A stretch of DNA of 64,000 nt from Miscanthus floridulus (Eukaryota; Streptophyta; Magnoliopsida; Poales; Poaceae), in contig NC_089581.1 in the NCBI RefSeq assembly GCF_019320115.1, positions 70,973,155-71,037,154 on the forward strand. The letters run 5' to 3'. Numbering within the stretch: position 1 is the stretch's first letter; each line of letters opens with the position of its first letter. The position numbers and the translations under genes are program-made. Under the pieces are notes generated by a model. That model saw only the letters and a list, made by a program, of their open reading frames with translations. It did no database searches and was not told the DNA's origin. Positions 1 to 64,000 of the stretch are shown here, one piece after another.

Positions 1-527
1 TAATAGTCAGCGAGAGCTGGTTGGCAATCAGGTCAGCGAGAGGGTAGATGTCTCCAATCTGGTTAGCAAATTTGTCCCTTAGGGCATCTTGATGGATGGT
101 GGCCGTATCCCCTGGAGTTTCCTATTTGGCTTCCAATAGATCGGAACCAGAAGGTGGTCAGCACTGAACTAGAGTGGTTAGAGCCGATTTCATGAGGGAG
201 AGGTAGTCGGTGAGCTTTTGGCTGACTTGATCAATGGATGCGATCAGATCATCGTTGTTGACCTGCTTCCTCGAGTAGTGGGGCAGCAGGTGGCGAGTTG
301 TTGATGAAGATGACCTCGGAGGCAGTTTTGAGATTGGATCTACCATTGTAGGTGTTGGTGTGGTTGGCACAGAATTGATCTGCACCGGCTTGATGATCTC
401 TCCGTCTCTATCAGCATTGATGACCCAGAAGATCAATCCAACCATAAAGATCTAGCCAGGCTTTGGAGAGGACAAAGAGCCTAAAAAGTGTACCATCTTG
501 TTCATCATGGAAATAATATGCACACCT
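1..527 (-). pseudogene. Leader / N-terminal ORF remnant of a gypsy retrotransposon
   Basis: On the minus strand a reading frame opens at 445 (MVGLIFWVINADRDGEII) and stays readable to the window edge, broken by a TGA at 158-160 and a TAG at 122-124. It sits just downstream of the LTR at 546-1017 and its primer-site position, where a gypsy element carries its leader or start of gag. No gag domain is visible because the element leaves the window. I do not recognise a function for this N-terminal segment. The identification as retrotransposon leader rests on position and on the LTR beside it, not on a catalytic motif. Confidence 0.5.
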
Positions 528-545
528 CTACCTGGCATGCCAACT

Positions 546-1017
546 ATCGATAGAATATCGTCGGCAATCCTCCGAGGGGTATCCCATGAAGGTAGATTGA
601 TCGACAGAGGTGCACGTAATCAAGAACAAGAAGGCAATAGAGACACAAGAGTTAGACAGGTTTGGGCCATCTGCACAACGTAATACCCTACTCCTATGGT
701 CTGTTGGTTTGTATTGGCTACCATATGATATTGTGTTTGTTTTGAGGGGGTCCCCTACCTGCCTTATATAGCCGGGGGGTAGGGTTACAAGTCGGTTAGA
801 TCTAGGAGATGACCGGTAAGTAATAATAGGTTATAGGAATCACGTGATCGAGCATATCCTAACAGATCTCGTAACATCTTTAGGATATCGCCCTTGATGT
901 CTTGTTGTACATGTCGAGCAGCACCGTGCACCGTAAGTCTTCATCTTGTGGCTAGGCCACCCCTGGTGGCACAGCCCATATAGTCTGCCGTGGGTATCTA
1001 GGCTCGTATCCCCCACA
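546..1017 (-). repeat. LTR of the leftmost gypsy element (5' LTR, minus strand)
   Basis: Read on the minus strand the segment begins TGTGGGGGATACGAGCC at 1017 and ends near 546. The following bases (minus strand of 525-544) contain TTGGCATGCCAGGTAGAGG, a gypsy-type primer-binding position. A TATA element (GGCTATATAAGGC, about 761-773) sits inside. The 3' boundary is approximate because the terminal CA appears mutated. The LTR is about 470 bp, very unlike the multi-kilobase LTRs elsewhere in the window, so this is a different family. No matching second LTR is in the window. Confidence 0.55.
761..773 (-). promoter_or_regulatory. TATA box of the leftmost LTR
   Basis: The minus strand reads GGCTATATAAGGC. 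It lies mid-LTR at the usual U3/R position for transcription leftward out of the LTR. Confidence 0.45.
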
Positions 1018-1201
1018 CTATAACTTTTATATGTGCCCCTCCGTGCGTAGTCTATTTTTTAGATTTTCTTTTTAGATGCCATTTTTAATTTTTTTGCATA
1101 GAAGTTATTGCTCCAATAGCAATGTTGAGCACTTTAAGAGTAGGTCCTGAGATCCATAGGATCTATGAGCTAGTTCCATATTATAACGATAATCACAAAT
1201 T

Positions 1202-1830
1202 GTGGATAGAAGAGGGGCTGGTCTAGGTGCTTTACTCTTCATGTCTGAGTTTTCCATCCTTGTGAAGTTGGTCAAATTGATCATGAGATACGTTGATCCC
1301 TTATTGAGAGAGTTGAGGTTTGAAAATAGAGTTATTGTAATTGATCAGCAGCTTGTTTGCAAGATTCTTGGTCTTCACAATGGAGTCAGAGGTTGTCAAA
1401 GTGACCTGCAAAGTTGATTATATTGATTAATATCTCAAGATTTGTGATAGTTTCTAGAGGCAGAAAGGGCAAAGATAAAGAAGTGCATTGCGGTATTGAA
1501 GGGTGCTAAGGACAAAGTTTCTTTTATGATGACATTTATGTTGCTTGCATTAGGGTCTGTACTCATCCTATGAATGGACAGTGGTGTCATCACATAGTAC
1601 TTGCACAACTTAGTTGATATATCTCAAATCAAAACATTTGACTCAGCTGGCCACATTCTTGATGTGTTGATAGATCATGTCCACAAGTACTAGTCACTTT
1701 CTCCTAAAAGTCTTCAACAGGACCATCAGATTGCTCCATGCCTTGCTATTTTAGCCATACATTCATCCTTTTTTGTCTGTAGCATTTTCTACTTTGGACT
1801 ACTCCCGCCATCTTCACTATCAAGCTTCTG
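1202..1830 (+). pseudogene. Decayed plant-mobile-domain (PMD) fragment
   Basis: The plus strand opens with a 71-codon stretch (MDRRGAGLGALLFMSEF..., ending at 1417) and continues as disconnected pieces. Residues such as RFENRVIVIDQQLVCKILGL, then a hydrophobic FMMTFMLLALGSVL, then a stretch like DSAGHILDVLIDHVHKY, follow the order seen in PMD proteins (the aminotransferase-like plant mobile domain found in mutator-like and Ulp1-bearing transposons and in MAIN/MAIL genes). Several stops and frameshifts interrupt it. It lies between the left LTR remnant and element A, so it is probably a transposon relic. Family assignment is by pattern only. Confidence 0.45.
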
Positions 1831-1835
1831 GCCAA

Positions 1836-2180
1836 ACCGCTGCGGGCCTTGTTCCCTCCTATACATGGTGACGGCCACCCCACAAACACAGTTGGTATGG
1901 TCTCATAAGACTACAAGCCCCTCCGGTGTAAAACAATGGTACACGCAAGAACCGAGTGGTAAGAGGTATGCAAACCTCACTAAACACTAGGCATAGACCT
2001 AGTGCAAGCATATAAGTAGTGGTCTAACTAGCCTAAGCACTTCACAAAAGTACCTACACTAATCACAAGTGTTTTACTAAACACTATTCATGTGGAGAGC
2101 ACTAAAGTGGAGCCACAACTCCCTTGTCTGTTTCCTAACTCCCACATACTTCAAATGGCCTACCAAGGGGGTATAAATAG
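1836..2180. other. Gene-free spacer
   Basis: There is no coding potential. The segment holds short repeats of TAAACACTA (about 1981 and 2077) and several CACT/AGTG words that recall subterminal repeats of DNA transposons, but I see no terminal inverted repeat. It ends with AATAG directly before the LTR of element A, which would be the left half of that element's target duplication; the right half lies beyond the window. Confidence 0.4.
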
Positions 2181-3400
2181 TGTCACACCTGATTTTAAGG
2201 ATAAAATAGGATGCAAAATCTTATGTGCGCCCATAGATTAGTCACACACATAAGCCGACAAATTATGAATAGTATCATCACAAGTGTTTATTACATCACG
2301 AATAAGACAGAGTCTTCACATAAATGTAGCGGAAGTATAAGAAAAGATCTCTCGTGGAAGCTCCATATCATAGGGATGTCAGCTGGTTGACCACAAGTCT
2401 AGTAATCCTTAGGAAAGTCATCTTACCATGGCCATCTATTACCCATCTGGGATTTTTATCCAAATAATGAAAATAAACAAGCGTAAGTACATGTCATACT
2501 CAACAAGTGTAATCTTGGGGTTCATGAGGCTCAAAAGGCTTGACATAGGTTTAACAACATTCAGCTTTTAGTTGTCACAATTTTAGCTTAAGAGTAGCAA
2601 CAAGTTGTTTCAATTCCCAATGCAAAACACATGATCAATGTAAACATGAGTAATGAATAGCATAAACACATAATTCTTAGTGATCATCTATTCCATAAGG
2701 GTTCCAAGGCTGCTCGTGACCGTGAGCATGGCTAATATACCAGTTTTACACTCTGTAGAGGTTGTACACTTTCACTGTGAGTCATGATACCCATATGCCT
2801 AGGTTAATTACTCCCAAAACACTTCCAAGGTGAGTAGGCAGGGGTCACTATGAAGCCTTTCAAATGCTTGTCTAACAAGTTAGGGCTATTAGATTCACTC
2901 GGCAAATAGATGTAGAGCCCCCTTCCCGATGGCACATTGACGCGCAGCCTATACGCATGGGGACAGAGGCCGCACTATACCCGATTTGGCAAACCATTAT
3001 TACGCCAATAAAGGTAACCACTAATAAGCTAAAAAAGGTCCTCATACTGAGCTAAAGCCAGAGCCATGTAGCCCTCACAGCTGTACTGTAAGTCCCGGAT
3101 GATCACTTAACAAATAAGTCCTTAGGGAGAGAAATCTGAAGCATTTAGAAAGTAGCTAAATATTCCAGCCCATGTTTCCAAGTTGCTAAAAATTCATATT
3201 TTAATGTTTATTGCATATACCATTAGTCAAGTTAAAAGATTATGGTCTATTTGAGCACTAGCTAAGCTACTCAATGCATATCCCATAGGTGACAAGGTAA
3301 AAGTTCAATTCTAGGGAATCCCTATCAAGGTGACACATGCAACATGAATTTAATGTATTAAAGTGAATAAGAAACAAGGATGATCCCATGCTATACTTGC

Positions 3401-3472
3401 CTTGAACAAAGTACTCCTGCTAATCCTGCTCATCAAAGTAGTAGCCTTGATCTCCCATGAATTGCTCATCGT
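3401..3472 (-). other. Conserved exon-like segment inside LTR of element A (72 nt)
   Basis: On the minus strand the segment is preceded by ...ATAG and followed by AG|GCAAGT. It is acidic and glutamine-rich (DEQFMGDQGYYFDEQD, then a TAG, then QEYFVQ). Its length and reading phase are the same as in the LTRs of element C, and its phase is the same as the 153-nt version in family B. It could be an exon with a GC-type donor or a small leader reading frame. The in-frame TAG means this copy is not an intact coding exon. Confidence 0.4.
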
Positions 3473-4090
3473 CTATACTCGATAATCACAGCAACATACA
3501 AGCATCTAGAAGCAATCATTCATAGTAAACAAAAGCTATAGATTAGAACAGTACACTAATAGCATAAAATCAAGATGAAAAGTTTGGAAAACGAATCTAC
3601 GTCTCGCTACGAACACACAGACATGAAGATCACAAAAATCAGAGCTAAAACGAAGAAGTTATGAATTAAACAAGATTTTCTTTAGTAAAATAATAGATTA
3701 AATCTAACCTCGAATTTTAAAAGTTGAAAACATACTTAACCTCGGATTAGATTTGGATGGTCGTGATTGGATCGAGCAGGGAGGAGACGACGGTGGTCGG
3801 TTGGAATAGGAAGAACACGGCGGCGCCATGGCCGGAGCGGCGATGAGCTCACCGGCGATATCGATTTAGGGCCTACAGTGCACGGTTTTCCGAACGAAGA
3901 GGTCTAGGAGAGAGAGGAGAGGATGGGGAACTCACCAAAACCAAAAAAACAAATGGGGAAGTGAAGACGGCTCGTGATAGCGGCTTGAACACGATGGCGG
4001 TGACGGTGCTAGGGCTAGGCGGTTGTGAGCTCAATGCGAGGGTGAAAATTTGCTTTGAGGCGGAATAGGGAGGCGGCGTAGGCCCGGGTG

Positions 4091-4100
4091 GTATTTATGA
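4091..4100 (-). promoter_or_regulatory. Putative TATA box of element A LTR
   Basis: The minus strand reads TCATAAATAC upstream of the GC-rich leader block. The arrangement matches the clearer TATA box in element C's LTR. Confidence 0.3.
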
Positions 4101-4671
4101 GGCAGGGCTAACTTGGGAGGCATACCACAAGGCATGTAGCAGAGGCAGACATGAATGGTGTTGGTGGTGGAGTCTGACTCGAACACGAGCGGGAGGATGA
4201 AGGAGACTCCAACACGATGGCCACACCTACCAGTAAGAGAAAGGAGAGGAGGAGCATGTCGCGACTAGGCCTTCGGTGAAGCTAGGCTGCTTGCTTTGCT
4301 AGGCCATGGGAAGGGAAGGTAACGCTAGGCCACGTAGAGGAGGAACTGCACGGGGGCGAGAGTGGGCTGGCGCGGAGAAGCAAGGCCGAGTGGGCCAAAA
4401 GAGAGGAAAAGTGAGGGAGGAAGGCTTTGTCTTTTCTTTTTATTTTCAAAACTTTTTCCAAAGAAATTTTCAAATGGATTTTGAATTTGAATCAAACCAA
4501 GCATCACAAAAACCCCAATGCAGCAGCATGAATGCACAATCATATATGTTGACCTATATTTGATGTTAATTTCAGCAAAATTATTATTTTCCTAAATTCA
4601 ATTGCCCACAAAAATGCATAATAAATCAAATTCTCCTATTTAAAAATTATTGCAAATTTTAGGGTGTTATA

Positions 4672-4685
4672 ATTCTACCCCCCTT
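4672..4685 (-). promoter_or_regulatory. Polypurine tract of element A
   Basis: The minus strand reads AAGGGGGGTAGAAT, abutting the 3' LTR start. This is the standard plus-strand DNA priming site. Confidence 0.7.
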
Positions 4686-4699
4686 AAAATGAATCTTGT

Positions 4700-5537
4700 C
4701 CTCGAGATTTGGACGATGCTTACTCAAAAAGTTGTGGGTAGGTTTTCCTTAGATCGTCTTCTCTTTCCTAAGTAGCCTCATCTTCTGTATACCGATTCCA
4801 CTGAACCTTACACATCTTTATAACTCAGCTCCTTGTAACTCTTTCTGCCGTCTCCAAAATCCTTACCAAAAACTCCTCATATGTGAGATCTTCCTTAACT
4901 ATGAGTTCCTCTAAAGGTATCTGCTCCTTAGGTACACACAAACACTTCTTTAGTTGGGACACATGGAACACATCATGCACACCTGACAAACTCTCAGGCA
5001 ATTCCAACTGATAAACTACTTCACCACGTCTCTCTAAAATCTTGAAAGGCCTAATATACCTTGGGGCTAACTTTCCTTTCATGTTAAACCTTCTCACACT
5101 TCTCATAGGTGACACCTTCAAGTAAACATAATCCCCTACTTTAAAAACCAATTCTCTTCTCCTTGTGTCGGCATAACTCTTCTATCGAGACTGAGCCACT
5201 CTCAAGTTATCTCTGATCATCCTTACTTCCTCTTCTGCGTCTCTTAAAACATCTGGTCCAAACACTTGAGTTTCTCCGGTTTGATTCCAAAATAATGGGA
5301 TTCTACACTTTCATCCATACAAAGCTTCGAAAGGTGCCATATTGAGACTCTTCTGATAACTGTTGTTATATGAGAACTCTACATAAGGCAAACTCTTGTC
5401 CCAACTTGTATCATACTGCAATGCACAAACTCTCAACATATCCTCTAATATCTGATTAATCCTCTCAATTTGCCCATCTGTCTAGGGATGATATGTTGTA
5501 CTAAAATTCAACTTTGTTCCCAACGAACTATGCACTT
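4700..5537 (-). pseudogene. Element A integrase C-terminus and chromodomain (broken)
   Basis: The minus-strand translation gives the tail of a chromovirus integrase: NNSY..., MAPFEALYG, the GDYVYLKVSPM block, KGKLAPRYIRPFKIL, and GVHDVFHVSQLKKCL leading into a chromodomain-like end (KMCKVQWNRY). The longest clean stretch is 4825-5151; stops interrupt both sides. At 5537 the coding sequence stops abruptly at a 5-bp duplication and resumes, after the solo LTR insertion, at 22350. In chromoviruses this region helps direct insertion to heterochromatin. It cannot be functional in this copy. Confidence 0.8.
5533..5537. repeat. Target-site duplication CACTT (left) of family-B solo LTR
   Basis: CACTT immediately precedes the LTR edge TGTCACAGAACC at 5538 and recurs at 22345-22349 after the other edge. 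Removing the insertion joins the integrase codons of element A. Confidence 0.85.
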
Positions 5538-6991
5538 TGTCACAGAACCATCCAATTTATAAGAGTACAAGTACAATAGCAATCACCGAAGCGATCAAAC
5601 CATCATACTTGAGCCCATATAAACCCGGTAGTCTGATGAAATCGCGAAGGATCTCAAACAACCAACATGCAAACCAACATCGTAGAGATTCAACATAACC
5701 AGTCACATGTTACATCATAGTTCACAAATATTTCTCATACAACAGAGTTCGAATAATTATTACAAACCAAGTTTGAAAGTAGTGGAAGCAAAGTAGTTTA
5801 ACATCGACATCACACATAGTTTAATACAAAACTAGTTTCATAGTCATCTCCAACCAAAAGCACAAGGGTGAGATGATAAATAGAATGACCATTGCCCATG
5901 GTCCTAGTCCTCATCCACTGCAGGAGCAAAGCAGATCTTGCAGTAGCCATGATACATAACATTATCTACAACAATGGGAATAAAACCCTGAGTACAAGAA
6001 GGTACTCAGCTAGACTTACCCATCCAACTAATATACTAAGACACCAAGGAGTATGCAAGGCTTTATAAGTAGAGCTGGTAGACATTATTTGTAGAAAAAG
6101 CATAAGTCATCCAACATATCTTTAATTGTGAAGCACCAGTTATTAATCCTATCTCATACTAGATTAGCAACTATCCTATGCCAAACATGTTGGTACCATT
6201 AAGTCATCACAATAATAACCATATCCAGTTGAGTTCTTGCATAATTCATAACCACACTTACATCAATTACTACGATGAAGTGTACTCCTGTCAAGTTCTC
6301 ACTATCCAGGAGAGACGGCGATTCGAATCGATTCCTACCAAGCTGGGGAATTATTCCTAACACACACCCATACTTCCCCCATCGGGGTCACATCAGGTCA
6401 CCTTTGGGCCAACTCAAGTATAATCATGGGTAGGACCAGCGCCACACCCTCAAAGATACAACCAATCTGCCAAGGGGGCTTAGGACTCTAACCCACCCTT
6501 GGGCTTACGCTATTGGCTCTCTGCACATCCTTACTGCCTCCAGGGTGCACACTTTAACTGCTTATGTCCCTGACCTGAGTTGAGCTACTCGGCTTCGCGG
6601 TTGGAACGACTTATCCAGCCAACTATGTGAGAGGCGTGCGTTCAACATGACAAGATAAACCTCCAACGGCCAGTCCTTAAATGACACAGATGGAATCACT
6701 ATGATATCACAACATAAGACTCTGCTCGGTCTCCATTTATTCAACAATACCCGGTTATGTTCCACGATAGCACAATATAGCCAACCGTAACCAAGTTATC
6801 ACCTATAGCTCACAGGTGATAGGAAATCACCCGACTTCTACCGGTCTAAGCATAGCTAAGCATGATAAGCTTTCCTAGACTTAAATAGGATTCATGGTAG
6901 ATATTTTTGGTCAAGGAAAGGTAATATGCAACAAGTGTTTCCAAACAACTCCTGTCATGTAATGCATCAATACGAATGCTCTGGGGCTTGC

Positions 6992-7144
6992 CTTTCACAA
7001 ACGTTGCTGGCTGATGATCGGGGCACTCTGGAAGATGATCAACCTCAGGCTCTCCTTCTCTGGGAACCTTCTGGTGCTGCACCTCTTGGTTCTCCTCCTG
7101 AGGATCGACGTCAAGTTCCACCAACATGATCTCCTTGGTTGCAC
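6992..7144 (-). other. Conserved exon-like segment in solo LTR (153 nt)
   Basis: On the minus strand it lies between ...CAATAG and AG|GCAAGC. It encodes an acidic peptide that includes GATKEIMLVELDVD and LPECPDHQPATFVK. The amino-acid pattern (G-x-T-x-EI, LPECPDH-x-P, F-x-KGKP-x-SI) is shared with the family-B LTRs at 56840, 45361 and 63486 although this copy is much diverged in DNA. The length is exactly the same in all four. An ATG lies just upstream in frame. No stop interrupts it. Confidence 0.55.
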
Positions 7145-9129
7145 CTATTGCATGCATATGCATAAGTGAGTCTCATGAATTCACAAGAGGAATCATAGAT
7201 GATGTGATATGGAAAGGTACATGCTGCGATAATAATGTTAAGTTACACCATGATAGCAATGCTAACTCCATATTAACTGAGTAGGTGCGTATCTCTTCTC
7301 TATCTACTTGCAAATTTCACACAAGGCAATGTCTAAGCTACACATAGCAGTTACAAGTTTACATCATAACTGAAGTTCTACTTATCCAAATGCTGTGATC
7401 TTGGACTTTCTGGAAATATTATAAAATTTCCTACAACTCATATTTAATCACAAAAAACTAATTCACACTCTATCCTAACTAAAACAGGCAATCTATCCAG
7501 TGCTGTCCAGAAATTCTAGAGAATAAGCATTTCAGAAAACTAACTTTAAACAGCTATAACTCCTAAACCCTTTGGCCTATTACCCTGAAATTTAAACACA
7601 AGATATATGAAGAAGTTCCCTACAACTTTGTTATTAACCATTTCCACATCAAACATCATTTTGACTATGCAACATACCCAACAACAGAATTTGTCCGAAA
7701 ACACTTCTAAATCAAATTATAAAGCAACAATATTTTTACTGCATATAAGCATTCCAAATTTGACATCACCAACTATACCAACAGTTTAGTAACATCAAAT
7801 ACACTCAAGAAAACATAATGGTAAAGCCCAAACTATTCATCTGAATGCCTTTATTAATTTAATTAGATAATTAGGGAAAATAACAAACATATAACAAATA
7901 TGCACAATAAATTATCAGAAAATTTCAGTGGCTTACAAGTGCTCTCAATAGACTACTATAAAATTTTCATGCCATTTGACCATGTATAACATCCTTTACA
8001 AAAAATGACAAGCTAGCATGGCCTATTTCAGTGAAAATAGTTAACCCTAAAGAAAAGTGTCAAACAATAGATTATATATTTTTCCTATCTTCATATTAGT
8101 GCCATACTACTGTATAAAAATTTGCATATCAATATGTTACATATTTTTATCCCTACAATTTTCCTTAGAAAATACCATTTATTACTAGATAAATAGAAAG
8201 ACCCTACTTCAATCAAGTTTACAGCAAGTTTATTATTTTTCCTAGCTCTATCATGTCCACATAAGACCAACAAAATTGGAATCACCATTTTATGAGTTTT
8301 TTAGCTCAAGATATCTATTTTACAAGATTACTAACATTCAAAAGGCACTTATTTAAATACATTTTAATCACCATGACAAATACTAGAAACTGTACATTTC
8401 ATATTTGTATAAAACACTACACTTCATGAGGATTACAAAAAATTTTGTTCACAAGAATTGGACATCTAGAACTCCACTTATGATTTTTCAAATTTTGTAT
8501 ACAAATCTGAAATAAATGAACTAGCTTTCAACTCTATAGCCGCTGACAGCTGGGGTCCCTGAGTCAGCCAGGACCATGCGTCAGTGACACAAAAATAGGG
8601 GAGTAGATCTGGCTGGCCGTAGTTCGGCGATGGCACCGGTACTATGAGCCTCCCCACTACATTCCACACATAGTGAGCAAACTAATTGGATTGATTACGT
8701 CCACTAACGGTGATGGCGGCGCTCATGGCGACATGGCGGAGCGGATCGACGGCGAGGCACCGGAGCTAGCTAAGACAACTTGATCTAGGGTTATGACGAG
8801 CTTCTACATACCATGGTGATTCTAGCGCACATCCTATCGTGGCAAATGATGGTCGGAGGCGTTCTAGCCACGGTGATGAAACGCCGGCGAGGGTCGCGCG
8901 CTGCGAGAAGACCTTACCATGCATGGCTAGCAAGCAAAGCGGGTGCGGTGAGGTAGTAGAAGCATGATGGAGCAATGCCTGCAGCGAAGGAGTGACACGA
9001 TGTGAGCTAGGTGGCCGGCAAGGCGACGGTGGTGCTGCGCTGAGCTGCTGCGGTGGAGGCGAGAGTGAAGGAGAAGGCAGGAGAGGAAATGAGTGCATGG
9101 GAGTGACTGAGCTAGGCGCAGGGTAGGTG

Positions 9130-9134
9130 AAGGC
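9130..9134. repeat. Target-site duplication AAGGC (left) of element C
   Basis: AAGGC at 9130-9134 and 21618-21622 flanks element C exactly, the 5-bp duplication expected for a gypsy insertion. Confidence 0.9.
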
Positions 9135-12100
9135 TGTCGCACCCAATTTTGCAAAGCAAAACCAAGTACTCATATATGTGCGCCCAGGATGTCCAAACAC
9201 ACACATATATCACAAATTGCAGTAGTATCAAAGTAAAGTACTTATTACATCGCATATCTCAACATAAAGTTAAATACAAAGTTTGCTCGAAGGCAATATT
9301 ATTACAAACACAGCGGAAAAACTAGCCCAACTGCCATAGGGACTCCAACTGGTGAACGTCTTCCTAGTAGTCCTGGACATCCTTCGGAAACTCTTCATAT
9401 CCATTATCTGTTACCCATCTGGGATTTTCATTTGATGTAAAGCAAGTGTAAGCTCACCATGCTTAGCAAGTATAACAAAGGGATCTATGAGGCTCAAATA
9501 GGCTTGACACTGTTTGACTGCGGTTCGCAATTTTAGTTGATCAATTTTTAACAACCTGAATTACTACTTTAATGAACAGTCCCAATTCCCAAGTGGTATT
9601 AAAGTACCATCCAGCTTTGTCTCAATTCCCAACCATCCATCATCCACAGTAACCACTAATCTCGAAGGATCCAGACCGCTCGTATCCGTGAGCACGGCTG
9701 TTATAACAGGTTAATTATTTCTGCAGAAATTGTACATCTTTACCCACCGAGCCATGATTCCCAATGCCGGGGTTCGCGAGACCCACTACACCTCTTCCTA
9801 GGAAGCGTGGCAGAGTTTCACTATGAAACCCTTAGCTAGTTGCACTAACAAATCATAGCTACAAAGGAATGGCACACGTGGGCATCGCAGCACGGTGCAC
9901 ACCCTAACAGAAAAAGGAAAGATACCCTCTTACCCCTTACTGGAGCTATAGACGAGCTAGTACAAACTAGATAATAGGTTAAAGTCAGAGCCATTTGACA
10001 CTCGGGGTTGTATGGTCCCTCCTGGGTTGCCGCTTTAGGATAAAGTCCTTATGGAGAGGCACTAGAGTACTCAACCCCGTACTCCAGCCCCCTATCTGTT
10101 GCTAAAAAAAACTCCATTTTATCACATTGCATATAGTCTTTAAATATGTTTAACAATTACTTCATGTTAAGCGCTGCAGCATCTATCCAAAATGCCTACC
10201 CAATAAACCCAGGTATCAAGGATATGTGGTACAATGAATCATCTAGGTAAAGTCCTTAAAGGCAATTCAAATTAAACTCATGCATAAATGTAAGTGGTAG
10301 TAGTTCATAGGTAACAAGGGGCCTTTGGTACACTTGCCTTCCTCAAAGTCATCTTGGGAATCCTGCTGATCCTGCTAGGGGTCCTTAGTCACCTCGAATG
10401 GCTCACCCTCTAATCATGATCCAATCATCAATCAAGCATCATTCCAATCATTACATGCATACAAGATAGAACTCTATTAGAACAGTACACCAAACAGTGA
10501 AAACATATGTTGAAAAGCTTACAAATCTGTTCTACGCATTTCTACGAACACATGAGCGAAAGAATCACCCAAATCGGACTTAAAACGTGAAAGTTATGCA
10601 TGAAATAAGATGTAATGGCAATTCTGTAAATAAACTAACCTATTTTCGAATTAAAATAATTAAAAATCTGAATTTAAATGAAATTTGGACCGGGCTTACT
10701 ATTTCTAGAAACTTTAGGGACTTGAATGAATAAAAACAGGACTAAATAAAAATTAGTTTGAACTGGACTGGACCGCGGGTTGATTTCTGGAAAAAGCGGG
10801 GGCTTTTCTGCAAAACATGCTCGGTTGACTGGGGTTTGACTCGTCTGCTGACTGGGCAGACACGTGGCGGTGACTGGTTGGTGCGGTGCACCATGTGGCG
10901 TGGGCCAGCTCTGACGCGGCACCGTGGACTAGGTCCGTGGGTCCACGGTGGACCGGTCATGCACCGAACAGGTACGTTTTAATCTTAGCCGTTCACCTAA
11001 GATCTAACGGCGCTGGTTCGTAGGCACGGAGGGATCGCCGGGGAAGAAAAGGGAGGCCGGCGGCGCCATGGCCGGTGCGCCGGGACCTTGGGCTACGGCT
11101 TCCTAGGGCGCCAAAACGAAAGCTGAGGGCACGGGAAGGTGGAGGGGCTCACCGTGAGTCACCTGGAGGGGAACGCGGCGTCCGAGAAGGCTCCGAGGAT
11201 GGTCGTCGACGGCGGCCGCGAACTGGAGAGAGAGAGAGAGAGCGTGGGTGAGGGTGTAGCCGGGCAAAACAGCGCCAAAATGCGAAATGGGATGTACCTA
11301 CGGGCGCGGGAAGATCCGGCAATGCTTCGGGTGGCCTTGGCATCGGCGTTCACGCTTAGAAGGGGGAGGCTCTCACTGGCGGCGGTGGCTCTCGGTAGCG
11401 GGCAAAGGTGGGGAGAGAAGGCGGGGTCGGCTCGGGGTTTTATAGGCCGGGTGGTGCGCGGAATAAGGAAGGGAAGCAGGGAGGGGCTCGGCACCTTCCA
11501 AACGGCGCCGGTGACTTTCCATCGGTGACGCGCCATGGCCGGGCAAAAGAAGGAAGCTTGGGGAAGAAGAAAGGAAAGAGGAAAGGGCGCTGACCAGTGG
11601 GGCCGGAGCGCAGCGAGAGAGAAAGAGAGAGGGCGAGCGACACGGGTGAAGCCAAGCAGGTCGCAGCGACGTGCCGTCGCGCAAAGCGAGCCGCAGCGAA
11701 GCAGCAGCTAGGCCGCCGAGTTGGTGCGCGCGCGCGGGTGGCCAGCTGGGCCGCGTGGGGTGTGGGCCAGTGTGCTGATGCGGGCCACATGCGGTGCGGG
11801 CCGCGTGCGGTGCGGGCCGGCGTGACAGGCCGCCGAGACAGGCCAGCGGGAGGAGGAGGGGGAAGAGGGCCGGGCTAGCTGGGCCAGAAAGTGTCTTTCT
11901 CCCTTTTTTTCAAATCAAATGTTTATCAAATTCTACTTTCTCCATTTTCATTTTTAAGCCAAATTCAAATAAGTTTTGAATACAAATTTCAAATCATCTA
12001 GCCCTACACTCAATCAAAACCCATATGACTCGGCATGAATGCAACAAACAAGTTTCTAAACTTATAGTTTATTTTATTTATTCAATATTTATTATTTGGC

Positions 12101-12179
12101 CTAAGTTAAAAATACCAAGAAATTGTAATAAATGCTAAGAATTAATTGCTAATTTGTGGTAAAAATTTTGGGTGTTACA
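9135..12179 (-). repeat. 3' LTR of element C
   Basis: 3,045 bp, from TGTCGCACCC to GGGTGTTACA on the plus strand. It is nearly the same as the 5' LTR at 18592-21617, with scattered substitutions and small indels (for example GCGCCCAGG versus GCGCCTAGG near the edge). It contains a GC-rich block (11000-11880) that yields many overlapping frames on both strands; none is conserved as protein between the two LTRs, so I call none of them genes. Confidence 0.9.
10338..10409 (-). other. Conserved exon-like segment in 3' LTR of element C (72 nt)
   Basis: The minus strand is bounded by ...TTAG and AG|GCAAGT. It is acidic: GEPFEVTKDP, a TAG, then QDQQDSQDDFEE. It has the same length and phase as the element A segment at 3401-3472. 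The copy in the 5' LTR (about 19799-19870) keeps the same borders and the same TAG. Confidence 0.4.
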
Positions 12180-12193
12180 AACCTACCCCCCTT
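12180..12193 (-). promoter_or_regulatory. Polypurine tract of element C
   Basis: The minus strand reads AAGGGGGGTAGGTT, directly before the 3' LTR. Confidence 0.8.
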
Positions 12194-13853
12194 AGAATGA
12201 ATCTCGTCCTCGAGATTCGGATGGTTCAAAGAGATTGGGATAGTCAGTTCTCAGATCTTCCTCTCTTTCCCACGTTGCCTCATCCACTGAGTGTCTGTTC
12301 CACTGAACCTTGCACATTCTTATTATTTTGCTCCTTGTGATTCTCTCCGCTATTTCCAGGATTCTCACTGGATACTCTTTGTATGATAGATCCCCTCGGA
12401 TATCCAGTTCTTCCAAGGGTAGTTGTTCCTCAGGTACTCTCAAACATTTCTTAAGTTGTGACACATGGAAAACATCATGAACACCTAAGAGCTGCTCTGG
12501 TAACTCTAACTGGTAAGCAACTTCTCCTCTTCTGTTGATGATCTTGAATGGTCCCACATACCTGGGTGACAACTTTCCCTTGGTATGGAATCTCTTTACT
12601 CCTTTCATAGGTGAAACTTTGAGATAGACAAAGTCACCAATTTCAAATGCCAAATCTCTTCTTCTCGTGTCCGCATAGCTTTTCTGTCGAGACTGTGCAA
12701 CCTTTAGGTTTTGCCTTATTGTTTGCACTTGTTTTTCTGCCAGTTGCAAAACATCTGGTCCAAAGACTTGGCTTTCCCCCGTTTGATTCCAAAACAATGG
12801 TGTTCTGCACTTTCTGCCATACAATGCCTCAAACGGTGCCATTTTAAGACTCTTTTGGTAGCTATTATTGTAGGAGAATTCGGCATAAGGTAAACTCTTA
12901 TCCCAACTTGTCCCATACTGCAGAGCACAAGCTCTTAGCATATCCTCTAAGATCTAATCTGTCCTTTCGGTCTGTCCATCTGTTTGAGGATGGTAAGCTG
13001 AGCTAAAGTTCAACTTCGTATCCATTGACTCATGCAATTTCTACCAAAAATGTGATGTGAACTGTGTACCCCTATCCGAAACAATCTTCTTTGGTACACC
13101 ATGTAAACATACAATCCTTTCCATATATAACTCTGCTAACTTTGCACTCGAATAAGTTACCTTGACCGAAATGAAATGGGCCACTTTTGTCAATCGGTCA
13201 ACAATCACCCAGATAGAGTCAAATCCTCTCTATGTACGGGGTAATCCAACTATAAAGTCCATTCCAACTTCTTCCCATTTCCACTCGGGTATCTTCATAG
13301 GCTGTAGTAAACCTCCTGCCCTCTGATGTTCTGCTTTCACTCTTTGGCACGTGTCACATATAGCCACATGTTCTGCTATGTCTCTCTTTAGTCCATACCA
13401 CCAGTACCTCTCTTTAAGATCAAGATACATTTTAGTACTTCCTGGGTGTATGGAATAGGCTGAGTCATGAGCTTCCCTCAATATAGACTCCCTAATAGAT
13501 TTTACTTCTAGCACACAAATCCTTTTACCGAACCATACTGTCCCTTGATCATCCATATGGAATCCTGGGGCTTTACCAATCACTATACGCTCTGCAATAT
13601 CCTTGATCCTCTCATCACCCATCTGTCCTTTACGAATCTCTTGTTCCAGAGTGGATTCTACCTCTAACTCCATGGTGTTGGCCACAATACCCAAATTCAA
13701 GTATTTGAACTCCTCACACAACTCTTCAGGTAGTTGAGTTGTATAGGCCATGTTCACATAACTCCTTCTACTCAAGGCATCTGCTACAACGTTAGCCTTT
13801 CCCGGGTGATAGTGAATATCCAAATCATAATCCTTGATTAACTCGAGCCATCT
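12192..13853 (-). pseudogene. Element C integrase with chromodomain (broken by stops)
   Basis: Minus-strand frame after RNase H. The order is: zinc-binding region with CDTCQRVKAEHQ, core with [11 protein letters not shown] and SDRGTQFTSHF, the DGQTER glutamate motif, then GDFVYLKVSPM, VGPFKI and HDVFHVSQLKKCLRV, ending in a chromodomain-like stretch with MCKVQWNRHSVDEATWERE. The catalytic D, D and E are present. Four TAG/TGA codons interrupt an otherwise continuous frame: TGA 13854-13856 at the junction with RNase H, and TAGs at 13230-13232, 13041-13043 and 12954-12956. No frameshift occurs in this part. The protein would insert the cDNA copy into chromatin, with the chromodomain biasing site choice. 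Confidence 0.85.
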
Positions 13854-15303
13854 TCACTGCCTCAGATTCAGATCTGACTGTGTGAATATATACTTTAGAC
13901 TCTTATGGTCCGTATAAATCTCACACTTATGACCAATCAGGTAGTGCCTCCATATCTTAAGAGCATGCACCACAGCTGCCAATTCCAGATCATGAGTCGG
14001 ATAATTTAGCTCATGTTTTCTCAGCTGTCTAGATGCGTAGGCAACAACTCTGCCTTCTTGCATAAGAACACCTCCTAGACCTTGCCATGAGGCATCACAA
14101 TAGATAGAGAAACTTTTGGTGAGATCAGGTAAGATGAGCACTGGAGCAGAAGTCAGTCTCTTCTTCAACTCCTCAAAACTGTCCTGGCATTGTTTAGTCC
14201 ATACAAATTTGGCATTCTTCTCCAACAACGCAGTCATGGGCTTGGCTAACGTAGAGAATCCCTCGATGAACCTCCTATAATACCCAGCCATACCTAGAAA
14301 ACTCCGAATCTCACTAACATCCTTAGGTGGCTTCCAACTCAACACATCTCTAACCTTCTTGGGATCTACTGCTACTCCTCCATTAGAGATTATGTGACCA
14401 AGGAAAGATACTTCTTTTAACCAGAACTCACATTTGCTGAACTTGGCATAAAGTTGATGTTCTCTAAGCTTTTGCAACACCAATCTCAAATGCCCTTCAT
14501 GTTCTTCTTCATTCTTAGAATACACTAGTATGTCATCAATGAACACGATGACAAACTTATCAAGGTACTCCATGAATACTTTGTTCATCAAATACATGAA
14601 GTAGGCAGGTGCATTAGTCAGACCAAAAGACATGACTGTGAACTCATACAGTCCATAGCGGGTCACAAAGGTGGTCTTGGGGATGTCAGCACGCCTTATC
14701 CTCAACTGATGGTATCCAGATGGAAGATCAATCTTGGAAAACACACAAGCCCCTTTCAATTGGTCAAATAGGTCATCAATTCTAGGCAATGGGTACTTGT
14801 TCTTAATTGTGACCTCATTAAGTGACCTGTAGTCTATGCACATCCTTTGTGTACCATCCTTCTTTTCTACAAATAGTACTGGTGCACCCCATGGTGATGA
14901 ACTAGGTTGAACATAACCCTTATCTAGCAATTCCCTTAGTTGTTTCTTAAGTTCTGCTAATTCATTCACTCCCATTCTATAGGGTCTCTTAGCTATGGGT
15001 GCAGTTCTAGGTAAAAGTTCAATTATAAACTCGATGTCTCGGTCAGGTGGCATACCTGGCAATTCCTCGGGAAAGACATCCGGGTACTCATTTGCTATCC
15101 TTATATCTTCTAAGGTTGTGCCCTCCAACTGATTAACCCGACAGATTTCTGTAGCAGACTGAGTTGCCATAAACACCACTTCTTCTCTAGTTGAAGTGAT
15201 AAGATTCACCGAGCTATTACCACAATTAATAACTGCTTTCTGCAACCTTAGCCAATCCATACCCAAGATGACATCGATACCGGTGGAATTTATGACTACA
15301 AGA
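13854..15303 (-). pseudogene. Element C reverse transcriptase and RNase H
   Basis: A long clean frame whose first Met is at 15266. The order is: MGMDWL at the end of the protease-linked region, [18 protein letters not shown] core with [49 protein letters not shown] and the catalytic FIDDILVYS, thumb with [11 protein letters not shown], then RNase H with [33 protein letters not shown] and [10 protein letters not shown]. It ends in a TGA at 13854-13856 where the family reads on into integrase. The frame is shifted relative to the upstream gag-protease. Catalytic aspartates are all present. Confidence 0.88.
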
Positions 15304-15316
15304 TTTGCTTGAAATT

Positions 15317-16012
15317 CTACCCCCTTATGCTGAGACTAGCAGCTAAGCATATCCACTCTGCTTTCATTACCCCACCAGGTGAGCTTACTAACATGTGTTT
15401 CTTCATAACACTTACTAGAATACCATGCTTCTTTATGAATGTATATGTTATGAAGGAATGCGAAGCACCAGAATCAAAAAGTACTGTAGCTGAGTTTGAG
15501 TTGACCAGAAACGTACCGATCACCACATCCGGTGCCTCCTGAGCTGTTTCAGCAGTAACATGGTTCACCTTTCCCCGAACGTGGTTCTGCTGTGAGTTAG
15601 TCTTCTTGGGGCATCTATTAGAGTAATGTCCCGGCTCTCCACAATTGAAGCACTTGTTGTCATTAACTGCATTTGGCGCTTTTGGTGCGCCATTCCTCTG
15701 CGGAGCATTGGGGGCATTATTCCTCACTAGTACATTGTTGGGTTGCTGCTGGCACTGAGCTGGTGCCTTGTACTGCTGTTGCTGCTGCTGTGCACGCTGC
15801 TGCTGCTGGTTGCGGTTGAGACCTGTCTGACCTTGATAGCGCTGCTGAGGTTGAGTTTGTTGAGGGTTGGTACGGAAGCGAGAGTTGCTCCCAGATTGCT
15901 GTCCTTGAAATTTTCTCTTCTTGTCCTCCATCTGGCGGCGCTTGTTCTCAATCACTAAAGCTTTGTCCACTAGCTGCTGGAAGTTAGCAAAGGTATGGGA
16001 CAACAGCTGGTA
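15317..16012 (-). pseudogene. Element C gag C-terminus (zinc knuckle) and protease
   Basis: In frame with the upstream gag but separated from it by the TAG at 16013-16015. It contains a glutamine-rich linker, a CCHC knuckle (CFNCGEPGHYSNRC) and an aspartic protease active site ([12 protein letters not shown]). The frame ends at a TAG at 15317-15319, where a run of five C (plus strand, about 15310-15314) replaces the run of six C at the corresponding place in element A (59071-59076). A one-base loss there explains the frameshift into the RT frame. The zinc knuckle packages RNA and the protease would mature the polyprotein. Confidence 0.85.
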
Positions 16013-16612
16013 CTAGAGACCATCATTCAAGCCCTCCATAAACAGCTCCTGCCTCTTTCCATCCTCGTCTACCTCAGTAGGTGCATACCATGACAATTGT
16101 ATAAACTTGTCACGATATTCAGCAACAGTCATGCCCCCCTGCTTGAGAGCCAAGAACTCCTTCTTCAGCTTCATCAGTCCTGCAGGCACGTGATGAGTGC
16201 GAAAGGCACTGCGGAACTCAGCCCAAGTGATGGGATTAGCTTCGGTGCGGCCAAAGCGGAATGAGTCCCACCAATCCTGTGCAGCTCCCTGCAACTGTCC
16301 CGAAGCATATAAAACTTTCTCCCTATCATCACATTGGGCAATTTCCAGTTGCCTCTCAATGGCACGTAGCCAATCATCAGCTTGGAGTGGATCGGCAGAG
16401 TGCTTGAATACAGGTGGGTGTCCTTTCAGAAACTCTCCCCTCTTATCCCTGACATGAGGGGGTGCATTTCCATTCCCTTGCCCCATGTTCTGCATGTTCT
16501 GGGCCATCTGCTGAAGCAACTGGGTCTGCATCATCATCAGCTGCTCCATGGAGACTGGGGGTGGTGGTGGCGGTTCCTCGCCTCCCTGGTTGTTTCTCCT
16601 GGTGTTCACCAT
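16013..16612 (-). pseudogene. Element C gag capsid region
   Basis: The chosen start is the ATG at 16612 (MVNTRRNNQGGEE), five codons after an upstream in-frame Met pair. A proline run is followed by the retrotransposon gag domain: KGHPPVFKHSADPLQADDWL, VLYASGQLQGAAQDWW, WAEFRSAFRTHHVPAGL, MTVAEYRDKFIQL. A TAG at 16013-16015 interrupts the frame just before the linker to the zinc knuckle. Upstream (16628-17356) is a leader with no coding potential. The product would be the particle-forming protein of the element. Confidence 0.88.
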
Positions 16613-16627
16613 CTGTAGAGGCATCAT

Positions 16628-17356
16628 ATAAGTCTCACATGTCCAAGCATATAACTCTTACAAGATACTGGTGTAACAAGAGTAGGTGTAGACAAGAGAT
16701 ATATGTAGGGTATGCAAGAAGATATTTGTTCTGAATTTTTTTTCCAGCGAGTTGGATAGCAGCAGTGCTGTAAAATGAGCATATCTCAGTCTCTGTTTAT
16801 CATATGATTGCGTAGCATACCTTTCTGGAAAGCTTATGAAATTCTCTACAACTTTCGTTTAGAACACTTTTTCAGATTCCAACGTTTACTTAGTCAAATT
16901 CAGACAATAAGAAGTACTGTTCCGGAATCCTGACAGCACAGAAACCTCGACTTACAACAGTTGTATCTCACAATTTGTAATAACTATTGAGGTGATTCCA
17001 GAGCCAGAAGAAAGATGTTGAAGTCTACTTATCTCCATAAAAATTTCATGACCTTTGAGTATCTAGGTTATGAGATATGAACTGATAAAAACAGACTGTT
17101 CCGAAAGATATAGAATAGACAGCATGATAAAACGAAACCCAACTATTTATTCATAATATCCTTAAACCTTAACCTTAACTAATGACCGTGGACATGCCCA
17201 CAAATCATCACAATCATATCAAAGACCCAAAGCAAACATTATTCATAATGATAAACATCCAACCATGCAACTAACACTTGTCCAACCATTAAAAGAAAGA
17301 AACTAAATACTCTCTCGCGTAGCTACGCGTGCTTATTACATATTTTTAAGACTCTC
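16628..17356. other. Gene-free leader between gag and the extra gene of element C
   Basis: AT-rich, no conserved frame. A similar leader stands upstream of gag in element A (60366-60749): both contain the words CATATCTC and GGAAAGCT near their gag ends. This suggests a conserved untranslated region, possibly structured. I see no clear hairpin that I can support by eye. Confidence 0.5.
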
Positions 17357-18409
17357 CTATGAGTACGGGTTGATGGTGGTGCTGGTGCTGGGGTCTCTAG
17401 ACTCTCCTCTAGTCCTCGGGGGTGACTGAGCGGGTACTCCTGAGTCTTCCACATCTAGACCTCCTAGCTGCTGCTTCAGTGTAGCGTTCTCACGAGCCAG
17501 CTGCATGTAGGCCCTCCCCATGACATCGAGCTCATCCAGGGCCTGATCCAAGTCAGTGTGGGTCTCAGCCAAGCACAACAGGGTAGGCCTCAGCCTCAGG
17601 TTCGTCTCTCCAAGTGGTGTAGCGATGTTGCACGTAGACTGTCCGCTCCGACGACGGGGAAGATAGCGGTCATCCTCCCAGGCGATGTCGTCGAAGTGAC
17701 GGTCGCGGTTGACCATCAACGCCTGTCGAGCTGCATCCCTGATGACGGCTGCACATGTGAGCCATGCAGTGGTGGCGCAGTGGATGTAGCGCACCCAAGT
17801 CCCCTCTCGGATGTACACTTCTGTCTCCCAGAAGCCGGTGTAGTCGGGGTGGGTCCAATGCTCCGTCCTGTACTGAACAGTGCCTCCAGGGTGGTAGCGA
17901 TGCACAAGTGCGAGAAGCCTAGGGTGGTAGTAGCCATCACCCTCCAAGTCGTAGTGGATCTCCGCAGTCCATCCCTGAGCCAACGGTGCATTATGATCAT
18001 CATCATTGTCATCATCCCCATCGTCTCCATCGTCTCCACCGTCTCCACCGTCTCCACCATTACCATCATCACCTCCATCAGCATCAGAATCATCAGAACC
18101 ATCTCCATCGTTGGGGTCACCAGCTCCCTCCTGGCCACCTTGTTCATGCTCCTCCATAGGATCCTCCTCAAAATCCTCAATCTCGATGGGCTCCTCGAAC
18201 ATAGGCACCTCTTCTGTTTCTTCATCCATTGGATCCTCCAGCAAGTCCTCCAGAGGTTCCCCCATGGGCACCTCCACAGGTGGTTCCTCCTCCTGGTTCC
18301 TCAGCGCTTCCACCAGATGTGCCGGGACATGCTTGCCCAAAGTGAACCTGGTCCTCCTGGTGGGCATCGGAATGGTCCTCTTGCACGCGGTCAGCTTGGT
18401 ACGGGCCAT
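17357..18409 (-). CDS. Extra 5' gene of element C with histone H3-like N-terminus
   Basis: An intact 350-codon gene between the primer site and gag. The protein starts MARTKLTACKRT. After Met removal, positions A1 R2 T3 K4, T6 A7, K9 and T11 match the histone H3 tail in register. Residues about 40-142 form a strongly acidic tract (ELxEDP repeats, then GDGSDDSD and runs of GGD/DDGDD). The middle (about 145-260) is a globular-looking W/Y-rich region (YRTEHWTHPDYTGFWETEVY). The C-terminal part (about 295-325) looks like a coiled coil (ARENATLKQQL). Extra genes here are known in Poaceae chromoviruses and some have been noted to resemble histone H3. The function is unknown. It is the only unbroken gene of this element. 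Confidence 0.8.
   Translation of the reverse strand: MARTKLTACKRTIPMPTRRTRFTLGKHVPAHLVEALRNQEEEPPVEVPMGEPLEDLLEDPMDEETEEVPMFEEPIEIEDFEEDPMEEHEQGGQEGAGDPNDGDGSDDSDADGGDDGNGGDGGDGGDDGDDGDDDNDDDHNAPLAQGWTAEIHYDLEGDGYYHPRLLALVHRYHPGGTVQYRTEHWTHPDYTGFWETEVYIREGTWVRYIHCATTAWLTCAAVIRDAARQALMVNRDRHFDDIAWEDDRYLPRRRSGQSTCNIATPLGETNLRLRPTLLCLAETHTDLDQALDELDVMGRAYMQLARENATLKQQLGGLDVEDSGVPAQSPPRTRGESRDPSTSTTINPYS
18012..18062 (-). repeat. Short tandem repeat encoding the acidic Gly-Asp tract
   Basis: The plus strand repeats a 9-base unit close to GTCTCCACC/GTCTCCATC, which on the coding strand gives GGD and GDD triplets of the extra gene. The 9-base period keeps the frame, so length changes here would not break the gene. 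Confidence 0.6.
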
Positions 18410-18576
18410 CTATAAGAATGAAAAGGTTGAGTATTAGAACAAAATAATTTTTGGCAATAGATAAAGAACAGAATATAAGCAAAAATTTTGTAGCAAATTA
18501 AAGTAGTAAAATAAAGATAATGTGATCCTAGAAACATCCATTTCTAACTAGGTTGTTCGTCCTACAGTCAGTTATA

Positions 18577-18588
18577 GCTCTGATACCA
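18577..18588 (-). promoter_or_regulatory. Primer-binding site of element C (initiator Met tRNA)
   Basis: The minus strand reads TGGTATCAGAGC three bases after the 5' LTR end (GGGTGCGACA). It is the exact complement expected for the 3' end of plant initiator methionine tRNA. Confidence 0.9.
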
Positions 18589-18591
18589 ATT

Positions 18592-21500
18592 TGTCGCACC
18601 CAATTTTGCAAAGCAAAACCAAGTACTCATATATGTGCGCCTAGGATGTCCAAACACACACATATATCACAAATTGCAGTAGTATCAAAGTAAAGTACTT
18701 ATTACATCGCATATCTCATCATAAAGTTAAATACAAAGTTTGCTCGAAGGCAATATTATTACAAACACAGCGGAAAAACTAGCCCAACTGCCACAGGGAC
18801 TCCAACTGGTGAACGTCTTCCTAGTAGTCCTGGACATCCTCCGGAAACTCTTCATATCCATTATCTGTTACCCATCCGAGATTTTCATTTGATGTAAAGC
18901 AAGTGTAAGCTCACCATGCTTAGCAAGTATAACAAAGGGATCTATGAGGCTCAAATAGGCTTGACACTATTTGACTGCGGTTCGCAATTTTAGTTGATCA
19001 ATTTTTAACAACCTGAATTACTACTTTAATGAACAGTCCCAATTCCCAAGTGGTATTAAAGTATCATCCAGCTTTGTCTCAATTCCCAACCATCCATCAT
19101 CCACAGTAACCACTAATCTTGAAGGATCCAGACCGCTCGTATCCGTGAGCACGGCTGCTATAATAGGTTAATTATTTCTGCAGAAATTGTACATCTTTAC
19201 CCACCGAGCCATGATTCCCAATGCCGGGGTTCACGAGACCCACTACACCTCTTCCCAGGAAGTGTGGCAGAGTTTCACTATGAAACCCTTAGCTAGTTGC
19301 ACTAACAAATCGTAGCTACAAAGGAATGGCACACGTGGGCATCGCAGCACGGTGCACACCCTAACAGAAAAAGGAAAGATACCCTCTTACCCCTTACTGG
19401 AGCTACAGACAAGCTAGTACAAACTAGATAATAGGTTAAAGTCAGAGCCATTTGACACTCGAGGTTGTACGGTCCCTCTTGGGTTGCCGCTTCAGGATAA
19501 AGTCCTTATGGAGAGGCACTAGAGTACTCAACCCCGTACTCCAGCCCCCTATCTGTTGCTAAAAAAAACTCCATTTTATCACATTGCATATAGTCTTTAA
19601 ATATGTTTAACAATTACTTCATGTTAAGCACTGCAGCATCTATCCAAAATGCCTACCCAATAAACCCAGGTATCAAGGATATGTGGTACAATGAATCATC
19701 TAGGTAAAGTCCTTAAAGGCAATTCAAATTAAACTCATGCATAAATGTAAGTGGTAGTAGTTCATAGGTAACAAGGGGCCTTTGGTACACTTGCCTTCCT
19801 CAAAGTCGTCCTGGGAATACTGCTGATCCTGCTAGGGGTCCTCAGTCACCTCGAATGGCTCACCCTCTAATCATGATCCAATCATCAATCAAGCATCATT
19901 CCAATCATTACATGCATACAAGATAGAACTCTATTAGAACAATACACCAAATAGTGAAAACATATGTTGAAAAGCTTACAAATCTGTTCTACGCATTTCT
20001 ACGAACACATGAGCGAAAGAATCACCCAAATCGGACTTAAAACGTGAAAGTTATGCATGAAATAAGATGTAATGGCAATTCTGTAAATAAACTAACCTAT
20101 TTTCGAATTAAAATAATTAAAAATCTGAATTTAAATGAAATCTAGACCGGGCTTACTATTTCTAGAAACTTCAGGGACTTGAATGAATAAAAACAGGACT
20201 AAATAAAAATTAGTTTGAACTGGACTGGACCGCGGGTTGATTTCTGGAAAAAGCGGGGGCTTTTCTGCAAAACATGCTCGGTTGACTAGGGTTTGACTCA
20301 TCTGCTGACTGGGCAGACACGTGGCGGTGACTGGTTGGCGCGGTGCACCATGTGGCGTGGGCCAGCTCTGACGCGGCACCGTGGACTAGGTCCGTGGGTC
20401 CACGGTGGACCGGTCATGCACCGAACAGGTACGTTTTAATCTCAGCCGTTCACCTAAGATCTAACGGCGCTGGTTCGTAGGCACGGAGGGATCGCCGAGG
20501 AAGAAAAGGGAGGCCGGCGGCGCCATGGCCGGTGCGCCGGGACCTTGGGCTATGGCTTCCTAGGGCACCAAAATGAAAGCTGAGGGCACGGGAAGGTGGA
20601 GGGGCTCACCGTGAGTCGCCTGGAGGGGAACGCGGCGTCCGGGAAGGCTCTGAGGATGGTCGTCGACGGCGGCCACAAACTGGAGAGAGAGAGAGCGCGG
20701 GTGAGGGTGTAGCCGGGCAAAACAGTGCCAAAATGCGAAATGGGATGTACCTACGGGCGCGGAAAGATCCGGCGATGCTTCGGGTGGCCTTGGCGTTGGC
20801 ATTCGTGCTCGGAAGGGGGAGGCTCTCACCGGCGGCGGTGGCTCTCGGTAGCAGGCAAAGGTGGGGAGAGAAGGCGGGGTCGGCTCGGGGTTTTATAGGC
20901 CGGGTGGTGCGCGGAATAAGGAAGGGAAGCAGGGAGGGGCTCGGCACCTTCCAAACAGCGCCGGTGACTTTCCATCGGTGACGCGCCATGGCCGGGCAAA
21001 AGAAGGAAGCTCGGGGAAGAAGAAAGGAAAGAGGAAAGGGCGCTGACCGGTGGGGCCGGAGCGCAGCGAGAGAGAAAGAGAGAGGGCGAGCGACGCGGGT
21101 GAAGCCAAGCAGGCCGCAGCGGCGTGCCGTCGCACGAAGCGGGCCGCAGCGAAGCAGCAGCTGGGCCGCCGAGTTGGTGCGCGCGCGCGGGTGGCCAGCT
21201 GGGCCGCGTGGGGTGCGGGCCAGCGTGCTGATGCGGGCCGTGTGCGGTGTGGGCCGGCGTGACAGGCCGCCGAGACAGGCCAGTGGGAGGAGGAGGGGGA
21301 AGAGGGCCAGGCTAGCTGGGCCAGAAAGTGTCTTTCTCCCTTTTTTTTCAAATCAAATGTTTATCAAATTCTACTTTCTCCATTTTCATTTTTAAGCCAA
21401 ATTCAAATAAGTTTTGAATACAAATTTCAAATCATCTAGCCCTACACTCAATCAAAACCCATATGACTCGGCATGAATGCAACAAACAAGTTTCTAAACT

Positions 21501-21617
21501 TATAGTTTATTTTATTTATTCAATATTTATTATTTGGCCTAAGTTAAAAATACCTAGAAAATGTAATAAATGCTAAGAATTAATTGCTAATTTGTGGTAA
21601 AAATTTTGGGTGTTACA
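18592..21617 (-). repeat. 5' LTR of element C
   Basis: 3,026 bp, from TGTCGCACCC to GGGTGTTACA on the plus strand. It pairs with 9135-12179. It contains the TATA box, a GC-rich leader block (20480-21310) and the 72-nt exon-like segment. Small indels and transitions separate it from the 3' LTR, consistent with a moderately old insertion. Confidence 0.9.
20891..20900 (-). promoter_or_regulatory. TATA box of element C 5' LTR
   Basis: The minus strand reads GCCTATAAAA inside the LTR. It is conserved in the 3' LTR (about 11440). Downstream the transcript would enter a pyrimidine-rich, GC-rich leader. Confidence 0.65.
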
Positions 21618-21622
21618 AAGGC
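21618..21622. repeat. Target-site duplication AAGGC (right) of element C
   Basis: The right copy of the duplication, directly after TGTTACA. Confidence 0.9.
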
Positions 21623-22344
21623 ACATCATGGCCCGATGTGGCCTAACTGGCCAGGTCAACGGTGTCAAGCGGCCTCCATGTGGTGGCCAAGCCCCGGCGC
21701 CGGTCTGCCACTGATGGCCAGGCTGATTCGGTGATCAGTGCCCATGATCTGGCCTGATAGCGCGATTTGGTGAAGCTCAAACTCCTAATCCGTGGATCAT
21801 TAGCGAGTTCTTCCTTAACCAAAGTCCTAGCCCTATATACCATCTTTGACTTCTCTTAAAAGACCATAGTCTAATTCTCAACGAATAAGGAGTAAAATCA
21901 TCACAAAGTGTTGAAAACTTGTGTTTTACTAATTTTTGTGAGCTCAATTTGACCAAGCTATGCACTGAATTAGCTCATGACCCAAAAATAAAAGTTGTTG
22001 CTCTACTCAAATACTACAACTTTGCTTAAGGGTGCTTTGCCATGCAAACAATCTATGACATAGTTCAAATTAGGTCAAACATACCACTTTAAATTGATGA
22101 CTTACACAATAACTAGGACTTAGAGACCAAACTAGCCTTAGTCATGAATACCAAAGTTGTTCCTTAGGCTATTCTAAACATGTTTAAGGTATTCCCAAGG
22201 TTCCACACACATTTCATACATTGGTTACATGTAAACCCTAACCTAAGGCAATTCAGTAATAACACATGCAATATAAGCCAACAAGGATGCTTGTGATCAT
22301 GCAATGTCAAGGTTAAATGCATGCTTAACACCTAGGGTGTTACA
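21623..22344 (-). repeat. Solo LTR of family B, part 2
   Basis: Continues the LTR interrupted at 9134. It ends GCTTAACACCTAGGGTGTTACA, the complement of the family-B LTR start. Its words (for example the complement of CATGTAACCAATGTATGAA) are closer to the LTR at 42509 than to those at 35311 and 53678, placing it in the same subfamily as the middle LTR of B2. Confidence 0.85.
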
Positions 22345-22349
22345 CACTT
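22345..22349. repeat. Target-site duplication CACTT (right) of solo LTR
   Basis: The right copy of CACTT; coding sequence of element A integrase resumes immediately after it. Confidence 0.85.
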
Positions 22350-22630
22350 GCTGCTAGAAATGAGATGTAAATTGAGTACCTCGATCAAACACAATTTTCT
22401 TGGAAACTCCATGTAGACACACTATCCTCTCCATATATAATTGGGCTAACCTCGGTCCATTACAAGTAGTCTAGATCGGTATAAAGTGAGCAACTTTAGT
22501 TAACCGATCCACTATTACCCAAATTGAATCATAACCTCTCTGGGTGCGTGGTAACCCAACAATAAAATCCATACCAACTTCTTCCTACTTCCACTCAGGT
22601 ATCTTCATTGGTTGTAGCAATCATGTAAGT
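22350..22630 (-). pseudogene. Element A integrase core, N-terminal part
   Basis: The minus strand continues the integrase cut at 5537: [41 protein letters not shown] and FDRGTQFTSHF. Stops replace Trp or Gln codons at several places. The frame runs rightward into an abnormal junction near 22636-22650, where it meets RT instead of the integrase zinc region. Confidence 0.8.
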
Positions 22631-22899
22631 CTTTGATATTCAGCATGCTCTTCTTCCATCTTGGAGAATACCAATATATCATCGATAAATACCACCACAA
22701 ACTTATCCAGAAACTCCACGAACACCTTATTCATCAAGTACATAAAGTAGGCAGGTGCATTGGTCAAACCAAAGGACATAACGGTGTACTCATACAAACC
22801 ATACCTTGTAGTAAAAGCTATCTTGGGTATGTCAGTTGCACGAATCTTTAGCTGATGATAGCCCAAACGAAGATCAATCTTAGAGAAAATGTAGGCACC
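22631..22899 (-). pseudogene. Element A reverse transcriptase, palm fragment
   Basis: The minus strand encodes [40 protein letters not shown] and the catalytic FIDDILVFS, ending at [10 protein letters not shown]. The thumb, RNase H and integrase zinc region that should follow are deleted (about 1.2 kb by comparison with element C). The other end is cut at 22899 by the B2/D insertion and resumes at 58494 with the fingers of the same RT. Confidence 0.85.
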
Positions 22900-22904
22900 C
22901 CTTG
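22900..22904. repeat. Target-site duplication CCTTG (left) of element D
   Basis: CCTTG at 22900-22904 and 35308-35312 flanks element D. The right copy overlaps the first two bases of the B2 LTR, so D inserted exactly at the B2 edge. Confidence 0.85.
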
Positions 22905-22949
22905 TGTTGACACCGTTTTTTGCACGTGTCAAAATAATCGGAGTGGACT

Positions 22950-23202
22950 AATCGGCAAGGGGAAAGTTATTGGATACTTTGATAACCGATGAAAGCCAGC
23001 TTGTAAAGATGGTTGCCGATAGCTGGTGATGGTCGATGGAAAGGTTGATTTGGACTCGGACGTTGCCGATGAGGTTGGAGGTGGTGTTGTCAATATGCCG
23101 ATGAAGGAAGGCTGGAAGACTACTGCCGATGAAACAGGGAATATGCCGATGAAGGGAGGCTTGAGGACTACTGCCGATGAAACAGGGAGTATGCCGATGG
23201 GA
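22950..23202 (+). promoter_or_regulatory. U3 cluster of GCCGAT motifs with 48-bp tandem repeats
   Basis: Eight GCCGAT/ATCGGC sites lie in about 250 bp upstream of the TATA box. Tandem units 23095-23142 and 23143-23190 (48 bp each), plus a partial third, each carry two sites. The same array is in the 3' LTR from 34677. Position and density suggest a binding array controlling the promoter; this is inference. Confidence 0.6.
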
Positions 23203-23370
23203 AGGAGGATGGTGAGATTTCCATCGTAATTGAGGCGGACAGGGAAATAGATAGGAGTTGATTTCCTTTTCTATATTAGTTAGAGTATGATTCGTGTAAG
23301 AGTCATGTGTTTCCTTAAGATATGGGATTGGTGTCCTAGTTGTGTTCGGTTGTGTCTCTTTAGATCAGGG

Positions 23371-23380
23371 TATAAATATG
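23371..23380 (+). promoter_or_regulatory. TATA box of element D 5' LTR
   Basis: TATAAATATG, mid-LTR, conserved in the 3' LTR (34953-34960). Confidence 0.7.
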
Positions 23381-23762
23381 GAGTAAGGGGCAATGTAAAA
23401 AGATATATCAATCAACATAAAAACCAACTTTTATTCCTATTTGCATCTACTTACTTTTCGGCGACTTCGTCAATTTGCATATTTTCTTTCTTTTTACGAG
23501 TTCTCATTGATTCGGCGAGCTGCATCGTTTCAGTACGACCTTCGGCGATTCTCGAGTTCCGCGTGAACACCTCTTGGCCGTGACTTCCGGGCGTATCGCT
23601 GTTGTCAGGACCAAAGTGTTCGTATCTTCATCCTTGTCGATTAGCAGGTCAAATCGACTGGCACGCTTTGGATATCGATTCGGGTATTAGCCCTTTGTGT
23701 TTGCAGATCCACTTTTGCATCAACACATCTTTTGGCACGCTCGGTGGGACCAATCAATCAAT

Positions 23763-26700
23763 ATGTTCAATCTCGAGATCGATGCAGGGAACATTATCGC
23801 AGTATCAGAAGAAGATCTCAAGGAAGAATAGAGGCAGGCTATGGAAAAGGCTGTAGAAGAATATAAGCAGCTTTGTCTAAGATCGTTTAGCTTGAACAAG
23901 AGTGGACAAGTCATCCAGAAGCAAGATTTGCCGTTGCCTCGGCAGGTTACCTTTGACTCCAATCCTGGTAAACTTCAAGAGATGGTTAATTCTGCAGTAA
24001 ATCATGCTTTGATTAATCATTCCAATGTGCTGTCCAATACTGTTCATAATGCTGTGGTTCGAACTCTCATAGAGGGACAAGTGGCACCACATTACGTCGG
24101 GCCTGCCTATCATCAACCAGAGCCGACATCTGTCAAAACTCTATCGGCTCCTTCGGCCGTTGTGGGTACAGAAGTTTCTTCCCCTCCAGTATCGGCAGGT
24201 TCACCTAATATTCAATCTACACCGATACGATCAGATCAGGTACTACCAGGAGGGCGAATTCAGCTTAATACAGATCTATCGGCATCAGCTATGTCAGGCC
24301 CTGTGTCTCAGAATAGCCAGATTCCTACTAATTGGTGGGGATATGGTATGCCTCCGGAGTCATCTGTTTTCAATCCTAGATTACCTCAAGTGTTTGATGC
24401 AGTAGGGAGAGCTCCTATACCATCGGCTATTTCGCCGATGGCTCAAGTGCCTCAATATGCCGCAGCTACTTCTGTGCAACCAACTCCAGGAGGTTTCCAG
24501 ATGCCTATGGTTCAAACATTCAATTCAAATCCATCGGCGAGCTTACTGCCGATGCAGCAGAAAGCCCCTGCTATGAGTCAAACTGGGGTTCAGTTCATGC
24601 CTCAAACCGGTTATAATTATCCAACAATATCAGCAAATTACCAGCCATCGGTAAGTTTTGTACCGATGAGTTCTAATAATGATTGGTCAGGACAATTACC
24701 TGTTCAACATACAGTTCAGCGAAATCAGCAGGTCGCAGGGATTCAACAAGGTCATATGCAAGCTGGTTTCCAGAATCAAGCATCGGCAGCTCAGCCGATG
24801 AATCCTTTCCAACAGGCTAATGGACCACAAGCAACGGCAAATATGCCGATTGCTGGAGATCGTGGGCCACAAAGATATGTGGAGGGATGTCAGCAGGTAC
24901 CTCCGGTAGAAGTTCAACCAGTTCGTCAGCAGGAGGCTGATGCTTTTTGGGCCGATAAGATAGCAGAAATTATGAAGGATCAGTTTGGGATAAAGCCCAA
25001 GGTCAATACGTATTCTTATCGGACTCCGTACCCTCCTGCATACGATTTAATTCCTCTCCCAAATCGGTACAAGGTACCGGATTTCACTAAATTCTCTGGG
25101 CAAGATGATACAACAACAATGGAACATGTCAATCGCTTCATTATTCAATGTGGAGAGGCAGCTAACAGAGATGAATTAAGAGTTCGATTATTTTCATCAT
25201 CTTTGTCTGGATCAGCATTTACATGGTTCATTTCATTACCACCAAATTCTATTATTACTTGGGTTGATCTAGAAAAACAATTCCATAAGTATTTCTTTGC
25301 TGGAATCCATGAAAAGAAGCTTACCGATTTAGTAAAATTGAGACAGCGTAATGATGAATCGGTAGAAAGCTTTGTACAAAGGCTACGAGATGTAAAAAAT
25401 AAGTGCTACAGCCTGGTGCTGGATGATCGGCAGCTTGCCGATCTGGCTTTCCAAGGGTTATTGCCACATCTTAAAGACAGATATGCTTCTCAGGAGTTTG
25501 AAAGCCTCAGTCATCTTGTGCAAAGGATCTCTGATCAAGATACTAGGGTTTTTGAACCTAAAAAGAATTGGAGTAAAAAGGTATCATTTGTTGAAGAAGT
25601 AGGAGATTCTGACTCTGATGAAGAACCAGTTATCGGCTTAGCTGAGTGGGTTAAGAATAAAAAGCCGATATCATGTCCCTTTGGTCAAAAAGAGCCAGAA
25701 AAGTTTACCTTTGATATCACCAAGGCCGATAAAATATTTGATCTTCTGCTTCAAGAGGGCCAAATTAAGCTGTCACCTAATCATGTGATCCCATCGGCAG
25801 AAGAGTTGAAGAAGATCTTGTACTGCAAATGGCACAATGCAACTTCACACAGTACAAATGAGTGCAAGGTATTCAGGCAATAGTTACAATCGGCTATTGA
25901 ATCTGGGAGAATTAAGTTTGGTACTTCCAAGGCCCAGAAGCCGATGAAAATTGATCAACACCCTTTTCCAGCAAATATGTTGGATGCCAAAGGAAAGACC
26001 AAGGTATTAACGTCAGAGGCTGCTGAGAAAAACGCGTCAGTAGACCCCCAACATCGGATAACTACCGATGATGCAAAAAGTAAGGGTTTGCTAGGAGAAA
26101 GCAGTAGTTCCAAAAATCCTCCTAGACCTGGCATTGTAATTACTCATCGAAGGCAGCAGGAGGGTTAGCGTCAACGTAATGACCGATATCGACAACAGCA
26201 AGAAGTGAGACGTCAGGAAGAATGGAATCGACATAAAGATCATTGGAGATGTCCGTTTTTCATCCATTGCTGGGAAGAAGGTATTAAATTGCCAACTGTT
26301 GAAAATTGCCCTGAGTGTAATGGTTATTACGGAGTCAATCGCTCAGAAAGAAGGTTTCAACATGGTAATCAGGGTTTGTCTATCAATGAGCCGATCAGAG
26401 GCAGAGCATCAGTGCATGATCGGCTGGGGGGCAGACTTAGTGTACATGAGAGGCTTGGTAAACGCGCTGGATATTTTCCAAGGAATCAAGAGGAGCTTGA
26501 GGAGATGGCAAACGCAAGAGTTCCCGATGAGGAAATATTCTACAGGGACCCTAATATACGTCGTGTAGAATCAACTAGGACTTGTTATCAGCCGGTTTGG
26601 AAAACCAAGTTTCCTCGATGGTGCCCAGAGGGTCTGACAAAGACGCAGAGAAGGAGGATGCAACGTGAGCGTCAGGAGGATTTATACCAAGAGGAAAATT

Positions 26701-27440
26701 CCTCCAATGAAAGGCCCGGTCATCAGCAGTGGCAGGTAAAACACAAAAATAAGGGTCCATCGGCAGATGTTAATATGGTATTCATGTTGCCGATGGAGTT
26801 TTTGGCACTATCTGATAATGAGGAAGAAGTTGTTCTCTCTGATCAAGTAGCTCAGTTAACACTAGATCCAATGATGGCTGTTTTTGAGAAACCTACCGAT
26901 GACGAGAGACAGCATCTTAAGGCTTTATTTGTGAAGGGCAGAGTTGATGGGCAGCCTGTGTCTAAGGTACTTATTGATGGAGGGGCTGCGATTAATATTA
27001 TGCCTTACGTGATGTATCGGAAACTTGGTAAGGGAGATCAAGACTTGACCAAAACCGATATGATGTTGAAAGATTTTGAAGGCAATGTGTCACCGGCTAA
27101 AGGGGCAGTGTGCGTTGAATTGACCATCGGCAGCAAAACCTTGCCAACGACGTTCTTTGTTATTAACGGCAAAGGTGCATATAATCTGCTTCTAGGGAGG
27201 GATTGGATTCATGCTAATTGTTGTGTTCCTTCTACAATGCATCAATGCCTCGTACAGTGGATTGGGGATAAGATTGAGGTCGTCCCTGGTGATTCTTCTT
27301 ATATCATCGCATCGGCAGAATCAGATACTTATGAGCGGACTAAATGCATATCAGGAGAAGCTTGGGAAAAAGAGTTCCTTAGAGTTGCTGATTATGAAAT
27401 TCCACCGATCCAAGCAGTCGGTTCTGAAGAGGAGTTTTAA
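23763..27440 (+). pseudogene. Element D gag-protease, one frame with three TAG stops
   Basis: The frame starts at the ATG at 23763 (MFNLEIDAG) and runs unbroken in phase to a TAA at 27438-27440, except for TAG at 23829-23831, 25881-25883 and 26166-26168. The first ~400 residues are a proline/glutamine-rich linker. The gag domain lies at about 25070-25500 (KFSGQDDTTTMEHVNRF, FTWFISLPPNSI, VKLRQRNDESVESFVQRLRD). Zinc-binding stretches follow (CKWHNATSHSTNEC, CPFFIHCWEEG, CPEC). The protease active site is KVLIDGGAAINIMPY near 26970, with Asp-Gly-Gly as is usual in Tat elements. Each TAG lies one C-to-T change from a CAG codon. The last domain overlaps pol by one base. Confidence 0.88.
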
Positions 27441-30400
27441 TGGATAGGTTTGCCGATGATGGAAAATTAGGTCAAGGGTTCACATCGGCAGATGATTTGG
27501 TAGAAATAGATATTGGTGATGGTGATAGGTCAAGACCTACTTTTATTAGTGCTAAGTTAGATTCCAAGTGTAAGCAGCGAGTAACAGATTTGTTAAAAGA
27601 ATATAAAGATTGTTTTGCTTGGGATTATACTGAGATGCCTGGATTAGACCGATCGATAGTTGAACATCGGTTACCTATCAAATCTGGATTTCGGCCACAT
27701 CAGCAGCCAGCGCGCCGATGCAACCCTAATGTACTTCCTGACATTAAGGCCGAAATAACTAAATTAATTGAAGCAAAGTTTATTCGGCAATGTCGATACG
27801 CAGAGTGGATCTCTAATGTGGTTCCTGTTTATAAGAAAAATGGAAAACTTCGTGTTTGTATTGATTTCAGGAATCTCAACAAAGCCACACCAATGGATGG
27901 TTATCCAATGCCGATTGCTGATTTGTTGATTGATGCTGCGGCTGGACATCAAATTATCAGTTTCATGGATGGTAATGCAGGTTACAATCAAATATTCATG
28001 GCTGAGGAAGATATTCCCAAGACTGCTTTCAGATGTCCAGGTCATGTGGGGTTGTTCGAGTGGATAGTCATGACATTTGGTTTGAAAAATGCCGGTGCTA
28101 CCTATCAAAGAGCTATGAACTTTATTTTTCATGAATACATCGGCACATTAGTGGAGATCTACATTGATGATGTAGTGATTAAGTCTGGAGATATCACAGC
28201 ACATTTAGCCGATCTGCGAAAGATACTGGAGTGCACAAGGAAGCATGGATTGAAGATGAATCCTAATAAATGTGCATTTGGTGTATCGGCAGGACAATTC
28301 TTGGGTTTTATGGTGCATCAGCGAGGCATTGAAATCAGTAGGAAGTCTATTGATGCAATTAACAAGGTGATTGCTCCTGCCAATAAGACTGAATTGCAAT
28401 CCTTGATCGGTAAGATTAATTTCATTAGAAGATTCATATCTAATCTGTCGGGTAGGATCAAGGCTTTCAGCCCACTACTTAAATTAAAAGCTGATCAGGA
28501 ATTCATATGGGGAGTTGAACAGCAATTAGCCCTTGATGAAATTAAGAAATATTTATCAAATCCTCCAGTGTTAGTTCCACCTCAACATGGAAAGCCTTTC
28601 AGATTATATTTGTCAACTGATGATACAGTTATCGGTTCAGCTCTTATTCAAGAATTTGAAGGGAAAGAACGTGTTATTTATTATTTGAGCAGAAGGTTAA
28701 TGGATGCTGAGACGAGGTATTCGGCCATCGAAAAATTGTGTCTGTGTTTATACTTTTCTTGTGTCAAATTAAGGCATTATTTGTTATCTGCCGAATGTAC
28801 GGTCATATGCAAAGACGATGTGGTCAAGTATATGTTGTCGATGCCGATATTAAGTGGTAGAATCGGCAAATGGATTTTAGCATTATCAGAATTTGAGCTA
28901 CGTTACGAGTCAACTAAGGCAGTTAAAGGGCAAGTGATGGCTGATTTTGTTACTCAGCATTGTAATACAGTGGACTCTCTTGAGATTGCTCCCTGGACAC
29001 TTTTCTTCGATGGGTCCACATGTGGTGAAGGAGCAGGTATCGGCATTGTGTTGATTTCACCTTTAGGGAAGAAGTATGAGTTTTCATTGCCGATTGTTGC
29101 TACAGCAACAAACAATCAAGCTGAGTATCAAGCCTTGATAAAAGGGTTAGAATTGCTGAAGGAGATACGTGCTGATGTTGTTGAAATCTTTGGTGATTCT
29201 ATGCTAATTATAAATCAATTGGCTGGAAGTTATGAATGCCGAAGTGGAGCTTTGATTTCGTATTATGAAAGATGTTTGCAATTGTTGAAAGGATTTAGAG
29301 GTTTTCGTCTTGAACATATCTCTCGATTGCATAATGAGGAAGCTAATCGACTAGCTCAGCATGCTTCAGGGTATCAGCCTATTCAGGAAGTGCTAGCATC
29401 GGCAGTTGATACCGATGACTGGAGGAAAGAGATTGTCGATTATTTAAAGGATCCACATAGAAAGGTTGAGAGACGTATAAGGTTCCAAGCTACCAAATAT
29501 GTGCTCCTCGATGATGAATTATATTATCGAACTATAGATGGAGTTTTACTTAGATGTGTCAGCAATGATGAATCGAAAAGCTTGATGGGTGAAATTCATG
29601 AAGGAGTATGTGGGGCACATCAATCGGCTTTCAAGATGAAATGGATGATCAGAAGGAACGGATACTATTGGCCGACTATTCTTGAAGATTGTTTTAAGTA
29701 TTTTAAAGGATGCCAGGGGTGTCAAAAGTTTGGTAATATTCAAAGAGCGCCTGCATCGGCTATGAATCCTATAATCAAACCGTGGCCGTTCCGGGGATGG
29801 GCTATTGATCTCATTGGTCAGATTTATCCGCCATCGAGTAAAGAACATAAATTTATCCTGGTTGCTACCGATTATTTTACAAAGTGGGTTGAGGCAATTC
29901 CTTTGAAAAAGGTGACATCGGTCAATATGATTGATTTTGTGAAAGAGCATATTGTTTACCGATTTGGTATTCCTCAGACTATCACTACCGATCAGGGCAC
30001 TATGTTTACATCAGGAGAATTTGATGAGTTTGCTGTAGGTATGGGAATTAAAATTTTAAATTCTTCTCCATATTATGCTCAAGCTAATGGTCAAGCTGAG
30101 GCTTCTAACAAAGGGATCATCAAACTCATTAAGCGCAAAATTGAAGAAAATCCTAGGAGGTGGCATACAGTATTAAATGAAGCCTTGTGGTCATATCGGA
30201 TGTCATGTCATGGTGCAACCAAAGTAACGCCTTATCAGTTAGTATATGGACACGATGCAGTATTGCCTTGGGAAATTAAGGTTGGCTCTAGACGAATACG
30301 TTCTCAAGATCAGCTGACAGCCGATGATTATAATACTCTTATGAAGGATGAGTTGGAAGATGTGGCGGGTCATCGGTTAAGGGCTTTAGTTAGTATCGAA

Positions 30401-30676
30401 GAAAATAAGAAAAGAGTAGCTAGATGGTATAACAAGAAGGTGAAAGTAAAAGAGTTTGCCGATGGAGATCTGGTCTGGAAATTGATTTTACCGATTGGGA
30501 CTAAAAGTTCAAAGTTTGGAAAGTGGTCTCCTAATTGGGAAGGTCCATATCGGATAAATCAGTCTGTTCCTGGTAATGCATATATTTTAGAAACCCTTGA
30601 AGGGGTTGTGTTTCCCAGAGCGATAAATGGAAAATATTTAAAGAAATATTACCCTAGTATCTGGATAGATGCATAA
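27440..30676 (+). CDS. Element D pol: RT, RNase H, second RNase H, integrase
   Basis: A 1,078-codon open frame. RT spans about residues 115-300 (CIDFRNLNKATPMDGYPMP, FMDG at 176-179, YIDDVV at 241-246). The first RNase H spans about 388-500. The second, cellular-type RNase H spans 518-645 (LFFDGSTCGEGAGIG, AEYQALIKGLELL, FGDSMLIINQL), diagnostic of the Tat lineage. The integrase zinc region is at 720-765 (HQSAFKMKWMIRRNGYYWP, CQGCQKFG). The catalytic core has D790, D851 and E887. The C-terminal part ends in a basic/aromatic NGKYLKKYYPSIW. The start ATG overlaps the stop of gag-protease (TAATG, -1 phase). This is the longest open gene in the window. Twenty or so GCCGAT motifs lie in it, read in different codon phases. 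Confidence 0.92.
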   Translation: MDRFADDGKLGQGFTSADDLVEIDIGDGDRSRPTFISAKLDSKCKQRVTDLLKEYKDCFAWDYTEMPGLDRSIVEHRLPIKSGFRPHQQPARRCNPNVLPDIKAEITKLIEAKFIRQCRYAEWISNVVPVYKKNGKLRVCIDFRNLNKATPMDGYPMPIADLLIDAAAGHQIISFMDGNAGYNQIFMAEEDIPKTAFRCPGHVGLFEWIVMTFGLKNAGATYQRAMNFIFHEYIGTLVEIYIDDVVIKSGDITAHLADLRKILECTRKHGLKMNPNKCAFGVSAGQFLGFMVHQRGIEISRKSIDAINKVIAPANKTELQSLIGKINFIRRFISNLSGRIKAFSPLLKLKADQEFIWGVEQQLALDEIKKYLSNPPVLVPPQHGKPFRLYLSTDDTVIGSALIQEFEGKERVIYYLSRRLMDAETRYSAIEKLCLCLYFSCVKLRHYLLSAECTVICKDDVVKYMLSMPILSGRIGKWILALSEFELRYESTKAVKGQVMADFVTQHCNTVDSLEIAPWTLFFDGSTCGEGAGIGIVLISPLGKKYEFSLPIVATATNNQAEYQALIKGLELLKEIRADVVEIFGDSMLIINQLAGSYECRSGALISYYERCLQLLKGFRGFRLEHISRLHNEEANRLAQHASGYQPIQEVLASAVDTDDWRKEIVDYLKDPHRKVERRIRFQATKYVLLDDELYYRTIDGVLLRCVSNDESKSLMGEIHEGVCGAHQSAFKMKWMIRRNGYYWPTILEDCFKYFKGCQGCQKFGNIQRAPASAMNPIIKPWPFRGWAIDLIGQIYPPSSKEHKFILVATDYFTKWVEAIPLKKVTSVNMIDFVKEHIVYRFGIPQTITTDQGTMFTSGEFDEFAVGMGIKILNSSPYYAQANGQAEASNKGIIKLIKRKIEENPRRWHTVLNEALWSYRMSCHGATKVTPYQLVYGHDAVLPWEIKVGSRRIRSQDQLTADDYNTLMKDELEDVAGHRLRALVSIEENKKRVARWYNKKVKVKEFADGDLVWKLILPIGTKSSKFGKWSPNWEGPYRINQSVPGNAYILETLEGVVFPRAINGKYLKKYYPSIWIDA

Positions 30677-30761
30677 AAGTATAGGTGCCGATAACAGTAC
30701 TATCGGTTAGAATTATGCAAGGATGTCAATGTCTCATAAAGTGCCGATACAATAAATAAGA

Positions 30762-33700
30762 TTACACGTTCAACAAGGATTGGATAGCTAATATCGCACG
30801 CAGGCGAATCTGGTCGGCTTCCTCCATTTCCTTGATATCGTCATCGGCGGCACCCTCCACAGGCTTGAGTTTTTTCTTCATGGCTAAAGCTTTGCGAGCT
30901 TGGATATCTCTTTCTTGCTGAAGGGTCTTGATGGCATCGGGTAGCTGGTTTTCTTCTTGTTGGGCATGAGTTAAGGCTGCCTCAACTTCCTTCAGTTCAG
31001 CCAATAGAGCCATCTTCCTTGCTGATAAATCTAAGATTTTCTGCTTAAGTTCAGCGCCCGAAGTCTGCAAGTTGCCGATGCCCTTGTGCTTCTCATCGGC
31101 AATCTGTTTCAGTTGTAGCATCTCTTCTTTGAGTTGAGCCTGAGTTGCTCTATCGGCAATGCGCTGAGCAGCCTGTTGATATTGCAGTTGGTGACTTTCT
31201 AAGTGAGCTGCTGGGAAAAGTGCTTCTTCTACATCGGCAGGGACCTGGCCACGAATTGTTTTGAAAATTGCCTTTGCGGGGTCCGAGTCATCTACCAGCT
31301 GGGCGGTACCTTGCTGTAGCAAGTTCAAGAGGGCTTCCAACTTGGATTTAGTCTCTGCCGATATTGTTCCCAGTGCAAGGGAGGAACTTGTCTCCTCTCC
31401 ATCGTCATCAGAAATGTCAATGGCAAAGGAAAATAGGCTGTTCGGGGAGTCTTGTTCCTGAGAAAGAGAGAAGGAGATCAGTTAGGGGTAAGTATGAGTA
31501 TTGTAAATCAACTAGGCTGATCGGTTTACCTGTTTCAAGGCAATTTCTTGTGCTTGACTGGAGGAAGCAACCTGGAGTATGTCGTGTGGGGGATCGGCTG
31601 AGCTTGCCGATGGGATATCCTCTGTGACTTCATCGATGGTGGGCTCTTGAGGTATGACTGCCGATAACATTGGGGCAGATGTAGGGATCAGCATAGACCT
31701 TTGTCGTTTTGGCTGTGCTTCAGTATCTGTTGAAGCTTTGCGTTTTGCTTGGGCATCGGCAACGATGGGCTGGGGGGCATCGACGCTTGTTGGTTGTAAA
31801 GCTTGGACATCTGGTACGATTGCCGATGTACCCAATTGTTGCTGCAAAACAAGTGTAAGAGATGATATTTAACAAGTAAAATGTAAAGTCGAGAAGCTAC
31901 CTCTGAAGGTTCATCGAAGGAAGTGGTGCTTGATATCGGCGGAATTGCCGATGACGATCCAGTAGCAGCCCTTACCCCCTGATGATTAAGGTTAATACAG
32001 TTTGTGATCGGCATAAGTAAAAATAAACGAGGTTGTTACCTTAAATGCTTTGACCAAGGTTGTAGCAGCAGCCGATGGAGTAGCCCTGGATGTAGCCAAT
32101 TTGGACTTGGAAGTGATGGTCTTGGTACGAATCTTCTGGTGGGTTAAAGCGGCTAAGGTGGGAGCGTTGTAGCCAATCAGCGATGTTGGGGAAACAGGCC
32201 GGAGATTGAAGGGTTTCCCACTTTTGCTCACCGATGGAGCTGGGTTGTTAACCTGTTACAAGAGAATCGGTTACTGATATATGAAGGGAAAAGCAGAAGG
32301 GAGTTAAAGGAAACTTACCGCATCGTCAGGGATGGCGTATTCAGGGTCGATCATGTGCCGATATGTGTGAGCAGAAGTTGCGAACAGTTGTTCTTTCCAC
32401 TCTTGCCACCATTGCTTATATGACTCGGTGATGAAAGATATTGGTGTCCAGGTGGATATATCAACATCTGTAGTATCGGCATCAGGGGAGAGTTGTACTA
32501 CCTTGTTCCAATCTGTTCCGCAGGTGATTGTTTCCCTAGGTTTGATCACATCGGCAAAGCAGAGTTTGATCGGCAATTGCCCAAAAGCCAATTGGCGGGA
32601 TACTGCCGATGGGTTGTAAAATTCATACGTAATGTTGGTGTTTTTCCCGCTGCCGAATGTGTTTACTGGAATTGCCCTGGGAGTGATGATAGCCATCATG
32701 AGCTCATTATCTTGATTCAGAGTGTCATCGGCAAAGTTGAAAAGAAGGGGGAATCTGTTTTCTTCGTCAATATAAGGCACCCAGGCCCTATGATCACGAG
32801 AAAGACCATTGTAGAAGCTTTGAAAGAATCTGCCGATTTGGTCTTCGTTGGCTTCTGTTCCAGGAAGGACAATTATGGCTTCACCAAAATTGAGGGGTGA
32901 GCGTGTTGCCGATTCATCATCCCCAAGCACATGGTCTTCAGCAATTTCTCATGGGAATTGTTGAGCAAAAAAGTCTCATTGCAAACGTTTGTGCATATGG
33001 GCATTCAGCCACATGTTGATAAACCACCACGGGCCTCCCAGGTTGCCGATGGGTTCGCCGAGCAAAAGTTTCTGAGACACTTGATGAAGAAGATGATAAG
33101 TGGAGCTCAGAAGGTATCGGCCAAGAGGAAACCTTACGCCATTAGCCAAAAGTTCAGCTGCGGGGAGGAAGGCGTTGGTTGGTCCTACTGATCGACCACA
33201 GAAGATGAATTTTTCCAACCACATATTCAGGAATGTGGCATGTTCCCTCTGGTTAACTGTCCCGGTCTTCTGGTATTCTTGAATGTATCCTGTCCAACCG
33301 CCGATGTTGCGGGTATTTACCCTGTATTCAGACTTTCTACCATAGATGGAGCCTTCATCGGCAGTTGAGATGTCCAAGCCAGTAAGCATATGGATATCGG
33401 CAAGGGTAGGAGTGGCTGGGCCATGTCCAAACATAAAAGTATTGGTCGTGTCTGACCAGAAATAAGCAGCTGCAATTATCATTGATTCATTTTTCTGCAT
33501 ATCGGCAATAGATAGCCTAATGCATTGGTCTAATCTTCGTTCTGCCCAGTATACTTGCATTGATCTATTAACTCTCAAGTACCAATCTTTCCACCCCTTG
33601 GTGGTTTTGGGCCAAGATCGGAATGTGTCTTTCCACAAATTCAGAGAGAAATTTTGGGCTCTAAAGGGGATTCTGTTAACTTCTGCATTGATCAGATCGG

Positions 33701-33905
33701 TTGGATCTGGATTGCCCATTGGTCCGAGGCATTGGACGTGCGGCTGATCGGTTGGGATAATTAATTTGTTGCGCAGTTCCTAAGGTTATAGAATCCAGAG
33801 AATAGAAGAAAGGAAAAATCACCAACTGAATGAATTTGCGAGAAGATCAAAGTAAAGGGTAATGGAAGTGGAGCGAACCGCGGGAACGTCGAAGTTGATG
33901 GCCAT
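30762..33905 (-). pseudogene. Antisense six-exon plant-mobile-domain gene of element D (two in-frame TGA)
   Basis: Exons on the minus strand: 33905-33879 (MAINFDVPA), 33779-32319, 32252-32040, 31978-31901, 31841-31530 and 31457-30762. All introns start GT, end AG and fall between codons (phase 0). The first donor is weak; the others are good (GCG|GTAAGT, AAG|GTAACA, GAG|GTAGCT, CAG|GTAAAC). The total is 929 codons with stop. Exon 2 holds a PMD: ESMIIAAAYFWSDTTNTFMF, TLADIHMLTGLDI, WWFINMWLNAH. Exon 5 has a bipartite basic cluster (KRK at about 626, KRQR at about 638). Exon 6 is an acidic patch and a long coiled coil. TGA codons at 32976-32978 and 32949-32951 break exon 2 in this copy. It has its own TATA box and ATG context CCATGG. 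Tat elements often carry antisense extra genes; the function is unknown. Confidence 0.78.
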
Positions 33906-34047
33906 GGTCTTGAGGAAACTTGAAGTTAGCGCCGGAGGAGGGTTCTTCTTGGTTGAGGTCGCGCGGTTGTTCGTCGGAGTCGCCGCCGGAGAGAGAAAAT
34001 GCCAAGGATTGGAGGCTGAAAGTAGAAAATGAGGGTTCCGGAGAAAT

Positions 34048-34060
34048 CTATTTATAAGCC
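34048..34060 (-). promoter_or_regulatory. TATA box of the antisense gene
   Basis: The minus strand reads GGCTTATAAATAG, about 145 bases upstream of the ATG at 33905. This implies transcription independent of the LTR promoters and convergent with gag-pol. Confidence 0.6.
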
Positions 34061-34471
34061 GCCCAGAGTAAGGGTATTTTGGACTTATCTCTATATCGCG
34101 CGCATATAGGTCGAGACGGTTCAGAAAGATATGGTAACTGTTCGCACGATAATCAGGGGATTGTACAGATGAGTTGATGACAAGTAATCATGACTTGGAA
34201 GGGATATCGATACAGGATATTTTAATTTTGAAAATGGCAGCATTATCATGTTAAGATCTTGCCGATGGGTTATTGCTTCGGTATCTTAACCATAATCAGG
34301 GCAAGAGTGGTTGGTGATTGTGCGATATTTAGTGAAGTGCGTGAATCAAGATTAGATTTGATTGGATTTGATAACAAATCAAGTTTTGGCTTGGAGAATG
34401 AGTTACGGTAATCGGGTGAAGGCAAGCGTTATCTGGAGTAAATTTCGGAGCATTAATGGTTTTATACTCCG

Positions 34472-34486
34472 AAATTGGGGGGCATG
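34472..34486 (+). promoter_or_regulatory. Polypurine tract of element D
   Basis: AAATTGGGGGGCATG lies directly before the 3' LTR. Confidence 0.75.
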
Positions 34487-35307
34487 TGTTGACACCGTTT
34501 TTTGCACGTGTCAAAATAATCGGAGTGGACTAATCGGCAAGGGGAAAGTTATTGGATACTTTGATAACCGATGAAAGCCAGCTTGTAAAGATGGTTGCCG
34601 ATAGCTGGTGATGGTCGATGGAAAGGTTGATTTGGACTCGGACGTTGCCGATGAGGTTGGAGGTGGTGTTGTCAATATGCCGATGAAGGAAGGCTGGAAG
34701 ACTACTGCCGATGAAACAGGGAATATGCCGATGAAGGGAGGCTTGAGGACTACTGCCGATGAAACAGGGAGTATGCCGATGGGAAGGAGGACGGTGAGAT
34801 TTCCATCGTAATTGAGGCGGACAGGGAAATAGATAGGAGTTGATTTCCTTTTCTATATTAGTTAGAGTATGATTCGTGTAAGAGTCACGTGTTTCCTTAA
34901 GATATGGGATTGGTGTCCTAGTTGTGTTCGGTTGTGTCTCTTTAGATCAGGGTATAAATATGGAGTAAGGGGCAATGTAAAAAGATATATCAATCAACAT
35001 AAAAACCAACTTTTATTCCTATTTGCATCTACTTACTTTTCGGCGACTTCGTCAATTTGCATATTTTCTTTCTTTTTACGAGTTCTCATTGATTCGGCGA
35101 GCTGCATCGTTTCAGTACGACCTTCGGCGATTCTCGAGTTCCGCGTGAACACCTCTTGGCCGTGACTTCTGGGCGTATCGCTGTTGTCAGGACCAAAGTG
35201 TTCGTATCTTCATCCTTGTCGATTAGCAGGTCAAATCGACTGGCACGCTTTGGATATCGATTCGGGTATTAGCCCTTTGTGTTTGCAGATCCACTTTTGC
35301 ATCAACA
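34487..35307 (+). repeat. 3' LTR of element D
   Basis: 821 bp. It differs from the 5' LTR at three sites that I can find: ggaCGgtg for ggaTGgtg, gtcaCGtg for gtcaTGtg, and cttcTGgg for cttcCGgg. All three are CG-to-TG changes. Confidence 0.93.
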
Positions 35308-35312
35308 CCTTG
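35308..35312. repeat. Target-site duplication CCTTG (right) of element D
   Basis: The right copy; its last two bases are the first two bases (TG) of the B2 LTR. Confidence 0.85.
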
Positions 35313-38300
35313 TAACACCCTAGGTGTTAAGCTTGCATAATTTGACTTGATGAGCATGAGCATCAAGCATTCATAATTAAGCTTTTACAATTGAAATATG
35401 TGATTGAAACATATGAAACATGGTGTTATTTTATGTTTCCTTGTATCTATGCATATGATCATGAGTGAATACATGTAAATGGTTGATGTGAGTCACTAAA
35501 ACATCTTAGCTACACTTAGGATGACTAATGGAACATTGTTCATGAAGGTCACTTTGCATGATCAAGTCCTTAAGTGATGCTATGTATGTTGACCTGGAAA
35601 GCTTTATGGGTAACCAATGTATGAAATGAATGTGCGACCTTAGGAATAGCTTAAACATGTTTAGAATGTCATTATGAACAACTTTGGTATTCATGGCTAG
35701 GGCTAATTTGGTCACTAGGTCATAGTTTAAGTGTATACCATCATTTGAATGTAGTAGGTTTGACCTAGTTTGAACTATGTCATAGAGACCTTGCATGGAT
35801 GTTGTCACTAAATCAAAGTTGTAGTATTTGATAAGGGGAACAACTTTTATGTTTGGATCATAGACTAGTTTAGCTCCTAACAAGCTTGAAATGGACTCAC
35901 AAAAATCAGCTTTTCACTATTTTCAACACCAAATTTTTGCTAAGTCATTTTCGACTGACAGTGTGATGAGCTCAACTTTAGGCTGTTTCTCTCTCTAACC
36001 ATCAAGAATTAGGACTGGATTTCTAAAGAAGATTTGTAGCTGGTACATAGGTCTACAAATTCTGTTTAGGTTGTTTGCACTAACAAGCTACTGATTAGGA
36101 AATTTATTGGCTTGAAATCACATCGTCAGGCTCGGGTTCACGCTCTGAAGAACGCCGCGCCGCGCGCTGTCGTGGCTGACTAGCAACAGAGCTTGGCCAC
36201 CGTTGGCCGACGCCTGGCCATCGACACCGCGAGCTGGCACCTATTATCTACACCACACCACGCCTCCTTCCACTCACTCCCGCCCGCTCTCTCACTCTCC
36301 AGTGCACTCCCCTGCTCTCGCCGCGGAACCAAAGCAACGCCACCGGGCACAGCGTAGCTCTACCGCCACCTAGCACCCACGCCACCACACTGTCATCGTC
36401 TCCACCTCTCCCACAACTGCGCCATGTCCACCTCTACCTCCTTGGCTTGACTGCTGCAGCTGACGAGCCTCGGTGAGGGCGTATTTGCCGTTTTCTTCCT
36501 CGCTGAAGTTCTTGGCCGCCATGGCCGCCTCTACGGCAAGCTCACCGCCGCACTACTTGCTCGGGCTTTAGCTTGGATTCCTTGTGTTAGGGCTAGTATA
36601 TGGTGTGTTCTTTCTTTGTGCATGATGTTACCATGGTTAGTGGTCTCACCGGCGCAGAACATGGCGACCTGCGCCTCCGCGCTCTCACCTCCGTGCCACC
36701 GCGCACGTGGTCGGAGCACGTTGGAGCACCTCACGTCACCTAGATAGCCGTAATAGATCCATGTAGTCACCATGGTTCTCGTGCACCTCATGTTGAGCCT
36801 TGCCGTGGCCTTCCATGGCCGGTGCACCACAGCACCGTGCCACCATGCCGCCATTGCCGACAACGAACACTCTCCTGTGCATGCGCACCTTCACCACCTA
36901 GGTCACCCGACGCGCCTTGGTCTATAGGACACGTCAGTGCACTTTGTTTCGCCGGAGGCCTCACCGGTGACAAGCTGTGGCCGGTCTGCATCGAGTCCAC
37001 GCCGCTCCTCTGTTTCTATTTCACTGACAGATGGGGTCGACTGACCTGCGGGTCCCGGTTGCCAGTGACTCGGAGCTATAGGATAGTTCAATTATTTTCA
37101 GTTTTACATGCTAAAGTTGAAAAATGATAAGTGGAGTTGTAGAGATCCAAATTTTGTGAACCAAATTTTGTAGTGTTCCTTAGGAAGTGTAGTATTTTAT
37201 AAAAATATGATAGGCACAGTTTCTGATGTTTTTATTAAGGATTAAAATGCAATTAGATAAATGCTTTTTGTATGTTTACCATTTTGTAAATTAGATATCT
37301 TGAGCTAGAAAAATGATAAAAATGTGATTCCAATTTTGTGGGTTTTGTATTGACATGATCTAGCTAGGAAAAATAATAAGCTTGCTGTAAACTTGATTTA
37401 AATGTGGTCTTTCTATTTATTCGTTAATAAATAGCATTTTTTTAAGGAAATTTGTAGGGATAAAAATATGTAATATATTGCTATGCAAATTTTTGTACAG
37501 TAGTATGGCACTAATGTGAAGCTAGGAAAAATATATAATCTATTGCTTGACACTTTTCTATAGGGTTTTCCATTTTCACTAAAATAACCCTTGCTAGCTT
37601 GTCATTTTTGTATAGGAAGTTATACATGTGCAATTGATATGAAATTTGCACAGTAGCATATTGTGAGCATTAGGAGTCTAATGTAATTTTCTAAGAAATT
37701 ATTGTGCACATTTGGTGTATGTTTATTATTTACCATAATTATTTAATTAAATTAATAAAGACATTTAAATAATTAGATTATGATTAACCATGATGTTTTC
37801 TAAGGTTCTTATGATACATAATAACTGTTGATGTCAATGGTAAGGCTTAGAAGCCATTGATTGTATGCAAATAACTAATTATCACTTTACAATTCAATTA
37901 CAAGGCTGCATGTATAGTTTTAATTGTGTGGATGATTTCTTATGGATAATGGTCTTTGTTGTAAACTTGTTAATAACAAAGTTGTAGATAACTTACTAAT
38001 CTACCTTGTGTTAAATTTTCACAGTCCTAGGGCTTAGGGTTTTTTAGTTCTAGCTGTTACAAGTTTGATATCTAAAATGTTTACTTTCTAGATAGATTTG
38101 ATTGAACGCATTGTTTGCCCTATATAACTCTTGAATCATAGTAAGAGTATTAAAATAAAGTTGTAGACAATTTTATAAGCTTTCCAGAAAGTCTAAGATC
38201 ACAACATTTGGCTAAGTAGAACTCTAGTTATGAGTAAAATAATTAGTTGCTCTTTTATGGTGTAGTAAATAAATTGTTGAAGTGTCTAGTTAAGTAATCA

Positions 38301-40096
38301 AGAAGAGATATGCACATACTCAGTAAAATGTGATGCACTAGTTATTAATTTAATACCATGCTGTTAAGAATACTTACACGAATGCATTCATCATACTATA
38401 CTTGTCGGCATGTATGCATCTGCAAAATCTTATGCCATATTCATGCATCTAGGATTGATAGAGGAGATAACGTTGCTGGAGTTCAACGAAGAAGAGGAAG
38501 GGGACCAACAGGAGATTCCTCAAGCTGTAGCTCCCGAAGGAGAAGAGCAGACCCCAGAAGAGCTTCCAGAGTGTTCTGACCACCACCCCACTTCTTTTCT
38601 GCCTCGGAGCATTCTAAGTCTCCCAGTGTTTTACAAAATTTTACTTGAATCTTTTATGATTGATGCATTAGGTTATAAGAGTTGATTGGAACCACTTGAT
38701 GCATATAAATTACTTGTCTAGAAATATACCTTTAACCCTGTGTAGGTCTAGGATCTAATATATGCTTAGCCATGCTTAGACCGGTAGAAGTCGGGTGATT
38801 TCCGGTCACTTACGAGATATAGGTGGATACCGAAGCACGGTTGGCTATATTTGCTATCGTGGAAAAGAACCATGGGGTAAAAGTAAATCGAGGCTAGGCG
38901 AAGTCTATGCGTAGGTTAACTCATGTGATTCCGTCTATGCCGATTAAGGACCATACCGTTGTTGGCGCTTCTGAGAAGATTGAATGCATGCCTATCACTT
39001 AGCTGGCCGGATAACTCATTCCGACCGCGAAGCCGAGTAGCTCAACTTAGGCCGAACCCTGCACTATAAGAGTGCGCACTCTGGATGGTAGTAAGGATGT
39101 GCAGGAAGCTAGACTGAGTCCAAGGGCAGGCCGGGCCTAAACATCCTGGCATTTAGTGTCCCTGATTGTGCGGCGCTGGGCAAACCTATGAAATATGTAC
39201 TTGAGTTGTACCAAAGGTGACCTAAGGTGACCGTTGATCTGGTCTGCCCGGGTTTGTGTTAGGAATAAATTCCTAGCTAGTTGAAATCGATTTGAATCGC
39301 TGTCTCTCCCGGATAGTGAGAAACTTGGCTAGTCCCAACATCATAGTAATTGTATTATGGAATATGATGGTTCGGATAAACATGGAATTAATATACCTAC
39401 TATGGTTACTATTGTATGCTCTTAAAATGATATATCACATGTTTGGCACAGGATAGTTGGTAATTTAGAGATGGTTAGCTATAATTAACTTGATGAAAGA
39501 ACTATAATTGTGTAACTGAGTTAATTGCTTTTTATGCAAAATGTTGTCAAGCTACCTCCAATTATACAGCCTTGCATAATCCTTGGAGTCAATTTATTTC
39601 TAGTTTATGATGAGTAAGTCTAGCTGAGTACCTTCTCATACTCAGGGTTTTATTCCCATTGTTGTAGATGGCATGGTATATCATGGTTATTGCAAGAGTT
39701 GCTTCTATCCCGCTGTGGATGAGGAGTAAGCCTTGGGCAGGCTTCTTTACTAATCCCTCTTTATGCTTTTGTGGACTATGATCATATGTTGGCACTGTAT
39801 TAAACAATGTTGGAAACACTACTTTCAAACTAATTTGCTTCCGCTATTATCTATCAAACTTGGTTTGTAATAACTTTATGTCATACTCTAATGATGGAAA
39901 TGTATCTGCGAACTTTATGTAATATGTGACATGTATGTTGAATCATGTATGATCTTGGTTGTATGTGGATCGTTTATTGAGACCCATCGTGGTACTCAAC
40001 AGACTACCGGGTTTATATGGGCTCAAGTATGACAGTGAGACCGCTTGCGGGCTGCCATTATACTTGTGCTCTTATAAATTGGTCGGTTCTACAATA
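35311..40096 (+). repeat. LTR1 of B2 (5' LTR)
   Basis: Runs from TGTAACACCCTAGGTGTTAAG to GGTCGGTTCTACAATA (the end has mutated from GCGACA); 4,786 bp. It contains a GC-rich block (36120-37080), a long AT-rich stretch and the small exon-like segment. It closely matches LTR3. Confidence 0.88.
38453..38601 (+). other. Conserved exon-like segment in LTR1 (donor deleted)
   Basis: Follows ...ATGCATCTAG; encodes EITLLEFNEEEEGDQQEIPQ and ELPECSDHHPTSFL, then joins CCTCGG directly. The nine bases AAAGGCAAG present in LTR3 are missing, removing exactly the Lys-Gly-Lys and the AG|GCAAG border. Confidence 0.5.
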
Positions 40097-40098
40097 GC

Positions 40099-40110
40099 TG
40101 GCATCAGAGC
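40099..40110 (+). promoter_or_regulatory. Primer-binding site after LTR1
   Basis: TGGCATCAGAGC, one base from the initiator-Met tRNA complement TGGTATCAGAGC. Confidence 0.75.
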
Positions 40111-40874
40111 AAGGCTCAATGTGAATTGTCACATGTGTATTTAAAATAAAGGTTTTTGTTTTCCAAAACCCTTTTCTAGCAACTAATAGCTATATAAATT
40201 GGTATTTGAAATCTAAAGTGTACCAGTGATCACTTTCCTTATGCCCAAATTAAGGACTATTAGGTGGCTATTTAAGTACTAACTTGGGGGGTTTTAATTT
40301 CATTGTCCATACGGCCTGCTATTGTATGGATCCATTCACTTGAATGGTAATGTATGGATCAAATGCCTCTACGCCAAGGTAAGAAGGTAAGTTGATGAGT
40401 GGCATGACCGCAAGATGTGAGCGTGCAGTCGGGGAGAGTTAGCTTTGGTACGGCTATGTATGAATGCTTGCATGTGTATATGGTGCGTATTTAATTGTGG
40501 GTATAAACTGTCATCGGGTAGCTTTGACACGGAGGTATATGTATGGGTATACATATATGTTGGTATTTAGATTTACATTCTGCATATTAATTATGGGATT
40601 GGGCTGAAATAAAACTCTTATGCAGGTACACTAACAACAAAACGTGTAGCTCGACTAGTTACGCTATATATGAGAGAACGTATGTATGCCGCCATGTATA
40701 TCGTTAGAAATAAATTTTCCTAAGTTTGTGAGGATGTACAGAACGTGCATGCATCATGATAATAATTAATCAATACTTGCATTGTTCCTCCCCTTATAAA
40801 TTTCTTACTCGGTTATGTAACTCTTATCCATTATAGCCTTGTCTCACAAAAAGTTGTACATGTTGATGGTACAG
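40111..40874. other. Leader of B2, first copy
   Basis: Gene-free; a near-identical leader follows LTR2 (47029-47793). It contains TATGTATGGGTATACATATA-like words but nothing I can call. Confidence 0.5.
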
Positions 40875-41935
40875 ATGGTAGCACCAGTTGGATGTGAAAT
40901 TTCCTGATGGTGTTCAGAACTCCTGCTTTGCTTTGGAGAGTTTTGCACTTTTGCGGGGTACCATGAGCCACCTCTCTTTCATTGGAATGAAGAGTATCCA
41001 GAGGGACAACCATGGTATGAGGTGCAGCTAACCATACCGGCCCGCACACAAGCACCCTTCTGGCAGGAGTGGAAGGCAAAATCGAAAGGGAAAACTCCTT
41101 AGGAGGCTGCCCAAGTAGTGGCCTTCAAAGTGTTAAGTCAAATCTATCAGTAGCATGGGGATGCACTTACCGGTAGTGCTGCTGGTATGTTTCCTCAGGT
41201 GGATTCGTCCACAGTAATGTGGGAGCAATGTAATCAAATTGTATTGATCAGAGACCGGGATGAGCAAGCCAATAGCACTAGTCCCGCTATGAGTGCCATG
41301 TTTGCGGTGATGAAGGTGTTCTGTACATGCCAGGACACTAGAAATTTCTGGTAGGAATCATACACCAATTGCAAGGACAAGCTCATGAGAGCTGAAGCTG
41401 CACTACGTAAGCTCAGAAAGTGTGTGCGCAAGCATAAGAAACAGCCAGTGAAGCCCGATGGGAATCTGACCAAGCCTATGCAGCTTTGGGCAATCTCCAT
41501 GCCCAAATGGAGCAAGTGGATCAACAAAGAGTAGCAACCCAAGAAGCAAGAGCTGATGATCAAGCATTGCTTGTAGGACTGCGAGAGCAGTTGGAGGCCG
41601 CCCATGCCGAGGCGTCCACAGCTATATGCCAGTGAGACACAGCAAACAACCGTGCCGCTGCAGTAAGGATAGAATGAGATAGACACCGTTCCATGAGTGC
41701 CATGCAGGACCGTGCTGAAAGGGACTTGCGTTAGTAGCTTGCACATGCTTAGCTTCGAGTGATGGACCTTCAGCATGAGGTGCATTATTTGAACAATCAG
41801 CTGAACCCAATCCTTGATGGGGAAGAAGATGGTCCTAATATGGAGGAAGATGAAGATGAGGACGAGGAAGAAGTGGAGCCAGAGGAGGGAGATGATCCTA
41901 TCTCTGACCTCGATAGTGACCATGATGAGGATTAG
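40875..41935 (+). pseudogene. Extra 5' gene of family B, first copy (decayed)
   Basis: Reads MVAPVGCEIS at 40875, then after frame breaks GYHEPPLFHWNEEY and PWYEVQLTIPARTQAPFWQE, later a coiled-coil-like stretch and an acidic tail (EEDGPNMEEDEDEDEEEVEP) ending at a TAG at 41933-41935. Stops and small indels interrupt it. It is equivalent in position to the intact gene of element C. It lacks the H3-like start. A long minus-strand frame over it is an antisense shadow. Confidence 0.65.
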
Positions 41936-42302
41936 ATCGCTTAGTACTTAGTAGAAATGTTTGATGTATCATCGCTATTTATGTAATGGACCTATAGTTT
42001 GAGTTGGGTGTTGGTGATTGGACTAATATGTAGTATTGGTATTTGCATGTTATCTCACATTTGGTTAAACGCTAATGCAATTCCAGTTCATTTATCAGTG
42101 ATCATGATTTGAATGTTATCGTGCTATAAGTCCGATAAGTGATCAAATTGGTGGTGTCATGTTGCAAGAATGAATTATTATGCCTCTATTTTTATTGTAT
42201 GAATTTGAGATTCTCTCCAGTAATTTTAGTTTGGCATGATTATATAATTCATCTGCAACCTCCGACATCATCCAATAATCACTTATTGTTGCAACTTTGC
42301 AG
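41936..42302. other. Spacer between extra gene and gag, first copy
   Basis: AT-rich, no coding frame. It is matched by 48856-49221 downstream of LTR2. Confidence 0.5.
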
Positions 42303-42508
42303 ATGACTCACACCCATGTAGGAGCTAGCAGCAGCCATGATGGCAACGATAGTGACTTACCACCACCGCCACCATCGTCTGCTCAGGAGTTCTTTGCCCA
42401 ATTCTTGGGAAGCCAAAGAACAATGGAGGAAGCTCTGCGCCTCATTGCGCAGAACACAGCTCATGCCCACCCATAGCAACAGGGGCCTGAGTCTAATCAG
42501 CATAGTAC
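42303..42508 (+). pseudogene. N-terminal gag fragment of B2, cut by LTR2
   Basis: Starts MTHTHVGASSSHDGND, followed by a proline run and SAQEFFAQFLGSQRTMEEAL, with a TAG near the end. It is cut at ...CATAGTAC where LTR2 begins. The same point in the second copy reads on into FKKFLDTKPPIF. Confidence 0.75.
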
Positions 42509-45500
42509 TATAACACCCTCGGTGTTAAGCATGCACTTAACCTTGACATTGCATGATCACAATCATCATTGAGCATTCATGATCATAAGCATATCATGTA
42601 TTCCATCTTTGTTAACTTATATTTCATGTGTATTACTTAATTACCTTACTTAAGTTAGGGTTTACATGTAACCAATGTATGAAGTGTGTGTGGAACCTTG
42701 GGAATGCTTTAAACATGTTTAGAATAGCATAAGGAACAACTTTGGTATTCATAAATAAGTCTAGTTTGGTCTCTAAGTCATTGATATGGTGTATGCCATC
42801 ATTTTAAAGTACCATGTTTGACCTAGTCTAAACTATATCATAGAGTCTTTGCATGGCAGTGAACCTTTAAGCAAAGTTGTAGTATTTGAGTAGAGCAACA
42901 ACTTTTATTTTTGGGTCATGAGCTAATTCTGTGCATAGCTTGGTCTTTTTGAGCTCACAAAAATCGATAGTTCATTGTTTTGCAGCACTTAGAATTTTTC
43001 TAAGTCCAAAACCGGTTTACACTGTAATGGCTCAACATTGGTGATGATTTTACTCCTCATTCTTTGTGAATTAGGCCTTAATCATTTAATAGAAGTTGAA
43101 GATGGTATATAGGTCTACGACTTTGGTTTAATAAGTTTTCGCTAATATGCCTTGGATTAGGAGTTTGAACACTGTCTAATTGCGCTGTCAGTCGGTCTGT
43201 CGAAACACTAATGACTGAATTGAAATGGCCTTCGGTGGCTGACCGGCCATAGAAGCTGGCCGCCGCGTGGAGGCGATCAGGCCGTGCGTCACTGCTGGTC
43301 TGAGCAGCCAGGCCACGTTGAGCCAGGACATGCCTTCATCATCCCCAGCACTCACCTGCTCCATCCCCGCACTCGCATTTCATTTTCCCTGCCTCCTCTT
43401 TGTCGTCCGCAGCAGCCACAGCAGCTCTGTGAGCGCCGCCGTCGCCATTGCTAGCACCAAGCTCGCCCATGTCGTTCCTTCGCCACAATAGAAGCTTCAC
43501 CGTACTCCTACCGTCGCACCGTGCCTGCATTGCTCGCTAGCCGCGCTGGTAAGGCCTCAGCACCATGCACGGCATCGTCGGAGTTTAGCCACTGTGCCAC
43601 ATCGCCGTGGTTGGGACATCTCCGACCACCTCTAGCCGTGTTAGTGGGTGTGTTGGATTTGCTGTCATGTGTAGATGCTCAGCATAACCCTAGACTGAGC
43701 TTTCATGGCCACCGTCGGTGTAGCGCCGTCGACCCACACCACCACGCCGCCATGGCCGCCGCCGCCGTCCTTCGTGTCGATAATCCGTCCACCTAGATAC
43801 CTTGGTGTGTGCGCAAGGTCGAGGGGGTCACGGTAGTCCAGGTGCCATCGTCGGAGAGGTCACCGTCGGCAAGATAGCGCCGTCCCGCGCGCTCCTTTGT
43901 TTTTGCCATCGCTGACATGCAGGCCCGTCTGATGCGTGGGTCCTGACTGTCAGCGGCTCAGTCATGAAAGCTAGTTCATTCAATTTCAGTTTTGATGCAA
44001 ACTTTGAAAAATGATAAGTGGAGTTCTAGAGCTCCAAATCTTGTGAACCAAATTTTGTAGTGTTCCTTAGGAAGTGTAGTTTTTTATAAAAATATGAAAT
44101 GTGCATTTTCTGGTATTTTACATGGTGATTTAAATATAGTTAAATGAGTGCCTTTTATATGGTTACCATTTTGTAAATTAGATATCTTGAGCTAGAAAAA
44201 TGATAAAAATGTGATTCCAATTTTGTGGGTTTTGTATTAACATGCTCTAGCTAGGAAAAATGATAATTTTGCTGTAGACTTGATTTAAAAATGGTCTTTC
44301 TATTTATTTATTAATAAATGGCATTTTCTAAGGAAATTTGTAGGGATAAAAATATGTAAAATATTGCTATGAAAATTTTTGTATAATAGTATGGCACTAA
44401 TGTGAAGCTAGGAAAAATATATATTCTGTTGCTTGACACTTTTCTATAGGGTTTTTTATTTTCATTAAATTAACCCTTGCTAGCTTGTCATTTTTGCAAA
44501 GAATGTTATACTTGGTAAAATGGCATGAAACTTTTACAGTAGTCTATTGGTAGCACTAGTAAGCCACTGTAATTGTCTAAGAATTTATGATGCAAATTTG
44601 GTATATGTTTATTGTTTAACCTAAGTAGCTTAGTAAATTGATAAAGGCATTTAAATAAATAGTTTGGGCATGGCCATTATGTTTTATTGAGTGTATTTGA
44701 TGTCCTTGTACTGTTGGTATGATTGGTGAGGTCAAATTTGGAATGTCCATATGCAATAGAAATATCGTTGCTTTATAATTCGGGTAAGAAGGGTTTTCGG
44801 ACAGATTCTGTGGTTTGGTATGTTGCATAGTAAAAATAATATTTTCTGTAAAAATGGTTAATAACAAAGTTGTAGGTGACTTCTTCATATATCTTGTGTC
44901 AAAATTTCAGGACTATAGGACAAAGGGTTTAGGAGTTATAGCTATTTAAAGTTAGTATTCCGAAATGTTTGCTCTCTGGAATTTCTGGACAGCACTGGAT
45001 TGATTGCCTATTTTGGTTAAGATAGATTGCAAATTAGCTTTTGGTGATTAAATAAGAGTTGTATACAATTTTATAATCTTTCCAAAAAGTCCAAGATCAC
45101 AGCATTTGGATAAGTAGAACTTTAGTTATGAGTAAAACAAGTAGCTGCTGTTTTGTGGTATAGTAAATGAATTGTTGAAGTGCTTGATTAGGTAATCAAG
45201 AAGAGATATGCACCTACTCAGTAAAATATGATGCAATTGTTATTACTTTAACACCATGCTATTAAGAATACTTACAAGAATGCATTCATCATGTATCATC
45301 ATACTATACTTGTCAGTATGTATGCATTCGCAATATCTTATGTCATATCCATGCATATAGGATCGACAGAGGAGATAACGTTGCTGGAATTCAACGAAGG
45401 AGAGGAAGAGGACTTGCAGGAGATTCCTCAAGCCACAGCTCTTGAAGAAGAGGAGTAGACCCCAGAAGTGCTTCCCGAGTGCCCTGACCACCGCCCCACT

Positions 45501-47014
45501 TCCTTTCTGAAAGGCAAGCCCCGGAGCATTCTAAGTCTCCCAGTATTTTACAAAAAAATTACTCGAGTCCTTTATGATTGATGCATTAGGTTATAAGAGT
45601 TGATTGGAACCACTTGATGCATATGATTTCCTTGTACAGAAATACACCTTTAACCCTATGTAGGTCCAGGATCGAATATATGCTTAGCGATGCTTAGATC
45701 GGTAGAAGTCGGGTGATTTCCTGTCACCTGCGAGATATAGGTGGATACCGAAGCACGGTTGGCTATATTTGCTATAGTGGAAAAGAACCATGGGGTAAAG
45801 TAAATCGAGGCCGGGCGAAGCCTATGGTAGGTTGACTCATGTGACTCCATCTGTACCGATTAAGGACCGTACCGTTGTTGGACCTTTTGACAAGATTGAA
45901 CGCATGCCTATCACTTAGCTAGCCGGATAACTCGTCCCAACCATGAAGCCAAGTAGCTCAACTCAGGCCGGGCCCTGCTCTATAAGAGTGTGCACTCTGG
46001 ATGGTAGTAAGGATGTGTAGGGAGCTAGACTGAGCCCAAGGGCAGGCTGGGCCTGAACGTCCTGGCATTTGGTTATCCCTGATTGTGTGGTGCTGGGTGA
46101 ACCCACAAAATGTGTACTTGAGTTGTACCAAAGGTGACCTAAGGCTACCGTGGCTGGTAGACCTAGGTTTGTGTTAGGAATAAATTCCCAGCTGGTTGAA
46201 ATCGATTCGAATCGCCGTCTCTCTCGGATAGTGAGAAACTTGGCTAGCTCCAACCTCGTAGTAATTGTATTATGAATTATGATGGTTCGGATAAACATGG
46301 AATTACAATATCTGCTATGGTTACTATTGTATGCTCTGAAAATGATTTACCACATGTTTGGCACATGGTAGTTGCTAATTTAGAGATGGATAGTCATAAT
46401 TAACTTGATAACGGAATTATAATTGTATAACTGAGTTAATCGCTTTTTGTGCAAAATGTTGTCAAGCTACCTCCACTTATACAGCCTTGCATAATCCTTG
46501 GAGTCAATTTGTTTCTGGTTTATGATGGGTAAGTCTAGCTGAGTACCTTCTCATACTCAGGGTTTTATTTCCCATTGTTGCAGATGGCACAGTTTATCAT
46601 GGTTATTGCAAGAGTAGCTTCTATCACGTTGTAGATGAGGAGTAAGCCTTGGGCAGCCTTCTTTATTAATCCCTCTACATGCTTTTGTGGACTGTGATCG
46701 TATGTTGGCACTGTATTAAACTATGTTGGTAAATGCTACTTTCAAACTTAATTTGCTTCCGCTATTATCTATCAAACTTAGTTTGTAATAACTTTATTTC
46801 ATACTCTGATGATGGAAATGTATCTGCGAACTTTATGTAATATGTGACATGTATGTTGAATCATGTATGATCTTGGTTGTTTGTGGATCATTTATCGAGA
46901 CCCGTCATGGTACTCGACAGACTACTGGGTTTATATGGGCTCAAGTATGACAGTGTGACCGCTTGCGGGCTGCCATTGTACTTGTGCTCTTATAAATTGG
47001 TCGGTTCTGCGACA
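42509..47014 (+). repeat. LTR2 inside B2 (different subfamily)
   Basis: Begins TATAACACCCTCGGTGTTAAGC (TG mutated to TA) and ends GGTCGGTTCTGCGACA; 4,506 bp. Its first 500 bases match the solo LTR better than LTR1 or LTR3. It has a GC-rich block (43190-43960) and the exon-like segment at 45361-45513. Confidence 0.85.
45361..45513 (+). other. Conserved exon-like segment in LTR2 (153 nt)
   Basis: Bounded by ...ATATAG and AG|GCAAGC. It encodes EEITLLEFNEGEEEDLQEIP and LPECPDHRPTSFL, with one TAG in the middle (one C-to-T step from CAG). Length and phase are the same as the other family-B copies. Confidence 0.5.
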
Positions 47015-47016
47015 GC

Positions 47017-47028
47017 TGGCATCAGAGC
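47017..47028 (+). promoter_or_regulatory. Primer-binding site after LTR2
   Basis: TGGCATCAGAGC; its presence shows that LTR2 was a 5' LTR, not a solo LTR. Confidence 0.75.
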
Positions 47029-47793
47029 AAGATTCAATGTTAATTGTCACATGTGTATTTAAAACAAAGGTTTTTATTTTCCAAAACCCTTTTCAAGCAA
47101 CTAATAGCTATATAAATAGGTATTTGAAATCTAAAGTGTGCCAGTGATCACTTTTCTTATGCCCAAATTATGGACTATTAGGTGGCTATTTAAGTACTAA
47201 CTTGGGGGTTTTTAATTTCGTCGTCCATACGGCGTGCTATTGTATGGATGCCATTCACTTGAATGGTAATGTATGGATCAAATGCCTCTACGCCAAGGTA
47301 AGAAGGTAAGTTGATGAGTGGCATGACCACAAGATGTGAGCGTGCGGTCGGGGAGAGTTAGATTTGGTACGACTATGTAAGCATGCTTGCATGTGTATGT
47401 GGTGCGTATTTAATTGTGGGTATAATGTGTTATCAGGTAGCTTTGATACAGAAGTATATGTATGGGTATACATATATGGAAGTATTTAGATTTACATTCT
47501 GCATATTTAATTATGGGATTGGGCTGAAATGAAACTCTTATGCAGGTACACTAACAACGAAACGTGTAACTCGACTAGCTTCGCTATATATGAGAGAACA
47601 TATGTATGCCACCGTGTATATCGTTAGAAATAATTTTTTCTAAGTTTGTGAGGATGTACGGAACGTGCATGCATCATGATAATAATTAACCAATACTTGC
47701 ATTGTTCCTCCCCTTATATACTTCTTACTCGGTTATGTAACTCTTATCCATTATGGCCTTATCTCACAAAAGTTGTACATATTGATGGTACAG
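47029..47793. other. Leader after LTR2, second copy
   Basis: A near-identical repeat of 40111-40874 with scattered substitutions; no gene. Confidence 0.5.
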
Positions 47794-48855
47794 ATGGCAG
47801 CACCAGTTGGATGTGAGAATTTCTTGATGTTTTTTGGAACTCCTACTCTGTTGTGGAGAGTTTTACACTTTGCAGGGTACCATGAACCGCCCCTTTATCA
47901 TTGGAATGAAGAGTACTTGGAGGGACAGCCATGGTACGAGGTGCAGCTAACTATACTAGCCCGCACACAGGCACCCTTCTAGCAGGAGTGGAAGGCAGAA
48001 TCTGAAGGGAAAACTCCTTGAGAGGCTGCCCAAGTAGTGGCCTTCGAGGTACTAAGTCAAATCTGTCAGCAGCATGGGGATGCACTTATCGGCAGTGCCG
48101 TGGGTATGTTTCCTTGGGTGGATCCATCCACAGCAATATGGGAACAACGCAACCATAATGCATTGATCTGAGATCGGGATGAGTGGGCCAATAGCGCTAG
48201 TCCCACCATGAGTGCCATGTTTGTGGTGATAAAGATGTTCTGTACATGCTAGGACACCAGAAATTTCTAGCAGGAATCATATACCACTTGCATGGACAAG
48301 CTCGTGAGAGCTGAAGCCACACAACATAAGCTCAAGAAGTGTGTGTGCAAGCATAAGAAAGCAGCAAGTAAAGCCCGAAGGGAATCTGACCAAGCCTATG
48401 TAGCCTTGGGCAATCTCCATACCCAAATGGAGCAAGTGGATCAATAGAGAGCAGCAGCCCAAGAAGCAAGAGCTGATGATCAAGCATTGCTTGTAGGACT
48501 GCGGGAGCAATTGGAGGCCGCCCGTGTCAAGGCGTCCATAGCTATATGCCAGCGAGACGTAGCAAACAACCATGCTGCTGCAGTAAGGATAGAACGAGAT
48601 AGGCACCGTGCCATAAGTAACGCATAGGACCATGCTAAAAGGGACTTGCGTCAGTAGCTTGCACAGGCTCAGCGTCGAGTGATGGACCTTCAGCATGAGG
48701 TGCATTATTTGAACAATCAGCTAAACCCAATCCTTGATGGGGAAGAAGATGGTCCTAATATGGAGGAAGATGAAGACGAGGACGAGGAAGAAGTGGAGCC
48801 AGCGGAGGGAGATGATCCTATCTCTAACCTCAATAGTGATCATGATGAGGATTAG
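47794..48855 (+). pseudogene. Extra 5' gene of family B, second copy (decayed)
   Basis: Starts MAAPVGCENFLMFFGTPTLL, then HFAGYHEPPLYHWNEEYLEG and PWYEVQLTILARTQAPF to a TAG at 47980-47982; continues past further stops with a charged coiled-coil region (LREQLEAARVKASIA, HRAISNA) and an acidic tail to a TAG at 48853-48855. W/Y-rich middle, coiled coil and acidic region recall the element C gene, in a different order. The first 63 codons are clean, then several stops follow, most consistent with Gln or Trp codons. It is not functional. Confidence 0.65.
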
Positions 48856-49221
48856 ATCGCTTAGTACTTAGTAGAAATGGTTGATGTATCATTGCTAGTT
48901 ATGTAATGGACCTATAGTTGAGTTTGGTGTTGGTGATTGGACTATCATGTAATATTGGTATTTGCATGTTATCGCACGTTTGGTTGAACGCTAATGCAAT
49001 TCCAGTTCATTTATCGGTAATTATGATTTGAATGTTAACGTGCTATGAGTTCAATAAGTGATCAAATTGATGGTGTCATGTTGCGAGAATGAATTATTAT
49101 GCCTCTATTTTTATTGTATGAATTTGAGATTCTCTCCAGTAATTTCAGTTTGGCATGATTATATAATTCATCTGCAATCTCCAACATCATCCAATAATCA
49201 CTTATTGTTGCTACTTTGCAG
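48856..49221. other. Spacer between extra gene and gag, second copy
   Basis: AT-rich, no gene; matches 41936-42302. Confidence 0.5.
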
Positions 49222-50940
49222 ATGACTCACACCCGTGCAAGAGCTAGCAGCAGCCATGATGGCAACAATGGTGACTTACCGCCACCACCACCACCGTCTG
49301 CTCAGGAGTTCTTTGCCCAATTCTTGGGAAGCCAAAGGACAATGGAGGAAGCTCTACGCCTCATTGCGCAGAACACAGCTCGTGCCCACCCACAACAGCA
49401 AGGGCCTGAGCCTAACCAGCATAGTACCTTCAAGAAATTTTTGGATACAAAGCCTCCTATCTTCAAGGTGGCTGAGGAACCACTACAGGCGGACGAGTAG
49501 CTCAACACCATTGAGCAGAAGTTTCGTCTGCTAAGAGTCACCGAGCACTAGAAGGCTGAGTATGCGTCCCATCAGTTGTAGGGACCGATAGGGATTTGGT
49601 GGACACATTTCTTGTCCTCTCTACCTACTAATGCGCATGTAACATGGGAGCAGTTCAAGTTGGCCTTTCGGGGACATCACATTCCCCCAGGCCTAATGCG
49701 CATGAAGGCGGCTGAATTTATGAGGCTCACACAAGGGACAAAGACCCTTACAAAATACATGCATGCTTTCAACAACCTGTCTAGGTATGCCCCAGGTTTT
49801 GTTGATACCGAAGAGAAGAAGATAGAGAGCTTCAAGCGGGGTCTGAGCATGAAACTAATGAAGACTATGGCCAATTCCAAGTGCATCACCTATAACGAGT
49901 TTATTAGTGATGCTTTAACTTAGGAAAACCATAACAACATGCATGCGACAGCTAAGGGTCGCAAGAGGGCAATTAAGGTAGGTGCCTCTGGATCTTCATA
50001 GTCCAGAGCTCCTATCACAGCTAGGCCATAGTTCCACCCACCTGCACCTAAGTTCAGGCCTCCACCCCCAAAGGCTCAGAACGGCAGGCCTCAGAAAGTG
50101 TTCCATAAGGCATTCACTATTGCCTTACCCAAAGGGAATGGCGGTCAGGGAAGCTCCATAGGACCTAGGAGTAATCAACCCTACTACAACTACAATCAAG
50201 TGGGTCATTGGGCCAAGGAATGCCCCCACCCTAAAAAGAACAGCAATCAGAATCAGAATAATCAGAGGCAGGCAAACTCAAGGGCACATCTAGGATATGT
50301 GCACTATACTGCTGTTGAGGAAGTGCCCGTAGGAGAAGTTATCACGGCTGGTATGTTTCTTGTCAACAAGCATCCCGCTATTGTTTTATTTGATTCGGGA
50401 GCTTCTCATTCATTTATGAGCCAAGCATTTGCATCTAGACATGATCAGAAAATAATTGAAGTAAGCAAGGGTGGTTATAATATAAGTTCAGCTGGGGCTA
50501 CTATTTCTACAAATAAGATAGTCAGAAATGTGCTCATCTCTATACAAGAGAGGGAGTATACAATGGATTTGATAGTATTACCCGGGTTGTCCATAAGTGT
50601 AATCTTAGGCATGAATTGGATGAAGGATCATGGTGTTCTCATGGACACTAGCACTCGTACTATTATGTTGAGAGAACCAAAGGGGGGTAATGCTTTTCTA
50701 GTACCACTTTCCCAAAATTTTGAACTCCAACATTTGGCTTGTGCTATCCAAACCACTACCCTTTGCGATATTTCAGTGGTTTATGAGTTTCCTGATGTAT
50801 TCCTAGAGGAGTTACCAGGTTTATCACCTAATAGGGATGTGGAATTTAAGATTGAGTTAGTGCCAGGTATGGCACCTATCTCAAGAAGGCCTTATAGGAT
50901 GCCACCAAATGAGTTAGCAGAACTTAAGATTCAGTTATAG
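49222..50940 (+). pseudogene. B2 gag and protease (single frame, in-frame stops only)
   Basis: Starts MTHTRARASSSHDGN at 49222. The gag domain includes FKVAEEPLQADE, VTWEQFKLAFRGHHIPPGLM and NNLSRYAPGFVDTEEKK. The zinc knuckle reads [14 protein letters not shown], where two cysteines have become tyrosine. Protease [12 protein letters not shown] is intact and runs into [11 protein letters not shown] codons lie at 49498, 49549, 49579, 49921, 49999, 50029 and 50938 (first base of each), with no frameshift. The damage fits C-to-T and G-to-A change only. Confidence 0.85.
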
Positions 50941-53580
50941 GATCTGTTGGACAAAGGTCTCATTCAACCTAGTTCATCTCCATGGGGCTATCCAGCATTG
51001 TTTGTGAAAAAGAAGGACAAGTCCTTGAGAATGTGTGTGGATTACAGGCCACTTAATGCTGTGACCATAAAAAACAAGTACCCATTGCCTTGCATTGACA
51101 ACTTGTTTGATCAGTTGGCGAAGGCAAAGGTATTCTCCAAGATTGACTTGCGATTAGGCTATCATTAGATAAAGATCAGGCCAGAGGATATACCTAAAAC
51201 TGCTTTCTCCACTAGGTACGGCTTGTATGAGTATTTGATTATGTCTTTCGGACTAACTAATGCTCCTGCCTACTTCATGTACCTGATGAATTCGGTATTC
51301 ATGCCTGAGCTCGACAAGTTCGTGGTCGTGTTTATCGATGATATATTGATTTATTCGGAGAATGGGGCAGATCATGCAGAGCATCTGAGGATTGTTCTAT
51401 CCAGATTGAGGGAGCATAAGTTATATGCAAAGTTTAGCAAGTGTGAATTTTGGTTGAGCAAAGTACATTTCTTAGGTCACATCTTATCAAGAGATGGAAT
51501 ATCTATAGACCCATCGAAAGTACAAGAGGTCATGGATTGGAAGGCCCCAACTTTGGTTCATGAAGTTCAGAGTTTTCTAGGGTTAGCAGGGTATTATCAT
51601 CATTTCATTCTAGATTTCTCCAAAATAGCTAAGCCCATGACTAGGCTACTTTAGAAAGATGAGAAGTACAATTAGACACCAGAATGTGAAGCAGCTTTTC
51701 ACACCCTTAGGACTCTGTTAACTACAACTCCTGTTTTAGCACAACCCGACATTGAAAAGCCTTTCGATGTATTTTGTGATGCATCAGGTATAGGTTTGGG
51801 GTGTGTGCTCATGCAAGAAGGAAGAGTTATTGCATATGCTTCTCAACAGTTGAGAAAACATGAAGTCAACTACCCCACACATGATTTAGAACTTGCAGCA
51901 GTTGTTCATGCATTAAAGAAATGGAGAAATTATTTGTTGGGCAATGTATGTCATATATATACTGACCACAAAAGTCTCAAGTATATCTTTACCCAACCAG
52001 AGCTGAACATGAGACAGCGAAGATGGCTAGAGCTAATTAAGGACTACAATTTGGAAGTGCACTACCATCCGGGGAAAGCTAATGTTGTAGCCGATGCACT
52101 TAGTTGGAAGTCTCATTGCAACACTATGGAAGCATTATTGGAAGATGGATTTAATTTGTTACATCATGTTGTACTGCACAATATCACTATCGATTGTTCA
52201 CTTGAGAGCAAAATCATAGAGCTACAGCAGACAGATGTAGGTATAATTCACATCAAGAGAAAGATGCAAGAGCAAGAGACCAAGCATTTCAGATTAGATG
52301 AAAGGGGTGTACTATGGTTTGAGGACCGACTTGTGGTACCAAAAGACTATGAGCTTAGAAATCAAATTTTTGATGAAGCTCATTCATCCAAATTGTCTAT
52401 CCATCCAGGTAGTAGTAAGATGTATCAAGATTTGAAAACCCATTTTTGGTGGACTAAGATGAAGAAAGAGATCGCAGCCTATGTCGCCAGGTGCGATAAC
52501 TATAGTAGAGTAAAAGCTAATCATATGAAATCTACCAGATTACTTCAGCCATTGTCTATTCCAGGTTGGAAATGGGAAGAAATTAGTATGGACTTTATCA
52601 TAGGCCTTCCATTGACACAGCAAGGTCATGATTCCATATGGGTCATTGTAGATCGTCTCACCAAGTCCGCACATTTTATACTAGTGAACACAAGGTATAT
52701 AGTTGGGAAATATGTTGAGCTGTATGTTTCTCAAATTGTGAGGCTACATGGGGTACCCAGGACCATAATCTCAGACCGAGGACCACAGTTCATAGCTCGT
52801 TTCTGAGAACACTTACACCAAGCTTTGGGGACTAAATTGATTAGAAGTTTGGCATACCATACACAAACTTCAGGACAAACTAAACGAGTAAACCAGATCT
52901 TAGAAGATTTGTTGAGAGCTTGTGTTATATCTTCCAAGAGTTCATGGGAGAAATGGTTACCTTTAGCTGAGTTCTCCTATAATAACAGTTATCAAGCAAG
53001 CATCAAGATGGCTCCTTTTGAAGCCTTGTACGGCAGAAAATGTAGAACTCCGTTGAATTGGATTGAGCCCGGTGAAAGGAGATACTTTGGTATTGACTTT
53101 GTCACTGAAGCTGAAGAGCAAGTGCGTATTATCCAACAGCATATGAAGGCAGCTCAATCAAGACAAAAGAGTTATGCTGATAAAAGAAGAAGACCACTGA
53201 CGTTTGAAGTGGGAGACTATGTGTACTTGAAGGTATCACCCATGAAAGGGGTGAAGAGATTTGGAGTGAAAAGGAAGCTTGCACCTAGATATGTAGGGCC
53301 ATACAAGATTATAGAATAGAAAGGGAATGTCGCTTATAAGTTACAACTTCCACCAGAGATGAGTGCAATATTTGATGTCTTCCATGTTTCTCAGTTGAAG
53401 AAATGTCTTCGTGTACCTGAAGAAGCTATTGCACCCACCAACATAAAGCTTCAATTGGATTTGACCTATGAAGAAAAGCCAATCCGAGTGTTAGAAGAGA
53501 TGGAAAGATTAACATCAAGTAAGATCATTAAGTTCTATAAGGTGGTGTGCAATAATCACAGTGAACAAGATGCCACGTGA
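50941..53580 (+). pseudogene. B2 RT, RNase H, integrase and chromodomain (in-frame stops only)
   Basis: The same frame continues. [33 protein letters not shown] then TAG (51166), [27 protein letters not shown]. RNase H: FCDASGIGLGCVLMQEG and [10 protein letters not shown]. Integrase: a zinc region in which a cysteine is replaced (CDNYSRVKA), MDFIIGLPLTQQGHD, SDRGPQFIARF. The third catalytic residue is lost: the GQT-E-R motif reads SGQTKRVNQ. The tail GDYVYLKVSPMKGVKRF and FDVFHVSQLKKCLRV leads to a chromodomain-like end. Stops also lie at 51652, 51673, 52804, 53317 and 53578. No frameshift is seen over 2.6 kb. Confidence 0.86.
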
Positions 53581-53663
53581 GAATGAGAGGATTATTTACG
53601 AGAAGTTTATCCCGCCTTTTTCCAAGAGTGGTAGGTCTTGCAAATCTCGGGATGAGATTTTTA

Positions 53664-53677
53664 TAAGGTGGAGGGGC
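53664..53677 (+). promoter_or_regulatory. Polypurine tract of B2
   Basis: A purine-rich AAGGTGGAGGGGC directly precedes LTR3. Confidence 0.65.
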
Positions 53678-56600
53678 TGTAACACACTAGGTGTTAAGCT
53701 TGCATAATTTGACTTGCTTTGCATGAGCATGAGCATCAAGCATTCATAATTAAGCTTTTACAATTGAAACATGTGATTGATACATATGAAACATGGTGTT
53801 ATTTTATGTTTCCTTGTATCTATGCATATGATCATGAGTGAATACTTGTAAATGGTTGATGTGAGTCACTAAAACATCTTAGCTACACTTAGGATGACTA
53901 ATGGAACATTGTTCATGAAGGTCACTTTGCATGATCAAGTCCTTAAGTGATGCTATGTATGTTGACCTAGAAAGCTTTATGGGTAACCAATGTATGAAAT
54001 GATTGTGTGACCTTAGGAATAGCTTAAACATGTTTAGAATGTCATTATGAACAACTTTGGTATTCATGGCTAGGGCTAATTTGGTTACTAGGTCATAGTT
54101 TAAGTGTATACCATCATTTGAATGTAGTAGGTTTGACCTAGTTTGAACTATGTCATAGAGACCTTGCATGGATGTGGTCACTAAAGAAAAGTTGCAGTAT
54201 TTGATAAGGGGAACAACTTTTATGTTTGGATCATAGACTAGTTTAGCTCCTAACATGCTTGAAATAGACTCACAAAAATCAGCTTTTCACTGTTTTCAAC
54301 ACTTCAAATTTTTGCTAAGTCATTTTCGACTGACAGTGTGACGAGCTCAACTTTAGGCTGTTTTTTCTCTCTAACCATTGAGAATTAGGAATGGATTTCT
54401 AAAGGAGATTTGTAGCTGGTACATAGGTCTAAAAATTCTATTTAGGTTGTTTGCACTAACAAGCTACTGATTAAGAAATTTATTGGCTTGAAATCGCGTC
54501 GTCAGACTTGGGTTCACGCTCTGAAGAACGCCGCACCGTGCGCTGCCGTGGCCGACCAGCAACAGAGCTTGGCCGCCGCGTGGCCACCATTGGCCAACGC
54601 CTAGCCATCGATGCTGCGAGCTGGCACCCATTATCTGCACCACCCCGCACCTCCTTCCACTCACTCCCGCCCGCTCTCTCACTCTCCAGTGCACTCCCCT
54701 GCTCTCGCCGTGGAACCAAAGCAATGCCACCAGGCACAGCGCAGCTCCACCACCGCCTAGCACCCACGTCACCACACCGTCACCGTCTCCACCTCACCCA
54801 CAACTGCACCACGTCCACCTCTACCTCCTTGGCTTGACTACTACAGCTGACGAGCCTCGGTGAGGGCGTATTCGTCGTTTTCTTCCTCGCCGGAGTTCTC
54901 GGCCACCATGGCCGCCTCTACGGCAAGCTCGCCACTGCACTGCTTGCTCAGGCTTTAGCTTGGATTCCTTGTGTTAGGGCTAGTATATGGTGTGTTCTTT
55001 CTTTGTGCATGATGTTACCATGGTTAGTGGTCTCGCCGACGTAGAACACGGCGACCCGCGCCGCCTCGCTCTCACCTTCGTGCCATCGCGCACGTGGCCG
55101 GAGCACGTCGGAGCACCTCGCGTCACCTAGATAGCCATAATAGATCCGTGTAGTCACCGTGGTTCTCGTGCGCCTCTTGCTGAGCGTCGCCGTGGCCTTC
55201 CATGGCCGGCGCACCACAGCACCATGCCGCTGTGCCGCCATTGCCGGCGACGAACACTCTCCTGTGCACGCGCACCTTCACCACCTAGGTCACCCGACGC
55301 GCCTTGGTCTATAGGACACATCAGTGCACTTCGTTTCGCTGGAGGACTCGCCGGCGACGAGCTGTGGCCAGTCTGCGTCGAGTCCACGCTGCTCCTCTAT
55401 TTCTGTTTCGCTGACAGACGGGGTCGACTGACCTGCGGGTCCCGGTTGCCAGTGACTCGGAGCTGTAGGATAGTTCAATTATTTTAAGTTTTACATGCTA
55501 AAGTTGAAAAATGATAAGTAGAGTTGTAGAGATCCAAATTTTGTGAACTAAATTTTGTAGTGTTCCTTAGGAAGTGTAGTATTTTATAAAAATATGATAG
55601 GCACAGTTTCTGACGTTTTTATTAAGGATTAAAATGCAATTAGATAAATGCTTTTTGTATGTTTACCATTTTGTAAATTAGATATCTTGAGCTAGAAAAA
55701 TGATAAAAATGTGATTCCAATTTTTTGGGTTTTGTATTCACATGATCTAGCTAGGAAAAATAATAAGCTTGCTGTAAACTTGATTTAAATGTGGTCTTTC
55801 TATTTATTCGTTAATAAATAGCATTTTTCTAAGGAAATTTGTAGGGATAAAAATATGTAATATATTGCTATGCAAATTTTTGTACAGTAGTATGGCACTA
55901 ATGTGAAGCTAGGAAAAATATATAATCTGTTGCTTGACACTTTTCTATAGGGTTTTCCATTTTCACTATAATAATCCTTGCTAGCTTGTCATTTTTGTAT
56001 AGGAAGTTATACATGTGCAATTGGTATGAAATTTGCACAGTAGTATATTGTGAGCATTAGGAGTCTAATGTAATTTTCTAAGAAATTATTGTGCACATTT
56101 GGTGTATGTTTATTATTTACACTAATTATTTAATTAAATTAATAAAGGCATTTAAATAATTAGATTGTGATTAACCATGATGTTTTATATGGTTCTTATG
56201 ATACATAGTAACTGTTGATGTCAATGGTAAAGCTTAGAAGCCATTGATTGTATGCAAATAACTAATTATCAGTTTATAATTCAATTACAAGGCTGCATAT
56301 ATAGTTTTGATTGTGTGGATGATTTCTTATGGATAATGGTCTTTGTTGTAAACTTGTTAATAACAAAGTTGTAGATAACTTACTAATCTACCTTGTGTTA
56401 AATTTTCATAGTCCTAGGGCTTAGGGTTTTTGAATTCTAGCTGTCACAAGTTTGCTGTCTGAAATGTTTATTTTCTGGACAGATTTGATTAAACGCATTA
56501 TTTGCCCTATATAACTCTTGAATCATAGTAAGAGTATTAAAATAAAGTTGTAGACAATTTTATAAGCTTTCCAGAAAGTCCAAGATAATAGCATTTGGGT

Positions 56601-58493
56601 AAGTAGAACTCCAGTTATGAGTAAAACAAATAGCTGCTATTTTGTGGTGTAGTAAATGAATTGTTGAAGTGTCTAGTTAAGTAATCAAGAAGAGATATGC
56701 ACATACTCATTAAAATTTGATGCACTGGTTATTACTTTAACACCATGCTATTAATAATACTTACATGAATGCATTCATCATACTATACTTGTCAGCATGT
56801 ATGCATCCGCAAAATCTTATGGCATATTCATGCATCTAGGATCGACAGAGGAGATAACGTTGCTGGAGTTCAACGAAGAAGAGGAAGGGGACCAGCAGGA
56901 GATTCCTCAAGCCATAGCTCCTGAAGGAGAAGAGCAGACCCCAGAAGAGCTTCTAGAGTGTTCTGACCACCACCCCACTTCTTTTCTGAAAGGCAAGCCC
57001 CGGAGCATTCTAAGTCTCCTAGTGTTTTACAAAATTTTACTTGAGTCCTTTATGATTGATGCATTAGGTTATAAGAGTTGATTGGAACCACTTGATGCAT
57101 ATAAATTTCTTATCCAGAAATATACCTTTAACCCTGTGTAGGTCCAGGATCTAATATATGCTTAGCCATGCTTAGACCAGTAGAAGTCAGGTGATTTCCT
57201 GTCACTTGCGAGATATAGGTGGATACTGAAGTATGGTTGGCTATATTTGCTATCATGGAAAAGAACCATGGGGTAAAAGTAAATCAAGGCCGAGCGGAGT
57301 CTATGCGTAGGTTGACTCATGTGATTCCGTCTGTGCCGATTAAGGAATGTACCGTTGTTGGCGCTTCTGACAAGATTAAATGCATGCCTATCACTTAGCT
57401 GGCCGGATAACTCATTCCAACCATGAAGCCGAGTAGCTCAACTTAGGCCAGGCCCTGCTCTATAAGAGTGCGTACTCTGGATGGTAGTAAGGATGTGCGG
57501 GGAGCTAGACTGAGCCCAACAACAGGCTGGGCCTAAACGTCCTAGCATTTGGTATCCCTGATTGTGCGGCGCTGGGCGAACCCACGAAATGTGTACTTGA
57601 GTTGTACTAAAGGTGACCTAAGGTGACCGTTGATCTGATCTGCCCAGGTTTGTGTTAGGAATAAATTCCCAGCTGGTTGAAATCGATTCGAATCGCCGTC
57701 TCTCCCAAATTGTGAGAAACTTGGCTAGTCCCAACATTGTAGTAATTGTATTATGGAATATGATGGTTCGGATAAACGTGGAATTAATATACCTGCTATG
57801 GTTACTATTGTATGCTCTTAAAATGATATATCACATGTTTGGCATAGGATAGTTGCTAATTTAGAGATGGTTAGCTATAATTAACTTGATGAAAGAACTA
57901 TAATTGTATAACTGAGTTAATTGCTTTTTATGCAAAATATTGTCAAGCTACCTCCAATTATATAGCCTTGCATAATCCTTGGAGTCAATTTATTTCTGGT
58001 TTATGACGGGTAAGTCTAGCTGAGTACCTTCTCGTACTCAGGGTTTTATTCCCATTGTTGCAGATGGCACGGTATATCATGGTTATTGCAAGAGTTGCTT
58101 CTATCCCGCTGTGGATGAGGAGTAAGCCTTGGGCAGGCTTCTTTACTAATCCCTCTTTATGCTTTTGTGGACTGTGATCGTATGTTGGCACTATATTTAA
58201 ACTATGCTGGAAACACTACTTTCAAACTAATTTGCTTCCGCTATTATCTATCAAACTTGGTTTATAATAACTTTATGTCATACTCTGATGATGGAAATGT
58301 ATCTGTGAACTTTATGTAATATGTGACATGTATGTTGAATCATGTACGATCTTGGTTGTATGTGGATCATTTATTGAGACCCATCGTGGTACTCGATAGA
58401 CTACCGGGTTTATATGGGCTCAAGTATGACAGTGTGACCATTTGCGGGCTGCCATTGTACTTGTGCTCTTATAAATTGGTCGGTTCTGCGACA
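53678..58493 (+). repeat. LTR3 of B2 (3' LTR)
   Basis: Runs from TGTAACACACTAGGTGTTAAG to GGTCGGTTCTGCGACA; 4,816 bp. It pairs with LTR1. GC-rich block at 54490-55460. The right edge abuts element A RT coding sequence. Confidence 0.88.
56840..56992 (+). other. Conserved exon-like segment in LTR3 (153 nt)
   Basis: Bounded by ...GCATCTAG and AG|GCAAGC. It is fully open: EEITLLEFNEEEEGDQQEIP, APEGEEQTPEELLEC, DHHPTSFL, reading on as KGKPRSIL. An in-frame ATG lies ten bases upstream (MHLG...), so either a small reading frame (56797-57081) or an internal exon is possible. Conservation between copies fades a few codons past the GCAAG. Confidence 0.55.
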
Positions 58494-58840
58494 CCTCTCA
58501 ACGGATCAAACAAATCATCAATTCTAGGTAACGGATACTTGTTCTTGATAGTAACCTCATTTAGGGACCGATAATCAACACACATTCTCTGAGTACCATC
58601 CTTCTTGTAAACAAATATAACCGGTGCTCCCTAAGGTGATGAACTAGGACGAATAAAACCTTTTCCCTGTAACTCCTTTATTTGTTTCTTAAGTTCTTCT
58701 AGTTCGTTAACCCCCATTCTATATGGACGCTTAGCTATAGGTGTAGTTCTAGGTAATAATTCAATAATAAACTCAATGTTACGGTCAGGTGGCATACTTG
58801 GCAAATCATCGAGGAACACATCCAAAAATTCATCCACCAC
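58494..58840 (-). pseudogene. Element A RT fingers and preceding linker
   Basis: The minus strand reads [51 protein letters not shown] then a TAG in place of Trp, and on into [19 protein letters not shown] and the point where the insertion begins. It joins the RT palm at 22899 when B2 and D are removed. Confidence 0.82.
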
Positions 58841-59310
58841 TGGGTCTCCTTGTTGACGTTATCATCAAGCTAGTTCACTGTAGCGGTTGGCGGTGCTCAT
58901 ACTACCACATCGACACTGATTCTATCCCCATTTGGTGCGGTCACAACAACTACCTTCTTTTGACACTGAATGACTGCTTGTTGTTGCTTTATCTAGTCCA
59001 TACCTAGAATTATATCAATACCAGATGTTCTTAACACAATGGGGCTCACTTTGAACTCTACCCCCCTTAAGGATAGACTAGTTAGAAGGCAACGATAAGA
59101 AGCTTGCATACTACCTCTCGGTCAGTTTACTAATAGAGGATTTTGCATGGCACATAAAGGTATACTATTATTTCTAACAAATGCTTGTGATATGAATGAA
59201 TGCGAAGCTCCAAAATAAAAAAGAACAATGCCAGGGGTTGAGTTGACATCGAACGTACCGAGTATGACTTCTGGTTCTGCAAGCGCTGTCTCAGTAGACA
59301 CATGGTTCAC
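58841..59310 (-). pseudogene. Element A protease region (active site lost)
   Basis: The minus strand has MNHVSTETALAEPEVILGTF and VLFYFGASHSFISQAF: the catalytic aspartate of D-S/F-G-A-S-H is tyrosine. Further on SLRGVEF lies over a run of six C on the plus strand (59071-59076). Frameshifts separate it from gag and from RT. Confidence 0.75.
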
Positions 59311-60365
59311 CTTTATTATGTTGGGTGCTGGCTTCTGATAACTATTCTGCCTTTGGGGGTTTGCTGGTTGGGCTTCTTAGGGCAATTATAAGACAAGTGA
59401 CCCTCTTTACCACAGTGAAAACACTTGTTGGGAGTGCTAGGGACACTAGTCTTCATGGGAGTGTTGTTAGGCGCTCCCTGTTGTGGTGTCTGCTAACAAC
59501 TCTGCTACTAAGGACGTTGATTGCCATTCTGCTGCTGGTTCTAGTTGCGCTAAGGGTACTAACCATGATTCCACTGATTAGGTGGTCCCTAGAACCTCTA
59601 CTAGAAGCCTTGCTGAGGGTTGGTATGTGGATGAGTATTACTTCTAGAGGCCTGTCCCTGAAGCCTCCCCTTCTTGGCCTCTATCTCCTTGTGCTTATTG
59701 TCAATAACAATACCGCGATTCACCAGCATCTAAAAATTAGGGTATGTATTGGACATAAGCTGGAGTTGCAGACCATCATACAGACCCTTGAGAAAGCGGC
59801 GTTGCTTATCAGCATCATCGGCCACCTCATTTGGAGCATAACGTGACAACTGAGCAAACTTGTCACGATACTCAGCAACGGACATAGACCCCTGCTTTAA
59901 AGCTCTGAATTTCTCCTGCTTGAGCTCTATCAATCCTTCAGGTATGTGGTAGGACCTAAAATTCTCCCTAAACTCCTGCTAGGTGATAGGAGGAGCATTG
60001 GCGAGATGTCCATACTCGAATGCCTCCCACCAATCTTGAGCTTCTCCCTGCAGTTGTCCTGATGCGTACAACACCTTCTGCTGGTCATCGCACTGTGCTG
60101 TGTTGAGTTGCTTTTCCACTGCATAAAGCCAATCATCTGCTTTCAGTGGATCAGTGGCATAAGGGAACACTAGGGGATGGCCCTTCAAGAATTCACCATG
60201 CTTATCACACGGTGCTCCACCAACTGGATGGTTCTGCTGATTCTGCACCAACGCTTGCATGAGCTGTGTCTGCACTACCAGAAGTTGCTCAATTATCAGT
60301 GGTAGTGGAGGTGGTGGATGTGGGGGAACACCTCCATGACCTCATCCTCTTCCTCTTCCAGACAT
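59311..60365 (-). pseudogene. Element A gag
   Basis: The minus strand from about 60365 reads a proline-rich start, MQTQLMQALVQNQQN, HGEFLKGHPLVFPYATDPLK, VLYASGQLQGEAQDWWEAF, LIELKQEKFRALKQGSMSVA, EYRDKFAQLSRYAPNEVADD, then a linker with many stops and a CCHC knuckle (CFHCGKEGHLSYNC, about 59385-59430). It aligns in order with the gag of element C. At least six stops and one frameshift are present. A 173-codon plus-strand frame over it is a shadow. Confidence 0.82.
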
Positions 60366-60749
60366 CTACCATCCAACACAAATATTCAAATTTTAGAGAT
60401 TTCTAAGTTAGAATACATTCTGAAAATTTTCTGGACGAGTTCCAACATCAGCACCTCAGTAAAACAGTCATATCTCGAGTTCCAGACATCCAAAAGAGAC
60501 GTAATTTATATGGTTGGAAAGCTCAAGAAATTATCCACAACCTTTATTCAGACCACATTCCCAGATTCTATCCTTAGGTTACTAAAAAATAGGATACAAC
60601 CGAAACTGTTCCAGATTCCAGACTGTGTAGAAACTTTATCTTGAAATAGAGATATCTCACAAACCAGATCAGATATAGGCATGATTCTAGAGGCATTGGA
60701 AAGATAATTATGTCTACTTATTCCAAAAAAATTCATAGTTTTTGGTTGA
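60366..60749. other. Leader of element A
   Basis: Gene-free, resembles the leader upstream of gag in element C. Cut at 60749 by the next family-B insertion, so the extra gene, primer site and 5' LTR of element A, if present, lie beyond the window. Confidence 0.6.
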
Positions 60750-63700
60750 TGTAACACCTCGGGTGTTAGCCTTGCATAACTTGACTCGCATAGCATGAGC
60801 ATGATCATAAAGCATTCTTAAACAAGCATTTGACATTTGAAACATTCAATTGAAACATATGCAACATTCTTATTATTTCATGTTTCCATGTGTATATGCA
60901 TATGATCATGGATGAACACATATACTTGGTAGATGTGAGTCACAAAAACATGTAACCACACTTGGGTTAGCAATTAGAACATTGTTCATGAAAGTCACTT
61001 TCCTTAATCAAGCCTTTAAGGCATGTTTCATGTGTTTGCCCTAACTAGCTCTATGAGTGACTACTACATAAAATGATTGAGTGACCTTGAAAATTGCTTA
61101 AACATGCTTAGGATATCATTATGAGCAACTTTGGTATTTAGGGCTAGGGATAAATCGGTCATTTAGTCATGGTTTGAGTATGTATCATGATTTCAAAGTG
61201 ACATGTTTGACTAAAGTTGAACTAGGTGCTAGAGACCTTGCATGGAGGAGATCACTAAAGCAATGTTGTAGTGTTTGACATAAGGAACAACTTTGATTTT
61301 TGGGTCTTTGACTGATTCAGCTCCTAACATGTGTGAATTTGGATTTCAAAAATCAGTGAAATCAATAATTTCAACACTTAGCAAATTTTGCTAAGTCATG
61401 AACACTGATAGCCTGACAGGCCAACCTTGAGCATGATTTTTCTCTGTTTCTGTTGCGAATTAGAACAAGTGCCTTGAACAAGAAGTGTAGCTGGTACATA
61501 GGTCTACAAATTCGGTTTAGGATGTTTGCACAATGGAGCCACGGATTTTCTGTAAAATCATTTACAAAACTCGTCGTCAGGCTCGGCATGTCGCGACTGA
61601 ACGAACTGAATCAAGCCATCAGTGGCCGACTGGTTCAGGCCGTGGTCGCCGCGTGGCGCGGAGCGTGGCCGCGCATCGCCGGTGCTCTGCCCAGCATGGC
61701 CAAGGCAGGCCGAAGCACGCCTTCATCATGCCAGCACCCGCCCGTAATGCCCAGCGCCCTCAGTTCATTTTCCCCGCTCCTCCTTCGTTGTCTCGCAGCG
61801 CCAGCAGCAGCCGCCGAGCTCCCGCAGCTCCGCCGTCGCCATAACCGTGCACAAGCTCGCGCCTAGCCACTCCATCACCACCGCAGCACTCCATCGCCAC
61901 CCCAGCAACCTACTACCTCATCCCATGCCGCTGACAGCGCTTGGTAAGCCACCGCAACGTATGCGAGCTCATCGGAGTTCCGCCGCGAGCCCCGTCTCCG
62001 TGGCCACGTCGCCACCGTCCACCCCAGGCCGCGTTAGGGCGCTAGATAGCTCCGTCGCAGCTCGGTGATGCTCGGCGTAGCGTTCGTTCGAGCCACCGTA
62101 GCCCCCATTGGTGTACCGCCGTAGTCCAGCCCCGCTGTGCCGCCATGAACGTCGCCACCGTACTTAGCTCCGTCAAAAGGGCCGACCAAGTGGCTTAGTA
62201 GATTCGCTAGGTCAAGTAGATCGCATAGTGAAGATGTCACCACCGGCGAACTTGCCACCGTCGAGTTCTAGCCGCGTCAGTCGAGCAGCGCCGCCGTGCT
62301 CTACTGTGTCTCGCTGACCAGTGGGTCCCGCTTGTCAGCGACACAAGAAGAGAAAGCTAGTTCAATTTTTATAGATTTAAATCCTGATTTCATGTGTTTT
62401 GTTATTTTTGTATCTTCAGTTTGGTAGCTCCTAAATTTGTGAAATAAATTTTGTAGTGTTCCTTAGGAAGTGTAGTATTTAGGAAAAATATGTTTTTAAC
62501 ATTTACAGTAGAAAGTTTTGGAGATTTAAATAGGGATTTGAAATGTGCTTTTGAATGCATTCAAATTTGTTTATTTTATATCTAGAGTTCCTGTGCTCCA
62601 AAAATTATGAAATTTTTGTGGTAAGCTAGTCTTAGCATATGTGAGCTCTAGTAAAAATGTGAGGACCAGTGCATGGGTAGATTTATAGTTATAGATTTTT
62701 CTTTTATGGATAGTCAATCCTTGCATGAATTTTCATAAATTAATTATGAGTCCAAAATTCATGAAATTTGTTGGAGGTAATCCTAGTACCATATGGATGT
62801 TAAGAAAAATAGGAAATCTGTTGCTTGACACTTTTCAATAGGATTTGCCATTTATGCTATTTCAAGCCTTGCTTCCTTGTCATTTTTGTATAGGATGTTA
62901 TACTTGGTAAAATGACATGAAATTTTCATAGTAGTCCTTTGATATCATTAGTAAGGCACTGTAAATTTTTGAGAATTTATTAAGTATATCTGATATATGT
63001 TTATTATTTAACCTAGATATCTAAATAAAATAATAAAGGCAATTAAATAAATAGTTTGGGCTTCACCATTATATTATCTTAAATGTATTTGGTATGCTTA
63101 AACTGTTGGTAGATTCTATGTTATCAAATTTTGAATGATTACATGAAGTAGAAGTATTGTTACTTTATATTGCATATTAAATAGTTTCCGGACTGATTCT
63201 AGAGTGTGATGAGTTGCATGTTGAAACTGATGTGTACTGTAAAAATGGTCAATAACAAAGTTGTAGAGAATTTGATAAGCTTTCCAGAAAGTCCAGGATC
63301 ACTGTTTTTGGATTAGTAGAACTCCAGTTATGAGTGAAACAAGTAGCTACTGTTTGGGGCATGGTCGATGCATTGTAGAAGTAGTTAAGTAATAATCGAG
63401 AAGAGATATGCACCTACTCAATAAACATGATGCACTTGTTAACATATATGCATTTGTAATACTTATGCCATACTCATGCATCTAGGATCGGAGGAAGAAA
63501 TCACGTTGCTGGAATTCGAAGATGCAGAGGAAGGGAACCAGCAGGAGGATCCGCAAGCCGCAGCTCCCGAAGGCGTGGAGCAAAACCCTGAAGAGCTTCC
63601 GAAGTGTCCTGACCACCGTCCTACTTCCTTTCTACGAGGCAAGCCCCGGAGCATTATAATTCTCCCAGTAATTTACAAATGTTTACTTACGTATTTATGG

Positions 63701-64000
63701 TTGATGCATTAGGTTATAAGAGTTGAATGAAACCACTTGATGCATGTACATTCCTTGTCCAGATATTACACCTTTAACTGGTATAGGTCTAGGATCGAAT
63801 AAATGCTTAGCCATGCTTAGACTGGTAGAAGTCGGGTGATATCCTATCACCTGCGAGATATAGGTGGATACCGGAGCACGGTTGGCTATATCTGCCATCG
63901 TGGAACAGAACCATGAGGTAAAAGTAAATCAAGACCGGACGGGAGGTCGATAGAGAAGCAACAAGACATGGAGGTCTTGGGTGTGGATCTATCCCCGTCT
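60750..64000 (+). repeat. Family-B LTR (B4), incomplete at window edge
   Basis: Begins TGTAACACCTCGGGTGTTAGCC and follows the family-B LTR order: GC-rich block (61560-62350), AT-rich middle, exon-like segment (63486-63638), then the GGTGGATACCGGAGCACGG region. It is the most diverged of the plus-strand family-B LTRs. Whether it is a solo LTR or the 5' LTR of a whole element cannot be seen. Confidence 0.82.
63486..63638 (+). other. Conserved exon-like segment in B4 LTR (153 nt)
   Basis: Bounded by ...GCATCTAG and AG|GCAAGC; fully open: EEEITLLEFEDAEEGNQQED, APEGVEQNPEELPKCPDHRP, TSFL. Same length and phase as the other family-B copies. Many differences from LTR3 change single residues without breaking the frame. 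Confidence 0.55.

What the first reader, a model, noticed from the sequence alone, without database searches (positions are those of the whole stretch)
22905..35307. GCCGAT/ATCGGC saturates element D from end to end
Counting by eye I find about 90 copies of GCCGAT or its complement in 12.4 kb (about 73 internal, 8 in each LTR), often extended to TGCCGATR. Chance predicts about four to six. The other 51.6 kb of the window has about six. The motif occurs in LTRs, gag, pol, the antisense gene's exons and introns, and spacers. In coding regions it is read in different phases: Ser-Ala (24143), Pro-Met (24436), Ala-Asp (24951), Ile-Gly (28139). So protein constraint cannot explain it. It contains a CpG, which decays fast in methylated DNA, so persistence implies selection or recent accumulation. 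Known parallel: VANDAL DNA transposons of Arabidopsis accumulate short motifs bound by their own VANC anti-silencing protein. I infer an analogous self-recognition system in a retrotransposon.
Basis: partly seen in the sequence, partly recalled or inferred. Interest (0 to 1): 0.9.

Follow-up and report, generated by a model that had tools for sequence, protein, structure and literature searches.

The report
Retrotransposon filled with self-recognition sites
A young jumping element in what is probably a grass genome carries 89 copies of one six-letter DNA word where about five are expected, eight distantly related elements carry the same word mostly with a different letter before it, and the word is likely a docking site for a protein that the element itself is predicted to make, perhaps to protect its own copies from silencing.

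Summary
It beats a dinucleotide null (4.5) and a codon-preserving null (64 in ORFs vs 12.0±3.0, maximum 25 of 2000). The host genome was searchable. Eight of 8 divergent LTR families fetched at 10 kb that match D's antisense gene (DUF1409 in 8, plant mobile domain, PMD, found in 6) are also saturated (21-40 per 8.5-10 kb; 2.3-4.0 expected), mostly at different positions. The core GCCGAT is shared, but the commonest preceding base is T in D and A in all eight others. Close pairs favour one head-to-head layout: ATCGGC-N6-GCCGAT, 7 seen, 0.35 expected. Genome-wide, ATCGGCT-N4/N5-AGCCGAT occurs 2833/3217 times, N3 11 times, the opposite orientation 26 times (control 18). Thirty distant PMD loci, two TRP28 loci and the rest of the window lack the enrichment. 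So this looks like a maintained double-stranded DNA site with dimer geometry. I infer that the antisense PMD protein binds it as a self-recognition, probably anti-silencing, system: it works like VANC/VANDAL, but in an LTR retrotransposon and within coding DNA. Binding and anti-silencing are untested.

The parts
22905..23725 (+). 5' LTR, 821 bp, 8 motif copies, 5 of them in a 48-bp tandem array at 23092-23199
23844..25883 (+). gag ORF (Retrotrans_gag), 17 motifs
26169..27440 (+). aspartic protease ORF, 6 motifs
27428..30676 (+). pol ORF: RT, RNase H, second RNase H-like domain (RVT_3), integrase; 16 motifs
32976..33779 (-). antisense gene, PMD segment (PF10536, E 2.4e-22); 6 motifs; strongly conserved between copies (dN/dS 0 to 0.05 in the five of six pairs with synonymous differences)
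32304..32948 (-). antisense gene, segment following the PMD; in the window's copy the frame is interrupted between the two segments, whereas 72 of the 90 D-like matches listed (best-scoring candidates only) have no stop; 8 motifs
30765..31481 (-). antisense gene, last large segment, weak DUF1409 match (E 2.5e-4, below the curated cut-off); 6 motifs
24422..24439 (.). head-to-head pair ATCGGC-N6-GCCGAT (in gag)
24782..24799 (.). head-to-head pair ATCGGC-N6-GCCGAT (in gag)
31935..31952 (.). head-to-head pair ATCGGC-N6-GCCGAT (antisense gene region)
34487..35307 (+). 3' LTR, 8 motif copies

Best explanation
The repeated word (W)RCCGATR, which fills element D from end to end and, mostly with a changed base before its core, also fills eight divergent related families, is likely a double-stranded DNA binding site kept by selection for a protein that would bind as a dimer, and that protein is predicted to be the product of the element's own antisense PMD gene. 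Shown: enrichment over codon and dinucleotide nulls; presence in all eight divergent families sampled at 10 kb through DUF1409 or PMD hits; turnover of most positions; a family-specific base before the core (T in D, A elsewhere); a favoured head-to-head pair geometry; no enrichment at distant PMD loci and in the rest of the window; strong purifying selection on the PMD segment. Inferred: that the PMD protein is the binder. Inferred further: that binding along the whole body lets the protein distinguish its own family from the rest of the genome and oppose silencing of it, as VANC does for VANDAL elements; protein from one copy could then act in trans on all copies, which would explain selection for many sites in both LTRs and body.
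For: Counts and nulls. Close copies L039, L040, L042: 73, 67, 71 per 10 kb. Divergent families L043-L050, at most 78% identical to each other in the aligned parts: 35, 24, 22, 40, 21, 39, 37, 36 observed against 2.3-4.0 first-order and 3.8-7.1 second-order (divergence). Nine further 2.3-kb PMD-gene pieces from one group of related copies: 39 in total against 4.5. Only 11 of 114 D-site comparisons in aligned coding DNA have the motif at the same place in the other family; at several of those the base before the core switches T to A. Base before the core: D T49 A15 C6 G3; the 17 loci L043-L059 A179 G62 T39 C10, chi-square p 1e-21. Pairs 6-16 bp apart: 14 inverted, 2 direct; all 7 pairs at distance 12 are ATCGGC..GCCGAT, 0 of 5000 position shuffles reach 7; with one decayed half-site 8 at distance 12 against a mean of 1.84. 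Genome-wide ATCGGCT-N4-AGCCGAT 2833 (control 8), N5 3217 (control 2), N3 11 (control 3), opposite orientation 26 (control 18). Negative controls: 30 distant PMD loci, their PMD at most 26% identical to D's or below detection, 34 observed, 44.4 expected; two TRP28 loci 2 and 1 against 2.1 and 0.6; rest of window 8 against 12. Strand symmetry (38/35) speaks for DNA, not RNA. PMD segment dN/dS 0-0.05 between close copies. Precedent: promoters of genes that need the PMD proteins MAIN/MAIL1 share a short DNA motif (PMC7156037, passages).
Against: No binding data exist here. All eight 10-kb families were picked through DUF1409 or PMD hits, so motif and antisense gene were not sampled independently; in two of the eight (L043, L049) no PMD segment was found in the stretch fetched. 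PMD-less relatives were sampled only by two 2.6-kb TRP28 pieces that match no D protein and so are not shown to be close relatives. Distant PMD loci lack the motif, so the PMD alone does not specify it. The PMD has no relative with a solved structure at the thresholds used (one hit at E 0.89, none) and AlphaFold models were poor (mean pLDDT 42 and 50), so no DNA-binding fold could be shown. Purifying selection is not uniform: the following segment gives 0.82 in two close pairs with very few changes, and PMD pair L051/L052 gives 0.78. Extra retention of motif CpGs is modest (p 0.015), absent in the LTRs (21/24 vs 92/102) and not significant in subfamily L060 (23/30 vs 50/81, p 0.18). Density is weaker in some relatives (2 in 2.3 kb for L053 and L057). 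The genome-wide pair counts are inflated by copy number, N6 did not complete, and those loci could not be read (letter cap); of 100 listed C1 places only one lies within 12 kb of a C1 PMD hit compared. With one decayed half-site, distance 40 scores higher (10) than 12 (8). The MORC1 copy of the 'DOWN' motif (CATGCAGTTT, PMC9899485) is unlike GCCGAT.
Confidence: 0.5

Rival explanations
1. The motif is bound by a host protein (a transcription factor, for instance of a class that recognises CCGA-type cores) that the elements exploit for transcription; the element makes no binder of its own.
For: LTR clusters of 8 sites; in the eight families GCCGAC is mildly enriched too (39 vs 13.5), which resembles the RCCGAC core of DREB factors (recalled, not tested).
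Against: Sites are about as dense in gag, pol and antisense ORF segments as in the LTR; a promoter does not need 73 internal sites. The flank change between families sharing one host is not expected of one host factor. The motif is not enriched in the rest of the window.
Confidence: 0.2
2. The motif is recognised by another element protein, for example integrase or gag, as a self-targeting or packaging signal.
For: Present throughout the element, in families with gag and pol.
Against: Equal on both strands, so not an RNA signal in one sense; overlapping palindromes ATCGGCCGAT (distance 4) cannot form a hairpin loop; the other gypsy-like pol regions of the window lie in sequence without the enrichment.
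Confidence: 0.12
3. A mutational or copying bias (template switching, gene conversion or CpG protection) rather than selection spreads the motif.
For: Inverted pairs could arise by template switching; motif CpGs decay somewhat less.
Against: Sites lie mostly at different places in different families, with a narrow pair spacing and one orientation and a family-specific flank; swaps with ACCGAT are the commonest non-CpG change. A copying bias predicts longer shared flanks, which the base counts around the internal sites do not show.
Confidence: 0.1
4. Chance, composition or codon constraint.
For: None found.
Against: Dinucleotide, second-order and codon-preserving nulls all exceeded.
Confidence: 0.01

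Closest known systems
VANC/VANDAL sequence-specific anti-silencing system (Arabidopsis transposons; PMC5735166 and PMC10398659, passages read)
   Same: A short motif is highly enriched in one TE family and rare elsewhere; related families carry differing motifs; the TE codes for an extra protein; density rather than single sites sets the family apart.
   Different: VANDALs are DNA transposons (recalled as MULEs); VANC motifs lie mainly in non-coding tandem repeats, same orientation; here an LTR retrotransposon, motifs equally in coding DNA, both strands, head-to-head pairs; binding is shown for VANC21 there, unproven here.
Tat/Retand-type Ty3/gypsy elements with antisense additional ORFs (PMC11963269, PMC7264820, passages read)
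   Same: Long pol-to-3'LTR region with an antisense gene; the antisense TRP28 protein is predicted there to bind DNA and its role is called unknown.
   Different: D has a PMD/DUF1409 gene and no TRP28 match; no motif saturation is mentioned in the passages read; two TRP28 loci sampled here lack GCCGAT enrichment.
MAIN/MAIL1 PMD proteins and the DOWN motif (PMC7156037, PMC9899485, PMC5418596, passages read)
   Same: PMD family protein linked to a short DNA motif and to transposon silencing; PMC5418596 reports PMD clades coded only by gypsy elements.
   Different: Host genes; motif in promoters (CATGCAGTTT at MORC1), not GCCGAT; direct binding not shown there either.

Membership tests
VANC/VANDAL anti-silencing system | Short motif enriched in the family's own copies and rare elsewhere | tested here: met
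   (elsewhere: the rest of the window and 32 control loci, not the whole genome)
VANC/VANDAL anti-silencing system | Motif mostly in non-coding tandem repeats, same orientation | tested here: not met
   64 of 73 internal motifs lie in ORF segments, 38/35 by strand; only the LTR has a 48-bp array
VANC/VANDAL anti-silencing system | Related families have diverged motifs | tested here: met
   commonest base before the core T in D, A in eight families; core unchanged
VANC/VANDAL anti-silencing system | Element is a DNA transposon | tested here: not met
   LTRs, gag, RT, integrase; no transposase match in the 8 segments scanned
VANC/VANDAL anti-silencing system | Element protein binds the motif and causes hypomethylation | not testable with these tools
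   needs EMSA/ChIP and bisulfite data
Tat lineage of Ty3/gypsy | Second RNase H between RNase H and integrase (recalled criterion) | tested here: met
   RT_RNaseH 388-489, RVT_3 527-646, rve 787-883 of pol
Tat lineage of Ty3/gypsy | Antisense ORF between pol and 3' LTR | tested here: met
   30765-33779 minus strand
Tat lineage of Ty3/gypsy | Reverse transcriptase phylogeny | not tested
   no lineage reference set used
PMD (PF10536) protein family | Match above the curated cut-off | tested here: met
   80 bits against 34.9, E 2.4e-22
Retand TRP28 antisense proteins | PF04195 domain | tested here: not met
   no match in the 8 segments of D scanned

The most novel reading that the evidence does not exclude
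A whole lineage of plant LTR retrotransposons has written an address code into its own body: a dimeric antisense-encoded PMD protein reads scores of RCCGAT sites spread through LTRs, gag, pol and its own exons, each group shifting the letter before the core to keep its own address, so that the protein shields its own family from silencing in trans.
Probability: 0.35. Interest if true: 0.93.

Novelty: new variant of a known kind. Interest (0 to 1): 0.82.

Why it matters
If true, sequence-specific self-recognition by a transposon is not a peculiarity of Arabidopsis VANDALs but evolved separately in LTR retrotransposons, the largest component of many plant genomes, and can override coding sequence. 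It gives a testable job to the antisense genes of Tat-type elements, whose function is called unknown in PMC11963269 and PMC7264820 (passages), and to the plant mobile domain, whose function is called undetermined in PMC5418596 (passages). The motif, its flank switch and its pair spacing make direct, cheap binding tests possible.

Tried and rejected
Chance, composition and codon constraint were rejected. An RNA hairpin reading of the close pairs was considered and set aside: strands are equal, and distance-4 palindromes (3 of them head-to-head) have no loop; head-to-head distances that recur are 12 (7 times), 4 and 21 (3 each). A high ACTCGGCA/TGCCGAGT count in L047 lies at 8547-9678 only and looks like a nested insertion (CACTA-type subterminal repeats, recalled); bases after 8450 were dropped before the L047 count (22 to 21 motifs). 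L041 (flank of a C19 LTR hit) held no match to the element's proteins and 11 motifs per 10 kb against 3.8 and was not counted as a family. Searches of viral contigs with pol and with PMD alignment A1 found no relatives. Structure prediction gave unusable models, so no fold search was run. L002, L004 and L007 gave no plus-strand alignment and added nothing to its counts. Genome searches with proteins P0041 and P0021 did not complete and not repeated. The N6 spacing and a T-flank pattern were asked but did not complete. Paper searches for GCCGAT with retrotransposon and for retrotransposon motif self-recognition or anti-silencing listed nothing describing this; of those results only the listings, and of PMC12859917 passages, were seen.
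Full report
OBSERVATION. D is a young element: two 821-bp LTRs with 3 mismatches, and a target duplication CCTTG flanking 22905-35307 (sequence). Expected numbers are 4.5 (first order) or 9.9 (second order); no other 6-mer in the 12-kb stretches scanned comes near, overlapping words apart. Shuffling synonymous codons within seven ORF segments leaves 12.0 on average, never more than 25 in 2000 trials, against 64 seen. All reading phases and both strands are used.

THE MOTIF. Around 73 internal sites the base before the core is T in 49 and A in 15, and the base after is G or A in 57. Of the 18 one-letter neighbours ACCGAT is strongly enriched (28 vs 3.5), GCTGAT moderately (21 vs 7.5), GTCGAT (z 2.9) and GCCGAA (z 2.4) slightly; the other 14 have z below 2. 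Between D and three copies, changes into or out of GCCGAT are mostly CpG transitions and swaps with ACCGAT (in the LTR only ACCGAT swaps). So the site is best written (W)RCCGATR.

THE ELEMENT. gag, protease and pol with RT, RNase H, a second RNase H-like domain and integrase, then an antisense gene at 33779-30765 with a plant mobile domain (PF10536, E 2.4e-22) and a weak DUF1409 match. In the window's copy the antisense frame is interrupted; 72 of the 90 D-like matches listed have no stop in that stretch (the list holds only the best-scoring candidates). The PMD segment evolves under strong constraint among four copies: dN/dS 0-0.05 in five of six pairs, the sixth having no synonymous change, with dS up to 0.15. 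The following segment is less clear (0.82 in two pairs with very few changes, 0.10-0.15 in the three with L042). The only organism name among the 120 proteins listed is a Saccharum hybrid (P0026, PMD plus DUF1409); the host is therefore probably a related grass (inference). The genome has 2.68 Gb.

RELATED ELEMENTS. The genome was searched with the LTR, PMD, DUF1409, a 54%-identical PMD protein and a PMD piece of L046. Three close copies have 73, 67 and 71 motifs per 10 kb. Eight divergent families, seven chosen by DUF1409 hits and one (L048) by a PMD hit, and all that were fetched at 10 kb, have 35, 24, 22, 40, 21, 39, 37 and 36 against 2.3-4.0 expected (first order; 3.8-7.1 second order). 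D's PMD segment is found in 6 of the 8; in L043 and L049 it was not found in the stretch fetched. Their aligned parts are 66-78% identical to each other, and 70-73% to D in the seven pairs with an alignment over 200 bp. Nine 2.3-kb pieces of the PMD gene from a further group of related copies (L051 and L052 95% alike; L054-L057 and L059 83-90%; L058 85% to L045) hold 2-9 each, 39 in all against 4.5, a weaker density. In aligned coding DNA 11 of 114 comparisons at D sites show the motif at the same place: some sites are inherited, most positions turn over while density stays.

FLANK SWITCH. Before the core, D has T49 A15 C6 G3; the other 17 loci (L043-L059) have A179 G62 T39 C10 (chi-square p 1e-21). 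Each of the eight 10-kb families differs from D on its own (p 6e-4 or less), and A is the commonest base in each. At several places where D and another family share a site in coding DNA, the base before it has changed from T to A, at others it has not. This is what co-evolution of a binding protein and its sites could leave.

PAIR GEOMETRY. Of 16 pairs 6-16 bp apart, 14 are inverted. Seven are ATCGGC-N6-GCCGAT, start distance 12: three in D, one in L043, three in L048, in different parts of the elements judged by coordinates; 0.35 are expected and none of 5000 shuffles reaches seven. Head-to-head distances 4 and 21 recur three times each. Pairs with one decayed half-site show 8 at distance 12 against a mean of 1.84, though distance 40 scores 10. 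Genome-wide the A-flank form ATCGGCT-N4-AGCCGAT (distance 12) occurs 2833 times and N5 (distance 13) 3217 times; N3 occurs 11 times (control 3) and the opposite orientation 26 times (control 18). High-copy families inflate the first two, N6 did not complete, I could not read those loci, and of 100 listed C1 places one lies within 12 kb of a C1 PMD hit compared. A favoured orientation and narrow spacing are the mark of a dimer on double-stranded DNA (inference).

CONTROLS. Thirty PMD loci brought in by the Pfam model (about 4 kb each), whose PMD is at most 26% identical to D's or not detected by tblastn, hold 34 motifs against 44.4 expected; three near-identical ones among them (L012-L014) have 3 each against 0.9. 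Two antisense TRP28 loci hold 2 and 1 against 2.1 and 0.6; they match no D protein in the 2.6 kb fetched. The rest of the window, including two pol regions 31-32% identical to D's, holds 8 against 12. So neither a PMD as such, nor gypsy coding capacity as such, brings the motif.

SELECTION. Motif 6-mers of D are kept in three copies in 200 of 213 comparisons against 621 of 705 for other CpG-centred 6-mers (p 0.015); for the most diverged copy L042, 66 of 71 against 185 of 234 (p 0.007). In the LTR there is no difference (21/24 vs 92/102), and in subfamily L060 it is not significant (23/30 vs 50/81, p 0.18; 7 losses, 5 gains). Comparisons share the window's copy and are not independent.

MECHANISM. 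Shown: a widespread, strand-symmetric DNA word with dimer-like geometry and a family-specific flank, in elements that carry a constrained antisense PMD gene. No solved structure resembles the PMD in sequence, and my models were too poor to use. Inferred further: anti-silencing. In Arabidopsis VANC binds a motif dense in its own VANDAL family and removes silent marks (PMC5735166, PMC10398659, passages); host PMD proteins MAIN and MAIL1 act in transposon silencing and in expression of genes that share a promoter motif (PMC5418596, PMC7156037, PMC9899485, passages). A TE-coded PMD that opposes, or decoys, that pathway at its own copies fits both. Rough odds: maintained DNA-binding site 0.85; PMD protein as binder 0.55; anti-silencing as purpose 0.4.

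KNOWN OR NEW. It works like VANC/VANDAL but is not a member: the element class differs, and the non-coding tandem arrangement was tested and not met. Antisense genes of Retand elements have been proposed as regulators, with predicted DNA binding for TRP28 (PMC11963269, passages), but the searches named in Tried and rejected listed no report of a saturating motif in LTR retrotransposons.

Noticed in passing
window 33780-34486: The 707 bp upstream of the antisense gene hold a single motif, the sparsest long part of the element's internal region, although the gene body is dense.
   Followed up: no
G000 C1:27726556 and C1:27726789; C1:4522102 and C1:4522577: Head-to-head motif pairs recur about 233 or 475 bp apart at several places, as if a high-copy family carries a tandem array of about 235 bp with one pair per unit.
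   Followed up: no
L042 against window 32976-33779: Synonymous divergence of the PMD segment (0.15) is more than twice that of pol (0.06) between the same two copies, suggesting recombination between subfamilies.
   Followed up: no
L047:8547-9678: A dense ACTCGGCA/TGCCGAGT cluster, probably a nested DNA transposon, with a core that overlaps the GCCGA word of the host element.
   Followed up: partly
L043-L050: GCCGAC is mildly enriched beside GCCGAT (39 vs 13.5) in the A-flank families but hardly in D (3 vs 1.9).
   Followed up: no
window 32949-32978: The antisense frame of this young copy is interrupted although most listed copies are open, so this copy would depend on protein made by other copies.
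   Followed up: partly
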